Assembly: GCF_029223255.1 (NCBI RefSeq)
Contig: NZ_JARHUC010000004.1
Coordinates: forward strand, 620,001 to 684,000
Reading direction: 5' to 3'
DNA length: 64,000 bases
Origin: Albimonas marina
Lineage (GTDB): Bacteria > Pseudomonadota > Alphaproteobacteria > Rhodobacterales > Rhodobacteraceae
In this document: piece after piece, positions 1-64,000 of the stretch
How positions within the stretch are numbered: the first letter of the stretch is position 1
Layout: each line of letters begins with the position of its first letter
The notes under the pieces: model-generated
Seen by the model: only the letters and a program-made list of their open reading frames with translations
Told to the model about the DNA's origin: nothing
Database searches by the model: none
Made by a program: the position numbers and the translations under genes

Positions 1-167
1 CCGGGCGCGAGGAACGAGTAGACCAGAACGATCAGCAGCGGGCCGGAGGCGGCGAAGACCAGCACCGCCAGCGCCGGGGCCAGCAGCAGCCAGCGGCGGC
101 GGGCGGCGGCCCGGGCGGCGTCGTGGGGGGCGTCGGGGCGGGGCGCGTCTGGCGCGGAAACGGCCAT
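1..167 (-). CDS. ABC transporter permease, N-terminal fragment (cut by window edge)
   Basis: The first 55 codons of a membrane protein are visible, starting at the ATG at 167-165. A charged, Ala/Arg-rich cytoplasmic tail of about 26 residues is followed by a hydrophobic stretch (WLLLAPALAVLVF) typical of the first transmembrane helix of PotB/PotC-type permeases. The gene lies only 5 bases downstream of a PotA-type ATPase on the same strand, which supports a transporter subunit of the inner membrane. The rest, including the EAA loop, lies outside the window, so the substrate cannot be judged. A spermidine/putrescine, thiamine or iron class importer would fit. Confidence 0.72.
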   Translation of the reverse strand, partial: MAVSAPDAPRPDAPHDAARAAARRRWLLLAPALAVLVFAASGPLLIVLVYSFLAP

Positions 168-172
168 GCCCG

Positions 173-1249
173 TCAGCCCCTCAGCACCTGGCCGACCTGG
201 GCGGCGAACTGCACGCCCGCCCGGTCGCCGGGCGCGAAGGCCGAGGTCATGCCCGGCTGGTTCTGCTGGCGCAGGACGAAGCGGGTCTCGGCCCCGTCGA
301 GGACCACGTGGAAATGGGTGTCGGTGCCGAAATAGACCACGTCGGTCAGGGCGCCGGCGACCAGCCCCTGGTCCGGGCCCACCAGCGTCGCATGTTCGGG
401 CCGGATGGCGAGCGTCGCGGGGCCCGGCGAGGCGTCGCCCTGCGGCGCGCGGGCCAGCGCCTCGACCCCCGAGGGCAGGCGCACGCGGGCGCTCTCGCCC
501 TCGACCGAGATCAGCTCGACCTCGAGGAAGTTGGTGTCGCCGATGAAGTCGGCGACGAACCGGTCGGCGGGATGGTCGTAGATGTCGCGCGGCCCGCCGA
601 TCTGGCGGATCTCGCCCGCGCTCATCACCGCGATCCGGTCGGACATGGTCAACGCCTCCTCCTGGTCGTGGGTGACGAAGACGAAGGTGATGCCGGTCTC
701 GGACTGCAGGCGCTTGAGCTCGAGCTGCATGTCCTTGCGCAGCTTGAAGTCGAGGGCCGACAGCGGCTCGTCCAGCAGCAGCACCTTGGGCCGCGGGGCC
801 AGCGCGCGGGCCAGCGCCACGCGCTGCTGCTGGCCGCCCGAGATCTCGGAGGTGCGCCGGTCGGCCATGGCGGTCATGCGCACCAGCGCCAGCATCTCCT
901 CGACGGTCGCCTTCACCTCGGCCCTGGGACGCTTGAGCATCTCGAGCCCGAAGGCGATGTTCTGGGCCACGGTCATGTGGGGGAACAGCGCGTAGTTCTG
1001 GAACACGGTGTTCACCGGCCGGCGGTAGGGCGGCAGCCCCAGCACGTCGCGCCCGTCGAGCGAGACGCGCCCCGAGGTCGGATCCTCGAACCCCGCGATC
1101 ACCCGCAGGAGCGTGGTCTTCCCGCAGCCGGAGGGGCCGAGCAGGGTGAAGAACTCGTTGTCTCGGATGGTCACCGAGACGTCGTCGAGGGCGGTGAAGG
1201 CGCTTGGGCCGGCGCCGAAGACCTTGCTGACGTGGTCGATCTCGATCAT
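173..1249 (-). CDS. ABC transporter ATP-binding protein, PotA type
   Basis: Cytoplasmic ATPase of 358 residues powering a type-I importer. Walker A is GPSGCGKTT (residues 38-46), the Q-loop is [11 protein letters not shown], the signature is SGGQQQR (about 137-143), Walker B is VLLLDEP (156-162) and the H-loop histidine is His194. The C-terminal third carries the TOBE-type IRPEH segment typical of PotA/FbpC/CysA proteins. I chose the ATG at 1249 ([11 protein letters not shown]) because the fold begins there and a GGAGG-like site lies about 10 bases upstream; the frame stays open further upstream but that part is unlike the family. The permease gene follows after 5 bases, so this is one operon. 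Spermidine/putrescine or another small cation is the likeliest cargo, but the substrate is inference. Confidence 0.88.
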
Positions 1250-1470
1250 CGGGGCGGGCGCGCCTCCGTGTTCGCGCCGCGCGGGGCGGCGTCGTGGCTG
1301 GGGGTGCGCCTCGGGCTCGCGGAGCGGGCGCGCGGGTCGGGGGAAGGATCGGCCGCAGGACGGGGCGGCGGGCAATGGCTCAAGTCTCGTCTCCGTCGCG
1401 GGCGGCGGGAGAGGGCATGTCCAAAGCCTAGCTTCGTTCGTGTGCGAAGCAAGAACGCAAACGGAAAGGG
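1250..1470. other. Non-coding upstream region of the ATPase gene
   Basis: I see no gene here. It holds the presumed promoter of the minus-strand ATPase gene and a perfect 6-bp inverted repeat GCTTCG-N8-CGAAGC at 1431-1450, which could be an operator or a hairpin. The palindromic repeat element begins right after it. Confidence 0.4.
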
Positions 1471-1780
1471 GGCGGAGAGGAGGCGCCCTGCGGGCGGGCC
1501 TGGCGGGCGCGCGGGCCGCGCGCGCGGGCCGGGGGCCCGCGGAAGGCCGCTTCGGGAGCTCACCAAAGAACAGGGGCCGCGCCTGTCCTTCGGATCCGTC
1601 CGTCGCTGACGATGCCTGAGCGAGTCGGGGGAAGGGGTCAAGGACAAGCCCCGCGCAGAGCGCGGGGTCGCTTCGCGATCCCTGACCCCTCCCCCCGACT
1701 CGCTCTGATCGGCATCAGCGACGGACGGCTCCGAAGAACAGGCGCTCTGCGGCGGGCTCGGGCGTGGCGCCGGGGCGCGG
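1471..1780 (+). repeat. Palindromic intergenic element, copy 1
   Basis: First of three related blocks (others at 43355-43670 and 49535-49850). A flank containing GGCGCCCTGCGGGCGGGC leads into a core at 1579-1745 that folds on itself almost end to end. The outer arm GCGCCTGTCCTTCGGA pairs with TCCGAAGAACAGGCGC, then GTCCGTCGCTGA pairs with TCAGCGACGGAC, then GCGAGTCG with CGACTCGC, with a CCCCGCGC/GCGCGGGG apical hairpin. Many bases differ from copies 2 and 3, but mostly in pairs, so the fold is kept. It lies between two minus-strand transcription units. No reading frame is conserved among the copies, so I treat it as non-coding. Confidence 0.85.
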
Positions 1781-1889
1781 GGGGCGGATGGCGGCGAGAG
1801 ACGCCCGGCGTGCGGGCGGCGCCGGGACGGGGTTGCGTGGAGCGCCGCGGTCGGGCGACGCTCCGCGCAGGGATCGGGTCGGCGCGGGC

Positions 1890-3395
1890 TCAGGGCTGGA
1901 ACGGGGTTCCGAGCGGCGAGGTGCGCAGGCCGGGGCGCAGGCGGGTCCAGGGCAGGGTCGCGGGGTCCACGGCCATCGGGCCGGGGGCGGCGCAGACCAG
2001 GATCGTCTCGGCGATCGGCTGGAAGTCGGCGCGGAAGTGGTTCGAGCTCTTGACCACCAGCACCTTCTCCTCCTCCGGCGGCACGCCGAGCGAGCGGAAC
2101 ATCTCTCGGTCCGCCATCTGCGCCTTGGAGGAGACCACGGCCACCTTCACCTCGCCGATGCGCAGCAGCGCCGAGGGGCCCATGTCCATCTGGCGGCCGG
2201 AGTAGTAGCCGCCCTTGGCCAGGAACCGCCCGTCGGTCAGGCGCTCGATCACGAACTCCGCCTCGAACGGGGCGTCGCCGGGGATCTTCGACTTGGCGCC
2301 CAGCGCCAGCCGGATCGTCGCGCCCTCGCCCGCCGCGTGGCAGGCCGCCGCGCTCTCGGGATCGAAGATGTTGCCGATGGCGCCCGAGGCCCCGCAGGCG
2401 ACCAGCGCGCGCAGCATGCCCATGGTGTCGCTGTCGCCGCCGGCGCCGGGGTTGTCCTGGGTGTCGGAGATCACCACGGGCTTCGTCGCGCCTTCGGCGA
2501 TGCGCATCGCCTCGCGCACGCCGTCCTCGGGCGACCAGACGGGGCCCTTGAAGTCGGCCTCCGCCGCCTCGACGGCCGCCGCCAGCTGCTCGGCCGCGAT
2601 CTCGGCGCCGGGGCCGTAGGCGGTGATCGCCATGCCGCAGTCGGGGAAGTCGGCCGCCGGGAAGCCCATGTTGAAGCTGAGCGACGGGCAGCGCGGGTCG
2701 GCGACCAGCTCCTCGAGCTTCGCGTAGAGGGCCCGGGCGGGGTCCTCGAACGTCGACTGCCAGCTGATCGCGGTCAGGAAGTCGATCTGGCGGAAGGCCT
2801 TGGCGAATTTCTCGCCGGCGAGCAGCCGGGCCATCATCCGGGCCGAGCGGCGGCCCGTCTCGGCCATGTCCACGTGCGGATAGGTGCGGTAGCTCTCCAG
2901 CACGTCGGCCATCTCGACCATCAGGGGCGTGACGTTGGCGTGCAGGTCGAGGCTGACGGTGATCGGCAGCTCGGGCCCCACCAGGTCGCGCACGCGGCGC
3001 AGGAACTCGCCCTCGCCGTCGTCGAGATGCTCGGTGACCATCGCGCCGTGCAGGTCGAGGCAGATGCCGTCGATCTCGCCGGCCTGGGCGATCAGCTCCA
3101 GCAGGCGGGCCGAGATCCGCTCGAACGCGTCCTCGGTCACGTGGGCGGAGGGGGAGGCCATGCAGTAGAGGGTGGGGATGCACGCCCACCCCTCCTGCTC
3201 GCCGATCTCCATGGCGCCGGCGATGGCGGCGTTGACGCCGCGCACCTTGGCGCGCAGCTCCTCGCCCTCCGACATGCGGCCGTAGCCGCCGCCGCCCACG
3301 AAGTCCTTGTAGGTCGCCAGCGACGGGCCGAAGGTGTTGGTCTCGTGCAGGAACCCGCCGAAGACGATGCGGGGTTTGCGCTCGGGGGCGGGCAT
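1890..3395 (-). CDS. M81 family metallopeptidase (MlrC-like)
   Basis: A 501-residue protein of the M81/MlrC family, named for the enzyme that finishes linear microcystin degradation in sphingomonads; most relatives act on unknown amides or peptides. Visible hallmarks are the N-terminal FLHETNTF (residues 15-22, proposed metal-binding His/Glu), LDLHGAM and LDLHANVT in the N-terminal half, and DTQDNPGAGGDSDT opening the C-terminal domain. There is no signal peptide, so it is probably cytoplasmic. Its ATG overlaps the stop of the upstream M20 gene by one base (TGATG), so the two are translationally coupled. The divergent peptide transporter suggests it cleaves an imported peptide or acylated amino acid. 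The exact substrate is not known. Confidence 0.88.
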   Translation of the reverse strand: MPAPERKPRIVFGGFLHETNTFGPSLATYKDFVGGGGYGRMSEGEELRAKVRGVNAAIAGAMEIGEQEGWACIPTLYCMASPSAHVTEDAFERISARLLELIAQAGEIDGICLDLHGAMVTEHLDDGEGEFLRRVRDLVGPELPITVSLDLHANVTPLMVEMADVLESYRTYPHVDMAETGRRSARMMARLLAGEKFAKAFRQIDFLTAISWQSTFEDPARALYAKLEELVADPRCPSLSFNMGFPAADFPDCGMAITAYGPGAEIAAEQLAAAVEAAEADFKGPVWSPEDGVREAMRIAEGATKPVVISDTQDNPGAGGDSDTMGMLRALVACGASGAIGNIFDPESAAACHAAGEGATIRLALGAKSKIPGDAPFEAEFVIERLTDGRFLAKGGYYSGRQMDMGPSALLRIGEVKVAVVSSKAQMADREMFRSLGVPPEEEKVLVVKSSNHFRADFQPIAETILVCAAPGPMAVDPATLPWTRLRPGLRTSPLGTPFQP

Positions 3396-4702
3396 CACGC
3401 GGCCTCGATCTTGTTGAGCCCGCACCAGCGGGCGATGAACAGGGCGATGGTCTCGGTGACCTTGAGCATCGAGGCCAGCTCCACCTTCTCGTCGAAGCCG
3501 TGCACGTTCAGGGCCTTGGGGCCGAAGCAGACGGCGGGGATGTCGTAGTAGAGCTCGTAGAACCGCGTGTCGGTCAGCGCGGTGGAGGAGCGCAGCTCCA
3601 TCATCTCGTCGCCGAAGACGTCCGCGTAGGCGTCCGAGAGCACGCCGTGCAGTTCGTCGCCGTTCTCCAGCACCCAGCCCTCGGCCTGGAAGCCGTTCCA
3701 GACGACCTCGGGCGGGTTGTTGGCCAGGAACGGGTTGTCGCGCGCGGCTGCGGCGACGCAGTCCAGGATCTCCTGCTTGCACTTGTCGAGGTCGAAGCCC
3801 GGCAGCACGCCGATGCGGCAGTCGACGTCGCACCAGGCGGGGACGGAGGAGGCCCAGTCGCCGCCCTTGATCTTGCCGGCGTTGAAGTTCAGCGGATGCG
3901 GCACGTCCTTCCAGGCCGGGTCGTCGCCCTTGCGCAGGTTCCACTCCTCCTGCAGGGCGTGGAGCTTCTTGAGCACCTCGTAGGCCGCCATGATCGCGTT
4001 CGAGCCTTCGCCTGCGACGGAGACGTGGACCGGCTTGCCGCGCACCTTCAGCTTGAACCACAGCACGCCGACCTGGGCGTTGGAGAACTTGTGGCCGGTG
4101 GGTTCGGGCAGCAGCGCCGCGTCGGCGCGGTAGCCGCGCTGCAGGGTCGAGAGGGCGCCGAGGCCGGTCGACTCCTCCTCGATCACCGACTGGAAGAAGA
4201 CGGGCGCGGCGGGCTCGAACCCGGCCTTGCGCAGGGCGTCGAGGGCGAAGAGGGCGCAGACCGTGCCGGCCTTCATGTCGCCCGCCCCGCGGCCGTTCAT
4301 CCAGCCGTCCTTGATCGCGGGCTCGTAGGGGGGCGTCTCCCACATCTCCAGCGGGCCGGTTGGCACCACGTCCAGGTGGCCCTGCAGGATCAGCGAGCGG
4401 CCCTTGACGGTCGCGGGACGATGCGCGCCGACCACCGTGCGGGCGCGGGAGAAGTCGCCCTCGATCGGGCCGAAGCCCTTCAGGTCCTTCAGGTCGTCGA
4501 GCTCGATCTTCCAGTCGTCGACCTCGTAGCCGCGCTCACGAAGCGCCGCGGCGATGAAGTCCTGCGCCGGGCCTTCCTCGAAACGTTGGGAAGGAATCCT
4601 GACGAAGTCGGCCAGAAACGAAGTCTCCGCCTCGAAATTTTCTGCGACCGCCGCGACGATCGCGTTGCGATCTGCATCATCTATAGGCAGCGAGGGGGTC
4701 AT
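3395..4702 (-). CDS. M20 family metallohydrolase (ArgE/DapE/ACY1-like deacylase)
   Basis: A 435-residue zinc-dependent amidase. Metal-site motifs are in order: GHLDVVP (His109, Asp111), GRGAGDMKAG (Asp142, bridging ligand) and the catalytic Glu cluster EEE at 175-177. A dimerisation domain sits in the middle (about 200-320) and the last His (NVHGFDE) is near the C-terminus. The start is set by AAGGAGAGG eight bases before the ATG. There is no signal peptide, so it acts in the cytoplasm. It heads a two-gene unit with the M81 gene and is divergent from the peptide ABC operon, which fits deacylation or dipeptide cleavage of imported substrate. ArgE, DapE or an N-acyl-amino-acid hydrolase cannot be told apart from sequence alone. 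Confidence 0.88.
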   Translation of the reverse strand: MTPSLPIDDADRNAIVAAVAENFEAETSFLADFVRIPSQRFEEGPAQDFIAAALRERGYEVDDWKIELDDLKDLKGFGPIEGDFSRARTVVGAHRPATVKGRSLILQGHLDVVPTGPLEMWETPPYEPAIKDGWMNGRGAGDMKAGTVCALFALDALRKAGFEPAAPVFFQSVIEEESTGLGALSTLQRGYRADAALLPEPTGHKFSNAQVGVLWFKLKVRGKPVHVSVAGEGSNAIMAAYEVLKKLHALQEEWNLRKGDDPAWKDVPHPLNFNAGKIKGGDWASSVPAWCDVDCRIGVLPGFDLDKCKQEILDCVAAAARDNPFLANNPPEVVWNGFQAEGWVLENGDELHGVLSDAYADVFGDEMMELRSSTALTDTRFYELYYDIPAVCFGPKALNVHGFDEKVELASMLKVTETIALFIARWCGLNKIEAA

Positions 4703-4952
4703 CTGGGCCTCTCCTTGGCATCTCCGCGCAATTCGGACAGCGATACGGAGCTATTGGTGCGGACATAGATTGACAACGTGCGAACCCACGACGCAACCTT
4801 TCTCTCGCACCCGCGAAAGGGGTGCGCGAGATCGCAGCGGGACGTGCCGTGGCTCGCTGCGCAAAGACAAAAAGCCGGAGCCGGGCGTTCGAATCCTCCG
4901 GGGGTGGAGGGAACGCCGGCGCCCACGGCCGGCCATCCGACAGGAGACGAGA
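4703..4952. promoter_or_regulatory. Divergent promoter region between M20 gene and peptide ABC operon
   Basis: 250 bases with no gene. It contains a locally AT-richer patch around 4725-4775 and a perfect TTGACA hexamer at 4770-4775 on the plus strand that could serve as the -35 box of the transporter operon; I do not see a good -10 box at the right spacing. The ribosome site of the plus-strand gene (AGGAG at 4942-4946) ends the region. Confidence 0.4.
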
Positions 4953-6572
4953 ATGTTCGACTTCCTCGCAAAGACGGGACGCCGCGCGGCGCCGCGCCGC
5001 CGCGCCGCGGCCGCGCTGATGGCGGCCGCCGCGGCCTCGGCCCTGCTGGCGACGCCGCTCTCGGCGCAGACCCTGAAAGTGGTCATGCACTCGTCGCTGC
5101 GCGTGCTCGACCCGATCATCACCACCGCCTACATGTCGCGCAACCATGGCTACATGGTGTTCGACACGCTGTTCGCGCTGGATGAAGACTTCAACATCAA
5201 GCCGCAGATGGCCGAGGGCTACACGGTCTCGGACGACAAGCTCACCTACACGATCACGCTGCGCGACGGGCTGAAGTTCCACGACGGCGCCGACGTGACC
5301 GCCGAGGACGTGATCGCCTCGCTGAAGCGCTGGGGCGAGCGCGACGGCATGGGCCAGAAGCTGATGTCCGAGATCTCGGGCTGGGACGCGCCGGACGCCA
5401 AGACCGTCGTGATCACGCTCAAGGAGCCCTACGGCCTGCTGATGGATTCCATCTCCAAGCCGTCCTCCAACGTGCCCTTCATCATGCCCAAGCGCCTGGC
5501 CGAGACCCCCTCGACCGAAGGCGTGCCGGAGCAGATCGGCTCGGGTCCCTTCAAGTTCGTGCAGGACGAGTTCCAGCCCGGCGTGAAGGCGGTCTACGAG
5601 AAGTTCGAGGACTACGTGCCCCGCGACGAGCCCCCCTCCTGGGCCTCGGGCGGCAAGGTGGTGAAGGTCGACCGCGTCGAGTGGATCGTGATGGCCGACG
5701 CCCAGACCGCGATGAACGCGATCATGTCGGGCGAGATCGACTACTGGGAGCAGCCCCCCTACGACCTGCTGCCGGTGCTCGAGACCAACCCGGACCTGAC
5801 CATCCACGTCCAGAACAAGATGGGCTCGACCACCATCGGTCGGTTCAACTTCCTCAACCCTCCGTTCGATGACCTGAAGGTTCGCCAGGCGGCGATGATC
5901 GCCATGAACCAGCAGGACGTCATGGACGCCATGATCGGCAACCCGGATTACTACACGATCTGCGGCGCCATGTTCATGTGCGGCACGCCCCTCGAGTCCG
6001 ACGTGGGCGCCGAGGGCGTGATGGAGAAGGACGACCTCGACAAGGCCAAGGCCCTGCTGGCCGAGTCCTCCTACGACGGCTCGCCGCTGGTGATCATGCA
6101 CCCGACCGACGTGGGCTCGCTGCGCACGCAGCCGGTGGTGGCGGCGCAGGCGTTCCGCGACGCGGGCTTCAACGTCGACCTGCAGGCGATGGACTGGCAG
6201 ACCCTGGTCGGCCGCCGCGCGTCGCAGGCGCCGCTGTCCGAGAACGGCTGGAACATGTTCTTCACCACCTGGGTGGGCGCGGACGTGTTCAACCCGATCG
6301 CCAACAACATGGTGAACGGCAAGGGCAAGAACGGCGGGTGGTTCGGCTGGCCCGACATGCCCGAGGCCGAGGCCCTGCGCGACGAGTACGCCAAGGCCCC
6401 GGACGCGGCCGCCCAGAAGGCCGCCGCCGAGAAGCTGCAGAAGTTCGCCTACGAGAACGCGATGTACATCCCGCTGGGCCAGTTCACCGCCCCGCAGGTG
6501 TGGACCTCGAAGATCGAGGGCGTCCTGGACGGCCCCGCGCCGTTCTTCTGGAACATCTCGAAGTCCGAGTGA
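4953..6572 (+). CDS. Peptide ABC transporter substrate-binding protein (family 5, DppA/OppA type)
   Basis: A 539-residue periplasmic binding protein. An Arg-rich N-region and an Ala-rich hydrophobic core (residues 10-37) end in LSA-QT, a signal peptidase I site near residue 38. The mature part follows the SBP family-5 pattern: MAEGYTVSDDKLTYTITLRDGLKFHDG... (about 85-115) and the Asp/Glu-rich lid domain. The start is fixed by CAGGAGACGAGA just before the ATG. It is first in a four-gene operon with two permeases and a double ATPase. Family members bind di- and oligopeptides, glutathione or opines; the flanking peptidases favour a peptide or acyl-amino acid. A GC-rich hairpin follows and may raise SBP over permease levels. 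Confidence 0.92.
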   Translation: MFDFLAKTGRRAAPRRRAAAALMAAAAASALLATPLSAQTLKVVMHSSLRVLDPIITTAYMSRNHGYMVFDTLFALDEDFNIKPQMAEGYTVSDDKLTYTITLRDGLKFHDGADVTAEDVIASLKRWGERDGMGQKLMSEISGWDAPDAKTVVITLKEPYGLLMDSISKPSSNVPFIMPKRLAETPSTEGVPEQIGSGPFKFVQDEFQPGVKAVYEKFEDYVPRDEPPSWASGGKVVKVDRVEWIVMADAQTAMNAIMSGEIDYWEQPPYDLLPVLETNPDLTIHVQNKMGSTTIGRFNFLNPPFDDLKVRQAAMIAMNQQDVMDAMIGNPDYYTICGAMFMCGTPLESDVGAEGVMEKDDLDKAKALLAESSYDGSPLVIMHPTDVGSLRTQPVVAAQAFRDAGFNVDLQAMDWQTLVGRRASQAPLSENGWNMFFTTWVGADVFNPIANNMVNGKGKNGGWFGWPDMPEAEALRDEYAKAPDAAAQKAAAEKLQKFAYENAMYIPLGQFTAPQVWTSKIEGVLDGPAPFFWNISKSE

Positions 6573-6583
6573 CCTGATCCACC

Positions 6584-6611
6584 GGCCCGGCCCCCCTCGC
6601 GGGGCCGGGCC
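6584..6611 (+). terminator. Intra-operon hairpin after the binding-protein gene
   Basis: An 11-bp stem GGCCCGGCCCC with its exact complement GGGGCCGGGCC around a 6-base loop, followed by TTCCCCT. It begins 11 bases after the SBP stop codon. It probably acts as a partial terminator or 3'-end stabiliser rather than a full stop, because the permease genes follow. Confidence 0.6.
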
Positions 6612-6716
6612 TTCCCCTCCGCGTCGCGCGCCCGGGCGGCGCGCGGTGCGGCCGACCCGATGCCCCGCCCGGAACGTCCGCTGAAGACGCCGCGGCTGCG
6701 AGCGAGGTTCTCCCCC

Positions 6717-7661
6717 ATGCTCTCCTACATCCTCCGGCGCGTGCTGGCGGCGATCCCGGTCATGATCTTCGTGGCCCTTTTCGTCTTCCTGCTGCTGCGC
6801 CTCTCGCCCGGCGACCCCGCCGCGATCATCGCAGGCGACACCGCGACGCCCGAACAGCTCGAGCAGATCCGCGAACGCCTGGGCCTGAACGACCCCCTCT
6901 ACATCCAGTTCGCCGACTGGGGCTGGCGCCTGCTGCAGGGCGACTTCGGCGAGTCGATCCTGTCGGGCACGCCGGTCACCTCGATGATCGCCGACCGCAT
7001 GGAGCCGACCATCAGCCTGGCGCTGACCACCATCATCCTGTCCATCGTCATCGCCGTGCCGCTGGGCGTGGTGGCGGCGTGGAAGCACGGCACGATCATC
7101 GACCGCGTGGTCATGGCGATCTCGGTGCTGGGCTTCTCGGTGCCGGTGTTCGTGATCGCCTACGTGCTGATCCAGCTGTTCGCGATCGAGCTCAAATGGC
7201 TGCCGGTGCAGGGCTTCACCTCGATCTTCGACGATCCGGGAACCTTCGCCCAGCGGATAACCCTGCCGACCCTGACGCTGACCTCGCTCTACATCGCGCT
7301 GATCGCGCGCATCACCCGCACCTCGATGCTCGAGACGCTGGGCGAGGACTTCGTGCGCACCGCGCGCGCCAAGGGCCTGGCCGAGCGGCGGGTGCTGATG
7401 AAGCACGCGCTGCGCAACTCGGCCGTGCCCATCGTGACCGTGATCGGCATCGGCTTCGCGCTGATCATCTCGGGCGTGGTGGTGACCGAGTCCGTCTTCA
7501 ACCTGCCGGGGATCGGCCGCCTGACCGTGGATGCGGTGCTGGCGCGCGACTACCCGGTGATCCAGGGCGTGATCCTGCTGGCCTCGCTGCTCTACGTGGC
7601 GATCAACCTGCTGATCGACATCGCCTACGTCATCCTTGACCCGAGGATCCGTTACGCATGA
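6717..7661 (+). CDS. Peptide ABC transporter permease (DppB/GsiC type)
   Basis: A 314-residue inner-membrane subunit. It opens with MLSYILRRVLAAIPVMIFVALFVFLLL, the classic DppB first helix, and ends in IAYVILDPRIRY. About six transmembrane helices are visible, with the EAA-type loop EDFVRTARAKGLAERRVLMKHALRNSA (about 220-246) that contacts the ATPase. An upstream in-frame ATG at 6660 would add 19 residues unlike the family and lacks a ribosome site, so I prefer 6717. Its last codons overlap the next permease gene by four bases (ATGA). Confidence 0.9.
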   Translation: MLSYILRRVLAAIPVMIFVALFVFLLLRLSPGDPAAIIAGDTATPEQLEQIRERLGLNDPLYIQFADWGWRLLQGDFGESILSGTPVTSMIADRMEPTISLALTTIILSIVIAVPLGVVAAWKHGTIIDRVVMAISVLGFSVPVFVIAYVLIQLFAIELKWLPVQGFTSIFDDPGTFAQRITLPTLTLTSLYIALIARITRTSMLETLGEDFVRTARAKGLAERRVLMKHALRNSAVPIVTVIGIGFALIISGVVVTESVFNLPGIGRLTVDAVLARDYPVIQGVILLASLLYVAINLLIDIAYVILDPRIRYA

Positions 7662-8554
7662 CGACCGCACCGGACCTTTCCGCCCCCGCGCCCTCCCGCG
7701 GCGCCCTGATGTGGAAGCAGGCCCGCGCGATGTTCTTCGCGGGCCCGGTCACCTCGCTGGCCACGATCGTGATGATCCTGATCGTGCTGATGGCGATCTT
7801 CGCGCCGCTGATCGCGCCGCACGATCCCATCCGCCTGAACCCGGCGATGCGCCTAAAGCCGCCCTCCGACGAGTACCTGCTGGGCACCGACGCCTACGGG
7901 CGCGACCTGCTGAGCCGCATCATCTACGGCGCGCGCATCTCGCTCGCCGTGGGCATCGGCGCCGCGATCCTCTCGGTCGTGATCGGGCTGGCCATCGGCC
8001 TGGTCTCGGGCTTCTTCCGGGGCCTCGACGCGGTGCTGATGCGCATCGTCGACGGCCTTATGGCGATCCCCTCGATCCTGCTCGCCATCGCCATCGTGGC
8101 GCTGTCGGGCGCGACGCTGGGCACCGTGCTGCTCGCCATCGTCATCCCCGAGGTGCCGCGCGTGGTGCGCCTGGTGCGCTCGGTGGTGCTGTCGGCGCGC
8201 GAGGAGCCTTACGTGGAAGCCGCGATCTCGGTCGGCACGCCGACCTCCAAGATCCTGACCCGGCACCTGCTGCCCAACACCATCCCGCCGCTGATCGTGC
8301 AGGGCACCTACATCTGCGCCGCCGCGATCCTGACCGAGGCGATCCTGTCGTTCCTGGGCGCGGGCATCAACCCGGAGACCCCGACCTGGGGGAACATCAT
8401 GGCCGAGGGGCGCGTCTACTTCGTGATCAACCCCGGCATCATCCTGTGGCCCGGCCTGGTGCTGTCGCTGGCGATCCTGTCGGTGAACCTGGTGGGCGAC
8501 ACCGTGCGCGACGCGCTGGATCCGCGCATGGCCAAGAGGGGGATCGACCGATGA
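7658..8554 (+). CDS. Peptide ABC transporter permease (DppC/GsiD type)
   Basis: A 298-residue partner permease. The N-terminal tail and first helix are followed by the conserved DppC segment LGTDAYGRDLLSRIIYGARISL (about 70-91), an EAA-type loop EEPYVEAAISVGTPTSKILTRHLLPN, and a C-terminal DPR motif before the stop. Its ATG overlaps the stop of the DppB-type gene and its own stop overlaps the ATPase start (both ATGA), so the three are translated in step. It forms the other half of the membrane channel. Confidence 0.92.
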   Translation: MTTAPDLSAPAPSRGALMWKQARAMFFAGPVTSLATIVMILIVLMAIFAPLIAPHDPIRLNPAMRLKPPSDEYLLGTDAYGRDLLSRIIYGARISLAVGIGAAILSVVIGLAIGLVSGFFRGLDAVLMRIVDGLMAIPSILLAIAIVALSGATLGTVLLAIVIPEVPRVVRLVRSVVLSAREEPYVEAAISVGTPTSKILTRHLLPNTIPPLIVQGTYICAAAILTEAILSFLGAGINPETPTWGNIMAEGRVYFVINPGIILWPGLVLSLAILSVNLVGDTVRDALDPRMAKRGIDR

Positions 8555-10245
8555 GCGCGACCCAGACCGCCGCCCAGACCGCCCCCGAGGCCCGCGCCGC
8601 GGCCGGGGAGAACGTCCTCGAGATCCGCAACCTGTCGATCGCGCTCGAGGGCAACGACGACGCGAAGGTGGTCAAGAACCTCAGCCTGTCGATCCGCCCC
8701 GGCGAGACGATGTGCCTGGTGGGCGAGTCCGGCTCGGGCAAGTCGCTGACCTCGCTCGCCACCATGGGCCTGCTGCCCAAGGCCCTGCGCCCGGTGAGCG
8801 GGGAGATCCTGGTCAACGGCGTGGACGTGCTGAAGCAGTCGCCCAACAAGCTCCGCGAGATGCGCGCCACCCAGATGGCGATGATCTTCCAGGAGCCGAT
8901 GACCGCCCTGAACCCGGTGATGAAGGTCGGAGACCAGATCGCCGAGGTGATGGAGGCCCACGGCCAGTCCCGCGGCGACCGCAAGAAGGCCGTGCTCGAG
9001 ATCATGGAGCAGGTGCACCTGCCCGACGTCGAGCGCATCTACGGCTCCTACCCCCACCAGCTCTCGGGCGGCCAGCGTCAGCGCATCATGATCGCCATGG
9101 CGCTGGTGCTGCGGCCCAAGCTGCTGATCGCGGACGAGCCGACGACCGCGCTCGACGTGACCACGCAGGCGCAGGTCCTCAAGCTGATCCGCGAACTGCG
9201 CGAGGAGCTGGGCACCGCGGTCCTGTTCATCACCCACGACATGGGCGTGGTGGCCGAGATCGCCGACGACGTGACCGTGCTGCGCCTGGGCGAGGCGGTG
9301 GAGCGGGGCCAGGTCGACGCCCTGCTGCGCGGCCCCAAGACCGAGTATGCGCGGGAGCTGCTGTCGGCCGTCCCCTCGCTGATCCCGCGCGCCCCGCGCC
9401 CCGATCCGCACAAGGCGACGCCCGCCCTGTCGGCCGAGGCGCTGACCAAGGTCTATTCGACCAAGACCCTGCTGGGGAAGGCGAAGGAGACGCGGGCCGC
9501 GGACGCGGTGAACCTCACCCTCGCCCCCGGCCGCACGCTGGGCATCGTGGGCGAGTCCGGCTCGGGCAAGTCCACGGTGGCGCGCTGCATCGTGCGCCTG
9601 ATAGACCCGACGTCGGGCTCGGTGAAGATCACCGGCGAGGAGATCGCGACCGTCCCCGTCGCCAAGCTGAAGCCGCATCGCAAGCGGGTGCAGATCGTCT
9701 TCCAGGACCCGTTCCGCTCGCTCAACCCGCGGATCGAGGTCGGCGAGTCGATCATCGAGGGTCCCCTGAACTTCGGCGTCTCGCGCAAGCAGGCGCTGGA
9801 GGACGCCAAGCGCCTGCTGGAGCTGGTGGGCCTGCCGCGCTCGGCCATCGACCGGTTCCCGCACCAGTTCTCCGGCGGTCAGCGCCAGCGCATCGCCATC
9901 GCGCGGGCGCTGGCGATGAAGCCGGACCTGCTGATCGCGGACGAGGCGGTCTCGGCCCTCGACGTGTCGGTGCAGGCGCAGGTGCTGAAGCTGCTGGACG
10001 AGATCCAGGAGCAGATGGGCATCGCGATCCTCTTCATCACCCATGACCTGCGCGTCGCGGCCCAGATCTGCGACGAGGTGATGGTGATGCGGAAGGGGCA
10101 GGTGGTCGAGGCCGGGCCGGCGGGCGAGGTGCTCGCCCATCCCCGGACCGAGTACACCCGCTCCCTGATCGAGGCGGCGCCGGGCCGCCACTGGGACTTC
10201 GCCAATTTCAGACCGGTGTCGGAGACCATCGCCGCCGCGGGCTGA
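8551..10245 (+). CDS. Peptide ABC transporter, fused double ATPase (DppD-DppF/GsiA type)
   Basis: A 564-residue protein with two complete ABC cassettes. Cassette 1: Walker A GESGSGKS (58-65), Q-loop [10 protein letters not shown], signature LSGGQRQR from residue 171, Walker B LLIADEP. Cassette 2: Walker A GESGSGKS (334-341), [10 protein letters not shown], signature FSGGQRQR from 440, Walker B LLIADEAV, where Ala replaces the usual Pro. Each cassette ends with the oligopeptide-type C-terminal extension. One gene replaces the usual dppD and dppF pair, as in gsiA, so it supplies both motor sites for the two permeases upstream. It is the last gene of the operon; a strong terminator follows 18 bases later. 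Confidence 0.92.
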
Positions 10246-10263
10246 TCCGCCGATCCCCCTTCG

Positions 10264-10290
10264 CGCCGCCCCCACCGGGGCGGCGTTTTC
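10264..10290 (+). terminator. Rho-independent terminator of the peptide ABC operon
   Basis: Perfect 9-bp stem CGCCGCCCC/GGGGCGGCG with a 4-base loop and a run TTTTC straight after the stem. It lies 18 bases past the double-ATPase stop codon. Confidence 0.85.
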
Positions 10291-10367
10291 ATGTTGCGCG
10301 GGGCGCGCGCGCGCGGCGAGCGCCGTGGCCCCGGCAGCCCCCCGAGAAAGACCACAGGACGACCGAC

Positions 10368-11492
10368 ATGGATATCGACGCGCTTCCCTTCGACGCCGAC
10401 GCGATGCTCAAGGGACTCAACGCCTGGGTGGCGCAGGAGAGCCCGACTTGGGACGCCGGCGCGGTGAACGGGATGCTGGACATCGCCAGCCGCGAGCTCG
10501 CCGAGCTCGGCTTCATGATCGAGCGCATCCCCGGCTCGATGGGCCTGGGCGACGTGCTGCGCGCGACCCAGCCCAACCACCCCAGGGCCGGCGAGAAGGG
10601 CGTGCTGATCGCGGGCCACATGGACACCGTCCACCCCGTCGGCACGCTCAAGGACCTGCCGATCCGGCGCGAGGGCGACAAGGCCTACGGCCCCGGCATC
10701 TGGGACATGAAGTCGGGCAACTACCTGTCGCTGGAGGCGATCCGCCAGCTGAAGAAGGCCGGCATCGAGACGCCCCTGCCGATCACCGTCCTGTTCACCC
10801 CCGACGAGGAGATCGGCACCCCCGCCGCCCGCGGCATCATCGAGGCCGAGGCGTCGCGCGCCCGCGCCGTGCTGGTGCCCGAGCCGGGCAAGACCGGCGG
10901 CGGCGTCACCTCGGGCCGCTACGCGATCGCGCGCTTCAACCTCAAGGCGCTGGGAATCCCGTCCCATTCCGGCGCCCGGCTGAAGGAGGGCAAGTCCGCG
11001 ATCCGCGAGCTCTGCCGGCGCATCGAGCAGATCGAGAACATGACCACCGACGACTGCACCTTCTCGGTCGGCGTCATCAAGGGCGGCCAGTGGGTGAACT
11101 GCGTCAGCTCCTCGGCCTTCGGCGAGGCGCTGTCGATGGCCAAGGAGCAGGCCGACCTCGACCGCGGCGTCGAGGCGATGCTGGCGCTCAACGAGCCGGG
11201 CCTCTTCGAGGTGACCCGCGGCGTCACCCGCCCGGTCTGGACCCTCGACGACGGCACCCGCGAGCTGCTGGCGATGGCCGAGGACTTCCACAAGCAGGTG
11301 GGCATGGGCTTCTCCCACGCGCCGTCGGGCGGCGGCTCGGACGGCAACTTCACCGGCGCGATGGGCGTGCCGACGCTGGACGGGCTGGGCACCGAGGGCG
11401 AGGGCGGCCACACGCTGCACGAGCACATCATCGTCCCCACGCTCGCCACGCGCGGCAAGGTGATGGCGGGGCTGCTGGCGACGCTGTCGTGA
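10368..11492 (+). CDS. M20 family peptidase (glutamate carboxypeptidase/CPG2-like)
   Basis: A 374-residue zinc hydrolase of the CPG2 branch. Motifs: AGHMDTVHP (His84, Asp86), GPGIWDMKSG (bridging Asp113), TPDEEIG (catalytic Glu147 and Glu148), a dimerisation domain about 180-290, then GGGSDGNFTGAMGVPTLDGLG and the final HEH. There is no signal peptide, unlike periplasmic CPG2, so it is likely cytoplasmic. It sits 77 bases after the terminator of the peptide transporter and has its own weak ribosome site (AGGACG). Hydrolysis of C-terminal glutamate or another N-acyl amino acid taken up by that transporter would be logical, but this is inference. Confidence 0.88.
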   Translation: MDIDALPFDADAMLKGLNAWVAQESPTWDAGAVNGMLDIASRELAELGFMIERIPGSMGLGDVLRATQPNHPRAGEKGVLIAGHMDTVHPVGTLKDLPIRREGDKAYGPGIWDMKSGNYLSLEAIRQLKKAGIETPLPITVLFTPDEEIGTPAARGIIEAEASRARAVLVPEPGKTGGGVTSGRYAIARFNLKALGIPSHSGARLKEGKSAIRELCRRIEQIENMTTDDCTFSVGVIKGGQWVNCVSSSAFGEALSMAKEQADLDRGVEAMLALNEPGLFEVTRGVTRPVWTLDDGTRELLAMAEDFHKQVGMGFSHAPSGGGSDGNFTGAMGVPTLDGLGTEGEGGHTLHEHIIVPTLATRGKVMAGLLATLS

Positions 11493-11722
11493 TTCCTCGC
11501 GCCCCGGGCCGCCGCGCCCGGGACGAGACTTCCCCTCCCCCCGCGGGGGAGGGGGCCGAGCCCGCAGGCGCCCTGCGGGCGGGCTCGGGCCCCCGGCGCG
11601 GGGCGCGCCCCGACGCCTGCCGCCTGCGCCGGTTGCAGGAGGGGGGGCGCCGACGCAAAAGGCGCGACGCAGCCCAACCCGACAGCAGGGGCCGGTCGTC
11701 CGTTTCTCGAAAAGGACCGGTC
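11493..11722. other. Intergenic region between convergent M20 peptidase and SDR operon
   Basis: 230 bases without a gene. It holds two hairpins: CCCTCCCCC/GGGGGAGGG near 11533-11553, and CGAGCCCG...CGGGCGGGCTCGG near 11558-11588. The second includes GGCGCCCTGCGGGCGGGC, the same flank motif seen beside all three palindromic elements. A third weak stem (CCGGTC...GGACCGG) at about 11692-11720 could terminate the minus-strand SDR operon. Confidence 0.5.
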
Positions 11723-12496
11723 TCAGCGCGCGGTGATGCCGCCGTCGACCGGCAGCGCCGCCCCGGTGACGAAGGAGGCCTCGTCCGACAGCAGGAACAG
11801 GGCCGCGGCGGCGATCTCCCGCGGCTCGGCGACCCGCTTGAGGGGGACCACGCCCAGCGTCGCCTCGGTCACCTCCTCCAGCGTCTTCTGCGCCGCGTCG
11901 GGGCGCGAGCCGAAGGTGTGGAACATCGGCGTCATCACCGGCCCGGGGCAGACCACGTTGACCCGGATGTTATCGTCGGCCAGCCGCAGGGCCAGCGCCT
12001 TGGCGAAGCCGATCACCCCGTGCTTCATCGCCGAGTAGACCGGCGAGTAGCGCGAGCCGATCAGCCCCGCCGTCGACGACGTGTAGAGGATCGAGCCGCC
12101 CCCCGCCGCCCGGATCCGCGGAATCGCGGCTTCGGTCGTCGCCATCACCGAGCGCAGGTTGAGGTCGAAGGCGAGGCTCAGGTCCTCCTGCGCCATCCCC
12201 TCCACCTTGCCCGGCCCGGGGTGGCCGAGGTGGTTCCACAGGAAGTCGATGCGCCCCAGCGCCTCCTCGGCCTGCGCCACGATCGCCTTGGCGGCGGCCA
12301 CGTCGCGCAGGTCGGCGGAGATGGCGACGGCGCGCCCGCCCGCCGCCTCGATGCCGGCGACGACCTCCTGGGCCGCGGCCTCGTCCCGGTCGACCACGGC
12401 GACGGCCGCGCCTTCGGCGGCGAACATCTCGGCCCCCGCGCGGCCCATGCCGGAGGCGGCGGCCGTGACGATGCCGGCGCGGTTCTTCATGCGCAT
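11723..12496 (-). CDS. SDR family NAD(P)-dependent oxidoreductase
   Basis: A 257-residue short-chain dehydrogenase. The nucleotide site reads TAAASGMG (residues 11-18), so the first Gly of the usual TGxxxGxG is Ala. Then come a D at the end of beta-2 (VVDRDE, favouring NAD), an NHLG segment in place of NNAG, catalytic Ser in YTSST, and YSAMK carrying the catalytic Tyr and Lys. The C-terminal PVDGG motif is present. AGGAG lies seven bases upstream of the ATG at 12496; a second in-frame ATG two codons later is also possible. It is the last gene of a three-gene operon with an alpha/beta hydrolase and an SCP2-like protein, so it may oxidise an alcohol released by the hydrolase. The substrate is unknown. 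Confidence 0.87.
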   Translation of the reverse strand: MRMKNRAGIVTAAASGMGRAGAEMFAAEGAAVAVVDRDEAAAQEVVAGIEAAGGRAVAISADLRDVAAAKAIVAQAEEALGRIDFLWNHLGHPGPGKVEGMAQEDLSLAFDLNLRSVMATTEAAIPRIRAAGGGSILYTSSTAGLIGSRYSPVYSAMKHGVIGFAKALALRLADDNIRVNVVCPGPVMTPMFHTFGSRPDAAQKTLEEVTEATLGVVPLKRVAEPREIAAAALFLLSDEASFVTGAALPVDGGITAR

Positions 12497-12516
12497 GGGG
12501 GCGCTCCTGTCAGGTC

Positions 12517-13356
12517 TTACGCGGCGCGGATCCGGTCGAGGACCGGGCGCAGGTGGTCGAGGAAGGCGGCGGGGTTCTCGCTCATCGGGAAGTGGCCCAT
12601 CGCCTCCATCAGCGTCCACTCGATCCCCAGCGCCTCGGCCAGCGCGCGGGTGTCCTCGGGCGAGCAGGAGTAGTCGTATTCGCCGGTCAGCAGGTGGATC
12701 GGGCACTTCGAGACGTCGATGCGGGCCACCCGGTCGCGGAAATCGCCGTCGACGGTGTAGTAGAACAGGTCGCCGCGGAACACGCCCGGGCCGCCCTGCA
12801 TGTAGTGCCAGCGGGTCTCGTCGCGCTCCGCCTCCGGACTGTTCGGCGCCATCAGCCCGTAGGCGATGGCCCCGCAGACCTCGCCGCCATGCACGTCGGC
12901 CCGATGCAGCCAGGAGGTGTCGTAGTAGGGCGGCACCGCCGCCCCGCTCTGCAGCCCGATCAGGGCGCGGAACCGCTCCGGCGCCCGCTCCGCCAGGTGC
13001 AGCACCACGCGGCCGCCGATCGAGCAGCCCATGACCACGGGCGCCTCCAGCTCCAGCGCGTCGCACATGGCGAGGATCTGCGCCACGTAGCCGTCCGCCG
13101 TCAGGCGATAGTCCTCGTCCACCGTGCCGGGGCTTGGCGAGCTCTTGCCATGCCGGGGCATGTCGTAGGCGATGACGCGGAAATGGCGCGTCACCTCCGG
13201 GTCGTTGAGCACCGCGCGCCATTGCCGCCCATCCGCGCCGGCGGTGTGCAGGCACAGGAGCGGAATGCCCTCGCCCGCCTCCTCCCAGTAGACGCGGTGG
13301 GGGCGGCCCTCGATCTCGACATGGCCGTAGCGGCCTGTGATGGGCTCGACCTTCAT
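12517..13356 (-). CDS. Alpha/beta hydrolase
   Basis: A 279-residue alpha/beta-hydrolase-fold protein. The nucleophile elbow is GCSIGG, the oxyanion segment is LCLHTAGADGRQW near residues 33-46, the acid is in the GEYDYSCSP region and the catalytic His is in GHFPMSENP near the C-terminus. There is no signal peptide. The start ATG overlaps the stop of the 125-residue gene upstream (ATGA), so they are coupled. Ester, lactone or C-C bond hydrolysis are all possible; the company of an SDR and an SCP2-like protein suggests a small hydrophobic ester. I cannot name the substrate. Confidence 0.85.
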   Translation of the reverse strand: MKVEPITGRYGHVEIEGRPHRVYWEEAGEGIPLLCLHTAGADGRQWRAVLNDPEVTRHFRVIAYDMPRHGKSSPSPGTVDEDYRLTADGYVAQILAMCDALELEAPVVMGCSIGGRVVLHLAERAPERFRALIGLQSGAAVPPYYDTSWLHRADVHGGEVCGAIAYGLMAPNSPEAERDETRWHYMQGGPGVFRGDLFYYTVDGDFRDRVARIDVSKCPIHLLTGEYDYSCSPEDTRALAEALGIEWTLMEAMGHFPMSENPAAFLDHLRPVLDRIRAA

Positions 13357-13730
13357 GCCGCGGGCCCGCCGTCGGTCCGGGGGCGCAGCGAGGCGAGCAG
13401 CAGCTTGAAATACATCAGGTTCGCCATCAGCGGATGCAGGTTCCCCTCGAAGCGCATCACCCCCCGGCGCACCAGCGCCATCAGGTCGTGGGCGCCGGGC
13501 GGAGGCACGGCCTCGAGGAAGCGGCGCCACTCGTCGGCCGGCGCCGACAGCGCCACGTCCCACGACGGCATCACGAAGGGCCCGGCCTCGACCGAGACCA
13601 CCGCGCCGCCGCGGATCACGACCAGCGTCTCCGCCTGGTCGGCGCGCAGCATCACCCGGGCGTTCAGCCCGCGCGCGCGGGCGGCGAGGGCCGTGCCCTC
13701 GCCTCCGGTTCGCTGAAGTTCGGCGAACAT
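13353..13730 (-). CDS. Small SCP2-like protein of unknown function
   Basis: A 125-residue protein that leads the operon. The pattern (N-terminal beta strands with VVIRGGAVVSVEAG, then an Asp/Glu-rich helix, then GVMRFEGNLHPLMANLMYF) resembles the sterol-carrier-protein-2 fold, where a hydrophobic tunnel holds a lipid-like ligand. The similarity is by eye and weak. There is no signal peptide or membrane span. The ribosome site GGGGAGGACG precedes the ATG. Given its coupling to the hydrolase and SDR, a carrier or accessory subunit for a hydrophobic substrate is plausible. Confidence 0.7.
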   Translation of the reverse strand: MFAELQRTGGEGTALAARARGLNARVMLRADQAETLVVIRGGAVVSVEAGPFVMPSWDVALSAPADEWRRFLEAVPPPGAHDLMALVRRGVMRFEGNLHPLMANLMYFKLLLASLRPRTDGGPAA

Positions 13731-13881
13731 GCGTCCTCCCCGGACCTGGCCGTGCCTTGGCCGCGCATCGGGATGCGCGGCGCCCCCTTCCTAGCGGCGT
13801 CGCCCGCGCCGGGCGAGCGGCCGGTGCGCAGGGCGCCATAACCTCAGTTTATCGCCCGCGCCGCCGAGACCCCCGCCGCGC

Positions 13882-14817
13882 TCAGGCCCCCGCCGCCTTG
13901 CGCGCCGCGCCGGGAAAGAACTCCGGCGCCTCTCCGGCGGTGGTCAGCAGCCAGTCGACGAAGCGCCGGGTCGAGGCCGCGGCCGAGGTCATCGTGGGCC
14001 AGGCCACCCAGAACGCTGCGCCCGTGCGCCAGGGCCGGTCGAAGGGGCGCACCAGCTCGCCCGCGGCCAGCTCCGCCTCCAGCAGGTCGAGCTGCCCGAC
14101 CGCCAGCCCGAACCCCTGCCGGCAGGCGGAGTAGGTGAGCAGGGAGCTCTCGAACTCCGTTCCCGCGTGGGGGTCGATCTCGACGCCCGCCTCGCGCGCC
14201 CACAGCTCCCACTCCTGCCGGCGGTACTTGGAATGCAGAAGCTCCGCCCGCGGCAGGTCGGCCAGCGTCAGGGCGCCGCCGAAGCGGGCGAGGTAGGCGG
14301 GGGCGCAGACCACGTCCACCACCTCGTCGAAGAGCTTCCGCGCCCGGGCGTCGCGCCAGGCCCCGTGGCCCAGCTGCAGGGCGGCGTCGAGATGCGCGCC
14401 GCGGAAATCCAGCGGCTCGACCTTGGTGTCGAGGCGGATGCGCACCTCCGGATGCGCGTCGGTGAAGCCCTTGAGGCGCGGCAGCAGCCAGTGGTGGGCG
14501 AAGCTGGGATAGAGGCGCAGGTTGACCGTGTCGCGCCCCTCGTCCGCCAGCATCCGCGCGGTCGCGGCCTCGAGCTGGTCGAACAGGCCCGCGATCTCGT
14601 GCCCGAAGGCGCGCCCCGCCTCGGTCAGCTTCACGGAGCGCGAGCCGCGCTCGAACAGCTTCACCTCCAGCCAGTTCTCCAGGATCGCGATCTGCCGGCT
14701 GATCGCCACCTGGCTGACCCCCATGTGCTGCGCCGCCGCCGTGAAGGTGCGGTGGCGCGAGGCGACCGCGAAGGCCCGCAGCGGGTTCAGCGGCAGGTTG
14801 CGGTAGGGGCGATCCAT
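13882..14817 (-). CDS. LysR family transcriptional regulator (GcvA-like)
   Basis: A 311-residue regulator. The N-terminal winged helix (NPLRAFAVASRHRTFTAAAQHMGVSQVAISRQI, about residues 11-43) is the LysR HTH with the GcvA-type opening NPLRAF. A linker helix and a two-lobed effector domain follow (about 90-300). It is divergent from the acyl-CoA dehydrogenase gene 107 bases away, the normal layout for a LysR protein controlling its neighbour. No clear Shine-Dalgarno is visible; the family alignment fixes the start near here. The effector is probably a CoA-pathway intermediate, but that is inference. Confidence 0.9.
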   Translation of the reverse strand: MDRPYRNLPLNPLRAFAVASRHRTFTAAAQHMGVSQVAISRQIAILENWLEVKLFERGSRSVKLTEAGRAFGHEIAGLFDQLEAATARMLADEGRDTVNLRLYPSFAHHWLLPRLKGFTDAHPEVRIRLDTKVEPLDFRGAHLDAALQLGHGAWRDARARKLFDEVVDVVCAPAYLARFGGALTLADLPRAELLHSKYRRQEWELWAREAGVEIDPHAGTEFESSLLTYSACRQGFGLAVGQLDLLEAELAAGELVRPFDRPWRTGAAFWVAWPTMTSAAASTRRFVDWLLTTAGEAPEFFPGAARKAAGA

Positions 14818-14924
14818 AAGCTGCGGTTTCCCGAGGCTGAGATATGCGGGGTTTCCAGAACCGATGCTTGGGCTAGGCTCCGCGCCCGATCAATCCCCTT
14901 CCGCCACCGGAGCTCCGCGTCCGC

Positions 14925-16106
14925 ATGGATTTCAACCTGACCGACGACCAGCGCATGTTCCGCGAGAGCGTTCAGCGCCTGGCCCGCGCCGAGCTTGCCG
15001 AGGGCGCCGCCGCACGCGCCCGCAGCCATGACTACCCCTGGGCCGTCGCCCGCCGCTTCGCCGAGGCCGGCCTGCTGGGCATCACGCTCGCGGAGAAGGA
15101 CGGCGGGCAGGGCGGCACGCTGGTCGACGCGATCCTCGCCATCCAGGCGGTGGCCGAAGTCTGCCCCCGCTCCGGCGACGTGGTGCAGGCCGGCAACTTC
15201 GGCCCGATCCGCACCTTCTGGGAATACGCGACGCCCGAGCAGAAGGAGCGGTTCCTGCCCGACCTGCTGGGCGGCCGCGCCGCGATCTCGCTGGGCATGA
15301 CCGAGCCGGACGCCGGCTCCGCCGTCACCGAGCTGAAGACCTCGGCGAAGGACGACGGCGACCACTGGATCGTCAACGGCCAGAAGATCTTCGGCACCCA
15401 CTCGGCGGAGGCGAACCTGTTCCTCGTCTACGTCCGCTTCGGGCCGGGGGTGGACGGCATCGGCTCCCTCCTGATCGAGAAGGGGACGGAGGGGTTCGAG
15501 ATCGGCAAGCCGTCGGCCTTCATGAACGGCGAGGACTGGGCGCCGTTGTATTTCCACGACTGCAAGGTGCCCAAGGCCAACACGCTGCTGGGCCCCTGCG
15601 GCTTCAAGAAGCAGATCGCCGGCTTCAACGTCGAGCGGCTGGGCAATTCCTCCCGCGCCGTCGCCTGCGGCCGCCACGCCTTCGAGGTCGCCCGCGACTA
15701 CGCCCTGACGCGGCGCCAGTTCGGCCGCCCGATCTGCGAGTTCCAGGGCCTGCAATGGAAGTTCGCCGAGATGGCGATGCGCCTCGACGCCGCCCAGCTG
15801 CTGCTGATGCGCGCCGCGGTGAACGCGGCCGACGGCCTGCCCTCGGCGCAGGAGACCGCTATGGCCAAGCTCGCCTGCAACGAGGCCGGCTTCTTCGCCG
15901 CCAACGAGGCGTTGCAGGTGATGGGCGGCCACGGCTTCTCCGAGGAGAGCACGGTGCAGTACTGCGTCCGCCGCACCCGCGGCTGGCAGATCGCGGGGGG
16001 CTCGACCGAGATCCTCAAGAACCGCATCGCCGAGGGCGTCTTCGGGCGCCGCTTCTCCCAGCGCGCGCCGAAGCCCGTGCCGCTGGAAGGGACGGCCGCC
16101 GAATGA
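14925..16106 (+). CDS. Acyl-CoA dehydrogenase family protein
   Basis: A 393-residue flavoprotein that would oxidise an acyl-CoA to the 2-enoyl-CoA and pass electrons to ETF. The N-terminal helical domain starts MDFNLTDDQRMFRESV; the flavin-binding signature LGMTEPDAGSAVTELKT lies at about 124-140; the C-terminal helical domain holds RRQFGRPICEFQGLQWKFAEM and VMGGHGFSEES. Near the end, IAGGSTEILKN has Gly where medium-chain enzymes carry the catalytic Glu, so the base may come from another helix as in isovaleryl-CoA dehydrogenase. It is coupled by an ATGA overlap to an ADP-forming acyl-CoA synthetase and faces a LysR gene. Confidence 0.92.
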   Translation: MDFNLTDDQRMFRESVQRLARAELAEGAAARARSHDYPWAVARRFAEAGLLGITLAEKDGGQGGTLVDAILAIQAVAEVCPRSGDVVQAGNFGPIRTFWEYATPEQKERFLPDLLGGRAAISLGMTEPDAGSAVTELKTSAKDDGDHWIVNGQKIFGTHSAEANLFLVYVRFGPGVDGIGSLLIEKGTEGFEIGKPSAFMNGEDWAPLYFHDCKVPKANTLLGPCGFKKQIAGFNVERLGNSSRAVACGRHAFEVARDYALTRRQFGRPICEFQGLQWKFAEMAMRLDAAQLLLMRAAVNAADGLPSAQETAMAKLACNEAGFFAANEALQVMGGHGFSEESTVQYCVRRTRGWQIAGGSTEILKNRIAEGVFGRRFSQRAPKPVPLEGTAAE

Positions 16107-18199
16107 CCGCGCCCGCCCGCGCCGAACTGCTGCGCGCGCTGACCGATCCGGCATCGGTCGCCATCGTCGGCGCCTCGGACAACCCCGCCAAGCTCCAGGC
16201 GCGGCCGATGGACTTTCTGCGCCGCCACGGCTTCCGCGGCGCGGTCCACCCGGTCAACCCGGGGCGCGAGACGGTGGCGGGCGCCCGCGCCTATCCGCTG
16301 GTCAGCGCGATCCCCGAGCCGGTGGACCACGCCTACCTGCTGGTCGGCGCCGAGGCGGCCGAGAGCGCGCTGAGCGACTGCGCGAGCGCGGGGGTGAAGG
16401 TGGTCAGCCTCCTCGCCGACGGCTTCGCCGAGGCGGGGCCAGAGGGGCGCGCCCGCCAGGACCGGCTGGCCGCCCTCGCCGCCGAGGCGGGGATCCTGCT
16501 GATCGGCCCCAACTCCACCGGCGTGGTGGCGACCCATTCCGGCTTCTCCTGCACCACCAACGCCGCCTTCCGGCTGGACGCGCTGCGCCGCGGCCGGCTC
16601 GCGGTGCTGTCGCAGAGCGGCAGTCTGATCGGCACGCTCCTCTCCCGCGGCGAGGCCCGCGGCCGCGGGTTCTCGACGCTGATCTCGGTGGGGAACGAGG
16701 CGGGCGCCGGTGTGGGCCAGCTCGGCTCCCTCCTGCTCGACGACCCGCACACCGACGCGTTCCTCCTGTTCCTCGAAACCATCCGCGACCGCGAGGCGCT
16801 GGCCGAGTTCGCCCGCGCGGCCCATGCGCAGGGCAAGCCGGTGGTCGCCTACATGATCGGCGCCTCGGAGGAGGGGCAGGCGCTGTCCGTCTCCCATACC
16901 GGGGCGCTGACCGGATCCTCCGCGGCCTGCGCGGCGCTGCTGCGGGGGCTGGGGATCCGGCAGGCCGAACAGTTCGAGACGCTGCTCGACGCGCCCCCGG
17001 CGCTGGCCCGCGCGCGCCTGCCCGCGGCGCGGCCGCGCCAGGTGACGGTGGTCTCGACCACCGGCGGCGGCGGGGCGATGCTGATCGACCAGATGGCCGC
17101 GCGCGGCGCGCGGATCGCCGGCCCAGGCGACGCGGCGCGCGCGAAGCTCCAGGCGCAGGCGATCCCGATGGGTCACGGCAAGCTGGTGGACGTGACGCTG
17201 GCGGGCACGAACTACGCCACGATGAAGGAGGTCGTCTCGACGCTCGCCGCGGACCCCGAGACGGGGCTGCTGCTGGTCTGCATCGGCTCCTCCGCCCAGT
17301 TCCAGCCGGACCTCGCGGTGAAGCCCATCGTCGATGCCGTGGCCGAGGCGCCCGAGGGCGCGGCCCCCGTCATCGCCTTCCCGCTGCCGGAGGCGACCGA
17401 CGCGCTCGCGATGCTCGAGGCCGGCGGCGTGCCCACCTTCCGCTCGGTCGAGGTCTGCGCCGAGACGGCGGCCATGCTGCTCGCCCCCTGCGCCCCCGCC
17501 CCGGTCCCCGACGGCCCCCTGCCGCCTCGCGCCGCCGCATTGCTGGACCGCGCGCCGGCGGGGGTGATGGACGAGCTCGACGCGGGCGAGGTCTTCGCGG
17601 CCCTGGGCGCGCCGCGGCCGCGGCAGGCGCTGTTCGACCTTGACCTGCCCATCGTCGATCCGGGGCTGGGCTGGCCGGTGGTGGCCAAGCTCGTCTCCGC
17701 CGACCTGCCCCACAAGACCGAGGCCGGCGCGATCCGCGTGGGCGTCCCCGACCTGCCGGCCCTGCGCACGGCCGCGGCCGAGATGCGCGCCGCCGCCAGG
17801 GCCCATGCGCCGGGCGCCCGCCTGCGCGGCCTGCTGGCGCAGGAGATGCGCCGCGGGCTCGGCGAGGCGATCGTCGGCGTCTCCCGCGATCCGCTGGCGG
17901 GGCCGGTGGTGACCGTCGGGCAGGGCGGCGTGCTGACCGAGATCTACCGCGACGCCGCCGTGCGCCCCGCCCCCGTCACGGTCGAGATCGCGCGCGAGAT
18001 GCTGGCCGAAGTCCGCGGTTTCGCCCTCCTGCGCGGCTTCCGCGGGGCGCCCGCGGGCGACCTCGAGGCGCTGGCGCGGCTGGTCGCCGACGTCTCGCGC
18101 ATCGCCCTGCACCCGCGGGTGGAGGAGGCCGAGATCAACCCCGTCCTCGTGGGGACTGACGGCGTCGTACTGCTCGACGCGCTGGTGCGGCTGGGCTGA
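16103..18199 (+). CDS. Acetate-CoA ligase family protein (ADP-forming acyl-CoA synthetase)
   Basis: A 698-residue single-chain member of the acyl-CoA synthetase (NDP-forming) superfamily. Order of domains: CoA-binding Rossmann (SVAIVGASDNPAK, about 16-28), two flavodoxin-like ligase domains with SQSGSLIGTL and the phosphohistidine site VSHTGALTGSSAA (His265), and an ATP-grasp domain at the C-terminus (KLVSADLPHKTEAGAI, then EAEINPVLV). It would make acyl-CoA from a free acid with ATP, or run in reverse to gain ATP. The ATG overlaps the acyl-CoA dehydrogenase stop (ATGA), so activation and desaturation of the same acid is the natural reading. The acid itself is unknown. Confidence 0.9.
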   Translation: MTAPARAELLRALTDPASVAIVGASDNPAKLQARPMDFLRRHGFRGAVHPVNPGRETVAGARAYPLVSAIPEPVDHAYLLVGAEAAESALSDCASAGVKVVSLLADGFAEAGPEGRARQDRLAALAAEAGILLIGPNSTGVVATHSGFSCTTNAAFRLDALRRGRLAVLSQSGSLIGTLLSRGEARGRGFSTLISVGNEAGAGVGQLGSLLLDDPHTDAFLLFLETIRDREALAEFARAAHAQGKPVVAYMIGASEEGQALSVSHTGALTGSSAACAALLRGLGIRQAEQFETLLDAPPALARARLPAARPRQVTVVSTTGGGGAMLIDQMAARGARIAGPGDAARAKLQAQAIPMGHGKLVDVTLAGTNYATMKEVVSTLAADPETGLLLVCIGSSAQFQPDLAVKPIVDAVAEAPEGAAPVIAFPLPEATDALAMLEAGGVPTFRSVEVCAETAAMLLAPCAPAPVPDGPLPPRAAALLDRAPAGVMDELDAGEVFAALGAPRPRQALFDLDLPIVDPGLGWPVVAKLVSADLPHKTEAGAIRVGVPDLPALRTAAAEMRAAARAHAPGARLRGLLAQEMRRGLGEAIVGVSRDPLAGPVVTVGQGGVLTEIYRDAAVRPAPVTVEIAREMLAEVRGFALLRGFRGAPAGDLEALARLVADVSRIALHPRVEEAEINPVLVGTDGVVLLDALVRLG

Positions 18200-18301
18200 G
18201 CCGCTCTGGCGCGCCGCGCCCCCGTTGCCGACGCCGCCCTGCGGGAGTATCGAAAAGCGGAAACCCCTCCCACGGGTCGGAGGGGGCCGGGGCCTTCGCG
18301 C

Positions 18302-18877
18302 ATGTCCAGCGATGCGGACGCCGTTTCCGTTCCGAACCCGCCGTCCGGCGCCGCGCCGCGGGACGTGGGCCCGATGTCGGCCGAGCTCGCGGCCTTCGCC
18401 TCCAGCGGCGTGACCGTGCTGCTGGGGGTGGGCGACATCGCCGGCCGCCCCATCGCCGCCGTCGCCGGCGCCTGCGTGCCGGACCCCGAGGCGGGCGAGC
18501 TGCGCCTCTACGTCGACGCCGCCGGTCCCGGCGCCGCGCGCCTGCTGGCGGCGGTGCGCGCGGGCGGCACGGTGGGGGCGAGCTTCACCGACCTCTCCCA
18601 CCGCTCGATCCAGGCCAAGGGCGCCCGCGCCCGGCTGGAGCCGCCGACCGCCCGCGACCATGCCGAGTACCGCCGCCAGGTCCGCGGCCATGCCGAGTGG
18701 CTGGCGACCGCGGGCTTCTCGCCGGGCTTCTGCCACGCCTTCAGCGACGTCGAGGAGAGCGACGCGGTGATGATCGTCTTCGCGCCCGAGCAGGTCTTCC
18801 ACCAGACCCCCGGTCCGGGCGCGGGCGAGGCGATCCCGGTCTCCTCCGCCCCCCGACGACCGGAGGCGCCGCGATGA
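18302..18877 (+). CDS. Pyridoxamine 5'-phosphate oxidase-like split-barrel protein
   Basis: A 191-residue protein that looks like a flavin-reductase/PNPOx-type split barrel. The strand pattern VTVLLGVGDIAGRPIAAVAGACV, then LRLYVDAAG, then GGTVGASFTDLSHRSIQAKG fits that fold, where the ligand is FMN, F420 or heme. I cannot assign an activity. A GGAGGGGG site lies about 20 bases before the ATG at 18302, which is rather far. The stop overlaps the start of a larger protein with the same fold plus GAF (ATGA), so the two are probably partners. Confidence 0.72.
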   Translation: MSSDADAVSVPNPPSGAAPRDVGPMSAELAAFASSGVTVLLGVGDIAGRPIAAVAGACVPDPEAGELRLYVDAAGPGAARLLAAVRAGGTVGASFTDLSHRSIQAKGARARLEPPTARDHAEYRRQVRGHAEWLATAGFSPGFCHAFSDVEESDAVMIVFAPEQVFHQTPGPGAGEAIPVSSAPRRPEAPR

Positions 18878-20367
18878 GCCCGCGCGCCTCGGCCTCCGGC
18901 GCGGCGGCGGAGCGGGAGGCGCCGCTGCCCGCGCCCGATCCCGCCCTCTGGCCCGGCGTCGCCCATGCCGGCGGCGTGGGCGCCCCGGCGCCCGATGCGC
19001 CCGTGCCCTCGATGGACCTGCTGCGCAACGCGATGGAGGGGGTGTCGGCCTCGGCCCTCGCCACCTGCGATCCGCAGGGGATGGTCAACATCTCGATCAT
19101 CTCGCAGGTCCACTACGTCGATCCGCAGCGGGTGGCGCTGAGCTACCAGTTCTTCAACAAGACCCGCCGCAACCTGCTGGCGACGGGGCGCGCCTCGGTG
19201 GTCATCACCGACCCCGAGACGGTGGCCCAGCACCGGCTGGAACTGGTCTACGAGGAGACCCGCACCGAGGGCCCCCTGTTCGAGCAGATGCGCGCCGAGC
19301 TGATGGGCATCGCCTCCCACTCCGGCATGGACCGGGTGTTCCGCCTGCGCGGCGCCGACGTGTTCCGCGTCGAGGCGGTCGAGGTGGTGCGCCCCCCGGT
19401 CCTGCCGCCGCCCGCGCCCCATCGCAACCTGATGGCGGTGGCGCGGCGGGTCTTCGCCTCGATGGCCGAGTGCCGCGAGCTGGGGGAGCTCTTCGACCGC
19501 ACGCTCGCCTGCCTGGAGGCGGACCTGGGCGTCGAGCACGCGATGATCCTGCTGCAGGACGACGATCCCGGCGAGGGGGAGGGCGGGCGCCTCTACGCCA
19601 TCGCCACGCGGGGCTATCCGGCCTCGGGCGTCGGCTCGGAGGTGGCGCTGGGCGAGGGGGTGGTGGGCGTCTGCGCGCGGGAGCGGGCGCCGATCCGCAT
19701 CAGCCACATGACCGCGGCCTATGGCTACGTCGCCGCGATCCGCGACAGCGCCCGCAGCGCCGGGCTCGACTGGGAGGCGCGCACCGCGATCCCCTTCCCG
19801 GGGCTCGCGGCGCCGGCCAGCCAGCTCGCCCTGCCGATCCTGCGCGACGGGCGCCTGTTCGGGGTGCTGCTGTGCGAGAGCCCCCGGATGCTGCGCTTCT
19901 GCCACGACGACGAGGACGCGCTGGCCCTGATCGCGGACCACCTGGGCGCGCTGGCCGCCCTGCTGCCCCAGGCGGGCCACGCGCCGGAGGGCGCCCCGGC
20001 CCCCGCCTGCACCGGCGAGGACGCCTGCCCCCCGGCCGTCACGGTCCGCCATTTCGCCTTCGACGACAGCGTGTTCCTCGACAACGACTATCTCATCAAG
20101 GGGGTCGCCGGCGCGATCCTGTGGCGCCTGCTGCGGGAGCATGCCGCGACGGGCCGGGTGGAGTTCAACACGCGCGAGCTGCGCCTCGACCCCTCCCTGC
20201 GCCTGCCCGAGCACGCCGAGAACCTCGACGCCCGCCTGGTCCTGCTGCGCAAGCGCCTGGACGAGCGCGAGGCGCCGATCCGCCTGATGAAGAGCGGCCG
20301 CGGCCGCTTCCGCCTGGCCATCGCCGTGCCGGTCGAGCTGGAGAGCGCGGAGCCGCCCGCGGTCTGA
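18874..20367 (+). CDS. Split-barrel (PNPOx-like) - GAF - winged-helix-like fusion protein
   Basis: A 497-residue cytoplasmic three-part protein. Residues about 45-180 form a pyridoxamine-oxidase-like split barrel (SASALATCDPQGMVNISIISQV, then YQFFNKTRRNLLATGRASVVI). About 185-350 is a GAF domain (a classic FDRTLACLEADLGVEHAMILLQD start and LALPILRDGRLFGVLLCES end). About 385-490 is a compact domain (DNDYLIKGVAGAILWRLL, then EFNTRELRLD, then KSGRGRFRL) with a winged-helix look that ends in a basic patch. A flavin- or heme-linked sensor with a DNA- or protein-binding output would fit. Conserved catalytic residues are not evident to me. It is translationally coupled to the small split-barrel protein. 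Confidence 0.75.
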   Translation: MSPRASASGAAAEREAPLPAPDPALWPGVAHAGGVGAPAPDAPVPSMDLLRNAMEGVSASALATCDPQGMVNISIISQVHYVDPQRVALSYQFFNKTRRNLLATGRASVVITDPETVAQHRLELVYEETRTEGPLFEQMRAELMGIASHSGMDRVFRLRGADVFRVEAVEVVRPPVLPPPAPHRNLMAVARRVFASMAECRELGELFDRTLACLEADLGVEHAMILLQDDDPGEGEGGRLYAIATRGYPASGVGSEVALGEGVVGVCARERAPIRISHMTAAYGYVAAIRDSARSAGLDWEARTAIPFPGLAAPASQLALPILRDGRLFGVLLCESPRMLRFCHDDEDALALIADHLGALAALLPQAGHAPEGAPAPACTGEDACPPAVTVRHFAFDDSVFLDNDYLIKGVAGAILWRLLREHAATGRVEFNTRELRLDPSLRLPEHAENLDARLVLLRKRLDEREAPIRLMKSGRGRFRLAIAVPVELESAEPPAV

Positions 20368-20590
20368 GCCGAAGGCCTCGCCGCGCGGCGCCCCTCTCCC
20401 ATCCCGCCGATTTCATTTGTGCGCTTACTATTCTTTTAGCGTTCCGTGCGGGAACGTTTAGCAAGCCTCTCGCCCCCTGCGGGCCTATCCCCGTCGCATC
20501 GAAACCGCTCCTCCCCCTGGCGCTCGCCGCCGCGCCGAGGAGCCGCCCGCGAGGACGCCGGGCCCGGCCCCGCGCCGGGATCCCGCAAGG
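20368..20590 (+). promoter_or_regulatory. Upstream region of the FAD oxidoreductase operon with an inverted repeat
   Basis: 223 bases without a gene. An unusually AT-rich patch (20411-20460) contains a perfect inverted repeat CGTTCC-GTGCG-GGAACG at 20440-20456, followed by TTTAGC. It may be an operator in the promoter of the downstream operon; as a terminator for the upstream gene it would be short. The rest is GC-rich with a GGATCCCGCAAGG ribosome region before 20591. Confidence 0.45.
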
Positions 20591-21991
20591 ATGGACGAGA
20601 TGCAGATCGAGACGCTCCGCGCCCAGGTGCGCGGCATCGTGCTGGCCGCCGGAGAGCCCGGCTGGGAGCTGGCGCTGGAGACCCTGCTGTGGAACGGCCG
20701 CAAGCCCGCCCGGCGCCCCGCGGCGATCGTGCGCGCGGCCGACGTCGAGGACGTGCGCCACGCGGTGCGCTACGCCGCGGCCAACGGGCTGACGGTCAGC
20801 CCCCGGGGCGCCGGGCACAACTGGTCGGGCGCCGCCCAGCAGGCCGGCGTGGTGATCGACCTCGCCGGCCTGGACGAGATCCGGGTCGACGCCGCCGCGA
20901 TGACGGCCGAGGTCGGCCCCGGCGCCACCAACCGCGCCCTCGTCGCGGCGCTGGAGCCCCACGGCCTGGGCTTCCCCGTCGGCCACTGCGGCTCGGTCCC
21001 GATGTCGGGCTACCTGCTGGGCGGCGGCATCGGCTGGAACGCCGGGCGCTGGGGCGTGGCCTGCATGCGGGTCGAGAGCGTCGAGGTGGTGACCGCCGAC
21101 GGCGCGCTGCTGACCGCCTCGGCCGAGCGCAACGCCGACCTGTTCTGGGCCGCCCGCGGGGCGGGGCCGCTGTTCTTCGGCGTGGTCGTGGGCTACCGCC
21201 TGCGCCTCGCGCCGGCGCCCAGGGCGATCCGCACCGGCGTCTGGACCTGGCCGCTGGAGGCGCATGAGGACGTGGCCGCCTGGATGCAGGCGACCATGGC
21301 CTGGGCGCCCGCCTCGGTGGAGTTCACCGCCAAGTTCTGCGCCGCCCCGCCGCCGCTGGCGCTGGTCTCGGCCAAGGTCGTGATGGCCATCGCCACCGTC
21401 TTCGAGGACGCGGCGGAGGCCGGCGACGCGATCCTCGCGCGCATCGGCGCCGCGGCGCCCGCCGGGGCGCTGGAGGCGCAGGTCGGCCTGCCGACGCCGA
21501 TCCCCGCCCTCTACGACCTGATCGACGCGGGCTTCCCGCGCGGGCGGCGCATGGCGGTGGACGCGATGTGGTCGGACGCGGCGCCCTCGGCGCTGTTCGG
21601 CGCCATCGCCCGCGGCGTCGCCCGGGCGCCGGACGCCGAATGCTTCGGGCTGGGGGTGGTCCGCTCCCCCCTCGCGCCGGTTCCCCCGGCGGGGGCGGCG
21701 GCCTTCTCGATGATCGGCCCGGTGTTCGGCGCGCTCTACGCCATGTGGCGCGACCCCTCCGGGGACGCCGCCGGCCGCGCCTGGGTCCGCGGCGTCGCGC
21801 GGGAGGCCGCGCCGGCGGTGAAGGGCGTCTACGTGGGCGAGGCGGACCTCGCCGCCCCCGGCCGCCTCGCCCAGGCCTGGACGCCGGAGGCGCTGAGCCG
21901 CCTCGCGGCCCTGCGCGCCCGCCACGACCCCCGCAACCGCTTCCGCCGCGAGTTCGCGGAGCCCGGTTGCGAGGAGACGGCCGCCGCCTGA
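20591..21991 (+). CDS. FAD-binding oxidoreductase, berberine-bridge-enzyme type
   Basis: A 466-residue VAO-family flavoprotein. The PCMH FAD domain has SPRGAGHNWSG, with His76 in the place of the 8-alpha-histidyl link, and GHCGSVPMSGYLLGGGIGW, with Cys133 where bicovalent BBE-type enzymes form the 6-S-cysteinyl link. The C-terminal BBE segment ends in ALRARHDPRNRF. Such enzymes oxidise alcohols, sugars or amines and reduce O2 or an acceptor. No signal peptide is evident. The next gene is a secreted c-type cytochrome 51 bases later, so electrons might go to a cytochrome, although that would need the flavoprotein to be exported or the cytochrome to meet it at the membrane. The substrate is unknown. 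Confidence 0.88.
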   Translation: MDEMQIETLRAQVRGIVLAAGEPGWELALETLLWNGRKPARRPAAIVRAADVEDVRHAVRYAAANGLTVSPRGAGHNWSGAAQQAGVVIDLAGLDEIRVDAAAMTAEVGPGATNRALVAALEPHGLGFPVGHCGSVPMSGYLLGGGIGWNAGRWGVACMRVESVEVVTADGALLTASAERNADLFWAARGAGPLFFGVVVGYRLRLAPAPRAIRTGVWTWPLEAHEDVAAWMQATMAWAPASVEFTAKFCAAPPPLALVSAKVVMAIATVFEDAAEAGDAILARIGAAAPAGALEAQVGLPTPIPALYDLIDAGFPRGRRMAVDAMWSDAAPSALFGAIARGVARAPDAECFGLGVVRSPLAPVPPAGAAAFSMIGPVFGALYAMWRDPSGDAAGRAWVRGVAREAAPAVKGVYVGEADLAAPGRLAQAWTPEALSRLAALRARHDPRNRFRREFAEPGCEETAAA

Positions 21992-22042
21992 GCGCGGCCG
22001 CCTCCCCCCTTTTCATTGTCTCAAGACCAAAGGAGCGCCGCG

Positions 22043-22609
22043 ATGAGCGAGCGACCGAACCCCCTGTCCCTGCTGGCCGTGCGCCTGGGCGCCGTCCTCT
22101 CCGTCTCCGCCGTCGCGCTGCTGACGCTCTGGGCGCCCGATCTCGCGCCCCGGGCGCAGGCGGCTTCGCCCGCCGCGGGCGGCGAGGCCGAGCTGCAGGC
22201 GCGGGGCGCCTACCTGCTGCGGATCATGGATTGCGGCGGCTGCCACACCCCGCGGGACGCCCAGGGCGCCCCGCGCGAGGACGCGGCCCTGGCGGGCGGC
22301 GACATCGGCTTCGCGATGCCGGGCTACGGCATCGTCTGGCCGCCGAACCTGACCCCCGACGCCGCCGGCCTCGGCGGGTGGAGCGACGCGGAGATCGCCG
22401 AGGCCCTCACCGCCGGGCGGCGCCCCGACGGGCGGACGCTGGCGCCGGTGATGCCCTGGCCCGCCTACGCGGGGCTGGACGAGGCGGACCTCGCCGCCCT
22501 GATCGCCGGCCTGCGCGCGCTGCCGGCGGTCGCCAACCGCACCCCGGACCCGGTCGAGGAGGGCGCCCCCGCCCCGGCCCCCTATTTCACCGTCGCCCTG
22601 CCGCAATGA
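22043..22609 (+). CDS. c-type cytochrome, monoheme, secreted or membrane-anchored
   Basis: A 188-residue protein. After a short polar start, residues about 8-30 form a hydrophobic segment followed by AQA-AS, so it is either cleaved near residue 41 or kept as an anchor. The heme site is CGGCH (Cys64, Cys67, His68), and APVMPWPAY offers the axial Met. The periplasm is the site of action and it would carry electrons to an oxidase. AAAGGAG stands 7 bases before the ATG at 22043, which is why I reject an in-frame TTG at 22016. It lies between a flavoprotein and a secreted protein on the same strand. Confidence 0.9.
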   Translation: MSERPNPLSLLAVRLGAVLSVSAVALLTLWAPDLAPRAQAASPAAGGEAELQARGAYLLRIMDCGGCHTPRDAQGAPREDAALAGGDIGFAMPGYGIVWPPNLTPDAAGLGGWSDAEIAEALTAGRRPDGRTLAPVMPWPAYAGLDEADLAALIAGLRALPAVANRTPDPVEEGAPAPAPYFTVALPQ

Positions 22610-22644
22610 CCCCGGCCGGGCGCGATTCCAGCAAGGAGTCCGCT

Positions 22645-23439
22645 ATGAAACGCATCCTCAGGCGCGGGGCCGCCGCGGCGCTCGCGCTGGCGCTGGGCGG
22701 GACGCCGGCCTTCGCCACCACCGTCGCCGACGCCGCGCTGGACGTGACGCTGTCGAACTTCTCGTCCAGCTTCGTCTCCTGGTCGCAGGGGGAGGAGCCG
22801 CAGGTCCGGTCCAGCCGCGCGCTGGGCGGCGGCTGGGCGAGCGAAGGCTCGATCGTGCAGGCGCAGAACCGCTCGATCATCGCCGCCAGCGCAGGCGTCG
22901 ACGCCCGCACCGGCGCCCCCATCGATCTGGGCGAGAACCGGGTCGAGCTGGTGCGCACCTTCACCCTGGTCAATCCCACGCCCTACGTGGGCAGCTTCGG
23001 TCTGCGGGTGGACTACGCGCTGACCGCCTCGGTCCTCGGCGACGTCTGGGGCGGCGTCTCGGGCGACGTGGCGACCGGCGAGGTCGGCCGCGCGCAGGCC
23101 GCGATCAGCTTCCTGCGCCTGGACGCGACCGATGACGGGGGCTTCGCGGAAAGCGCCTTCTACACCCCCCGAAGCCTTTCCGTGGACTACGGGCTGGAGG
23201 GCGATTCCCGCTTTCCCGCCAGCGGCAAGGCGGCCTTCTACGCCTCGATGCAGGTCGATCCGGGCGAGGTCGTGCACCTGCGCGTGGTCGCCTCGGTCTC
23301 GGCGGCGGTCTACGCGGCGGAGGGGGCGCAGATCCCGCCCTCGGAGGTCGTTGCGACGCCGGCGCCCCCCGCGCTGGCGCTGCTGGGCGCCGCGGCCGGG
23401 GCGCTGGGCCTCGCCGCCCGCCGACGCCGCGCGGCCTGA
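22645..23439 (+). CDS. Secreted protein with PEP-CTERM-like C-terminal sorting segment
   Basis: A 264-residue protein. A signal peptide is clear (MKRILRR, Ala/Leu core, cleavage near AFA-TT at residue 23). The mature part is beta-rich and low in charge, with a repeated Ser/Thr/Val pattern and no Cys. The end reads ATPAPPALALLGAAAGALGLAARRRRAA: a Pro-containing motif, a hydrophobic helix and an Arg cluster, the three parts of PEP-CTERM/VPLPA-CTERM sorting tails handled by exosortases. No exosortase is in the window. GCAAGGAG precedes the ATG. The function is unknown; a surface or matrix protein is likely. Confidence 0.8.
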   Translation: MKRILRRGAAAALALALGGTPAFATTVADAALDVTLSNFSSSFVSWSQGEEPQVRSSRALGGGWASEGSIVQAQNRSIIAASAGVDARTGAPIDLGENRVELVRTFTLVNPTPYVGSFGLRVDYALTASVLGDVWGGVSGDVATGEVGRAQAAISFLRLDATDDGGFAESAFYTPRSLSVDYGLEGDSRFPASGKAAFYASMQVDPGEVVHLRVVASVSAAVYAAEGAQIPPSEVVATPAPPALALLGAAAGALGLAARRRRAA

Positions 23440-23464
23440 TCCCCCCTCTCGTCGCCGCGCGGCC

Positions 23465-23495
23465 CCGCCCGCCCCTCTCCCCGGGGGGCGGGCGG
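23465..23495. terminator. Bidirectional hairpin between convergent genes
   Basis: An 11-bp stem CCGCCCGCCCC/GGGGCGGGCGG with a 9-base loop lies between the PEP-CTERM-like gene (plus) and the TetR gene (minus). The T-run is poor on both sides, so it may work with Rho or mainly as a 3'-end stabiliser. Confidence 0.55.
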
Positions 23496-23512
23496 CTTCG
23501 CGCGCGGAGGCG

Positions 23513-24241
23513 TCACTCGGCGGCAGGCTGCGGGCGCAGGCCGTCCACGAAGACGTCGAGCAGGCGCAGCACGGCGGGCTGCCAGTCCTCGGCGTCGATC
23601 GTGTAGCAGAAGCCGAAGAGGGCGCGCATCACGTCCGCGGGGGGCACGTCGGCGCGCATCGCGCCGGCCTCCACCGCCCGGCCCACCAGCGCGTCCACCG
23701 CGTCGAGCAGCATCACCCGGACCTCGGCGAACAGAGGCTCGGACGTGTCGAGCGCGGGCGACAGCACCGCCACCATCCCCTTCTTGGTCGCCACCATCCC
23801 CACCGCTGCGCGCAGCCAGCGGCGCAGCGCCTCGACCGGGTCGTTGGCCTGCGCGAGGCTCGCGGCCAGGGCCGAGAGCTCCTCGGCCTCGCGGCGGTAG
23901 ACGGCCAGGAACAGCGTCTCGCGCGTGGGGAAGTGGCGGTAGAGCGTGCCGATGCCCACCCCCGCCCGGCGCGCCACCGCCTCGAGGCTGGCGTCGGGAC
24001 CGCCGGCGGCGAAGATCTCCCGCGCGGCGGTCAGCAGACGCTCGCGGTTGCGCAGGCTGTCGGCGCGCGGCTTGCGGGGCGCGCGGGCGGCCCCCGACTT
24101 CGAGTCCCCGGACTTCGCGTCCACGGTCTTCGCGTCCACGGTCTTCGCGTCCACGCTCTTCGCCGCGCCGGCCGTCGCGTCGCCGGCCGGCGCGCGCTCG
24201 ATCCCGGGGGCCTTCGCCCCATGTCTTCCGCCGTCGCCCAT
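23513..24241 (-). CDS. TetR family transcriptional regulator
   Basis: A 242-residue regulator. The DNA-binding helices lie at about 66-112 (ASLEAVARRAGVGIGTLYRHFPTRETLF) with the TetR hallmark GIGTLYRHFPTRE. The C-terminal ligand domain follows the pattern of repressors controlling oxidoreductase genes. It has an odd N-terminal tail of about 55 residues with a VDAKT-VDAKT-VDAKS repeat (residues 30-44), built on three tandem 15-base units at 24114-24158. The ATG at 24241 follows GGAGAGGC closely; an in-frame ATG at 24298 is a possible longer start. It is divergent from the molybdenum hydroxylase operon 175 bases away and probably represses it. Confidence 0.87.
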   Translation of the reverse strand: MGDGGRHGAKAPGIERAPAGDATAGAAKSVDAKTVDAKTVDAKSGDSKSGAARAPRKPRADSLRNRERLLTAAREIFAAGGPDASLEAVARRAGVGIGTLYRHFPTRETLFLAVYRREAEELSALAASLAQANDPVEALRRWLRAAVGMVATKKGMVAVLSPALDTSEPLFAEVRVMLLDAVDALVGRAVEAGAMRADVPPADVMRALFGFCYTIDAEDWQPAVLRLLDVFVDGLRPQPAAE

Positions 24242-24416
24242 GCCTCTCCGAGACGACCTGCGCCGGTCGCCCTTGAAAAGCGGAGGGTGCCTCCGCATAT
24301 TCTCGCCAAGGCCGCGTCCGCGGTCGACGCGGACGGGGCCCGATCCCTTCCGTGGCACAGCCCCGCCCCAAGGTCGACTCGAAACCAGACCGCCTCCAGG
24401 CCAACGGGAGCCCCCC

Positions 24417-24923
24417 ATGACCCATCCGACCGCCTTCACCCTGAACGGAGAGCGGCGCGAGATCGCGCTGGACGATCCCCGCGTCACCCTGCTGGACCTG
24501 CTGCGCGAGCGGCTGGGCCTGACCGGAACCAAGAAGGGCTGCGACCGCGGCCAGTGCGGCGCCTGCACCGTGATCGTCGACGGCCGGCGGGTGAACGCCT
24601 GCATGACCCTGGCCGCCACGCTGGACGGCGCCGAGGTCGTCACGATCGAGGGGCTCGCCCTCGACGGCGCCCTGCACCCCGTCCAGCAGGCCTTCATCGA
24701 CCATGACGGCTTCCAGTGCGGCTTCTGCACGCCGGGCCAGATCATGTCCGCCGTCGCCCTGATCGCCGAGGGCGAGGCCGGCGCCGACCCCGAGCGGATC
24801 CGCGAGGGGCTGAGCGGCAACCTCTGCCGCTGCGGCGCGCACAAGGGCATCGTCGAGGCGGTGCTGAACGCGCAGGCGAAGCTCGAGGGCCGCGCGTCCG
24901 ACGAGAAGGAGGCCGCGGCATGA
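24417..24923 (+). CDS. Molybdenum hydroxylase small subunit, two [2Fe-2S] clusters (CoxS/PaoA type)
   Basis: A 168-residue iron-sulfur subunit. The plant-ferredoxin-type cluster is bound by Cys42, Cys47 and Cys50 with Cys62 (GCDRGQCGACT ... NAC). The second, helical cluster has Cys101, Cys104, Cys137 and Cys139 (QCGFCTPGQ ... CRCG). It relays electrons from the molybdopterin site to FAD. No Tat signal is seen, so the complex is cytoplasmic, unlike periplasmic PaoABC. It overlaps the next gene by ATGA and begins a three-gene operon. Confidence 0.93.
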   Translation: MTHPTAFTLNGERREIALDDPRVTLLDLLRERLGLTGTKKGCDRGQCGACTVIVDGRRVNACMTLAATLDGAEVVTIEGLALDGALHPVQQAFIDHDGFQCGFCTPGQIMSAVALIAEGEAGADPERIREGLSGNLCRCGAHKGIVEAVLNAQAKLEGRASDEKEAAA

Positions 24924-25930
24924 ACCGCTTCGACTACCTGCGCCCCGCCACGGTCGAGGAGGCGGTCGCCGCCGCCGCGGCCCCCGGCGCGGCCTACCTG
25001 GCCGGCGGCACCAACCTGCTCGACCTGATGAAGGTGGGGGCGGCCTCGCCCTCGACGCTGGTCGACGTGACCCGCCTGCCCGGCCTCGACGCGATCGAGG
25101 ACCTGCCGGACGGCGGCCTGCGCATCGGCGCGATGGTCCGCAACTCCGACGTCGCCCGCGCCCCCGCGGTCCTGGCCCGCTTCCCGATGGTGGCCGAGGC
25201 GCTGCTCTCGGGCGCCTCCGCCCAGCTGCGCAACGCCGCCACGGTGGGGGGCAACATCCTCCAGCGTCCCCGCGCCGCGCTGTCGGGCGGGCTCGCCGGA
25301 GAGCCGCGCGAACATGCGGTGCTGGGCTGGACCGAGGCCTGCCGCTCGGTCCACCCCTCCGACTTCGCCGTGCCGCTCGCCGCGCTGGGCGCGGTGCTGG
25401 AGATCGCGGGGCCGGACGGGCGGCGGCAGACGCCGCTCGCCGCCTTCTTCTCCCTGCCCGAGGGCGCGCCCGAGGCGGTCGCCGACCTGCGCCCGGGCGA
25501 GCTGGTCACCGCGCTGATCCTGCCGGCGGAGGCCGCGGGCCTCGCCGCCCACGCCCGCTACGTGAAGCTGCGGGAGCGGACCTCCTTCGCCTTCGCCCTC
25601 GTCTCCGCCGCCGCGGCGCTGGAGATCGAGGGGGGCGCGATCGCCCGCGCCCGCCTCGCGCTCGGCGGCGTGGCGCACCGGCCCTGGCGGGCGGAGGCGG
25701 CGGAGGCCGCGCTCGTCGGCAAGGCGCCCGGCCCGGATGCCTTCGCCGAGGCCGCCGCCCTGGCGCTGGCCGAGGCCAAGCCCAGCGGGGACAACGCCTT
25801 CAAGATCGAGCTCGCCCGCCGCACCGCCGCCCGCGCCCTGGCGCTGGCCGCGGCGGGGACGCCCGCGCGGATGCCGGCCCTGCCGGCCTCCCCCTTCGAC
25901 GCCGAATACGGAGCGCCCGCCCATGTCTGA
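24920..25930 (+). CDS. Molybdenum hydroxylase FAD-binding subunit (CoxM/PaoB type)
   Basis: A 336-residue subunit that carries FAD and passes electrons to the acceptor. FAD motifs are YLAGGTNLLDLMK (about 27-39) and ATVGGNILQR (to residue 116). In PaoB/YagS relatives the segment after the QR carries four cysteines for a [4Fe-4S] cluster. Here residues 117-140 have none and only Cys141 (TEACRSVHPSD) remains, so that extra cluster seems lost. The C-terminal CO-dehydrogenase flavoprotein domain is complete. The ATG overlaps the small subunit stop, and the stop lies 8 bases inside the large-subunit gene. Confidence 0.92.
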   Translation: MNRFDYLRPATVEEAVAAAAAPGAAYLAGGTNLLDLMKVGAASPSTLVDVTRLPGLDAIEDLPDGGLRIGAMVRNSDVARAPAVLARFPMVAEALLSGASAQLRNAATVGGNILQRPRAALSGGLAGEPREHAVLGWTEACRSVHPSDFAVPLAALGAVLEIAGPDGRRQTPLAAFFSLPEGAPEAVADLRPGELVTALILPAEAAGLAAHARYVKLRERTSFAFALVSAAAALEIEGGAIARARLALGGVAHRPWRAEAAEAALVGKAPGPDAFAEAAALALAEAKPSGDNAFKIELARRTAARALALAAAGTPARMPALPASPFDAEYGAPAHV

Positions 25931-28184
25931 CACGACCGCTCCGGGCCTCGCGCCCGCCACGCCGACGCGCCTCGGCTCCAACGCCGGCCAGCCGCTCAGC
26001 CGCCGCGACGGCGTGCTGAAGGTGACCGGCGCCGCCACCTACGCCGCCGACAACCTGCCCGACGGCTGCCTGCACGCGGTCACCGCCACCGCGCCCGTGG
26101 CCCGCGGCCGGCTGGTCGGGCTCGACGTCGAGGCCGCCCGCGCCCATCCGGGCGTGGTCGCGGTCTGGACGCATGAGAACCGCCCCCCGCTCGCGGACGA
26201 TCCCGACTCCACGCCCTTCCCCTTCGCCTTCAAGATCGACGCGCTGCAGAACGACCGGGTCCGCTACGCCGGCCAGCCCGTCGCCTTGGTGGTGGCCGAG
26301 ACGCTGGAGGCCGCGACCGAGGCCGCGCGCCTGCTGAACCCGCAGGTGGAGGCCGAGGCCCCGCGCCTGGGGCACGCGGGCGGCGAGGCCTACGAGCCCC
26401 AGAGCGTCGGCGTCGGCGCGCCCCCGACCCACGTGGTCGGCGACGCCGAGGCGGCGCTCGCCGCCGCCGAGCGGACCTTCGAGGGGACCTGGGACACGCC
26501 CGACCAGTACCACAACGCCATGGAGCCCCACGCGATGGTGGCCCGGTGGGACGGCGACGCCCTGACGCTCGACGTGCCCAACCAGGCGCCGGTGATGGCG
26601 CGGGCCATGTTCGCCCGCTTCTTCGGGATCGCGCCCGACCGGATCCTGATCCGCACGCCCTTCCTGGGCGGGGGCTTCGGGTCGAAGGCCATTCCCACGG
26701 GGCCCTACGTGCTGGCGATCCTGGCGGCGCGGGAGCTGGGGCGCCCGGTGAAATACGTCTTCCGGCGCGAGCAGATGTACGGCCCCACCGGCCATCGCGG
26801 CGCCACGCGCCAGACCCTGAAGATGGGGATGGACGCGCAGGGGCGGCTCTCGGCCCTGCTGCATCACGCCGACAGCTTCACCTCCAGCTTCGACGAGTTC
26901 CTGGAGCCGGCGGCCAACGTCTCCAAGAACCTCTACGCCGCGCCGAACCTGAAGGTGACGCACCGCGGCGTGCGGGTGGACAAGGGCACGCCCATGGCGA
27001 TGCGGGCGCCGGGGGAGGCCTCGGGCTCGGCCGCGCTGGAATGCGCGGTGGACGAGGCGGCCTATGCGCTGGGCCTCGACCCGCTGGAGTTCCGGCTGCG
27101 CAACTACGCGGAGGTGGACCCCGCCACCGGCCTGCCCTTCTCCTCCAAGGCCCTGCGGGAGTGCTACGCCCAGGCGGCGGAGGCCTTCGGCTGGGCGGGG
27201 CGGCCGCTGGAGCCGCGCTCGATGACCGACGCGCAGGGGCGGCGGCTGGGCTGGGGCATGGGCACCGCCCAGTTCCCCGCCACCTTCTTCGCCGCCCAGG
27301 CCCGGGCCACGCTTCGCGCCGACGGCACCGCGCTGGTCGAGACCTCGGGCGTCGACATGGGGCAGGGGGCGTGGACCGCGCTCGCCCAGATCGCGGCCGA
27401 CGGACTGGGGCTCGACATCGACCAGGTGGAGTTCCACTCGGGCGCCTCGAACCTGCCCGACGCGGGCATCGCCGGCGGCTCGGGCCACACCGCGACCGCG
27501 GGCTCGGCCCTTCATGCCGCAGGCTCGGACGCGATTGGGCGGCTGACGGAGCTGGCGACCAACGACCCCGAGTCGCCCCTCTTCGGCGCCGGCAACTCCG
27601 GCGTCGTCGCCCGCGACGGCCGCCTGCACCGGCGCGACGACGAGAGCCGCTCGGAAAGCTACGCCGAGATCCTCGCCCGCGCCGGGCAGGAGGTCGTGGT
27701 GGGCGAGGGCTCGTCCTCGCGCCCCGAGTCCGAGGGGCAGGCGCACGCCTTCTTCTCCCACGGGGCGATCTTAGCCGAGACGGCGGTGGACCCCGAGCTG
27801 GGGCAGGTGCGGGTCACCCGCATGGTCGGCGCCTTCGCGGCGGGGCGGATCATCAACCCCAAGCTGGCCCGCAGCCAGCTGGAGGGCGGGATGATCTGGG
27901 GCCTAAGCTTCGCCCTGCACGAGGAGGCGGTGCACGACCCCGTCACCGGGCGCATCGCCAACGCCGACCTCGCCGGCTACCACGTCCCGGTCCATGCCGA
28001 CATTCCCGAGCTGAAGGTCCTGACCGTCCACGAGGACGACGCCTTCGTGAACGCGCTGGGGGTGAAGGGCGTCGGCGAGCTGGCGATCTCGGGCGCGGTC
28101 GGCGCCATCGCCAACGCCGTCTGGCACGCCACCGGCAAGCGCCCGCGGCGCTTCCCGATCCGGCTGGAGACGCTGATCGACTGA
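25923..28184 (+). CDS. Molybdenum hydroxylase large subunit (xanthine/aldehyde oxidase family)
   Basis: A 753-residue catalytic subunit binding molybdopterin. Features: N-terminal ald_Xan domain with GVLKVTGAATYAADN (about 30-44), then GGGFGSK, then MRAPGEASG near residue 360, SGVDMGQGAWT, and the catalytic Glu719 in KGVGELAISG. It hydroxylates an aldehyde or N-heterocycle using water. Its length fits PaoC-type subunits. It starts inside the end of the FAD-subunit gene. No XdhC-type maturation factor is present in the window. The TetR gene divergent from the operon suggests induction by the substrate or a related toxic compound. Confidence 0.93.
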   Translation: MSDTTAPGLAPATPTRLGSNAGQPLSRRDGVLKVTGAATYAADNLPDGCLHAVTATAPVARGRLVGLDVEAARAHPGVVAVWTHENRPPLADDPDSTPFPFAFKIDALQNDRVRYAGQPVALVVAETLEAATEAARLLNPQVEAEAPRLGHAGGEAYEPQSVGVGAPPTHVVGDAEAALAAAERTFEGTWDTPDQYHNAMEPHAMVARWDGDALTLDVPNQAPVMARAMFARFFGIAPDRILIRTPFLGGGFGSKAIPTGPYVLAILAARELGRPVKYVFRREQMYGPTGHRGATRQTLKMGMDAQGRLSALLHHADSFTSSFDEFLEPAANVSKNLYAAPNLKVTHRGVRVDKGTPMAMRAPGEASGSAALECAVDEAAYALGLDPLEFRLRNYAEVDPATGLPFSSKALRECYAQAAEAFGWAGRPLEPRSMTDAQGRRLGWGMGTAQFPATFFAAQARATLRADGTALVETSGVDMGQGAWTALAQIAADGLGLDIDQVEFHSGASNLPDAGIAGGSGHTATAGSALHAAGSDAIGRLTELATNDPESPLFGAGNSGVVARDGRLHRRDDESRSESYAEILARAGQEVVVGEGSSSRPESEGQAHAFFSHGAILAETAVDPELGQVRVTRMVGAFAAGRIINPKLARSQLEGGMIWGLSFALHEEAVHDPVTGRIANADLAGYHVPVHADIPELKVLTVHEDDAFVNALGVKGVGELAISGAVGAIANAVWHATGKRPRRFPIRLETLID

Positions 28185-28207
28185 CGCCGCCGCCCGGCGG
28201 AACCGCG

Positions 28208-28246
28208 CGCCCGTCCCCGGCGGACCGGGGGCGGGCGTCTTCATTT
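28208..28246 (+). terminator. Rho-independent terminator of the molybdenum hydroxylase operon
   Basis: A 13-bp stem (CGCCCGTCCCCGG with CCGGGGGCGGGCG, one G-T pair) and a CGGA loop, followed by TCTTCATTT. It starts 23 bases after the large-subunit stop. The AT-richer stretch after it (28240-28262) may hold the promoter of the RTX gene. Confidence 0.8.
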
Positions 28247-28384
28247 ATGCTGTTGAATTATCGGCCGGATGTGGCGCCGACGCCGCTGCGCGAGGCGAGA
28301 TGAACGCCGGAGCCTCGCCGGCGTTGGACGGGAAGCGGCCGCCGGGTCAACTGGCGGCCGGCCTTCATTCCCGGACCCGTCCCG

Positions 28385-30298
28385 ATGCCCGATTTCAACC
28401 TGATCTCCGGATCGCTCCGCAACGACGCCCAGATCCTCGACATCGTGGGAACCTCGGACGGGGGCGCGGCCGTGCTCTTCGTCAACCTCTCGCTGGAGAG
28501 GGAGGACGATTCCGAGATCGACCGCCTGTGCCTCGCCTTCTTCCGTCCCGACGGCTCGGGCGGGCTGGCGGCGGCGGGCGCGCCGAAGGTGATCGAGTCC
28601 GAGAACCCCTCCGACCTCTCGCTGGTCGCGGGGATCGCGCCGACGGACGACGGCGGGATCCTGTTCCTCGGCCGGCGGCTGAACGGGGTCGAGACGCCGG
28701 TCTCCCGCTTCACCGCGCGCCTCTTCGACGACGAGGGCCGGCAGGTCGCCAGCCGCTCCGAGAAGTTCGACGGCCAGATCTCGCCCTCGGCGTTCCTGGA
28801 GCGGGGCGCGCCGGACGAGGGCGCGCAGCCGACGGTGTTCATGGCCGGGACCGGGGAGCTGTTCGGCTTCAACCTCAAGACCGGCCGGATGCTGGCGCTG
28901 AACCAGTCGGTCCCCACCGACGCGCGGGTGCTGGCGCTGGACGACGGCACGCTGGTGCGCACGCCCTCGCTGTTCGATCCGGCGAACTTCGCCTCCGGCT
29001 TCACGCTCGAGAGCGTGGCGGGCACGGGATCGGACGTGGACCTCGACTTCCTCAACGTCGCCACGCCCTTCACGCCGACCTTCTCCTCGGCGGGCAACAC
29101 CGCCGCGGCGCTGATCACCTTCGGCGGGCTGCGGCTGGCGGTGGCCAAGCCCGATGCGGGCGCGGCGGAGGAGGCGGCGCTCGACTTCCTCGCCGGCGCG
29201 GACCTGCTGCCCGCGGCCGGCGCGGTCGAGATCGCGGGCGTGGGCTACGCGGTCGCCATGGCCTCGACCTTCAGCGGCGAGGCGCAGGTGCAGCTGGTCG
29301 ACTTCGACGGCGACCTGATCGCCACGGCGGTCGCCCCGGGGGCGGTCTCCGGCGCGGCCACGGCCCTGCGGGTCGTCTCGCTGCCGCAGGCGCCGGGGGA
29401 GGGGGTGCGGCTGCTGATCGCCTCCATCGCCCTGGAGAACACCGCCGACGGAAGCCGCGACGCCTCCACCGCGACGACGGTCGACCTGCAGCCCCAGATC
29501 GACGTGACCGGCACGGTGCTGGACGACTTCCTGACCGGCTTCGACAAGGAGGACGCGATCCGCGGCGACCGCGGCGACGACCTCATCTTCGGCCACGGCG
29601 CCGGCGACTTCCTGTTCGGCGGCGACGGCGACGACCGGATCGAGGGCGGCGACGGCGCCGACCTGATCTCGGGCGACGCGGGCCGCGACAAGCTGTTCGG
29701 CGAGGCGGGGAGCGACCAGCTCGACGGGGGCGAGGGCGCCGACAAGCTGGAGGGCGCCGGCGGCGCGGACCTGCTGGAGGGCGCCGAGGGCTCCGACGCG
29801 CTGGACGGCGGGGGCGGGAACGACACGCTGAACGGCGGGTTCGGGGTCGACCGGCTGCTGGGCGGGGGCGGCAAGGACGCGCTCGACGGCGGCGACGGCG
29901 ACGACCTGCTGGACGGCGGCGGCGGCAAGGACCGGCTGGTCGGGAGTCTGGGCTCGGACCTGCTGCACGGCGGCAAGGCGGCCGACCGCTTCGTGTTCCT
30001 GTCGGTCGAGGACAGCCCCGCCGGCCAGGAGCTGGACCTGATCGACGACTTCTCGCGCCGCGAGGGCGACCGGATCGACCTGACCGGCATCGACGCGCGC
30101 GAGAGCACGGACAAGGACGACGCCTTCAAGTTCATCGGCAAGGCCGCGTTCTCGGAGCGGGCGGGCGAGCTGCGCCTGAAGATCCTCGACGACGGGGGCC
30201 AGTTCGTGCTGGCCGACGTGGATGGCGACGGGCGCGCCGACTTCACCCTCGGGGTCGAGGCCGACGCGACGCTGCGGGCGGGGGACTTCCTGCTCTAG
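28385..30298 (+). CDS. RTX-repeat calcium-binding secreted protein, serralysin-type C-terminus
   Basis: A 637-residue protein. The first 370 residues are acidic, beta-rich and unlike any enzyme I know; no HExxH zinc motif is present, so it is not a serralysin protease. Residues about 380-533 hold a run of GGxGxDxLxG nonapeptides that bind calcium (for instance FGGDGDDRIEGGDGADLISG). The last 100 residues (DLIDDFSRREGDRIDLTGID, then VDGDGRADFTLGV, ending DFLL) match the C-terminal domain of M10 serralysins, which carries the uncleaved type I secretion signal. So it is probably exported in one step; no ABC/MFP secretion genes are nearby. Role unknown: adhesin, S-layer or matrix protein are options. 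Confidence 0.85.
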   Translation: MPDFNLISGSLRNDAQILDIVGTSDGGAAVLFVNLSLEREDDSEIDRLCLAFFRPDGSGGLAAAGAPKVIESENPSDLSLVAGIAPTDDGGILFLGRRLNGVETPVSRFTARLFDDEGRQVASRSEKFDGQISPSAFLERGAPDEGAQPTVFMAGTGELFGFNLKTGRMLALNQSVPTDARVLALDDGTLVRTPSLFDPANFASGFTLESVAGTGSDVDLDFLNVATPFTPTFSSAGNTAAALITFGGLRLAVAKPDAGAAEEAALDFLAGADLLPAAGAVEIAGVGYAVAMASTFSGEAQVQLVDFDGDLIATAVAPGAVSGAATALRVVSLPQAPGEGVRLLIASIALENTADGSRDASTATTVDLQPQIDVTGTVLDDFLTGFDKEDAIRGDRGDDLIFGHGAGDFLFGGDGDDRIEGGDGADLISGDAGRDKLFGEAGSDQLDGGEGADKLEGAGGADLLEGAEGSDALDGGGGNDTLNGGFGVDRLLGGGGKDALDGGDGDDLLDGGGGKDRLVGSLGSDLLHGGKAADRFVFLSVEDSPAGQELDLIDDFSRREGDRIDLTGIDARESTDKDDAFKFIGKAAFSERAGELRLKILDDGGQFVLADVDGDGRADFTLGVEADATLRAGDFLL

Positions 30299-30316
30299 CC
30301 CCCCGCGCCGGGGGCG

Positions 30317-32701
30317 TCAGCCCCGCGACCAGGCCAGCGTCGGCCGCCCCGCGGTCAGCGCCGCCCCGCGCTGGGCGATGGAGCGTCGGTCGATCCCGTG
30401 CAGGCGGTAGAGGTCGCCGATGGTGCCCGTCTGCCCGAAATGCTCGACGCCCAGCGGGATCGTGCGGTGGCCGTGGACGGCGCCCAGCCAGGACAGCGTG
30501 GCGGGGTGGCCGTCGATGGCGGTGACCATCGCGCAATGCGGGGGCAGGGCGGCGAGCAGGCTCTCGGCATGGGATCGCGCCTCGGCCCTTCCGGCGGCGC
30601 GGGCCTTCTGGGCGGCGCTCCAGCCGGCATGCAGCCGGTCGGCGGAGGTCACCGCCAGCACGCCGATGTCGCGCCGCCCCTCGGCCAGCATGCCGGCGGC
30701 GGCGATGGCTTCGGGCGCGACGGCGCCCTGGAAAGCGATGACCACCTCGCAGTTCGGCCCCGGCTCGCGCAGCCAGTAGGCGCCGTCGATGATCGACTGG
30801 CGCAGCGCGGGGGTCATCTCGCGCGTGGGTTGCTCGATGGGGTTGGTGGTCAGGCGCAGGTAGACCGAGCCGCCGGTGGCGTCGCGCAGCCAGGTCCGCG
30901 CGTCGGGCTCATGGTCGCCGTCGCGCTGCAGGTAGTCGAAGGCCCATTCCAGGATCACGCCCAGCTCGTCGGCGAAGGCGGGCTCGAACGCCGCCAGCCC
31001 GTCCTGGCTCATCCCCACCAGGGGCGTGCCGACGGACTGGTGGGCGCCGCCCTCCGGCGCCAGCGTCACGCCCGAGGGCGTGCCGACCACGATGAAGCGG
31101 GCGTCCTGGTAGCAGGCGTAATTCAGCGCATCGAGGCCGCGGTTCACGAACGGGTCGTAGAGCGTGCCGATGGGGATCAGCCGCTTGCCGAACAGCGAAT
31201 GCGACAGGCCCGCCGCGCCCAGCAGCAGGAACAGGTTCATCTCGGCGATGCCGAGCTCGATATGCTGGCCCTCGGGCGTGAACTCCCACTTCGCGGTGGA
31301 GGGGATGCGATGCTCGATGAAGGCATCGGACTGGGCCCTGCGGGCGAACAGTTTTCGCCGGTTCACCCAGGGGCCGAGCGAGGTCGTGCCGGTCACGTCG
31401 GGGGAGGTCGTCACGATCCGCTCCGCCAGCTCGCCCCCGCCCTTGGCGATCCCGTCGAGGATTTTTCCAAACGCCATCTGGGTCGAGATTTCCCGGTCCG
31501 TGGCGGCGTCGATGGCCGGCGCGGCGACGCGGGCGTCCTCCAGCCTGCGGGTCCCCTTGCGGAAGAAGGGGACGCGGTCGAGGAAGGCGCGGAAGGCGGG
31601 CACGTCGCGCACGGTGGCGTCGGGCTCCCACTCCTGCCCCTCGGGCACGCCCATGTGCTCCTGCCAGGCGGCGAACTGCTTGGCGGTCATCAGGCCGCCG
31701 TGGTTGTCCTTGTGGCCGGCGATGGGGGTGCCCCAGCCCTTCACGGTGTAGGCGAGGAAGCAGGTCGGGCGGTCATGGTCCACGGCGGCGAAGGCGTCGG
31801 CCATCGTCTCCACGCAGTTGCCGCCCAGGTTCTCCATCAGCGCGGCCAGCTCGCGGTCCGAGCGGCGCTCGATCAGCGCGGTGACGTCGCCCTGGTCGCC
31901 CAGGTCGTCCAGCAGCCGCTTGCGCCACACCGCGCCGCCCATGAAGGTCAGCGCCGAGTATTCCTGGTTCGAGCAGGCGTCGATCCAGCCGCGCAGCTTG
32001 TCGCCGCCCTTCTCCTCGAAGGCGGCGCGCTGCAGGGCGCCGTACTTCACCCGCACCACGTCCCAGCCGAAGGCCCCGAAGATCTTCTCGATGCGCTCGA
32101 ACAGGCCCTCGCGGACGATGCCGTCGAGGCTCTGGCGGTTGTAGTCGATGATCCACCAGCAATTGCGGAGGTCGTTCTTCCAGCCCTCCTGCAACGTCTC
32201 ATAGACGTTGCCCTCGTCCAGCTCCGCGTCGCCGACCAGCGCGATCATGCGGCCCGTGGGCAGACCTTCGCCCCAGTTCTTGGCCTGCACGTAGTCCTGC
32301 ACCAGCGAGGCGAAAGCGGTGATGGCGACGCCGAGCCCGACGGAGCCCGTCGAGAAATCCACGTCGTCCACGTCCTTGGTGCGCGAGGGGTAGGACTGCA
32401 CGCCGCCCAGGCCCCGGAACGCCTCCATCTTCTCGCGGCTGAGGTTGCCCATCAGGTACTGGATGGCGTGGAACACCGGCGAGGCATGGGGCTTCACCGC
32501 CACCCGGTCCTCGGGCCGCAGCGCCGAGAAATACAGCGCCGTCATGATCGAGACCATCGAGGCCGAGCTCGCCTGGTGCCCGCCCACCTTGATCCCGTCC
32601 ACCTTGGGGCGCACGTGGTTCGCATGGTGGATCATCCAGTGCGACAGCCACAGCAGCCGCTGCTCGATGGTCTTCAGGAAGGGCGCGTCGGGACGGGACA
32701 T
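30317..32701 (-). CDS. AceE-like 2-oxoacid dehydrogenase E1 / transketolase family protein (MdeB-like)
   Basis: A 794-residue thiamine-diphosphate enzyme. The N-terminal half has the homodimeric E1 layout (GHQASSASMVSIMTALYFSAL; TPP site GDAELDEGNVYETLQEGWKNDLRNCWWIIDYN, about 155-187). The central half has the Pyr domain ending EFTPEGQHIELGIAEMNLFLLLGAAGLS and a C-terminal transketolase domain. It is shorter than AceE (about 890). The same size and an Lrp-type regulator transcribed divergently are found for mdeB of Pseudomonas putida, a 2-oxobutanoate dehydrogenase E1 in methionine breakdown. So I favour oxidation of 2-oxobutanoate or a close relative. No E2/E3 genes or methionine gamma-lyase are here. 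Start: the ATG at 32701. Confidence 0.85.
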   Translation of the reverse strand: MSRPDAPFLKTIEQRLLWLSHWMIHHANHVRPKVDGIKVGGHQASSASMVSIMTALYFSALRPEDRVAVKPHASPVFHAIQYLMGNLSREKMEAFRGLGGVQSYPSRTKDVDDVDFSTGSVGLGVAITAFASLVQDYVQAKNWGEGLPTGRMIALVGDAELDEGNVYETLQEGWKNDLRNCWWIIDYNRQSLDGIVREGLFERIEKIFGAFGWDVVRVKYGALQRAAFEEKGGDKLRGWIDACSNQEYSALTFMGGAVWRKRLLDDLGDQGDVTALIERRSDRELAALMENLGGNCVETMADAFAAVDHDRPTCFLAYTVKGWGTPIAGHKDNHGGLMTAKQFAAWQEHMGVPEGQEWEPDATVRDVPAFRAFLDRVPFFRKGTRRLEDARVAAPAIDAATDREISTQMAFGKILDGIAKGGGELAERIVTTSPDVTGTTSLGPWVNRRKLFARRAQSDAFIEHRIPSTAKWEFTPEGQHIELGIAEMNLFLLLGAAGLSHSLFGKRLIPIGTLYDPFVNRGLDALNYACYQDARFIVVGTPSGVTLAPEGGAHQSVGTPLVGMSQDGLAAFEPAFADELGVILEWAFDYLQRDGDHEPDARTWLRDATGGSVYLRLTTNPIEQPTREMTPALRQSIIDGAYWLREPGPNCEVVIAFQGAVAPEAIAAAGMLAEGRRDIGVLAVTSADRLHAGWSAAQKARAAGRAEARSHAESLLAALPPHCAMVTAIDGHPATLSWLGAVHGHRTIPLGVEHFGQTGTIGDLYRLHGIDRRSIAQRGAALTAGRPTLAWSRG

Positions 32702-32822
32702 GGGCGGACTCGGGCGCTGGAGGTCGATCGCGCGAGCATAGCGCGGACGCCGCGGCAGGTTCCGTCTTTCTCGCCGCCTCCCGCCGCGATATTGGTGGAT
32801 TCCATCGCAAGGAGGGGAAATC

Positions 32823-33299
32823 TTGGCTGAAACCGCCGCGCTCGACGATTTCGACCGCGCGATCCTGCGCGAGCTTCAGCGCGACGGCCGCGCCCCCGTG
32901 GCCGAGATCGCCGAGCGGGTGGGGCTCAGCGCCTCGCCCGTCGCCCGCCGCCTGCGGATGCTCGAGGCCTCGGGCGTGATCGCGGGCTACGCCGCGCAGG
33001 TGGACGAGGGGGCGCTGGGGCGCGGCTTCTCGGTCTTCGTCTCGGTGAAGCTCGACCGGCAGGTGGACGACGCGCTGGCGAGGTTCGAGGCCGCCGTCGC
33101 CGCCTTCCCCGAGGTGGTGGACTGCTGGCTGATGACCGGCAACCGCGACTACCTGATGCGCATCGCCACCGCCGGCCTGCCGGAGTTCGAGGCCTTCCTC
33201 GTCGGGCGCCTGACCAAGGTCCCCGGCGTCGCCTCGATCGAAAGCTCGATTCCGCTGCGCCGGGTGAAGGGCGGCGCGACGCGGCCCGCGGGGCGCTGA
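32823..33299 (+). CDS. Lrp/AsnC family transcriptional regulator (TTG start)
   Basis: A 158-residue feast/famine regulator. The N-terminal HTH is at about 22-52 (DGRAPVAEIAERVGLSASPVARRLRMLEASGVI), followed by the RAM ligand domain. It starts with TTG at 32823, set by AAGGAGG seven bases upstream; the next ATG would remove the HTH. It is divergent from the AceE-like gene with a 121-base gap and most likely controls it in response to an amino acid, as MdeR does for mdeB. Confidence 0.9.
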   Translation: MAETAALDDFDRAILRELQRDGRAPVAEIAERVGLSASPVARRLRMLEASGVIAGYAAQVDEGALGRGFSVFVSVKLDRQVDDALARFEAAVAAFPEVVDCWLMTGNRDYLMRIATAGLPEFEAFLVGRLTKVPGVASIESSIPLRRVKGGATRPAGR

Positions 33300-33662
33300 G
33301 GGCGCCGCCTCCGGGCGGCCGGCGGCGGCCTGGAATCGCGGGACAGGCGGCGGTCGCGCCCCCCTCGCGCCGCGCCCGGCCCGCGCGGCAGGTCGTCGCG
33401 CTTGTCCGCTCGTCCGATCCGACGGCGCGCCGCGCGCCGAGGGGGTGAAATTCAAGCGCGCAGTTAATATCTGGCGCTCCGCGCCGTCGCCCTGCGGGGC
33501 CGGGCTCGGCCCGGCGCCCGGGCCGCTCCGCCCGCCCGCGGCGCCAGCCCATCGACCGGGGCGCGGCGATGGCGTAGGGAACAATTCAATCGCCCGGTTA
33601 ACGGGTGGGCCGGGGCGCGCGTCCCGGACCGACGAGATGGCCGGGGAGGCCGGGAGGAAACC
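33300..33662. other. Intergenic region with a direct repeat upstream of the enoyl-CoA hydratase operon
   Basis: 363 bases with no gene. A hairpin-rich GC segment just after the Lrp stop could terminate that gene. Two AT-richer islands carry a near-identical 18-mer: ATTCAAGCGCGCAGTTAA (33450-33467) and ATTCAATCGCCCGGTTAA (33584-33601), 15 of 18 bases equal and 134 bases apart. They may be binding sites or promoter parts for the operon at 33663. A GGGAGGAAACC ribosome site ends the region. Confidence 0.5.
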
Positions 33663-34400
33663 ATGACCCAGCTGGTGCTGCGCGACGACCGCGACGGACT
33701 GACGATCCTGACGCTGAACCGCCCGGAGAAGCTCAACGCCCTGACCATCGCCCTGTTCCAGGAGTTGCGCGACCATGTCGAGGCGCTGACCGACGACGAG
33801 AGCGTGCGCTGCGTGGTGCTGCGGGGCGCGGGCAAGTGCTTCTCGGCCGGCAACGACCTGGCCGACATCGGCGCGGGCGCCAAGCCGCCCTCGCGCGGGT
33901 GGCACTCCGAAACCCTGCGGATGATGGAGAAGATGCCCAAGCCGGTGATCGCGGCCGTGCACGGGCATTGCTACACCGGCGCGCTGGAAGTGGCGCTCGC
34001 CTGCGACTTCATCCTGGCCGCCGAGGACGCCAAGTTCGCCGACACACACGGCCGCTGGGCGCTGTCGCCCGTCTGGGGGATGAGCCAGCGCCTGCCGCGC
34101 CGGGTCGGGATCGCCACCGCCAAGCGCATGACCTTCACCGCCGACACCGTGCAGGCCTCCGAGGCGCTGCGGATCGGGCTGGCGGAATACGTCGTCCCCC
34201 TCGCCGCCTTCGAGGCCGAGATCGAGAAGCTGGGGCGGAAGATCGCCGACAACTCCCCCTTCTCCCACGCCGCGGCCAAGCGCCTGCTGGAGGCGACCGA
34301 CGCCCGCCCGCTCGACGCCGGCCTCGCCTGGGAATGGCAGGAGAGCGAGGGCCGCGGCCCCGACGCGGCCGAACGCATCGCCCGTTTCCTCAAGAAATAG
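33663..34400 (+). CDS. Enoyl-CoA hydratase/isomerase family protein
   Basis: A 245-residue crotonase-fold protein. The oxyanion loops are GAGKCFSAGNDLADIG (about 57-72) and HGHCYTGALEVALACDF (about 100-116). The Glu of GALE matches catalytic Glu144 of rat mitochondrial hydratase, but the Glu164 position is not a Glu (FADTHGRWALSP), so it may be an isomerase or another crotonase reaction. The start has a strong site GGGAGGAAACC. It heads an operon with two acyl-CoA dehydrogenases. The acyl chain it acts on is unknown. Confidence 0.9.
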   Translation: MTQLVLRDDRDGLTILTLNRPEKLNALTIALFQELRDHVEALTDDESVRCVVLRGAGKCFSAGNDLADIGAGAKPPSRGWHSETLRMMEKMPKPVIAAVHGHCYTGALEVALACDFILAAEDAKFADTHGRWALSPVWGMSQRLPRRVGIATAKRMTFTADTVQASEALRIGLAEYVVPLAAFEAEIEKLGRKIADNSPFSHAAAKRLLEATDARPLDAGLAWEWQESEGRGPDAAERIARFLKK

Positions 34401-34421
34401 TCCGACCGGAGGCTGACCCGC

Positions 34422-35615
34422 ATGAGCACCGATCTGGAGGCCTTCCGCGCCGAGGTCCGCGCCTTCCTCGAGGCCGAACTGACCGACGAGATGCGCGAGG
34501 CCGCGGCCAAGTCGACCAGCGTCTTCACCCCCTTCGCCCCCTGCATGGCCTGGCAGCAGGCGCTGGCGGCGAAGGGCTGGGCCGCGCCGCGCTGGCCGCT
34601 GGAGGCGGGCGGCTGCGACTGGACCGACGCCCAGCACGACGTCTTCGAGGCCGAGCTCCAGGCCGCCGGCGCGCCGGCGCTGCTGCCCCATAACCTCAAG
34701 ATGATCGGCCCGCTGCTGCTGGACCTGGGCACGCCCGAGCAGAAGGCGAAATACCTGCCCGGCATCTACTCGGGCACGGATTTCTGGTGCCAGGGCTATT
34801 CCGAGCCGGGCTCGGGCTCCGACCTCGCCTCGCTGAAATGCGCGGCGGTGGCGGACGGGGACGACTACGTCCTGAACGGCTCCAAGACCTGGACCACCTA
34901 CGCCCACCACGCCAACCGCATGTTCCTGCTGGTGCGCACGCGCTTCGAGGGCAAGCCCCAGCAGGGGATCACCTTCCTGCTGATCGACGACATGAAGACG
35001 CCCGGCATCGAGGTCCGCCCGATCATCGCGCTCGACGGCTTCCCCGAGCAGTGCGAGGTGTTCTTCACCGACGCCCGCGTGCCCCGCGCCAACGTGGTGG
35101 GGGCCGAGAACGACGGCTGGACCGTCGCCAAGCACCTGCTGAAATACGAGCGCGGCGGCGCCTCCCCCACGGCCGGGCTGCGGCGCAAGCTGATCCAGGT
35201 GCAGGCCGCGGCCGAGGCGCGCGACGACGGCTTCGGGCGCAGGCTCGCCGACGATCCCGCCTTCCAGGAGCGCCTGGGCCTGCTGGCGGCGGAGGTCGAG
35301 GGGCTCGATCACCTGTTCCGCGTCTGCTCGCCCCGCGCCGGCGGCGGCGAGATGGACCCCGCCTTCCCCTCGATGATGAAGACGCTGAGCGCCGACCTCG
35401 GCCAGTCCATCGCCGCGCTGATGATCGAGGTGGCGGGGACCGAAGGCCTGCCGCGCCAGCTCGAGGCGCTGGAGGTGGGCTCGGGCGTCGATCCGCTGAG
35501 CTCGGACTTCGACATGCTCGCCATGCCGTTCTGGCTGAACGCGCGGGCGACGACGATCTACGCCGGCTCGAACGAGATCCAGCGCGACCTGATCGCGCGC
35601 CGGGTGCTGGGCTGA
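34422..35615 (+). CDS. Acyl-CoA dehydrogenase family protein (FadE pair, first subunit)
   Basis: A 397-residue flavoprotein. The flavin segment is CQGYSEPGSGSDLASLKC (about 122-139), and the C-terminal domain ends TTIYAGSNEIQRDLIARRVLG. The family pattern (MSTDLEAFRAEVRAFLEAEL start, W in the SKTWTTYAHHA segment) matches acyl-CoA dehydrogenases of steroid or bulky-acyl pathways. The position of the usual catalytic Glu (YEGT) is Ala here. A second dehydrogenase follows 14 bases later; such adjacent pairs often form one heterotetramer with one active site per pair. Confidence 0.9.
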   Translation: MSTDLEAFRAEVRAFLEAELTDEMREAAAKSTSVFTPFAPCMAWQQALAAKGWAAPRWPLEAGGCDWTDAQHDVFEAELQAAGAPALLPHNLKMIGPLLLDLGTPEQKAKYLPGIYSGTDFWCQGYSEPGSGSDLASLKCAAVADGDDYVLNGSKTWTTYAHHANRMFLLVRTRFEGKPQQGITFLLIDDMKTPGIEVRPIIALDGFPEQCEVFFTDARVPRANVVGAENDGWTVAKHLLKYERGGASPTAGLRRKLIQVQAAAEARDDGFGRRLADDPAFQERLGLLAAEVEGLDHLFRVCSPRAGGGEMDPAFPSMMKTLSADLGQSIAALMIEVAGTEGLPRQLEALEVGSGVDPLSSDFDMLAMPFWLNARATTIYAGSNEIQRDLIARRVLG

Positions 35616-35629
35616 GGGGGACGGACGCC

Positions 35630-36787
35630 ATGGGATACGCCTTCACCGAGGACCAGGAGTTCTTCCGCACGAGCGTCGAGCGCTGCCTCGCGCGCGAGAT
35701 GGATTTCGCCGCCCGCCAGAAGCTGCTGGCCGCGGGCGCGCCGCATTCGAAGGCGGTCTGGTCCGCCTTCGCCGAGATGGGCCTGCTGGGCCTGCCCTTC
35801 CCCGAGGCGCGCGGCGGCATGGACGGCTCGGCCGCCGATCTCGCCGCGGTCTGCGAGGTGATGGGCCGGCGCATGGCGGTGGAGCCCTACGTCTCGACCG
35901 TGGTGCTGGGCGGGCTGGCGCTGGCCGGCGCTCCCTCCACCCCCGCCCGCGACGCCCTGCTGGAGGAGGTCGCGGCGGGGACCGAGCACCTGGCGCTGGC
36001 GCATGAGGAAGGGCACGGCACGCCCGACCCCGCGCGCGTGGCGCTGGCCGCGACCCGCTCGGGCGCCGGTTGGCGCCTGGCGGGCGAGAAGCGTCTGGCG
36101 CTGGGCGCCGACATCGCGGGCTGGCTGGTGGTCAGCGCCCGCGTCTCCGGCGCGCCGGGGGACGAGGACGGGCTCGCCCTGTTCCTGGTCCCCGCCGACG
36201 CGCCGGGCCTGTCGTCGCGCGCCTATCGCACCATCGACGGCCGCACCGGGGCGCACCTGGCGCTCGCGGACGTCGAGCTGGGGCCGGAGGCGCTGCTGGC
36301 CGAGGGCGAGGCGGGCTTCGCGCTGCTGCGCCACGCGCTCGACCGCGGGATGCTGGCGCTCTGCGCCGAGGCGGTGGGCGCGATGGCGGCGCTGCTGGCG
36401 GCGACGGCGGACTATGCCAACGGCCGCAAGCAGTTCGGCGTGGCCATCGGCAGCTTCCAGGCGCTGCGCCACCGCATCGCGGACATGTACATGGCCCACC
36501 AGCGCTGCCGGGCGAGCCTGCTGGTCACCGCGGCGATGCTGGACGCGGGCGAGGCGCGCCCGCGGCACCTGTCGATCCTCAAGGCCCAGGTCGGCCGGCT
36601 GGGGCGGGAGCTGGGCGCCTCGGCCGTCCAGGTCCACGGCGGCATGGGCACGACCGACGAGCTCGAGGTCGGCCACCACGTGAAGCGCATCCTCGCGGCC
36701 GGAACCCTGTTCGGGACCGACCAGCAGCACCGCCGCCTGGTCGGCCAGGCGATGGGCCGCAGCCGCAACGCGGTCGAGGCGCTCTAG
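35630..36787 (+). CDS. Acyl-CoA dehydrogenase family protein (FadE pair, second subunit)
   Basis: A 385-residue partner. It starts MGYAFTEDQEFFRTSVERCL and has the three-domain dehydrogenase fold, but the middle beta domain is divergent (no EPGSGSD-type flavin signature; LAHEEGHGTPDPARV instead). The C-terminal domain keeps NGRKQFGVAIGSFQALRHRIADM and VQVHGGMGTTDELEVGHHVKR. Loss of flavin-binding residues in one partner is a known feature of heteromeric FadE pairs, so I read it as the structural or complementary subunit of the preceding gene. The ATG follows a GAGGGGGACGGACGCC leader. Confidence 0.88.
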   Translation: MGYAFTEDQEFFRTSVERCLAREMDFAARQKLLAAGAPHSKAVWSAFAEMGLLGLPFPEARGGMDGSAADLAAVCEVMGRRMAVEPYVSTVVLGGLALAGAPSTPARDALLEEVAAGTEHLALAHEEGHGTPDPARVALAATRSGAGWRLAGEKRLALGADIAGWLVVSARVSGAPGDEDGLALFLVPADAPGLSSRAYRTIDGRTGAHLALADVELGPEALLAEGEAGFALLRHALDRGMLALCAEAVGAMAALLAATADYANGRKQFGVAIGSFQALRHRIADMYMAHQRCRASLLVTAAMLDAGEARPRHLSILKAQVGRLGRELGASAVQVHGGMGTTDELEVGHHVKRILAAGTLFGTDQQHRRLVGQAMGRSRNAVEAL

Positions 36788-36870
36788 CCGCCGGGCCTCC
36801 GCGCGACGCAGGCCTCCCGGACCCCGGGGGGCAGGCGCACCGCCGGCCCCGCGCCGCGGGCGGGCGGCCG

Positions 36871-36942
36871 GACCCGGGCGCCGCGGCCGACGCGGCGCCT
36901 GCGCCCCGGTTGCGCCCGCGGCGCGGGGCGGGCGTCGCGCCC
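36871..36942 (-). repeat. GC-rich hairpin repeat, family 2, copy A
   Basis: A 72-base block that recurs in inverted orientation at 41029-41100. Read on the minus strand it opens GGGCGCGACGCCCGCCC and ends with a 9-bp hairpin GGCGCCGCG-TCGGC-CGCGGCGCC; a 12-13 base middle part differs between copies. It lies between the dehydrogenase pair and the convergent LysR gene. Confidence 0.75.
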
Positions 36943-36986
36943 TCGGGCGCCGTCTTGCGCCGGCAGGGCGGAGCCTCGGGCCCGGC

Positions 36987-37895
36987 TCAGCCCGCGTCCA
37001 GCGGTCGGCCGAGGCCGTTGCCGCGCACGTGGCCGACGAACTCGCGCGCCGCGGCGCTCAGCCCCTCGCGCCGCCAGCACATCAGGATGCCCTGTTCCGC
37101 GCCCGCCCCGTCGACCTCGACATAGGCCACATCGCCGAAGCCCTTGCGGCTCAGCGCGGCGGGCACCAGCGCCACGCCCATCCCCTGCGCCACCAGGGCC
37201 ACGATCGTGAACCAGGTGCGGATCTGCCAGGGCGCATGCGCCGCCACCCCCGCCTCCGACAGCAGCCCCGCGATGCGGTCGTGGTTCGCCGCCGCGTATT
37301 CGCGCGAGAACAGCAGCGCCCGCTCCCCCGCCAGCTGGTCCAGCGAGATCCGGCTGCGCCCCGCCAGCCGGTGGCCGCGGGGCAGGGCGCAGACCAGCCG
37401 CTCGGTCTCGATCAGGTGGCTGGCGAGCTCCTCGGGCAGGGGCGCCTCGTGCAGGAAGCCCACGTCGAAGCGCGCCTGCAGCAGCCCCTCGACCTGGCCG
37501 GAGGTGTTGACCTCGTGCAGCGCCAACTCGACGTCGGGAAACCCCTCCTCGAAGCCCTTCAGCGTCTCGGGCAGGCGGCGGAACAGCATCGAGGGCACGA
37601 AGGAGACGGTCAGCCGCCCCCCCGCCCCGCGCGCCGCCCGGCTCGTCAGCGCCTGCGCATGGTCGAGCTGGCCCAGGATCCGCGCCGCCTGCGCGGCGAA
37701 GACCGCCCCCGCCTCGGTCAGGCGCACCTGCTTGGAGCTGCGCTCCATCAGCGCGCAGCCCAGCTGCTCCTCGAGCTGGCGCAGCGAGGCCGAGAGCGGC
37801 GGCTGCGAGATGTTCAGCTTCGCCGCCGCGCGGCCGAAGTGCAGCTCCTCCGACAGGGCGAGGAAGTGCTGGAGCTGACGGAAGGTGATGGCCAT
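36987..37895 (-). CDS. LysR family transcriptional regulator (CbbR/CatR-like)
   Basis: A 302-residue regulator. The HTH (FRQLQHFLALSEELHFGRAAAKLNISQPPLSASLRQLEEQLG) covers residues 5-47 with the common ISQPPLSxxLRQLE motif. The effector domain follows (about 90-295). The start is the ATG at 37895 (MAITFRQLQHF); an upstream TTG adds six residues and is less likely. It is divergent from the AidB-like dehydrogenase gene, with two perfect LysR-type palindromes in the gap. It likely activates the dehydrogenase/CoA-transferase unit. Confidence 0.9.
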   Translation of the reverse strand: MAITFRQLQHFLALSEELHFGRAAAKLNISQPPLSASLRQLEEQLGCALMERSSKQVRLTEAGAVFAAQAARILGQLDHAQALTSRAARGAGGRLTVSFVPSMLFRRLPETLKGFEEGFPDVELALHEVNTSGQVEGLLQARFDVGFLHEAPLPEELASHLIETERLVCALPRGHRLAGRSRISLDQLAGERALLFSREYAAANHDRIAGLLSEAGVAAHAPWQIRTWFTIVALVAQGMGVALVPAALSRKGFGDVAYVEVDGAGAEQGILMCWRREGLSAAAREFVGHVRGNGLGRPLDAG

Positions 37896-37906
37896 GGCGG
37901 CGGTCC

Positions 37907-37945
37907 ATATCAAATGCGATATCGTTCAATAGAAAATCGGTATTG
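37907..37945. promoter_or_regulatory. Two LysR-type operator palindromes in a divergent promoter
   Basis: The 134-base gap has a distinct AT-rich patch with two perfect inverted repeats: ATATC-N6-GATAT at 37907-37922 and CAATA-N9-TATTG at 37927-37945. The second contains a T-N11-A core, the LysR box pattern. The arrangement (two adjacent sites by the LysR start) suits autoregulation plus activation of the divergent gene. Confidence 0.6.
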
Positions 37946-38029
37946 GATCGGCAATCGCCCACAGGGCAGTCTCCGCCCCGGCCCCGCCCGACCCTGGATC
38001 GGGCGAGAGAGACCGGGAGAGACGACGCC

Positions 38030-39766
38030 ATGGCGAGCATCCACCGCAACATTCCCGACAGCGCGGGGCTGAACGTCCTGCGCGCCGATCCCGCGATGTC
38101 GGCGCTGCTGGAGGTCTATCTCGACCCCGCCGTCCACGCCCGCATCATGCCCCAGGTCGACCGCATGGGCGCCCTCGCCGGCGGCGCGCTGGAGGAACTG
38201 GCGCTGAGCGCGGACAAGAACCCGCCGGTCCTGCACATCCGCGCCCGCAACGGCGCCGACGACGAGCGGATCGAGAAGCACCCCGCCTACCGGGAGCTGG
38301 AGCGGGTGGCGTTCTCCGAGTTCGGCCTCGCCGCCATGTCCCACCGCGCGGGCGTCTTCGGCGCCGGGGACAAGCTGCCGCCGCTGGTGAAATACGCGCT
38401 CGTCTACCTCTTCGTGCAGGCGGAGTTCGGCCTGTGCTGCCCGCTGTCGATGACCGACAGCCTGACCCGCACCCTGGTGAAGTTCGGCGACCGGGAGCTG
38501 GTCGACCGCTACTTCGACCAGCTCACCTCCCAGGACATGGACCAGCTCTTCCAGGGCGCGATGTTCATGACCGAGCAGGTGGCGGGCTCCGACGTCGGCG
38601 CCATCGACACCGTCGCCCGGCGGGAGGGCGAGGCCTGGAAGCTCTACGGCGACAAGTGGTTCTGCTCGAACCCCGACGCGGCGCTGGCGATGGTGCTGGC
38701 CCGGCCCGAGGGCGCGGGCGAAGGCACGAAGGCGCTGTCGCTGTTCCTGCTGCCCCGCCACCTGCCGGACGGCAAGAAGAACGCCTACCGGATCCTGCGG
38801 CTGAAGGAGAAGCTGGGCACCAAGTCCATGGCCTCGGGCGAGATCTCGCTGGAGGGCGCGACGGCCTACATGGTCGGCGACCCCGGCCAGGGCTTCAAGC
38901 AGATGACCGACATGATCAACAACTCGCGGCTGGCGAACGGGGTTCGCTCCGCGGGGATGATGCGGCGGTCGGTGAATGAAGCGCTCTTCATCGCGCGCAA
39001 CCGCACCGCGTTTGGAAAACGCCTGATCGACCTGCCCCTGATGCGCCGGCAGATCCTGAAGATGCTGGTCACGGCCGAGCAGGGCCGCTCGATGGTGTTC
39101 CAGACCGCCCGCGCGCTGGAGGCCTCCGACACGGGCGACGCGCGCATGGCGAAGGTCCTGCGGATCATGACGCCGCTCCTGAAGTTCCGCACCTGCCGCG
39201 ATGCGCGCAAGGTGGCGGGCGACGCGATGGAGGTGCGCGGCGGCTGCGGCTACATCGAGGAATGGTCCGACGCCCGCGTGCTGCGCGACAGCCACCTCGG
39301 CTCGATCTGGGAGGGGACCTCGAACATCGTGGCGCTCGACGTCTCCCGCGCGGTGAAGCGCGAGGATGCGCTGACCCACCTGAGCGCGTATATGGACGAG
39401 CTCTCCGCCCAGTCCGACGGCGATCCCGCCGCGGCGGGCCGGGCGCGGGAGGCCTATCTGCGCGCCGCCGAGTTCCTCGACGGCGTGGCCCACGACCGGG
39501 CGCGGGAGGCGGACGCCCGCCAGGCGGCCTCGGCCGTCTACAACGCGACCTCGGCCGTGGTGATGTGCTGGGAGGACGCCCGCCTGCGCGAGCGCTCCAA
39601 CGCCTATGCCGGCGACCGCGCGCGCCTGTCGGACGCGGTGATCGCCCACAAGCTGGCCGCGCGCGATCCGTTGCGCGGGACCGCCGACGAGGAGGCCGAT
39701 GCCGCCTCGATCCTCGAGCGCGCCCTGGCCGACGGGCCGGGCGCCGACGCCCTCGCCGCGGAGTGA
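38030..39766 (+). CDS. Acyl-CoA dehydrogenase family protein, AidB-like long form
   Basis: A 578-residue dehydrogenase with an extra C-terminal helical domain (about 440-578). The N-terminal part matches long acyl-CoA dehydrogenases; the flavin segment is MFMTEQVAGSDVGAIDT (about 180-196); RTAFGKRLIDLPLMRRQI and GGCGYIEEWSDARVLRDSHLGSIWEGTSNI follow, so the catalytic WEGT Glu is present. The layout resembles AidB and FadE5-like enzymes. GGGAGAG precedes the ATG at 38030. It is followed 5 bases later by a CaiB-type CoA-transferase, so the two likely handle one acid: activation by CoA transfer, then desaturation. Confidence 0.9.
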   Translation: MASIHRNIPDSAGLNVLRADPAMSALLEVYLDPAVHARIMPQVDRMGALAGGALEELALSADKNPPVLHIRARNGADDERIEKHPAYRELERVAFSEFGLAAMSHRAGVFGAGDKLPPLVKYALVYLFVQAEFGLCCPLSMTDSLTRTLVKFGDRELVDRYFDQLTSQDMDQLFQGAMFMTEQVAGSDVGAIDTVARREGEAWKLYGDKWFCSNPDAALAMVLARPEGAGEGTKALSLFLLPRHLPDGKKNAYRILRLKEKLGTKSMASGEISLEGATAYMVGDPGQGFKQMTDMINNSRLANGVRSAGMMRRSVNEALFIARNRTAFGKRLIDLPLMRRQILKMLVTAEQGRSMVFQTARALEASDTGDARMAKVLRIMTPLLKFRTCRDARKVAGDAMEVRGGCGYIEEWSDARVLRDSHLGSIWEGTSNIVALDVSRAVKREDALTHLSAYMDELSAQSDGDPAAAGRAREAYLRAAEFLDGVAHDRAREADARQAASAVYNATSAVVMCWEDARLRERSNAYAGDRARLSDAVIAHKLAARDPLRGTADEEADAASILERALADGPGADALAAE

Positions 39767-39771
39767 CGCGA

Positions 39772-40995
39772 ATGAAAGACGCCCCTGAAGCCAGCCCCGC
39801 CCTCGCCCCGACCGGGGCCCTCGCGGGCCTGAAGGTCGTGGACCTCTCGCGCGTGCTGGGCGGCCCGTTCTGCGGCCAGATCCTGGGCGACCACGGCGCC
39901 GACGTGATCAAGGTCGAGCCGCCCGCGGGCGACGAGACCCGCGCCTGGGGCCCCCCGTTCCTGGAGGGGACGGCCTCCTACTTCCTCGGCCTCAACCGCA
40001 ACAAGCGCGCGATGGCGCTGGACCTGACGAAGCCCGAGGGGCGCGAGGTCCTGTTCCGCCTGCTCGACGGCGCCGACGTGCTGCTGGAGAACTTCAAGAC
40101 CGGCACGCTCGAGAAGTGGGGCCTGGGCTACGACGAGGTGCTCGCCCCGCGCTTTCCGAAGCTGATCCACTGCCGCGTCTCGGGCTTCGGCGCCGACGGC
40201 CCGCTGGGCGGCCTGCCCGGCTACGACGCGATCCTGCAGGCGATGGGCGGCATCATGTCGGTCAACGGCACGCCCGAGAGCGGCCCGACCCGCGTCGGCC
40301 TGCCGGTGGTGGACATGGTGGCGGGGCTGAACGCCACGCTCGCCGTGATGCTGGCGCTGCGCAACCGCGAGGAGACGGGCAAGGGCCAGTTCGTGGAGAG
40401 CTCCCTCTTCGACGCCGCGCTGTCGCTGCTGCATCCGCATGCGGCGAACTACGTGCTTAACGGCAAGACCCCGCGCCTGACCGGCAACGACCATCCCAAC
40501 ATCAGCCCCTACTCGGCCTACGCCACCGCCACCCGCCCGGTCTACCTGGCGGTGGGCAACGACCGCCAGTTCCAGCGCCTCTGCGCCCTGATCGGCGCGC
40601 CCGAGATCGCCGAGGATCCCCGCTTCGCCACCAACGGCGACCGGGTGACCAACCGCGAGGATCTGCGCGTGGTGCTGGAGGCCGCGATGGCCGACCAGGA
40701 CGGCGGTCCGCTCGCCCAGAAGCTGATCGAGGGCGGCGTGCCCGCGGGCCCCGTGCTCGACGTCGCCGAGGCGCTGGAGCAGCCCCATGCCCGTCACCGC
40801 GGCATGCGGGTCGAGATCGACGGCTACCAGGGCCTCGGCGCGCCGGCGAAGCTCGACCGCACCCCGGCGAACTTCCGCCGCAAGCCGCCCGCCTTCGGCG
40901 AGCACACCGCCGAGATCCTGGCCGAGGCCGGCTATTCCGACGACGAGATCGCGGCGCTGCTCGACAGCGGCGTGGTCCCCGCCGCGAAGGGCTGA
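39772..40995 (+). CDS. CaiB/BaiF family CoA-transferase
   Basis: A 407-residue class-III CoA-transferase. Visible features: LKVVDLSRVLGGPFCGQILGDHGADVIKVE (about 20-49, CoA-site strand-loop), ETRAWGPPF, NRNKRAMALDLTKPEGREV (about 79-97), and VVDMVAGLNATLA, whose Asp matches the catalytic aspartate that forms the aspartyl-CoA anhydride. It swaps CoA between a donor acyl-CoA and a carboxylic acid. It is co-transcribed with the AidB-like dehydrogenase. The substrate is unknown. Confidence 0.92.
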   Translation: MKDAPEASPALAPTGALAGLKVVDLSRVLGGPFCGQILGDHGADVIKVEPPAGDETRAWGPPFLEGTASYFLGLNRNKRAMALDLTKPEGREVLFRLLDGADVLLENFKTGTLEKWGLGYDEVLAPRFPKLIHCRVSGFGADGPLGGLPGYDAILQAMGGIMSVNGTPESGPTRVGLPVVDMVAGLNATLAVMLALRNREETGKGQFVESSLFDAALSLLHPHAANYVLNGKTPRLTGNDHPNISPYSAYATATRPVYLAVGNDRQFQRLCALIGAPEIAEDPRFATNGDRVTNREDLRVVLEAAMADQDGGPLAQKLIEGGVPAGPVLDVAEALEQPHARHRGMRVEIDGYQGLGAPAKLDRTPANFRRKPPAFGEHTAEILAEAGYSDDEIAALLDSGVVPAAKG

Positions 40996-41321
40996 GGCGC
41001 GCGGCCCGCGTCCGGGCGCGCCGGGCCCGGGCGCGACGCCCGCCCTGCGCCGCGGGCGCCGGGCCCGACCCGGGCGCCGCGTCGGCCGCGGCGCCCGGTC
41101 CCCGCGTCTCGCCCGCGGCGCTCGGCAGGCGCCGCGCGCGCCGCGCGGGTCTCCGACCGGGCAGGACGGCGCCCGGGGGCGCGGAGGCTTCGGCCGGCCG
41201 CCGGCCGGGGCCGCGCACCGCGGCCGCCGCATTCGCCCTCGACGCGCGGCGCCCGCGCTGGATAGGCTGCGGCTCCCCGCGCCGCAGGAGACCCGCCCGT
41301 GACCGCCCCGAAAGACCTGCC
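40996..41321. other. GC-rich intergenic region with repeat and mini-ORF
   Basis: 326 bases between two same-strand CoA-transferase genes. It contains family-2 repeat copy B, other strong GC hairpins (for example the CCGGCCGCCGGCCGG cluster near 41192-41207), a TAGGCT-type patch near 41263 and an 8-codon reading frame that overlaps the next gene start. Otherwise I see no gene. Confidence 0.5.
41029..41100 (+). repeat. GC-rich hairpin repeat, family 2, copy B
   Basis: Inverted partner of 36871-36942. The first 30 bases differ by one base only (C/T), the last 25 (GGCGCCGCG-TCGGC-CGCGGCGCC plus GG) are the same, and the middle 12-13 differ. Together the copies bracket the LysR, AidB-like dehydrogenase and CoA-transferase genes. 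Confidence 0.75.
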
Positions 41322-41325
41322 GTGA
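41299..41325 (+). other. Eight-codon mini-ORF overlapping the next gene (leader or frameshift trace)
   Basis: GCAGGAG at 41284-41290, then GTG at 41299 opens MTAPKDLP followed by TGA at 41323-41325. That TGA overlaps the GTG start of the CoA-transferase gene at 41322 (GTGA). The good ribosome site belongs to the mini-ORF, while the gene itself has none of its own, so translation may be coupled. It could also be the original N-terminus cut off by an indel. Confidence 0.4.
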
Positions 41326-42503
41326 GAGCTCCCGTCGCCTCCGGCCCGCTCGCGCGCTTCCGCATCCTGGACCTCACCCGCATCCGCTCCGGCCCCACCT
41401 GCGTGAAGCAGTTCGCGGACTGGGGCGCCGACGTGATCCGCATCGAGCCGCCCGAGGACGCCTCCGGCTACGCCGACCGCTCCGGCTCCGATTTCCAGAA
41501 CCTGCACCGCAACAAACGGTCCCTGACGCTGGACCTGAAGGCGCCGGAGGGGCGGGAGCTGCTGCTGCGCCTCGTCGACGGGGCCGACGCGCTGGTCGAG
41601 AATTTCCGCCCCGGCGTGATGGACCGGCTCGGTCTGGGGTGGGAGACGCTGCATGCCCGCAACCCCCGGCTGGTGATGGGCTCGATCTCCGGCTTCGGGC
41701 AGACCGGGCCCTACGCCTCGCGCCCCGGCTTCGACCAGGTGGCGCAGGGGATGGGCGGGCTGATGTCGGTCACCGGCCTGCCCGGCCAGGGGCCGGTGCG
41801 CGCCGGCATCCCCGTCGCGGACCTGACCGCCGGCATGTTCTGCGCCATGGGCATGATGGCCGCGCTGCTCGAGCGCGAGGTGACGGGCGAGGGACGCTGG
41901 GTGCAGACCTCTTTGCTGCAGGCGCAGGTGGCGATGCTGGATTTCCAGGCCGCGCGCTGGCTGATCGACGGCGTGGTCCCCGGCCAGGCCGGCAACGACC
42001 ACCCCACCGCCACGCCGATGGGCGTCTACCCCGCCGCCGACGGCGCCCTGAACATCGCCGTCACCGGCGCGCGCATGTGGCGCGACTTCTGCGACGTGAT
42101 CGGCCGGCCGGACCTCGTCGACCATCCCGACTACGCGACGCCCAAGGACCGGCTGCGCAACCGCCCCGCGCTCAACGCCCTCATCGGCGGGATCACCGCC
42201 ACGCGGACCATCGCCGAGTGGACCGACGCCCTGCTCGCCGCCGGCATCCCCTGCGGGCCGATCAACGCCGTCGACCAGGTCTTCGCCGACCCCCAGGTCC
42301 AGGCCATGGGGCTGGTGGGCGAGGTCGAGCACCCGACCCGCGGCCCCCTGAAGGTCCTGAACCAGCCCGTGAAGATGTCGGGCGCAGAGCCGGTGCTGCG
42401 CGCCCCCGCGCCAGAGGCCGGCGAGCATTCCGAGGCCCTGCTGGAAGAGCTGGGCCTCGCCCCCCAAGAGATCGCCGACCTCAAGGAGCGCAAGATCACA
42501 TGA
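41322..42503 (+). CDS. CaiB/BaiF family CoA-transferase (second)
   Basis: A 393-residue class-III CoA-transferase. FRILDLTRIRSGPTCVKQFADWGADVIRIE (about 13-42) and NLHRNKRSLTLDLKAPEGREL correspond to the CoA site, and PVADLTAGMFCAMG holds the catalytic Asp. The assigned start is GTG at 41322, with an upstream mini-ORF (GTGA) that may drive it. The stop overlaps the start of an enoyl-CoA hydratase family gene (ATGA). It is about one third identical by eye to the preceding CoA-transferase in the conserved blocks, so it is a paralogue rather than a recent duplicate. Confidence 0.9.
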   Translation: MRAPVASGPLARFRILDLTRIRSGPTCVKQFADWGADVIRIEPPEDASGYADRSGSDFQNLHRNKRSLTLDLKAPEGRELLLRLVDGADALVENFRPGVMDRLGLGWETLHARNPRLVMGSISGFGQTGPYASRPGFDQVAQGMGGLMSVTGLPGQGPVRAGIPVADLTAGMFCAMGMMAALLEREVTGEGRWVQTSLLQAQVAMLDFQAARWLIDGVVPGQAGNDHPTATPMGVYPAADGALNIAVTGARMWRDFCDVIGRPDLVDHPDYATPKDRLRNRPALNALIGGITATRTIAEWTDALLAAGIPCGPINAVDQVFADPQVQAMGLVGEVEHPTRGPLKVLNQPVKMSGAEPVLRAPAPEAGEHSEALLEELGLAPQEIADLKERKIT

Positions 42504-43330
42504 CCGCCGTCCCCATGCCCGAGCCGATCCCCGAGGCCGACGGCTACACGCCGCAGATCATCGTCCGCGTCGAGGACGGCGTGGGCTGGATGATCGTCTC
42601 CAACCCCCGCCGCCGCAACGCGCTGACCCTCAACATGTGGCGCCAGATCCCCGGCGCGATGGCGCAGCTGACCGCCGACCCGTCCGTGCGCGTGGTGGCG
42701 ATCCGGGGCGAGGGCGAGGCGAGCTTCGTCTCGGGCGCCGACATCACCGAGTTCGCCCGCCTGCGCTCGACGCCCGAGCAGGTCGCCGCCTACGACCAGG
42801 CCGGCCGCGCGGCGGGCGAGGCGATCTCGGGCTGCCCGCTGCCCACCGTCGCCGTGATCCGCACCTGGTGCGTGGGCGGAGGGCTGGGCACCGCGCTGGG
42901 CTGCGACCTGCGCATCGCCGACGCCAACAGCCGCTTCGCCATCCCCGCCGCGAAGCTGGGGCTGGGCTACCGCTATCCGGGGGTGAAGACGCTGGTGGAC
43001 CTGGTCGGCCCCTCCCACGCGGCCGAGATCTTCTTCACCGCCCGACAGTACGACGCCGAGGAGGCCCTGCGCATCGGCCTGATCAACCGCGTCCTGCCGA
43101 TGGAGGACTTCGACGAGGCGGCCGCGCGCTACCTCGCCGCCATCGCGGGCAACGCGCCGCTGACGATGAAGGCCGCCAAGATGGCGATCCGCGGCGCCAC
43201 GGCGAGCGACGACCCCGCCGACATCCAGGCGATCGACGCGGCGGTGCAGACCTGCTTCGACAGCGCCGACTACGCGGAGGGGCGCGCGGCGTTCAAGGAG
43301 AAGCGGGCGCCGAAGTTCCAGGGGCGCTGA
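42500..43330 (+). CDS. Enoyl-CoA hydratase/isomerase family protein lacking both catalytic Glu positions
   Basis: A 276-residue crotonase-fold protein with NPRRRNALTLNMW (about 35-47), the oxyanion loop GEASFVSGADITEF and WCVGGGLGTALGCDL. At the two places where hydratases carry glutamate the sequence reads GLGT and IPAAKLGLG, so neither base is present. It may be a hydrolase, a decarboxylase or a binding protein of the same fold. It is coupled to the CoA-transferase by an ATGA overlap and followed by palindromic element copy 2. Confidence 0.88.
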   Translation: MTAVPMPEPIPEADGYTPQIIVRVEDGVGWMIVSNPRRRNALTLNMWRQIPGAMAQLTADPSVRVVAIRGEGEASFVSGADITEFARLRSTPEQVAAYDQAGRAAGEAISGCPLPTVAVIRTWCVGGGLGTALGCDLRIADANSRFAIPAAKLGLGYRYPGVKTLVDLVGPSHAAEIFFTARQYDAEEALRIGLINRVLPMEDFDEAAARYLAAIAGNAPLTMKAAKMAIRGATASDDPADIQAIDAAVQTCFDSADYAEGRAAFKEKRAPKFQGR

Positions 43331-43354
43331 GACGGGGCAGGCGTTCCGGGCGAG

Positions 43355-43670
43355 GGGGAGAGGGGGCGCCCTGCGGGCGGGCTTGGGCCTGCGGCTGGGG
43401 GCGCGCCTTTGTTTGCGAAGGGCGGGAGCCTCCGGCGGGCTCCTGACTCACCAAAGAACAGGGGGCCGCGCCTGTCCTTCGGATCCGTCTCTCGCTGAAG
43501 ATGCCTGAGCGACTCGCCCGCCGGGGTCAAGGACAAGCCCCGCGCAAGCGCGGGGTCGCTTCGCGATCCTGGACCCCGGCGAACGAGTCGCTCTTTACGG
43601 CATCAGCGAGAGACGGCTCCGAAGAACAGGCGCTTTGCGAGGACCTCCGCGCATCGCGCCGGGGCGCGTG
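43355..43670 (+). repeat. Palindromic intergenic element, copy 2
   Basis: Occupies nearly all of the gap between two convergent genes (stops at 43330 and 43707). The core at 43468-43633 folds as GCGCCTGTCCTTCGGA/TCCGAAGAACAGGCGC, CCGTCTCTCGCTGA/TCAGCGAGAGACGG, GCGACTCG/CGAGTCGC, CCGGGGTC/GACCCCGG and an apical CCCCGCGC-AA-GCGCGGGG. The 5' flank has GGCGCCCTGCGGGCGGGC and a GAGCC/GGCTC stem; the 3' flank has GCGCCGGGGCGC. It is very close to copy 3. No T-run follows either arm. A bidirectional transcription end, a recombination or IHF-type DNA site, or a MITE-like element are options. Confidence 0.88.
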
Positions 43671-43706
43671 GGGCGGGCGGCGGGCGGGATCGCCGGGCGG
43701 GCGGCA

Positions 43707-44891
43707 TCAGGCGGCGCGGGCGCAGGCGCGGGCGGCGTCGACGAGGGACTGGCCGCGCGGGTTCAGGAGCAGGCCGGGGCCCATCTTCGTCATCGCGTAG
43801 CCGAAGGACATCTCGAGATCCGGGTCGGCGAAGCCGAGGCTGCCGCCCGCGCCGACATGGCCGAAGGCGCGCGGGCCGATCACCAGGCTGTCGAGGCCGC
43901 GCGCCCGGTTGTCCATCGCAAGCATGAAGCCGGGGCCGAAGCGGGTCGGGATCTTCAGCGTCGCGTCGAGGTGGCCGGCGGAGCTGGCCTGGGCGAAGGC
44001 GGCCGCGGTCTCGGGCGCCAGCAGGCGGGGGCCGGCCGACGAGGCCAGGGGGGCGAACATGCCCGCCAGCGCGCGGGCGTTGGCGACGCCGCTGGCGGCG
44101 CCGATCTCGGCGGCGCGGCCCTCGGGCGTGTTCACCCCGCCGCTCGCCCAGGTCCCGTGGTTGAACAGGAACAGGTTGGGGATCGTGCCCGGCGTCTTCG
44201 CTTCGCGCGAGAAGGCGGTCTCGGGCGCGTCCCTGGGCGGGCGGAACAGGATCATCGGCGCCACCCGCGGCTCCTCCGACGCGGGCAGGCCGATGTGGAA
44301 GTCGAGGCCGAGGGGGCCGGCCACCTCCTCGGCGAAGACCTGGCCGAGGGACTTGCCGGTCGCGCGCCGGATCATCTCGCCGATCAGGAAACCGTAGGTC
44401 AGGGCGTGGTAGCCGGTGCGCTCGCCGGGTTCCCAGAAGGGCGTCTCGGCGGCGAGGCGCTCGACCATGTAGTCGGGGTCCAGCAGGCAGTCGGGCTTCA
44501 CCTTCTCGCGCAGCGCGGGCAGGCCGACGGTGTGGTCGAGCATCATCCGCAGCGTCGCCCCGCCCTTGCCGGCGGCCGCGAACTCCGGCCACAGGTCGGC
44601 GGCGGGGGCGTCGAGGTCCAGCAGGCCCCTTTCGACCAGCCGGTGGGCGGCCAGCGCGGTGGCGGCCTTGGTGCAGGAGAAGACCACGCAGACCGTGTCC
44701 CGCTCCCACGCCCGGCCCGCGGCGGGATCGGCGAGGCCGCCCCACAGGTCCACGACCGTCTCGCCCTTCACCGTGACGCAGACCGAGGCGCCGACCTCGC
44801 CCCGCTCGGCGAAGTTGCGGGCGAAGGCGTCGCGCACCGGCTCGAAGCCGGGGGCGCAATGGCCGTGGATCGGGGCGGCGGCGTCGGTCAT
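43707..44891 (-). CDS. Serine hydrolase, class C beta-lactamase/esterase family
   Basis: A 394-residue protein of the beta-lactamase-related (EstB/LACTB-like) family. The catalytic SxxK is SCTK (Ser72, Lys75), with a YHALTYGF segment holding the Tyr motif near residue 160 and HVGAGGS near the C-terminus in place of the KTG box. There is no signal peptide, so it is a cytoplasmic esterase or amidase rather than an antibiotic-resistance enzyme. The ATG at 44891 follows GGGAGGATTTC. It is divergent from the HisD-like gene and ends at palindromic element copy 2. Confidence 0.88.
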   Translation of the reverse strand: MTDAAAPIHGHCAPGFEPVRDAFARNFAERGEVGASVCVTVKGETVVDLWGGLADPAAGRAWERDTVCVVFSCTKAATALAAHRLVERGLLDLDAPAADLWPEFAAAGKGGATLRMMLDHTVGLPALREKVKPDCLLDPDYMVERLAAETPFWEPGERTGYHALTYGFLIGEMIRRATGKSLGQVFAEEVAGPLGLDFHIGLPASEEPRVAPMILFRPPRDAPETAFSREAKTPGTIPNLFLFNHGTWASGGVNTPEGRAAEIGAASGVANARALAGMFAPLASSAGPRLLAPETAAAFAQASSAGHLDATLKIPTRFGPGFMLAMDNRARGLDSLVIGPRAFGHVGAGGSLGFADPDLEMSFGYAMTKMGPGLLLNPRGQSLVDAARACARAA

Positions 44892-45082
44892 GAAATCCTC
44901 CCGGCTCGCCCATGCTCTTGGCGGCCGGGCGTTCGGCCTCCTGCATAGACCGCGCCCGGAGAGAGGATCAACGCGCAGGATCGGGGCGCAGGATCATCGA
45001 CCGGCGCGCGCAACCGCTCTATCCCTTGCAGGGTCGGCCGCGCAGACGGCCGCCCGCCAGGCCTGCCCGAGGAGACCGCCCC
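44892..45082. promoter_or_regulatory. Divergent promoter region with a short direct repeat
   Basis: 191 bases, no gene. It has two exact copies of GCGCAGGATC (44973-44982 and 44986-44995), preceded by GAGAGGATC, which could be a regulator site for one or both divergent genes. TCTATC near 45018 may be a -10 box on the plus strand. The evidence is weak. Confidence 0.3.
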
Positions 45083-46405
45083 GTGATCACCCACCTCAAG
45101 ACCGCCCGTTCCGCCGCCGAGCGCCAGGACGACGACGCGAAGGTCCGCGCCGCGGTCGAGGCGACGCTGGCCGAGATCGAGACGCGCGGCGACGCCGCCG
45201 TGCGCGAGCTGTCGGAGAAGTTCGACAACTACTCCCCGCCCGCCTTCCGCCTCTCGCCCTCCGACATCGAGGGGCTGATGTCGCGCGTCTCCCCCCGCGA
45301 CATGGAGGATCTGAAGTTCGCCCAGGCCCAGGTCCGCGGCTTCGCGCAGGCCCAGCGCGCCTCGATGACCGACGTCGAGGTCGAGCCGATCCCCGGCGTG
45401 ATCCTGGGCCACAAGAACATCCCCGTGCAGTCGGTGGGCTGCTACGTGCCCGGCGGCAAGTTCCCGATGGTCGCCTCGGCGCACATGTCGGTCGCCACCG
45501 CCTCGGTCGCGGGCGTGCCCCGCATCATCGCCTGCACGCCGCCGTTCAAGGGCGAGCCGAACCCCGCGGTGATCGCCGCCATGCACCTGGGCGGCGCGCA
45601 TGAGATCTACGTGCTGGGCGGCATCCAGGCCGTCGGCGCCATGGCGCTGGGCACCGAGACGATCGAGCCGGTGCACATGCTCGTCGGCCCCGGCAACGCC
45701 TTCGTGGCCGAGGCCAAGCGGCAGCTGTTCGGGCGGGTGGGCATCGACCTCTTCGCCGGCCCCACCGAGACGCTGGTGATCGCCGACGAGCACGGCGCCG
45801 ACGCCGAACTGTGCGCCACCGACCTGCTGGGGCAGGCCGAGCACGGCTACAACTCGCCCTGCGTGCTGATCACCAACTCCCGCGCGCTGGCCGAGGGGAC
45901 GATGGCCGAGATCGAGCGCCTGCTGAAGATCCTGCCCACGGCCGAGACCGCCGCCGCCTCCTGGCGCGACTACGGCGAGGTGATCCTGTGCGACACCTAC
46001 GAGGAGATGCTGGCCGCCGCCGAGGAGGTCGCCTCCGAGCATGTGCAGGTGATGACCGACCGCGACGACTGGTTCCTGGAGAACATGAGGAGCTACGGCG
46101 CCCTGTTCCTGGGCGCGCGCACCAACGTGGCGAACGGCGACAAGGTCATCGGCACCAACCACACGCTGCCCACCAAGAAGGCCGGCCGCTACACGGGCGG
46201 GCTGTGGGTCGGCAAGTTCCTCAAGACCCACTCCTACCAGAAGGTGCTGACCGACGAGGCGGCGGCGATGATCGGCGAATACGGCTCGCGGCTGTGCATG
46301 CTCGAGGGCTTCGTCGCCCATGCCGAGCAGTGCAACGTCCGCGTGCGCCGCTACGGCAAACGCAACGTGCCCTTCGGCGCGGCGGCCGAGCCGGTCGAGG
46401 GCTGA
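45083..46405 (+). CDS. Histidinol dehydrogenase family protein (HisD/HpsN-like, catabolic type)
   Basis: A 440-residue zinc- and NAD-dependent alcohol dehydrogenase. The metal and catalytic residues of E. coli HisD are all aligned: Gln251 and His254 (GQAEHG), Asp353, His413, and the acid/base pair Glu319-His320 (SEHVQ). The C-terminal block [23 protein letters not shown] differs from true HisD and looks like HpsN, the sulfopropanediol dehydrogenase branch. No his genes surround it; a class-V aminotransferase follows 8 bases later. I read it as a catabolic dehydrogenase for an amino or sulfonated alcohol. The start is GTG at 45083, set by GAGGAG. Confidence 0.85.
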
Positions 46406-46413
46406 GGGCGGCC

Positions 46414-47637
46414 ATGACCCTTGCCCACGGGACGCCGGACGATGCGGCGGCCCTTCCGCCTCGCCCCAGGGTCTACGGCCGCGCGCTGCGGCCGCTGTGG
46501 GCGCTGCGGGAGGGGACGGCCTTCCTCAACCACGGTTCCTACGGCGCCGTGCCCTGGACGGTGGCGGTCCGGCAGAAGGCGCATCGCCGGCGGATGGAGG
46601 CTGAGCCCGACCTGTTCTTCGCCGAGATGCAGCGCCGCGGACCCGGCGCTCCCCTTCGGCAGGTCGCCCGCGTCTTCGCTGGGCTGCTGGAGACGCCGGC
46701 GGAGCGGCTGGCGCTGGTCGAGAACGCCTCGGCCGGGGTCACCGCCGCGCTGGCCTCGGCGGAGCTGAAGCCGGGGGACGAGGTGCTGATCTCCTCCCAC
46801 CAGTACCCCGCCGTCCGCCTCGCCGTGGCGGCGCTCGCCCGGCGCACCGGGGCCGTGCCGGTGGTGGCCGACGTGCCGATGCCCACGACGCCGGAGGAGG
46901 CCGCCGAGCGCCTGATGGCCGCCGTCACGCCCCGCACCCGGCTGGCGGTGCTGGACCACATCTCCTCGGCCAGCGCGCTGCGCTGGCCGGTCGAGGCGCT
47001 GGTCCCCGAGCTGCGCGCCCGCGGGATCGCGACGCTGGTCGACGGGGCCCATGCGCTGGGCCACCTGCCGGCGCGCCCCGCCGCGATGGGCGCCGACTGG
47101 TACGTCTCCAACGCCCACAAGTGGCTCTACGCTCCGCGGGGGACGGCGGTCTTCTACGCCTCGGAGGAGGCCGCGGCCCGCCTCTCGCCGCCCACGGTCA
47201 GCCATTTCCTCGAAAGCGGCTTCCCCGACGCCTTCGACTACCTGGGCACGCGCGACTACTCCGCCTGGCTCTCGGCCCCCGCGGGCGCCGAGTTCGCCGA
47301 GCGGATGGGGCAGGAGGGCGCCGCCCTGCATGCCGCGATGCTGCTCGGCGCCGCGCGCGAGGCGCTGGGCGCGCTGGGGGCCGTCCCGGTCTCGCCGCTC
47401 GAGCCGGGAATGCGGATGCTCTCCTTCCTGATGCCCCCGGCGCTGGTCTCGCCAGACCCCGCCGAGGTCGCCGTCCTGCGCGAGGGGCTGCTGGCCGAGG
47501 GGATCGTCGTCTACCTCCAGCCCTTCCTGGGCCGCGCGATCCTGCGCGTCTCGGCCCCGCCCTACGCGGACGCGCAGGACGTGGACCGGCTGGCCGAGGC
47601 GCTCGGCCGCCGTCTGGGGGCGCGCGCGGCGGTCTGA
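46414..47637 (+). CDS. Class V aminotransferase, isopenicillin-N-epimerase-like
   Basis: A 407-residue PLP enzyme. FLNHGSYGAVP (about 38-48) is the isopenicillin N epimerase/cysteine desulfurase-like opening; the PLP lysine is Lys236 in SNAHKWLYAPRG; DGAHALGHLP lies just before it and contacts the pyridine. Family members catalyse epimerisation, desulfuration or transamination. It lies 8 bases after the HisD-like gene and probably shares its transcript, so the two may process one amino or sulfonate compound. An array of four hairpins follows the stop. Confidence 0.88.
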   Translation: MTLAHGTPDDAAALPPRPRVYGRALRPLWALREGTAFLNHGSYGAVPWTVAVRQKAHRRRMEAEPDLFFAEMQRRGPGAPLRQVARVFAGLLETPAERLALVENASAGVTAALASAELKPGDEVLISSHQYPAVRLAVAALARRTGAVPVVADVPMPTTPEEAAERLMAAVTPRTRLAVLDHISSASALRWPVEALVPELRARGIATLVDGAHALGHLPARPAAMGADWYVSNAHKWLYAPRGTAVFYASEEAAARLSPPTVSHFLESGFPDAFDYLGTRDYSAWLSAPAGAEFAERMGQEGAALHAAMLLGAAREALGALGAVPVSPLEPGMRMLSFLMPPALVSPDPAEVAVLREGLLAEGIVVYLQPFLGRAILRVSAPPYADAQDVDRLAEALGRRLGARAAV

Positions 47638-47643
47638 GGGGAC

Positions 47644-47740
47644 CGCCCGTCGACCGGGCGCCAGCAAGCGCCCGCCGACCGGGCGTCGCCGAAGCGCCCG
47701 CGGTCCGGGCGTCGGCTCGCGCGCGCCCTCCATCCGGGCG
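47644..47740 (+). repeat. Array of four small tandem hairpins
   Basis: Four units of the form CGCCCG-N5-CGGGCG start at 47644, 47669, 47695 and 47724 (the last has CGCCCT in the left arm). Spacing is 25, 26 and 29 bases. Loops are TCGAC, CCGAC, CGGTC and CCATC. It fills the gap between the aminotransferase stop and the ligase gene. Four stems in a row suggest a transcript-processing or stabilising element, or a set of protein sites. It is too short and irregular for a CRISPR array. Confidence 0.65.
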
Positions 47741-47839
47741 TTGCTTTCCAGCCGTCCGACAGGTTCACTCGTCGGCAACGGCCCGCGCGCGCGCCTCCGA
47801 AGACGCGCGGCAGACGGGCGAGACCCTGGGAGGATCTTC

Positions 47840-49507
47840 ATGGACGACGCGACCCCCGCGCCCGCCCGCATCGCCGTGCAGCCCGCGCCGAAGGCGGCCC
47901 AGCCCGCCGACCCGCGCATCCCGCCCATCGACCGGGTGGTGACCCGCGACCTGATCGACCGCTGGGCGCGCGAGCGCGGGGACAAGACCTTCGTGGTCTT
48001 CGACGACGACGGCGAGAGCTGGAGCTACCGCGCCTTCCGCGACCGCGTGGTGCAGACCGCGCTGGGCCTCCAGTCGCTGGGCGTCGCGCAGGGCGACCAC
48101 GTGCTGGTCTTCGCCCCCAACGGGCGCGAGCAGCTCAGGATCTACTTCGCGATCAACTACCTCGGCGCCGTCTACGTGCCCATCAACACCGCCTATCGCG
48201 GCAAGCTGCTGGAGCACGTGGTCGAGGTCTCCGACGCCCGCCTCGCCGTCGTGCACGGCGACCTCGCCCCCCGCCTGTCGGAGGTCGCGACCGCGAAGCT
48301 GGAGCGGCTGGTGATCCTGGGCCCGGACGCCGAGACGGTCCTGCCCTCCTTGCGCTACGAGGACGCCCTGCTCCCGCAGGAGGGCGAGCTGGCGGCGCCC
48401 GGGCGCCCGATCCAGCCCTGGGACCCGATGGCGATCATCTACACCTCGGGCACCACCGGCCCCTCCAAGGGGGTGCTCGCGAGCTACCTGCACATCTTCT
48501 CCAACGCCGGGCCCGAGACCTGGCCCTTCGTGGGCGAGGACGACCGCTACCTGATCAACGCGCCGATGTTCCATATCGGCGGCATGGGGCCGATGTACGT
48601 GATGCTGGCCCGCGGCGGCTCGCTCGCCATGGTCGACCGCTTCGACACGGCGACCTTCTGGGACTCGGTCCGGCGCACCGGCTCGACCGTGTGCTTCCTG
48701 CTGGGCGTGATGGCGACCTTCCTCATCAAGCGGCCCCCCGCGCCCGACGACGCCGACAACCCGCTGCGCCTCGCGCTCGTGGTGCCGCTGGGAGAGGAGG
48801 CGGCGACCTTCGGCGAACGCTTCGGGATCGAGATCCGCACCATCTTCAACATGACCGAGATCAGCTCCCCCATCGTCTCGGAGGCCAATCCCTCGGCCGT
48901 GGGCGCCTGCGGCAAGCCCCGCGCCCATGTCGAGGTGCGCCTGGTGGACGAGAACGACTGCGAGGTGCCGCGCGGAACCGTGGGCGAGATGCTGGTGCGC
49001 ACCGACCGGCCCTGGGCGATGAACTCCGGCTACTACAAGAACCCCGAGGCGACCGCGAAGGCCTGGCGCAACGGCTGGTTCCACACCGGCGACGCCTTCC
49101 GCCAGGACGCGGAGGGGAACTTCTTCTTCGTCGACCGGATGAAGGACGCGATCCGCAGGCGGGGGGAGAACATCTCGTCCTTCGAGGTGGAGGTCGAGGT
49201 GCTGGCCCACCCCGACGTGAACGAAGCCGCCGCCGTCGCCGTGCCCAGCGAGCATGGCGAGGACGACGTGATGGTGGTGGTCTCGCCGGTCGCGGGGCGC
49301 GAGATCGACCCCGAGGCGCTGCTGGCGTTCCTCCGCGCGCGCATGGCCTACTTCATGGTCCCCCGCTACATCCGCGTGATGCCGGACCTGCCCAAGACCC
49401 CCAGCGCCAAGGTGATGAAGACCGAGCTGCGCGCGGAAGGCGCGGCGGGCGCCTGGGACCGCGAGGCGGCGGGGATCCAGGTGAAGGGCGAACGCTTCGC
49501 AGGATGA
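47840..49507 (+). CDS. AMP-binding acyl-CoA ligase (CaiC-like)
   Basis: A 555-residue adenylate-forming enzyme. Motif A3 is YTSGTTGPSKG (201-211); MFHIGGMGPMY is the acyl-pocket segment; GWFHTGDAF, then DRMKDAIRRRGENIS and the catalytic lysine in KTPSAKVMK (Lys524) form the C-terminal hinge domain. It activates a carboxylic acid to acyl-AMP and then acyl-CoA. The overall pattern is close to crotonobetaine/carnitine-CoA ligase CaiC. With the nearby CaiB-type transferases and crotonases it gives a second way of loading acids onto CoA. GGGAGGATCTTC precedes the ATG at 47840. Confidence 0.9.
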   Translation: MDDATPAPARIAVQPAPKAAQPADPRIPPIDRVVTRDLIDRWARERGDKTFVVFDDDGESWSYRAFRDRVVQTALGLQSLGVAQGDHVLVFAPNGREQLRIYFAINYLGAVYVPINTAYRGKLLEHVVEVSDARLAVVHGDLAPRLSEVATAKLERLVILGPDAETVLPSLRYEDALLPQEGELAAPGRPIQPWDPMAIIYTSGTTGPSKGVLASYLHIFSNAGPETWPFVGEDDRYLINAPMFHIGGMGPMYVMLARGGSLAMVDRFDTATFWDSVRRTGSTVCFLLGVMATFLIKRPPAPDDADNPLRLALVVPLGEEAATFGERFGIEIRTIFNMTEISSPIVSEANPSAVGACGKPRAHVEVRLVDENDCEVPRGTVGEMLVRTDRPWAMNSGYYKNPEATAKAWRNGWFHTGDAFRQDAEGNFFFVDRMKDAIRRRGENISSFEVEVEVLAHPDVNEAAAVAVPSEHGEDDVMVVVSPVAGREIDPEALLAFLRARMAYFMVPRYIRVMPDLPKTPSAKVMKTELRAEGAAGAWDREAAGIQVKGERFAG

Positions 49508-49534
49508 GGCTCGGGTCGGGCCGGTCGCAGGGAA

Positions 49535-49850
49535 GCGGAGAGGAGGCGCCCTGCGGGCGGGCTTGGGCCTGCGGCTTCGGGCGCGCCCGGATCGGGGAGG
49601 GCGGGAGCCTCCGGCGGGCTCCTGACTCACCAAAGAACAGGGCCCCGCGCCTGTTCTTCGGATCCGTCTCTCGCTGACGATGCCTGAGCGACTCGCCCGC
49701 CGGGGTCAAGGACAAGCCCCGCGCAAGCACGGGGTCGCTTCGCGATCCTGGACCCCGGCGGACGAGTCGCTCTTTACGGCATCAGCGAGAGACGGCTCCG
49801 AAGAACAGGCGCTTTGCGAGGACCTCCGCGCGTTGCGCCGGGGCGCCTGG
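49535..49850 (+). repeat. Palindromic intergenic element, copy 3
   Basis: Third copy, again filling the gap between convergent genes (stops at 49507 and 49926). The core at 49647-49812 has the same stems as copy 2; outer arm GCGCCTGTTCTTCGGA pairs with TCCGAAGAACAGGCGC with fewer mismatches than copy 2, and the inner arm GACCCCGG-CGG-ACGAGTCGC keeps pairing. Flanks match copy 2 over almost the whole block. Its high similarity to copy 2, 6 kb away, and larger distance to copy 1 suggest local spread or gene conversion. Confidence 0.88.
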
Positions 49851-49925
49851 GGTGGGCGAGGCGCCTGTTGGGGCGAGGGGAGGCGGGCCGGGCGGCCGCG
49901 GAAGGGGGGCGCCCGGCGCCTGCGC

Positions 49926-50813
49926 CTAGTCCCCGCGGGCAGGCCACCAGGGGTACTGGCTGGGCATGTCGGTCGAGACCTTGCCGGGGAAGTCGGCCTT
50001 GCGCTTCTCGAGGAACGAGGCGACGCCCTCCTTCACGTCCCCGTGGCGGCCGCGCTCCAGCGACATCGGCGCGTCGATCTCCAGCACGCCCCAGGGATCG
50101 GGCGCGCCCGCGAAGCGCCACAGCAGCTGGCGCGTCAGCGCCACCGAGACCGGGGCGCTGTCGGCGGTGAGCTCGGCCGCGATCTCCAGCGCGCGGTCCA
50201 GCAGCGCCTCGGGCGCGACCACCTCGGAGACGAGGCCGCCGGCGAGCGCCTCCTCCGGGCCGAAGACCCGGCCCGACATCGACCAGCGCAGGGCCTGCGG
50301 CAGACCCACGATGCGGGGCAGGAACCAGGCCGAGCCGGCCTCGGGCACCAGGCCGCGGCGGGCGAAGATGAAGCCCAGCTTCGCGCCCTCGGCCACGATC
50401 CGCACGTCCATCGGCAGGGTCAGGGTCAGGCCCACCCCGACCGCCGGGCCGTTGATCGCGGCGATCACCGGCTTGGGGCTGTCGAAGATCGCCTCGACGA
50501 AGCCGCCGCCCACCTTGCGTCGGCCGGTGCCGGCCATCTCGCCGAACATCTGCGCCTTGCCCTCGCCGCTGGAGTCAAAGGCGTCGGCGCCGGCCGAGAC
50601 GTCCGCCCCCGCGCAGAAGGCGCGGCCGGCGCCGGTGACCACCACCGCGCGCACCGCGTCGTCGGCGGCGGCCTCGGCCAGGGCGCGGGCCAGCTCCTCG
50701 CCCATCACGCCGGTGTAGGCGTTCAGCTTGTCGGGGCGGTTCAGCGTGATCACCATCACCTCGCCGCGGCGTTCGACGGCGACGTCGGACCAGGCTGCGG
50801 GCGCATCCTGCAT
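49926..50813 (-). CDS. Enoyl-CoA hydratase/isomerase family protein
   Basis: A 295-residue crotonase-fold protein. TLNRPDKLNAYT (about 24-35), GAGRAFCAGADVSAG and NGPAVGVGLTLTLPMD are the oxyanion loops; FARRGLVPEAGSAWFLPRIVG carries a Glu in the position used by isomerases (VPEAGS), while the first hydratase Glu is missing. So an enoyl-CoA isomerase-type reaction is more likely than hydration. The C-terminal tail (PSQYPWWPARGD) is Trp-rich. GGGAGGAGACCCC before the ATG at 50813 fixes the start. Confidence 0.9.
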   Translation of the reverse strand: MQDAPAAWSDVAVERRGEVMVITLNRPDKLNAYTGVMGEELARALAEAAADDAVRAVVVTGAGRAFCAGADVSAGADAFDSSGEGKAQMFGEMAGTGRRKVGGGFVEAIFDSPKPVIAAINGPAVGVGLTLTLPMDVRIVAEGAKLGFIFARRGLVPEAGSAWFLPRIVGLPQALRWSMSGRVFGPEEALAGGLVSEVVAPEALLDRALEIAAELTADSAPVSVALTRQLLWRFAGAPDPWGVLEIDAPMSLERGRHGDVKEGVASFLEKRKADFPGKVSTDMPSQYPWWPARGD

Positions 50814-50933
50814 GGGGTCTCCTCCCGGGATTCGGCTCCGCCTCGCACGGGCGGATTCCATCAGGGACCCATACTGCCTTGCGTATCCGCGCAGGTCACC
50901 CGGCGATTGCGGCGGCGGCCGCGCGCCGCGCGC

Positions 50934-52004
50934 TCAGTTGCGGTTGATCCGGCAGATCGCGCCCGAGCGGCGGAGCTGCAGGCAGAAGTTCATCGCCTGC
51001 GTCCGGCTCGCGGCGGGGGCCTGCACCGTGTACCAGCGCATCGTTCCCCGCCCCGGCACCGTGGTGCGCACCACCTGCAGGCGCTTGTCGGCCAGCAGCG
51101 AGGCGTGGGCCCGGCGCATGTGGCCGGCCAGCCGCTCGGCCTGGCCGCGCTGGCGGGCGGTGGCGATCACCACGCCCCAGGGCGAGATCGGGTCCGCGAA
51201 CTCCCGCACCTTGCGGGTCGAGGCCTGCTCGACGCAGGCGTCGTGGAAGGCGGTGTCGCCGTCGAGCCGGTAGTCCACCGCCTCGGGCGGGGCGTCGCGC
51301 CAGGCGCGGGCGGAATGGCCGGTGATCGCGTCGACATAGGCCAGCGTCTCGCCCGGCAGCAGCGCGTCCTTGTCGGCGAGGAACCGCTCCGCCCGGTTCT
51401 CGCCGCCGTTGTAGGCGACCGCGGCGAGGCCGGGGTTGCCGTAGCGCTCCGACAGCTCGGCGAGGTAGGTCGCCGAGGCGAAGATCGCCTCCGCCGGGTT
51501 GAACGGATCCTCCAGCCCGCGCAGCTTCGCGGTGCCGGGCATGAACTGGGCGATGCCCTGCGCGCCGGCGGGGCTGACCGCGGCGGCGTCGAACAGGCTC
51601 TCCTTCCACAGCAGGCGGGCGAGGAAGCCGGTGTCGAGCCCCGTCTCCCCCGCCGCCAGCGCGATCGCGGAGCAGACGTCGTCGAAATAGCTGTCCAGCC
51701 GGATGCAGCTGCGCCCGTCGGGGGTGCAGCGGGCGTCGGCGGGGGGCGCGGGCGGGTCCTCGGCGCGCGCCGGCGGGATCGCGACGGCGGCGGCGTCGAG
51801 GAGGGCGTCGCCGGGGGCGGGCGCCTGCGCCTCGGGCGGCGCGTCGGACGAGGCGGGGGCCGCGGCGGGGGAGGGCGTCTCCTGCACGGCGGGGGGCGCG
51901 TCTCGGTCGCCCGGACGCGGCATGACCTCGGTGTCCGCCACGCCCGGTCCGGGCGTCGCGAGCAGGGCCAGCGCGGCGGCGAGGGGGACGAAGCGGCGTC
52001 GCAT
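50934..52004 (-). CDS. Lytic transglycosylase domain-containing protein
   Basis: A 356-residue periplasmic murein enzyme. A signal peptide is at 1-23 (MRRRFVPLAAALALLATPGPGVADT); a Pro/Ala-rich linker of about 60 residues follows. The SLT domain at about 105-240 has Glu135 in LLWKESLFD as the catalytic acid, then SPAGAQGIAQFMPGTA and AVAYNGGENR. The C-terminal 110 residues form a SPOR-like or other small domain (RWYTVQAPAASRTQAMNFCLQLRRSGAICRI), which would bind denuded glycan. The ATG at 52004 is chosen because the signal peptide starts there. It cleaves glycan strands with 1,6-anhydro ends. Confidence 0.88.
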   Translation of the reverse strand: MRRRFVPLAAALALLATPGPGVADTEVMPRPGDRDAPPAVQETPSPAAAPASSDAPPEAQAPAPGDALLDAAAVAIPPARAEDPPAPPADARCTPDGRSCIRLDSYFDDVCSAIALAAGETGLDTGFLARLLWKESLFDAAAVSPAGAQGIAQFMPGTAKLRGLEDPFNPAEAIFASATYLAELSERYGNPGLAAVAYNGGENRAERFLADKDALLPGETLAYVDAITGHSARAWRDAPPEAVDYRLDGDTAFHDACVEQASTRKVREFADPISPWGVVIATARQRGQAERLAGHMRRAHASLLADKRLQVVRTTVPGRGTMRWYTVQAPAASRTQAMNFCLQLRRSGAICRINRN

Positions 52005-52308
52005 CGGGATGCAGATGGGGCCCGATGCGGCGCCTGCAAGCCCCGCCCGCGCGCGCAATGAAGCATGACGCGGGGGAATGGCAACCCGGCGGCGCGTCGG
52101 ATGCGGCCGAAGGGCGGTCCGGGGCCCCGCGGGGCCCGGACCGGCCGCGGGCGACCGGCGTGAAGGTCGCTTTCGACGCGGACGTCGCCCCGCGCTATCT
52201 TGCTGACGGACGGCGACGCTCGGGATCGGCCGGGGGGCGGCGTCCGATGGCGCCGCCGGATCCGCGGCGTCGGCGCGTGAAACCCCGGGGGCGACGGTGG
52301 AGGAGACG
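52005..52308. other. Divergent intergenic region with a strong hairpin
   Basis: 304 bases, no gene. The main feature is a near-perfect hairpin at 52116-52142: GGTCCGGG and CCCGGACC around a CCCC-GC-GGGG inner stem. TATCTT near 52196 could be a -10 box for the plus-strand gene. The ribosome site GGAGGAG is at 52299-52305. Confidence 0.4.
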
Positions 52309-52875
52309 ATGATGACCCGTTTCGGACTGGCGACGGCGGCGCTCGGCGCGACGCTGGCCATGGCCTTCGCGGCGGCGCCCGGCGAGGCGCGCGCCAGCGA
52401 GGCCACGGCGCAGCAATCCTGCCTCTACCAGCTCAAGCGCAGCGGCGAGCAGAACACCGATTTCGCCACCGTCGCCCGCTCTCGCCGAAGCGGCGGGGCC
52501 TGGGACGTCGAGCTCGAGGACACGGTCGGCATGCCGTGGGACTGCCGGGCGCGCGACGACGGAACCATCGAATACCTGCGCAGGGGCGTGCCCGGCGCGA
52601 CGGGCGGCGGCCACGGCGGCGGCAAGGACAAGGACAAGAACCACGGCCGCGACGACGACGGCGGCCGCTGGGGGGAGGAGACCCGACCCGCCCGCCAGGC
52701 CTGCCGCGAGGCGGTGCGCGCACGCTCGGGCCGCGGCGGGATCTCGATCGAGCGGGTCGAGTTCTCCCAGGCCAACACGCTGGTCATCCTGAGGGACGAC
52801 GACGAGAAGGGGACCTGGCGCTGCCTGTCCTCGAACCGCGGCAAGGTGGCGGAGCTGAAGTTCGTGCGCAACTGA
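52309..52875 (+). CDS. Small secreted protein of unknown function
   Basis: A 188-residue protein with a signal peptide (residues 1-33, Ala-rich core, cleavage near ARA-SE). The mature part has four Cys (two disulfides possible) and a low-complexity GGGHGGGKDKDKNHGRDDDGGR insert about residues 100-121. Both ends look structured (SCLYQLKRSGEQNTDFATVARSRR and TWRCLSSNRGKVAELKFVRN). No family is recognisable to me. Two ATGs in tandem (52309 and 52312) share the site GGAGGAG; I use the first. It is divergent from the lytic transglycosylase gene. Confidence 0.8.
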   Translation: MMTRFGLATAALGATLAMAFAAAPGEARASEATAQQSCLYQLKRSGEQNTDFATVARSRRSGGAWDVELEDTVGMPWDCRARDDGTIEYLRRGVPGATGGGHGGGKDKDKNHGRDDDGGRWGEETRPARQACREAVRARSGRGGISIERVEFSQANTLVILRDDDEKGTWRCLSSNRGKVAELKFVRN

Positions 52876-52878
52876 GGC

Positions 52879-52895
52879 GGCCCCGAGCCGGGGCC
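52879..52895. terminator. Short GC hairpin between convergent genes
   Basis: 6-bp stem GGCCCC-GAGCC-GGGGCC right after the small secreted protein gene, 22 bases before the end of the convergent MetX-like gene. There is no T-run, so the terminator role is tentative. Confidence 0.4.
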
Positions 52896-52916
52896 CGGAG
52901 CGGGGCGGGGGGGCGC

Positions 52917-53930
52917 TCAGCCCCCCAGCAGCTCCGCCACCGCCGCGCGCAGCACGGCCTCGTCCGGGGGCGAGAGCGAGGGGTTGCCCGCCCGGTGCCC
53001 CCAGTCCGAGCGGATCGGGCGCAGCTCCAGCCGCGGGGCGAGGGCGACCTCGGCCTCGTTGTCGGCGACCTGGAAGTAGAGGTCGGTGTCGCAGGGCATC
53101 AGGATCGTGCGCGCCGTGATCGCGTTCAGCGCGGCCGAAAGGTCCCCCTCGAACACCGGGTTGTCCGAGATGTCCGAGCGCAGCCACGTCTCGATCATCG
53201 ACAGCAGGTCCTCGCCCTCGCGGCGCAGGAAGTTGCCCTCCCAGCCGCGGACGATCCAGTCGTCGTAGCTGGCGAAGCCCGCCTCGCGCCACATCTCGCG
53301 GCGATAGAAGGTCTGGCTGACCGCCCAGCCGGCGTAGATCCGGGCGAAGGCGCGCAGGCCCCGCAGGGGGCGGGAGACGAAGCGCCCGTCCTGGTAGGCG
53401 GCGTCCGCGGTCAGGGCGGCGCGGATCCCCTCGAGGAACACCTTGTTGTGCGGGCTGGTGCGGGCCGAGGTGCAGACCGCGCAGATCGCCGCGACCTGGT
53501 CGGGGAACAGCGCCCCCCAGTGCAGCGCCTGCTGCCCGCCCATCGACCAGCCGTAGACAAGCGCCAGCCGCTCGATCCCGAAGACCTCGGCCAGCAGGCG
53601 GCGCTGGGCGTGGACGTTGTCCCAGTGGGTGAAGACCGGCCAGCGCCCGTCGGAATAGGGCAGGGGCAGGTTGGAGGGCGAGGTCGACAGGCCGTTGCCG
53701 AACTGGTTGGGGATGACGATGAACCATCGCTCGGGGTCCAGCACCCGCCCCGGCCCCACCAGCCAGTCGACGTCGGAATGCTGCGCGCCGTAGGAGGTGG
53801 GGTAGAGGATCGCGTTCGAGCGGTCGGGCGCCAGCGTGCCGTAGGTGCGGTAGGCCAGGTGCGCCGCGGGCAGGACGAAGCCCGATTGCAGGACCGTGGG
53901 GCCCAGGTCGAAGGTCTCGTATCCGCTCAT
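52917..53930 (-). CDS. Alpha/beta fold hydrolase, MetX/homoserine O-acetyltransferase-like
   Basis: A 337-residue protein of the MetX-like branch. Features: VLPAAHLAYRTYGTLAPDRSNAILYPTSYGAQH (about 19-51), the nucleophile elbow GWSMGG (Ser129), Asp in PCDTDLYFQ and His in SDWGHRAGNPS. True MetX has LHWALTYPD and a longer lid; here the lid is short, so it may be a hydrolase rather than an acetyltransferase. No methionine genes are nearby. It lies 108 bases downstream of the FNR-type regulator on the same strand and might be under its control. Confidence 0.85.
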   Translation of the reverse strand: MSGYETFDLGPTVLQSGFVLPAAHLAYRTYGTLAPDRSNAILYPTSYGAQHSDVDWLVGPGRVLDPERWFIVIPNQFGNGLSTSPSNLPLPYSDGRWPVFTHWDNVHAQRRLLAEVFGIERLALVYGWSMGGQQALHWGALFPDQVAAICAVCTSARTSPHNKVFLEGIRAALTADAAYQDGRFVSRPLRGLRAFARIYAGWAVSQTFYRREMWREAGFASYDDWIVRGWEGNFLRREGEDLLSMIETWLRSDISDNPVFEGDLSAALNAITARTILMPCDTDLYFQVADNEAEVALAPRLELRPIRSDWGHRAGNPSLSPPDEAVLRAAVAELLGG

Positions 53931-54038
53931 CGCGCTCTCCCGCCCGGGCCGCGCCGCCGGGCCCCTCGGCGCGGATGTTCGGGGGGCGCGGGGCGGGGGT
54001 CAAGCGCGGCGGCGCGGCCCGGGCGCAGGCGGGACGGC

Positions 54039-54821
54039 TCAGGCGGTGGTGCGGTCGTAGCGCTCCACCAGCCCGGCGAAATCGGTCAGGGCGGCGAGGT
54101 CGGGCAGCTCGAACCGCTCGGGGCCCAGGATCCGGATCAGGCCGCGGTCGTGGAGCTCCTCCAGCAGGGGGTCGAGGGTCGGGGCCGGCAGGTCCACCAG
54201 GTCCGCCACGTCCGCGCGGGGCAGCGCCAGGACCAGCACGCCGCCGCCCTCGCGCCGCGGGGTCCAGGGCTGGAAATCCGTCGCCGCGGCGAGGAAGGCG
54301 GCCAGGCGCGCGGCCGGCGGCTCGACCGCCAGCAGGCCCGCGAGGCGGCGCACCCGCTCCAGCTCCTCCTGCGCCTGCACCAGGCTCGCGCGGCGCAGGC
54401 CGGGATCGGCGGCGCGCAGACGCTCGTAGGCCTCGGTCTCGACCCGGCAGATGCGCACCTCGGTCGCGGCCTCCAGCTCTGCGCCGCCCGCGCGCAGGGG
54501 CTCGATCAGCTGGCCGGGCGTGACCAGGCCCACCACCCGCCGGCGCCCGTCGCGCCCGCGCCGCACCCGGCGCAGCCAGCCCTCGGCCAGAACGCCGGCG
54601 CAGACCGGACGCGCCTCCGGCGCGCCGGAGATCCCGCCCGCGATCTCGCCGGGGGGCGCGGCGACGGTGACCATGCATTCCGCCAGGCTCGCCAGCGTCG
54701 CGGGGGGGACCTTGCCGCACACGCCCCCGACCCGCGCGCCGCAGACGGCGCAGGGCGGATGGCCGGCAAGGCCCCCCGATCGCGGCCCGGCGGTCGACGC
54801 GGACGGCTCCGGGTCGGCCAT
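54039..54821 (-). CDS. Crp/Fnr family regulator with FNR-type [4Fe-4S] cysteines
   Basis: A 260-residue regulator. The N-terminus has CAVCGARVGGVC (Cys24, Cys27, Cys35), and a further Cys125 lies in EVRICRVE at the point where E. coli FNR has Cys122. So an oxygen-labile cluster is likely. The middle is a cyclic-nucleotide-type barrel and the C-terminal winged helix (LPRADVADLVDLPAPTLDPLLEELHDRGLIRIL) is FNR-like. The ATG at 54821 is set by GGAGGAG six bases upstream; an upstream ATG at 54929 would put the FNR box inside the gene. An exact FNR box lies about 60 bases upstream, so it probably controls itself. Confidence 0.87.
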   Translation of the reverse strand: MADPEPSASTAGPRSGGLAGHPPCAVCGARVGGVCGKVPPATLASLAECMVTVAAPPGEIAGGISGAPEARPVCAGVLAEGWLRRVRRGRDGRRRVVGLVTPGQLIEPLRAGGAELEAATEVRICRVETEAYERLRAADPGLRRASLVQAQEELERVRRLAGLLAVEPPAARLAAFLAAATDFQPWTPRREGGGVLVLALPRADVADLVDLPAPTLDPLLEELHDRGLIRILGPERFELPDLAALTDFAGLVERYDRTTA

Positions 54822-54881
54822 TCGGCTCTCCTCCACGATGGGTTCAGGGGGCTCACAGTCGCGAGGTTCGCGGGTTTCGCA

Positions 54882-54895
54882 TTGATATCGATCAA
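54882..54895. promoter_or_regulatory. FNR box upstream of the FNR-type gene
   Basis: TTGAT-ATCG-ATCAA is an exact match to the FNR consensus TTGAT-N4-ATCAA. It lies 61-74 bases before the regulator start codon in a region that is otherwise GC-rich, in the gap to the iminopeptidase-like gene upstream, so autoregulation is the simplest reading. Confidence 0.75.
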
Positions 54896-54954
54896 GCCGC
54901 CGTCGGGGCGTGCGCGCCTTCACGAACATGCGATCCCCCCGCCCGCCGTCCCGC

Positions 54955-55842
54955 TCAGGCCGAGGCGGATTTCAGGAAGCCGGCGACGCGGGCGAAATAG
55001 GCCTCCGGCTCCTCGTAGAACGGGCAGTGGGCGCTGTTGGGGAACACCTCCAGCTCGGCGCCCGGAATGGCCTTCGCCAGGCGCAGGGCGCAGGCGGGCG
55101 TCATCTCGTCATGGGCGCCGCACAGGACCAGCGCCGGAGCGTCGAAGCCGCCCAGCTCCGCCAGCCGGTTCCAGGTCGACAGGTTGCCGATGTAGTGGAA
55201 CTCGTTGGGCCCCTGCACCTCCATGTAGGGGGCCATGTTCCAGTCGGCGACCGAGGCGGTCATCGCCTCGGGCCACACGTCCAGCCGGCACATGTGGCGC
55301 CAGGTCAGCAGGGTGATGGCGGCCTCGTACTCCGGGTGGTCGTACTGGCCCAGGGCCTCGCGCCGCTGCATCATGCGCACCGTCTCGATCCCCAGCCCGT
55401 CGCGCAGGCGGTTCAGCTCCGAGACCAGGTGCGGGATGTCGCCGGCGGTGTCGGCGAGGGTCAGGCTCTTCAGCCGGCCCGGGAAGGTCACGGCGAACTC
55501 CATCCCCAGCCAGCCGCCCCAGGAATGGCCCAGCAGGTGCGGCCGCTCGAGGTCGAGCGCCCGCAAAACCTGGTCCACCTCGGTCGCGAAGCGCGCCACC
55601 GTCCACAGCGCCGGGTCCGTCGGCCGGTCCGAGGCGCCGGTGCCGAGCTGGTCGTAGCTCACCACCCGGAACCCCTGATCCACCAGGCGCAGGTGCGGCT
55701 CCGCGAGGTAGCGGCACGGCAGGCCCGGCCCGCCCGAGAGCAGGACCACCGGCTCCCCCTCGCCCCAGGAATAGGCGACCACCTCGTGCCCGGTGTCGAG
55801 CGTGATGCGCGTGGTCGCGTCGGGGGCGGCGAAGTCGGGCAT
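54955..55842 (-). CDS. Alpha/beta hydrolase, proline iminopeptidase-like
   Basis: A 295-residue hydrolase. GGPGLPC (37-43) gives the oxyanion hole of proline iminopeptidases, the nucleophile is Ser107 in GHSWGG, and Asp (CGAHDEMTP) and His (SAHCPFYEEP) complete the triad. The lid (helical insert about 130-205) also fits S33 aminopeptidases. There is no signal peptide. It lies 21 bases after the class-III PLP gene and is the last of three minus-strand genes. N-terminal proline release or hydrolysis of a related amide is the best guess. Confidence 0.85.
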   Translation of the reverse strand: MPDFAAPDATTRITLDTGHEVVAYSWGEGEPVVLLSGGPGLPCRYLAEPHLRLVDQGFRVVSYDQLGTGASDRPTDPALWTVARFATEVDQVLRALDLERPHLLGHSWGGWLGMEFAVTFPGRLKSLTLADTAGDIPHLVSELNRLRDGLGIETVRMMQRREALGQYDHPEYEAAITLLTWRHMCRLDVWPEAMTASVADWNMAPYMEVQGPNEFHYIGNLSTWNRLAELGGFDAPALVLCGAHDEMTPACALRLAKAIPGAELEVFPNSAHCPFYEEPEAYFARVAGFLKSASA

Positions 55843-55863
55843 GGGCAGGTCCTTCCGGGGGGA

Positions 55864-57171
55864 TCAGGGCGCCTCGGCGAGCGCGTCGGCCAGCGCCTCG
55901 ACGAAACGCGTCGCCTCGGCGTCGGAGAGGATCAGCGGCGGGCGCAGCTTCAGCGTCTCGCCGTAGCGCCCCGCGGCGCCGATCAGCACGCGCCGGCGGC
56001 CGAGCCCGGCCAGGACCTCGCGCACCAGCGCCCCGTCCGGGGCCCCGTCGCGCCCCAGCGCCACGCCCAGGAACAGGCCCGCGCCGCGCACCGCGGCGAT
56101 GCGCGGATCGCGCGCGGCCAGCGCCTCGAGATCCGCCTTCAGCCGGGCGCCCGCGGCGGCGGAGCGGGCGACGAGCCCCTCCGCGCGGATCGTCTCGATC
56201 ACCGCGAGCCCCGCCGCCGCGGCCACCGGGTTGGCGCCGAAGGTGTTGAAATAGCCGAAGTCCTCGACGAAGCGGGAGAGGATCTCGGGCCGCGTGACCG
56301 TGCCCGCCATGGGGAAGCCGTTGCCCATCGGCTTGCCCATTGTGACGATGTCGGGGGCGAGGCCGTGCCGCTCGAACCCCCACATCACGCCGGTGCGCCC
56401 GAAGCCCGGCTGAACCTCGTCGGCGATCAGCAGGCCGCCGGCGGCGTGCACCGCGTCCTGAGCCGCCTTCAGGAAGCCCGACGGATCGGCGTGCACCCCG
56501 TCGGAGGAGAAGATCGAGTCCCAGATCATCCCCGCGAAGCCGTGGCCCGACGCCTCCAGCTCCGCCGCGGCCTCCGCCACCGCGGCCGCGAAGCCGCCCG
56601 CCAGATCCTCGCCGTAGACCGCCGGGTCGGGGGCAGGGACGGCGCGCACCCGGGGGGAGCCCGCGCCGCGCTTGTAGGCGCTGGGCGAGATCTCGGTCGT
56701 GGCGGCGGTGTTGCCGTGATAGGCGGTCTCGGTCACCACGAAGCCGCGCCGGCCGGTCCAGGTCTCGGCCAGCCGCAGGGCGAGGTCGTTGGCCTCGGAG
56801 CCGGAGCACGACAGCACCACGTTCGACAGCTCCGCCGGCAGCGTGGCCTTCAGCGCCTCCATGTAGCGGTCCACGATCTCGACCAGGTAGCGGCTGTTGA
56901 TGTTCAGCCGCCCGATCTGCTCGGACACCGCCTCGACCACCGCCGGGTGGCAATGTCCCAGCGAGGGGACGTTATTGTAGAAATCGAGGTACCGCGCCCC
57001 GTCCCGGTCGGTCATCCACGCGCCGCGGCCCGAGACCATCTCGACCGGCTTGTCGTAGAACAGGACCGCCGCCGCCCCCATGTTCGCCAGCCGCCGGGCC
57101 AGCAGCGGGTCGTCCCCCGCCTCGCCCGAGAAGGCGTTCATCGACAGGATGGCGCGGGGCTCGGCGGTCAT
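55864..57171 (-). CDS. Class III PLP-dependent aminotransferase / phospho-lyase
   Basis: A 435-residue fold-type-I PLP enzyme. YLDFYNNVPSLGHCHPAV (about 61-78) is the class-III opening; SCSGSEANDLALR binds the phosphate; DEVQPGFGRTG and the PLP lysine Lys280 (MGKPMGNGFP) follow. The layout with FYNNVPSLGHCHP and DSIFSSDG resembles mammalian AGXT2L1/AGXT2L2, which are lyases of phosphoethanolamine and phospho-5-hydroxylysine rather than transaminases. The gene directly upstream encodes an APH-type kinase (gap 11 bases), which would make the phosphorylated substrate. Confidence 0.85.
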   Translation of the reverse strand: MTAEPRAILSMNAFSGEAGDDPLLARRLANMGAAAVLFYDKPVEMVSGRGAWMTDRDGARYLDFYNNVPSLGHCHPAVVEAVSEQIGRLNINSRYLVEIVDRYMEALKATLPAELSNVVLSCSGSEANDLALRLAETWTGRRGFVVTETAYHGNTAATTEISPSAYKRGAGSPRVRAVPAPDPAVYGEDLAGGFAAAVAEAAAELEASGHGFAGMIWDSIFSSDGVHADPSGFLKAAQDAVHAAGGLLIADEVQPGFGRTGVMWGFERHGLAPDIVTMGKPMGNGFPMAGTVTRPEILSRFVEDFGYFNTFGANPVAAAAGLAVIETIRAEGLVARSAAAGARLKADLEALAARDPRIAAVRGAGLFLGVALGRDGAPDGALVREVLAGLGRRRVLIGAAGRYGETLKLRPPLILSDAEATRFVEALADALAEAP

Positions 57172-57182
57172 CGGCGGTCTCC

Positions 57183-58178
57183 TCAGGCCTCGACGAGGCG
57201 GCGTTCGGCGAGCTCGACCGTCCCGGCGGAGAAGCCCTGCGCGGCCAGCTCCTGCGCGGTCGGCGTCTCGGCGTGGGAGGCGATCCAGGCGGTCAGCAGC
57301 ATCCGGCGCAGCAGGATCATGTCGGGCAGGATCTCGGCCGCCTCGGGGGGCAGGGGGGCGACGTCGGCGTAGCCCTCCAGCCAGGCGGCGGCGAGGTCGG
57401 AGATGTAGGGCTCCGTCTCCAGGAAGGAGATCGCGGCGGCGAAGTCGTAGGCGAACCAGCCGAAGCCGCAGTCGTCGAAGTCGATCACCCCCAGCCGGCC
57501 GTCCTTCTCCAGCAGGTTGGCGAGCCGCAGGTCCGCGTGGATCAGCCCGAAGCGGTCCGCCCCCTGCCCGTAGTCCGCGAGCCGCTTGCGCAGCCGCTGG
57601 GAGGCGCGCTCGAGGATCGCGCGGCCCTCGGCGTCGAGCCCCTCGGCCGCGCGCCAGTCGCCCCAGTGCATCACCGGGCCGATCGTCGTCTCCCAGGTCC
57701 AGGACTTGCGCACGAAGCCGGGGGGCGGGGTCCAGTCCTGCACGTGGGCGTGCAGGCGCGCGCTGATCGCGCCCAGGTCGCGGAAGCCGGGGACGAGGCC
57801 CTCGCCGGCCTCGGGCTCCTCGCCCTCCATCCACTCGAAGGCGACGGCGTGCCGGGTCTCGCCCTCATGGGCGAAGGTGGCGACCTTGCCGCCGCCGGCC
57901 ACCGGCAGCAGGGCGGGGGTGGCGACCACCTCGGCCTCGCGCAGCGCCTCGGTCCAGGCGATCTCCGAGGCGATCTCGGCGGGCGTGTGGTAGGCGGGGC
58001 GGTGGACGCGCACCACCACCGGCGCCGGCGCCTCGGGGTCGTCGAGCCGGAAGGTCGCGTTCTCCGAGATGTTCAGCAGCCGCGCGCGCGTCGCCGGCGA
58101 CAGGCCCCACCGCGGGGCCAGCGCCTCGGCATGGGCGCGCAGATCCTCCAGAAACGCCTCGGTGTAGAGCCCCGTCAT
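57183..58178 (-). CDS. Phosphotransferase, APH family (hydroxylysine/ethanolamine-kinase-like)
   Basis: A 331-residue kinase with the aminoglycoside/choline kinase fold. The catalytic loop is LIHADLRLAN (His214, Asp216, Asn221), the metal-binding motif is VIDFDD (Asp233, Asp235), and VVVRVHRPAY near residues 54-63 supplies the ATP-site strand. Members phosphorylate a hydroxyl on small amines: choline, ethanolamine, homoserine or 5-hydroxylysine. Coupling with a class-III phospho-lyase makes the hydroxylysine or ethanolamine role most attractive. It starts with the ATG at 58178 and heads the three-gene minus-strand unit. Confidence 0.87.
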   Translation of the reverse strand: MTGLYTEAFLEDLRAHAEALAPRWGLSPATRARLLNISENATFRLDDPEAPAPVVVRVHRPAYHTPAEIASEIAWTEALREAEVVATPALLPVAGGGKVATFAHEGETRHAVAFEWMEGEEPEAGEGLVPGFRDLGAISARLHAHVQDWTPPPGFVRKSWTWETTIGPVMHWGDWRAAEGLDAEGRAILERASQRLRKRLADYGQGADRFGLIHADLRLANLLEKDGRLGVIDFDDCGFGWFAYDFAAAISFLETEPYISDLAAAWLEGYADVAPLPPEAAEILPDMILLRRMLLTAWIASHAETPTAQELAAQGFSAGTVELAERRLVEA

Positions 58179-58256
58179 TCGCCGCCGTCCTTCGTGTCGT
58201 CCTCGCGCGTCCGGACCTGCAAGCAGGGCGCCAGACGCCGCGACGCTAGCCAGCGA

Positions 58257-58271
58257 TTGTGCATGGCACAA
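58257..58271. promoter_or_regulatory. Perfect palindrome in the divergent promoter
   Basis: TTGTGC-ATG-GCACAA lies in the 138-base gap between the kinase gene (minus) and the SDR gene (plus). It is fully symmetrical with 6-bp arms and a second looser pair (ATTGC ... GCAAT) lies beside it, so it may be the operator of a local regulator not in the window. Confidence 0.55.
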
Positions 58272-58316
58272 GAATTGCGGGGCGGTCCCTTGCAATGCAG
58301 CGAAGGAGGCGAGGTC

Positions 58317-59090
58317 GTGCTGACATCGATCGAAGGGCGCGCGGTGGTGGTGACCGGGGCGTCGAAGGGCATCGGCAAGGGGATCGCGAAGGTCTTCGCC
58401 GAACGGGGCGCGAAGGTGATGCTGGCCGCCCGCGGCGCCGAGGCGCTGGAGGCGACGGCGCAGGAGCTGCGGGCCGGCGGCGCCACGGTCGCGACCCATG
58501 TCTGCGACGTCTCGGACTGGGCGGCGGTGCAGGGGCTGGTGGCCGCCACGCTCGACGCCTTCGGCCGCCTCGACGTGATGTGCGCCAACGCCGGCGTCTT
58601 TCCGCAGACCAGCCTCGCCGAGATGAGCCCCGAGGACTGGGACGGCGTGATGGCCACCAACCTGCGCAGCGCCTTCCTGTGCACCAAGGCGGTCCTGCCG
58701 GTGTTCGAGAAGGCGGGGACCGGCCGCGTGGTGCTGACCTCCTCGATCACCGGGCCGATCACCGGCTTTCCGGGGTGGTCGCACTACGGCGCCTCGAAGG
58801 CCGGGCAGCTCGGCTTCCTGCGCACCGCGGCGATCGAGCTCGCGAAGGTCGGGGCCACGATCAACGCGGTGCTGCCGGGCAACGTGATGACCGAGGGGCT
58901 GGACGGGCTGGGCGAGGACTACCTCGCCACCATGGCCGCCTCGATCCCGCTCAGGAAGATCGGCTCGGTCGCCGACATCGGGCACGCGGCGCTGTTCTTC
59001 GCCTCGGACGAGGCCGGCTACGTCACCGGCCAGACGCTGGTGGTCGACGGCGGCCAGATCCTGCCCGAATCGCTCGAGGCGCTGGAGTAG
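58317..59090 (+). CDS. SDR family oxidoreductase
   Basis: A 257-residue short-chain dehydrogenase with intact motifs: TGASKGIG (13-20), NAG in CANAGVFPQ, catalytic Ser in LTSSITG, and Tyr/Lys in SHYGASKAG. VVDGG closes the C-terminus. The family is close to FabG and 3-oxoacyl/alcohol dehydrogenases. The start is GTG at 58317 with GAAGGAGGCGAGGTC upstream; an in-frame ATG at 58263 is possible but would overlap the operator palindrome. It is divergent from the kinase/lyase unit and might oxidise the aldehyde or alcohol from that pathway. Confidence 0.88.
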   Translation: MLTSIEGRAVVVTGASKGIGKGIAKVFAERGAKVMLAARGAEALEATAQELRAGGATVATHVCDVSDWAAVQGLVAATLDAFGRLDVMCANAGVFPQTSLAEMSPEDWDGVMATNLRSAFLCTKAVLPVFEKAGTGRVVLTSSITGPITGFPGWSHYGASKAGQLGFLRTAAIELAKVGATINAVLPGNVMTEGLDGLGEDYLATMAASIPLRKIGSVADIGHAALFFASDEAGYVTGQTLVVDGGQILPESLEALE

Positions 59091-59193
59091 CGCCGCGGGC
59101 GACCCCCGCCGGGGCGCGGCCGCCGCGGCGGCGCCGCGCTCCGGCAGGGTTGGCGCCTGCTTTGCGGGCATGGCCGAAAATTGCTGCGCGAAA

Positions 59194-59207
59194 TTTGTTC
59201 AGACAAA
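59194..59207 (+). promoter_or_regulatory. Inverted repeat upstream of copper amine oxidase
   Basis: TTTGT-TCAG-ACAAA is a perfect inverted repeat within a clear AT-rich stretch (59171-59232). The shape matches GntR/FadR-type operators (TTGT-N-ACAA). It lies about 145 bases before the amine oxidase start. Confidence 0.45.
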
Positions 59208-59351
59208 CGGGTTGCGCCTATTTTTTGTCGACAGTCGGCCGGCGGCAGGCGCAGCCTTCGCAAGCGCAACACGCCGGAGCCCGTCGCGCCCCGGTTCAGC
59301 CCCATGGAGACCCTTGCGCCGCGAGCGACGGCGCATCTGCCGAGGATGGAC

Positions 59352-61289
59352 ATGAACAAGCCCGAACACCCCATCGCCGCCGACCACGCGCCGACCCATC
59401 CTCTGGAGCCCCTGACCGAGACCGAGATCGCCTACGCCGCCCAGCTGGTGCGCGAGGCCCGCAAGACCGACGCCCTGCGCTTCGAGATGATCGAGCTCAA
59501 GGAGCCCTCGAAGAAGAAGGTCCGCGCCTTCGAGCCGGGCGACGACTTCCCCCGCGAGGCGAGGGTCAACGTGTTCGAGATGGGCAAGATCGGCGTGTGG
59601 AAATACGTCGTCTCCCTCTCCCGCGGGAAGATCCTGTCCGAGACCTTCATCGAGGGCGCCCGGCCGATGATCATGGCCGAGGAGTTCCTCCAGATCGAAG
59701 CCACGGTGAAGGAGAACCCCGAGTTCCAGGCCGCCTGCGCCAAGCGCGGGATCGAGGACGTCTCCCTCGTCTGCGTCGACCCCTGGTCCGCCGGCAACTT
59801 CGGCGTCGAGGACGAGGAGGGCAAGCACGTCGCCCACACCTTCTGCTGGGTGAAGTCAGGCCCCTACGACAACCTCTACGCCCACCCGATCGAGGGCCTG
59901 AACCCCGTCGTCGACATCAAGAAGATGGAGGTCATCCGCATCGACGACTACGGCGTCCGCGAGGTGCCGAAGGAGGACGTGAACTACGAGGCGCAGTTCC
60001 AGGACGGCTTCCGCAAGGACCTCAAGCCCATCGACGTGGTCCAGCCCGAGGGCGTCAGCTTCGACATGGACGGCCGGCGCATCACCTGGGCCGACTGGGA
60101 CATGGTCATCGGCTTCAACGGCCGCGAGGGGCTGACGCTGCATGACGTGAAGCTCGACGGCCGGCCCGCCTTCTACCGCCTGTCGATCGCCGAGATGGTG
60201 GTCCCCTACGGCTCGCCGGCCAAGCAGCACGCGCGCAAGAACGTCTTCGACATCGGCGAATACGGGCTGGGGAAACTGGCGAACTCGCTGGAGCTCGGCT
60301 GCGACTGCCTCGGCGCCATCCAGTACCTCGACGGCTACGTCTCGGGCATCGACGGGTCCCCAGAGAAGATCAAGAACGCCATCTGCATCCACGAGGAGGA
60401 CGACGGCGTCCTGTGGAAGCACTGGGATTTCCGCACCGACCGCACCGAGGTCCGGCGCGCCCGCAAGCTGGTGATCTCCTCGATCTCCACGGTGGGGAAC
60501 TACGAGTACGCCTCCTACTGGTATTTCATGCTCGACGGCACCATCGAGTTCGAGATGAAGGCCACCGGCATCATCAACACCGTGGGCTGCGAGCCGGGGA
60601 ACCCCGGCAAGTACGGGACCGAGGTCGCCCCCGGCGTGCTCGGCCAGATCCACCAGCACACCTTCTGCGCGCGCATCGACCTCGCGGTGGACGGCGACGC
60701 GTGCACCGTCACCGAATGCGACACCATCGCCCCGCCGATGGGCCCCGAGAACCCCTACGGCAACGCCTTCTACATCCAGGAGACGCCGATCACCGCCGAG
60801 GGCGGCCGCAAGCGCGCGCCGGAGAAGGAGCGCTACTGGAAGTTCGTCTCCGCCGAGGGGCGCAACCGCATGGGCCGGCCCACCGCCTTCAAGCTGGAGC
60901 CGGTGCACTCGATCACGCCCTTCAACAAGCCCGAGGGCCCGTCGGGCAAGCGCATGCCCTTCATCTACAACGACCTGTGGGTGACCGCCTACGACCCGGA
61001 GGAGCGCTTCCCCGCCGGCGAGTTCATGAACCACTCCGACGGGACCGACGGGCTGCCGAAATACGTCGCCCGCCAGCGCCCGGTGGAAGGCGCCGACATC
61101 GTCGCCTGGCACGTCTTCGGCCTGCACCACATGCCCCGGCTCGAGGACTTCCCCGTGCAGCCGGTGGTCAAGACCGGCTTCAAGCTGATGCCCAACGGCT
61201 TCTTCGACATCAACCCGGCCCTGAACATGCCGCCCGAGAAGAACGAGGCGAGCACGCACGCCGGATGCTGCGGGGTCGCGGCCGAGTGA
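59352..61289 (+). CDS. Copper amine oxidase (primary-amine oxidase)
   Basis: A 645-residue quinoprotein that oxidises a primary amine to the aldehyde with release of ammonia and H2O2. The topaquinone precursor is Tyr384 in GNYEY, the copper ligands are His434 and His436 (IHQHTF) and a later histidine, His593 (HHMPRLEDFPVQP). The catalytic base is Asp300 (VFDIGEYGLG) and YLDGYVSGIDG precedes the active region. Size fits bacterial enzymes such as Arthrobacter phenylethylamine oxidase. No signal peptide is seen, so it is probably cytoplasmic, unlike TynA. I place the start at 59352 (GAGGATGGAC upstream); an ATG at 59346 or 59304 is possible. A polyamine-type ABC transporter follows. Confidence 0.9.
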   Translation: MNKPEHPIAADHAPTHPLEPLTETEIAYAAQLVREARKTDALRFEMIELKEPSKKKVRAFEPGDDFPREARVNVFEMGKIGVWKYVVSLSRGKILSETFIEGARPMIMAEEFLQIEATVKENPEFQAACAKRGIEDVSLVCVDPWSAGNFGVEDEEGKHVAHTFCWVKSGPYDNLYAHPIEGLNPVVDIKKMEVIRIDDYGVREVPKEDVNYEAQFQDGFRKDLKPIDVVQPEGVSFDMDGRRITWADWDMVIGFNGREGLTLHDVKLDGRPAFYRLSIAEMVVPYGSPAKQHARKNVFDIGEYGLGKLANSLELGCDCLGAIQYLDGYVSGIDGSPEKIKNAICIHEEDDGVLWKHWDFRTDRTEVRRARKLVISSISTVGNYEYASYWYFMLDGTIEFEMKATGIINTVGCEPGNPGKYGTEVAPGVLGQIHQHTFCARIDLAVDGDACTVTECDTIAPPMGPENPYGNAFYIQETPITAEGGRKRAPEKERYWKFVSAEGRNRMGRPTAFKLEPVHSITPFNKPEGPSGKRMPFIYNDLWVTAYDPEERFPAGEFMNHSDGTDGLPKYVARQRPVEGADIVAWHVFGLHHMPRLEDFPVQPVVKTGFKLMPNGFFDINPALNMPPEKNEASTHAGCCGVAAE

Positions 61290-61438
61290 GGCCGGCCCCG
61301 CGGGGGTGAGGCGGCCGCGAGGCCGCGGGATGAGCGAGGCGCTCCGGCGGCCGTGGGGACGGTCGGCGGGGCGCGACCAGGGACGGATCGGGGATGCAGC
61401 CCCGGCCGAAGACCGACCAGACAGGGAAACTCCACCGC

Positions 61439-62701
61439 ATGAACAAGAACCAGTTCCTGCCCCCGTTCCGGGGTCCGTCGCGCCGCACCGTCCTCGCGGG
61501 CCTGGGGGCCGGCTTCGCCGCGTCGCTCGCCGGCGGTCGCGTGAAGGCGGGCCCGGGCGCCACCTACGCCGACGACCTGTGGGCCAAGACCGTGGACGAG
61601 CTGAAGGGCGGCGACTTCCGCAAGACCCTGAACATCCACGCCTGGGAAGGCTACACCGAGGAGCCTGTGCTGGACCCGTTCGCCAAGGCGGTCGGCGCGG
61701 ACGTGAACCCGCAGATGCTGATCTCGGACCCCTCGGCGGTGAACAACCTGCGCTCGGGCGGCACCTCGACCTGGGACCTGATCAACCTCAACAACGCCTG
61801 GCAGCGCAAGATCCTCTACCCCAACCAGCTGATCACGCCGCTCGACGTCGAGAAGTTCAAGCCGCTCTACGAGATGAACGTCCCCGAGTTCGCCTGGCCC
61901 TACAAGTGGGCGATGGCCGACGACGGCGCGCTGCTGGGCATGATCCAGCGCTACGGCCCCTCGGGCGTGGCGATCAACTCCTCGATGATCGACGCCTCCG
62001 AGATCGAGGACGGCGGCTACGCCGGCCTGATCGACGGGCACGCGGGCGAATACGGCATCCTCGACTACGAGAACTGGGTCATCATGCACGCCTGCATGGC
62101 CGCCGGCTTCTCCCCCTTCCGCAAGCACACGGAAGAGGAGATGGCGGCCTATGAGGAGATGATCTTCAAGGTGATGAAGAACGCCAAGAAGATCTCCGCC
62201 GACGCCGCTGCGCTGGCGCGCGACATGATCACCGGCGAGATCGTGGGCTGCTTCCCCGGCTCGCTCTACTCCGTCTCCGCCGCGCGCATGGAGGGCATGT
62301 CCGAGATCACCTGCGTCCTGCCCAAGGAAGGGATCGAGGAGACCAAGACCGACGCCGACCCGATGGGCCGCTCGGGCATCATCTGGATCGAGGTCACCAG
62401 CCTCGTGAACAACCCCGACCCGACGCCGCTGGCCGAGGCCTTCCTGATCTACTGCCACACCCCCGAGGCCGCGCACCGCGTCGCCGCCGAGGCGCCGGGC
62501 ACGCTGAACCCGGTGGTGCAGATGGGCGATCCCGCGGTGCTGGACCTGTTCACCGAGGACCAGCTCGCGGCGGTGATGTGGGGCTCCGACGGGGCCGAGC
62601 TGCGCACGCTCGTCGACCGCTGCATCGATTTCGACATCAACCCCGACTACGACGCGATGCACGACCTCTACACCGAGGCCAAGCGCTCCCGCGGGTTCTG
62701 A
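61439..62701 (+). CDS. ABC transporter substrate-binding protein, PotD-like with Tat signal
   Basis: A 420-residue periplasmic binding protein of the spermidine/putrescine class. A twin-arginine signal is visible (SRRTVLAGLGAG, residues 14-25). NIHAWEGYTEEPVLDPFAKAVGADV begins the mature binding domain and GEIVGCFPGSLYS and IIWIEVTSLV are typical later blocks. Tat export suggests folding with or before a cofactor or oligomerisation. It starts 149 bases after the amine oxidase gene and opens the transporter operon, so the amine oxidised inside the cell may be what is imported. Confidence 0.88.
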   Translation: MNKNQFLPPFRGPSRRTVLAGLGAGFAASLAGGRVKAGPGATYADDLWAKTVDELKGGDFRKTLNIHAWEGYTEEPVLDPFAKAVGADVNPQMLISDPSAVNNLRSGGTSTWDLINLNNAWQRKILYPNQLITPLDVEKFKPLYEMNVPEFAWPYKWAMADDGALLGMIQRYGPSGVAINSSMIDASEIEDGGYAGLIDGHAGEYGILDYENWVIMHACMAAGFSPFRKHTEEEMAAYEEMIFKVMKNAKKISADAAALARDMITGEIVGCFPGSLYSVSAARMEGMSEITCVLPKEGIEETKTDADPMGRSGIIWIEVTSLVNNPDPTPLAEAFLIYCHTPEAAHRVAAEAPGTLNPVVQMGDPAVLDLFTEDQLAAVMWGSDGAELRTLVDRCIDFDINPDYDAMHDLYTEAKRSRGF

Positions 62702-62706
62702 TCTGC

Positions 62707-62746
62707 GGCGGGGGCCGGGTCGACAGCCGTCGACCCGGCCCCCGCC
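62707..62746 (+). terminator. Strong hairpin between binding-protein and ATPase genes
   Basis: A perfect 18-bp stem (GGCGGGGGCCGGGTCGAC and its complement) with loop AGCC, followed by TCCCCTTT. As in many ABC operons it may end most transcripts after the binding protein so that it exceeds the membrane parts. Confidence 0.75.
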
Positions 62747-62814
62747 TCCCCTTTCCGCGCCTTCCGCGCGCACATCCTCGCGCGGGCGCCCATCACGAGA
62801 CGGGAGACCGGCGC

Positions 62815-63876
62815 ATGCCGCAGCCCATCCTGGAACGCAGCCCCATTCTCGAGCTGAAGGACGTCGACAAGATCTTCGGCGACTTCGCCGCGGTCGAGCG
62901 CGTGAACCTCTCGATCGCCGAGGGCGAGTTCTTCACCATCGTCGGGCCCTCCGGCTCGGGCAAGACCACGCTGATCCGGATGCTGGTGGGCATGGACGCC
63001 CCCACCCGCGGAGAGATCCTGCTGCGCGGCCGGCGGATCAACGAGGTCCCCGCCAACAAGCGCCCCTTCTGCATGGTGTTCCAGTCGCTGGCGCTGTTCC
63101 CCCACATGACCGTGGGCGAGAACGTGGCCTATTCCCTCAAGTGCCGCGGCGTCGGCAAGAAGGAGCGGCGCGAGCGCGCGACCGAGTGCCTGGCGCTCGC
63201 CCACCTTCCCGCTTCCTACTACGACCGGGCCGTGACCAAGTGCTCGGGCGGCGAGAAGCAGCGCGTGGCGCTGGCCCGGGCGTTGGCCTACGACCCGGAG
63301 ATCCTGTTCTTCGACGAGCCGCTCTCGGCCCTCGACTACCGCCTCCGCAAGACGCTGGAGAAGGAGCTGAAGGACATCCAGCGCGAGACGGGCAAGACCT
63401 TCATCTACATCACCCACTCCCTCGAGGAGGCGATGGTGATGTCCGACCGCATCGGGGTGATGCGCGACGGGCGGCTGGCCCAGGTCGGCTCGCCCCGCGA
63501 GGTCTACGACCGCCCCAGGACGCGCTTCGTCTCCGAGTTCTTCGGCGAGGTGAACGCCTTCCCCGTGGTCGCGAAGGACGGCCGGCTGTGGTGCGATCCG
63601 CTCAACATGGCCTTCGACCCGCCCCCCGACGCGCCCGCGGGCTTCGCCAAGGGCGCGCTGATCGTGCGGCCCGAGCATCTGCGCTTCGACCCCGCCGCGC
63701 CCAACCCGATCCGGGGGGAGCTGTTCAACGAGTACCTGCTGGGCTCCCGCGTGCAGTACCAGGTGCGCGCCGGCTCGACGACGCTGCTGGTCGAGGGCAT
63801 GGGCGCCACGATGCCCCCCGACCGCCAGGTGGCGCTGGCCTTCGCCCCCGAAGACAGCCTGCTGTTCGCGGAGTGA
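62815..63876 (+). CDS. ABC transporter ATP-binding protein, PotA type (second)
   Basis: A 353-residue ATPase. Walker A GPSGSGKTT (44-52), Q-loop FQSLALFPHMT, signature CSGGEKQR (a CSGGE variant of LSGGQ), Walker B ILFFDEP and H-loop THSLEE are all present, followed by the TOBE domain (LIVRPEHLRFDP). It powers the transporter whose binding protein lies 113 bases upstream and whose permease begins 7 bases later. With the amine oxidase next door a polyamine or related amine is the likely cargo. Confidence 0.9.
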   Translation: MPQPILERSPILELKDVDKIFGDFAAVERVNLSIAEGEFFTIVGPSGSGKTTLIRMLVGMDAPTRGEILLRGRRINEVPANKRPFCMVFQSLALFPHMTVGENVAYSLKCRGVGKKERRERATECLALAHLPASYYDRAVTKCSGGEKQRVALARALAYDPEILFFDEPLSALDYRLRKTLEKELKDIQRETGKTFIYITHSLEEAMVMSDRIGVMRDGRLAQVGSPREVYDRPRTRFVSEFFGEVNAFPVVAKDGRLWCDPLNMAFDPPPDAPAGFAKGALIVRPEHLRFDPAAPNPIRGELFNEYLLGSRVQYQVRAGSTTLLVEGMGATMPPDRQVALAFAPEDSLLFAE

Positions 63877-63883
63877 GCGGGAC

Positions 63884-64000
63884 ATGACCGACATGGCCGA
63901 CGCCCTCCCCGCCTCCGCCCGCGCCGCGCCCGCCGACGCGGCGCAGGCGCCGCGCGCGTCCTGGCGCCCCTCGGCGGGGCTGCTCTGCGCGCTGCCGATG
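63884..64000 (+). CDS. ABC transporter permease, N-terminal fragment (cut by window edge)
   Basis: The first 39 codons of a gene that leaves the window. An Ala/Pro/Arg-rich cytoplasmic tail is followed by the start of a hydrophobic segment (AGLLCALPM). The position, 7 bases after the PotA-type ATPase stop, makes it the first permease of the transporter. Confidence 0.7.
   Translation, partial: MTDMADALPASARAAPADAAQAPRASWRPSAGLLCALPM

Follow-up and report, generated by a model that had tools for sequence, protein, structure and literature searches.

The 64,000-nucleotide stretch of Albimonas marina DNA analysed here (the window) carries three copies of a long palindromic element, one strand of which appears to fold into a hairpin with a Y-shaped tip. 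The reading that we favour, at somewhat less than an even chance, is that of a once-mobile, strand-polar structured element that is now retained at gene ends as a transcript boundary.

The three palindromic cores lie where the initial annotation had placed them. Full-length covariance-model matches cover 1579-1745 (copy 1; 179.1 bits), 43468-43633 (copy 2; 192.6 bits) and 49647-49812 (copy 3; 194.4 bits), all with the minus strand as the folded strand, and each core measures 166-167 bp inside a block of about 300 bp. The shared flanks reported earlier, GGCGCCCTGCGGGCGGGC and GCGCCGGGGCGC, are found at 3/3 window copies, as is CTCACCAAAGAACAGGG; a small GGAGCC hairpin occurs at copies 2 and 3. 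According to our own gene calls these two copies indeed fill gaps between convergent genes, and copy 1 is flanked by two tandem genes. In copy 3, the 166-bp hairpin core, also delimited by its fold and covariation, encloses the tip (49702-49755; TCAAGG stem, C-GNA-G hairpin and second hairpin, supported by the tip model and pair counts). On the minus strand the hairpin is directly followed by a third strand that repeats the start of the 5' arm (49626-49642; the same design occurs in relatives), and further into the 3' part by the GGAGCC hairpin (49604-49622) and a conserved 3' tail (49545-49562; GGCGCCCTGCGGGCGGGC on the plus strand). A conserved 5' flank motif occupies 49835-49846. Copy 2 has its tip at 43523-43576 and its 3' part at 43365-43463 (tail 43365-43382, GGAGCC hairpin 43425-43443, third strand 43447-43463), and copy 1 has its tip at 1634-1688 and its 3' part at 1482-1575 (tail 1482-1499, third strand 1559-1575), all on the minus strand.

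The core is predicted to form one long hairpin that ends in the Y-shaped tip, and its arms of 31 and 27 nt are 89-97% complementary. Folded as RNA with its flanks, copy 3 reaches -154.7 kcal/mol, whereas its shuffled versions average -97.6 (sd 4.8; z = -11.9; 0/200 as low), and copy 1 folded as DNA gives z = -9.3. An alignment of 54 cores (46 host loci, window copy 1 and seven copies from A. pacifica) yields a consensus of 64 pairs, 14 of which show double changes that preserve pairing. The inner stem varies strongly in sequence among these cores, with the partner strand matching each time; by eye, the cores start with GCGCC and finish with GGCGC. Conservation is highest in the inner tip rather than at the ends. 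This tip branches as a three-way junction: its stem (TCAAGGRT/GYCCTTGA) carries two hairpins, a small one whose loop is C-GNA-G and another that varies in length, and a CNT is left unpaired; in Albimonas the loop of the small hairpin is a C-GNA-G triloop in which N is free. The R-Y pair of the stem is A-U or G-C, and C-G in further genomes. Among 35 tips from several phyla (43 loci tried, eight that misfit the looser pattern excluded), 92.2% of cells are paired and the covariation score is 0.486, compared with 0.132 when shuffled and at most 0.142 when slid. Since these loci were chosen by pattern, the TCAAGG and CCTTGA letters of the tip alignment are partly imposed; the outer stem and the pairing of the small hairpins are not.

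One strand stands out in how its pairs vary. On the TCAAGG strand of the Albimonas cores we count 29 G.U cells in 10 pairs versus 2 A.C cells in 2 pairs, and in the wider tip alignment the excess is weaker (40 G.U in 11 pairs versus 16 A.C in 9); both counts exclude pairs with 30% or more G.U. When copies of the host contig (C17) and of A. pacifica contig C32 are added, G.U outnumbers A.C by 51 to 6 (89 rows, some host copies present twice). Thus, one defined strand seems to be the folded form, and a double-stranded palindrome offers no reason for such a bias. Strand-biased mutation could add to the G.U excess. The opposite strand also matches the covariance model, at a lower score (115 versus 194 bits for copy 3). 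G.T pairs are more stable than A.C in DNA as well, so that the bias fits RNA or single-stranded DNA alike. A structured RNA, one of the readings offered by the initial annotation, is consistent with the one-strand conservation of pairing, and the G.U bias does not decide between it and single-stranded DNA.

The full-length form has a further part. Directly past the hairpin comes a repeat of the opening 8-9 bases of the 5' arm, after which the sequence reads TGGTGAG instead of the arm's CGGAGCC. In 16 copies from eight other genomes this third strand matches the arm of its own copy at 105 of 128 letters, against 54.5 under permutation (0/5000 permutations as high), and is identical to it at all eight letters in 9 of the 16 copies; the third strands of L094, L105 and L116 are incomplete in this comparison, which lowers the match. 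Four copies in a single genome (G022) carry four different versions. No third strand is visible by eye in the short tip-only forms. Because the start of the 5' arm recurs, the 3' arm has two possible partners, an arrangement that might act as a switch or let the 3' arm guide cutting at two sites. Orphan third strands, of the kind that excision would leave behind, number 0/18 on the host contig and 0/15 on the part of A. pacifica C32 that we compared; orphans of the tail motif number 2/16 on each.

The element is abundant in Albimonas. The host contig that carries the window (732,160 bases) contains 19 full-length copies and two short tip-like matches, a density that corresponds to roughly 150 copies in the host genome. 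Both short matches (L141:8698-8778 and L143:1264-1343) cover model positions 42-126 only and resemble the tip-only elements of other Rhodobacterales. BLAST of the block against the host genome (5.85 Mb) gives 335 candidates, the best 40 of which fall at 40 places, and the arm motif with one mismatch allowed has 389 matches there (69 for the reversed control), with about 160 arm pairs. The 166-position model matches 149 of 150 scored candidates in the host, 150/150 in A. pacifica CGMCC 1.11030 and 0/150 in a third Albimonas genome (G002), counts that may include both strands of one place; the copy number in A. pacifica is of similar order to that in the host. The tip model has 146 matches in the host, at least 150 in A. 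pacifica and four in the third genome. With no full-length copy and four tip matches in the latter, either the expansion postdates the origin of the genus or this genome has lost it. The initial annotation had allowed that the element might occur nowhere else or might belong to a known named repeat family; the covariance-model search of the genome and its relatives that it proposed returns many further copies, and no Rfam family is matched at the gathering score.

Comparison with A. pacifica shows copies at corresponding sites. The host contig and the C32 part share blocks of roughly 79-91% identity. Seven A. pacifica copies have both flanks on the host contig, and for six of them there is a host copy, for one not. 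Two further A. pacifica copies, 8 kb apart, correspond to one host copy, as is expected if copies recombine, and other edges of synteny blocks coincide with copies. Within the window, copy 3 (49647-49812) is the host counterpart of two direct A. pacifica copies (C32 part 316252 and 324644). A single coreless 3' tail motif also lies in the window, at 11567-11584, near the host match to the left flank of the A. pacifica copy at C32 part 215995, and may thus be a remnant. In eight ortholog comparisons, 47 double changes and 17 one-sided changes leave the bases still paired, and 10 changes break the pair. The mean identity of orthologs (about 0.82) is no higher than that of other cross-genome pairs, and copies within a genome average 0.86; some of the double changes could thus stem from conversion between copies. 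The variable stem is swapped block-wise between orthologs.

A site in genomes with few copies gives a cleaner view of the pairing. In the gap between betB and betA the element lies antisense to both genes in seven genomes, including three Tateyamaria and one Sulfitobacter, and both position and orientation are kept across genera (NCBIfam names both genes in L240, L227 and L093 and only betB in L100 and L313; the remainder were assigned by clustering). Six of these copies were aligned (L240, L227, L271, L209, L100 and L313), and 14 of 41 pairs show double changes, with 3 one-sided changes, 13 unpaired cells, 15 G.U and 2 A.C. The seventh genome (L093), excluded from the alignment, has a full-length, different form in this gap; the other genomes have short forms. 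The bet copy sits inside an operon-like gene pair, where a strong terminator would be odd. A second shared site, in Leisingera ANG-Vp and one other genome, follows a DEAD-box helicase gene (RhlE-like; best NCBIfam matches below the cut-off) and precedes a convergent gene.

Gene ends are the preferred location. On the host contig and 400 kb of A. pacifica C32, with genes called by our own codon-usage script, the neighbouring genes are convergent for 16 of 35 copies, tandem for 18 and divergent for 1. Of the gaps that measure 150 bp or more, 16/58 convergent ones contain a copy (p 8e-6 versus the rest), as do 18/200 tandem and 1/110 divergent ones (p 6e-5). The folded strand agrees with the genes in 11 of the tandem gaps and is opposed to them in 7. 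In other genomes, where 30 contexts (two of them duplicates) were listed from 36 loci tried, 12 are convergent, 10 tandem and none divergent, with 8 left without assignment; seven of the tandem contexts are opposed (four of these are the bet site) and three agree. The folded strand is therefore not tied to the adjacent transcript, and in our view the polarity concerns the life of the element itself instead of being a plain 3'-UTR signal. The orientation majority per contig exceeds random expectation among the best matches listed (p 0.003 in the host, 110 places; p 0.011 in A. pacifica, 118 places), and in the same sets adjacent copies do not point the same way significantly more often than expected at random (p 0.066 and 0.25). 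A replication-linked orientation was set aside: the signal is weak and mixed, and GC skew differs between the two genomes over the shared region.

Whether such placement reflects a bidirectional transcription end, as suggested in the initial annotation, is a matter of circumstantial evidence. A simple terminator detector fires at 17/50 gene ends with a copy versus 51/555 without. Within 40 nt past the core, though, it fires for 13/35 copies, on the element's own UGUUCUU, and on the opposite strand for 6/35. The detector thus responds mainly to the element itself, on the folded strand mostly to this UGUUCUU, and a role in termination is putative.

Forms of the element extend well beyond Albimonas. 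At an E-value of 0.001 or better, the full model (9 candidates scored per genome) matches 17/295 genomes of the family, the host included, six of them only over the inner part. A scan of GTDB genomes with the tip pattern yields at least 107 stretches; among the 80 matches listed are many Rhodobacterales, together with Pseudovibrio, Rhodobium, Oscillospiraceae, other Clostridia and metagenome-assembled Acidobacteriota. We folded 40 stretches (one viral), most of which form long hairpins; L257 and L281 do not and look like chance matches, in agreement with our estimate of 2-3 chance hits for the pattern. With the tip model at E-values up to 1e-5, matches occur in 8/385 Alphaproteobacteria, 13/398 Pseudomonadota and 7/341 genomes of the class of Flintibacter (overlapping samples, each counting its own starting genome; 12-15 candidates scored per genome), and 16 other genomes picked as carriers have 1-11 tip matches each. 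In Pseudovibrio, a copy whose arms and third strand resemble those of Albimonas (L242:2886-3649) is next to a resolvase gene. The Oscillospiraceae form (L230:1059-5915) is part of a longer repeated region, with a serine recombinase gene on one side and BlaI/BlaR1-like genes on the other. One IMG/VR contig has the tip as well, and its flanking ORFs match this Oscillospiraceae locus in length and spacing. An origin of transfer was considered for the Oscillospiraceae copies and dropped, given these neighbours and no relaxase at L230.

Searches of reference collections give no match to a described family. At gathering scores Rfam has 0 matches in the window and none on the element in 14 related loci, for which reason we dropped a known RNA family; at E-values up to 10 there are seven matches, all sub-threshold. 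The 316-bp block has no blastn match in 72,556 plasmid and 50,697 phage records, a search that would miss diverged copies and in which near records may be absent, and a plasmid or phage element was likewise dropped. A full-text literature search returned no paper that we recognised as describing this element. The supplement of one study reports 250 palindromic candidate RNAs (PMC8040213), among which the Oscillospiraceae form could be included.

Past mobility is suggested by the number and scatter of the copies. The Y1 transposase (PF01797) is found in 0/8 genomes, versus 5/14 control genomes that are positive. Y2_Tnp (PF04986) is found in 0/3 Albimonas genomes and 0/5 other carriers, and in one carrier, G680 (1/9 overall); with 0/14 in control genomes this control is uninformative. 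IS91-type (Y2) cargo was dropped given no Y2 transposase in the three Albimonas genomes. Among the compared loci no neighbouring transposase is shared, and we found neither exact ends nor a target duplication nor a site that cleanly lacks the element; the host site that lacks the A. pacifica copy is too diverged to show ends. Clusters of neighbouring ORFs, searched for an autonomous form, gave only the bet-region synteny and a serine recombinase cluster from four sources, nothing general. The suggestion of a MITE-like or domesticated element stands as far as a dispersed, retained, strongly structured element near gene ends is concerned; no parent transposon, ends or target duplication were found.

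The element shares traits with several known systems. REPs are described as repeated palindromes of 20-40 bp that adjoin the 3' ends of genes, the two neighbours being mostly convergent or unidirectional, with CGTC REPs lacking a known transposase (PMC3733652). REPs (GTAG or CGTC) and BIMEs thus resemble our element as repeated palindromes by gene 3' ends with convergent or unidirectional neighbours. The core of 166-167 bp is longer than these units, as the initial annotation stated, and differs from them in its three-way-junction tip and in that no Y1/RAYT gene was found in the eight genomes, for which reason we dropped a REP/RAYT identity; by eye, the core ends also lack GTAG or CGTC (the ends of the full element are undefined). 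YPAL (RU-2) of Yersinia, described as palindromic, about 167-168 bp long and present in many intergenic copies (PMC2759123, PMC2267715), is similar by that description in size, palindromic form and many intergenic copies, but belongs to another bacterial group, and the tip of the Albimonas element occurs beyond one genus. MITEs and small mobile repeats such as ERIC, NEMIS and RIME are likewise non-coding, multi-copy, intergenic hairpin formers; the Albimonas element differs in that our analysis defined no parent transposon, no terminal repeats flanked by a target duplication and no ends, and in that its inner tip is most conserved. Like an intrinsic terminator, it places a very stable hairpin between convergent genes, with a U-rich UGUUCUU after the hairpin on one strand, but it is much longer, with a conserved tip sequence, strand polarity and no regular U-tract.

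Several other explanations compete with a once-mobile element retained at gene ends. The copies could be genes for a family of structured non-coding RNAs, or could yield RNAs by processing at gene ends, in either case made from the TCAAGG strand and acting in trans, with the two partners of the 3' arm serving as a conformational switch. Double changes and G.U excess on one strand argue for this, as do the third strand, which changes along with its own copy's arm (105/128 versus 54.5), and the bet-site position and orientation held across genera. Nevertheless, promoter and transcript are putative only, about 150 similar copies would be odd for a trans-acting gene, and the strand bias needs no RNA, since G.T beats A.C in DNA too; we give this explanation about one chance in four. 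We rate as slightly less probable a single-stranded DNA hairpin that serves spread by an enzyme or a replication-linked role, in which the third strand and the 5' arm would be cut sites and the 3' arm their guide. Loops of the C-GNA-G type are very stable in DNA, and the Albimonas tip has such a triloop with a free N; moreover, the folded strand is independent of gene direction, and among the best matches listed each contig has an orientation majority (p 0.003 and 0.011). Against it, agreement in orientation between adjacent copies is within chance (p 0.066 and 0.25), Y1 is found in 0/8 genomes and Y2 in 0/3 Albimonas genomes and 0/5 other carriers (it is present in G680), and neither the host contig nor the C32 part has an orphan third strand.

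A neutral relic of an extinct mobile repeat, whose arms match through template switching inside the palindrome or conversion between copies and not through selection, appears improbable to us. It would account for the block-wise swaps of the variable stem between orthologs, for within-genome copies that are slightly more alike (0.86) than cross-genome ones, for copies at rearrangement breakpoints and for the coreless tail at 11567-11584 in the window. Template switching and conversion alone, however, give no excess of G.U over A.C on one strand, which strand-biased mutation could, and the low-copy sites retain place, orientation and pairing across genera.

Returning to the favoured reading, the hairpin would be a dispersed, non-coding, strand-polar element whose spread in Albimonas was that of a non-autonomous repeat. 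What counted for the element would be its folded single strand, either RNA or single-stranded DNA, which would account for the lack of a fixed relation between the folded strand and the genes on either side. Copies would have settled by gene ends, where the very stable hairpin most likely forms a boundary that separates converging or successive transcripts and may stall the polymerase or shield mRNA 3' ends, from either side. In full-length forms the 3' arm may pair with the 5' arm or with the third strand, whose repeat of the arm is plain and whose use as a switch is conjectural. The pairing at established loci is probably under selection now.

Dispersed hairpin repeats at gene ends are already known as a kind, and the combination found here (a cross-phylum tip, polarity, pairing at fixed loci, a co-varying third strand and no Y1) fits no family tested. 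The polarity, the third strand and the cross-phylum tip go beyond what the initial annotation described. A bolder interpretation, which we regard as rather unlikely, is a cross-phylum class of strand-polar hairpins with a three-way-junction tip, whose full-length three-strand design would be a strand-exchange switch or a two-end cutting guide, read by a yet-unknown enzyme or RNA partner and recruited as gene-end punctuation. Palindromic repeats are usually known from a single genus or linked to a known transposase; here, a tip structure is kept from Rhodobacterales to Clostridia and Acidobacteriota, with about 150 copies in one lineage and no known enzyme. Two questions become testable: by what means palindromic repeats that lack a transposase multiply in a genome, and whether they serve bacteria in keeping converging transcripts apart.
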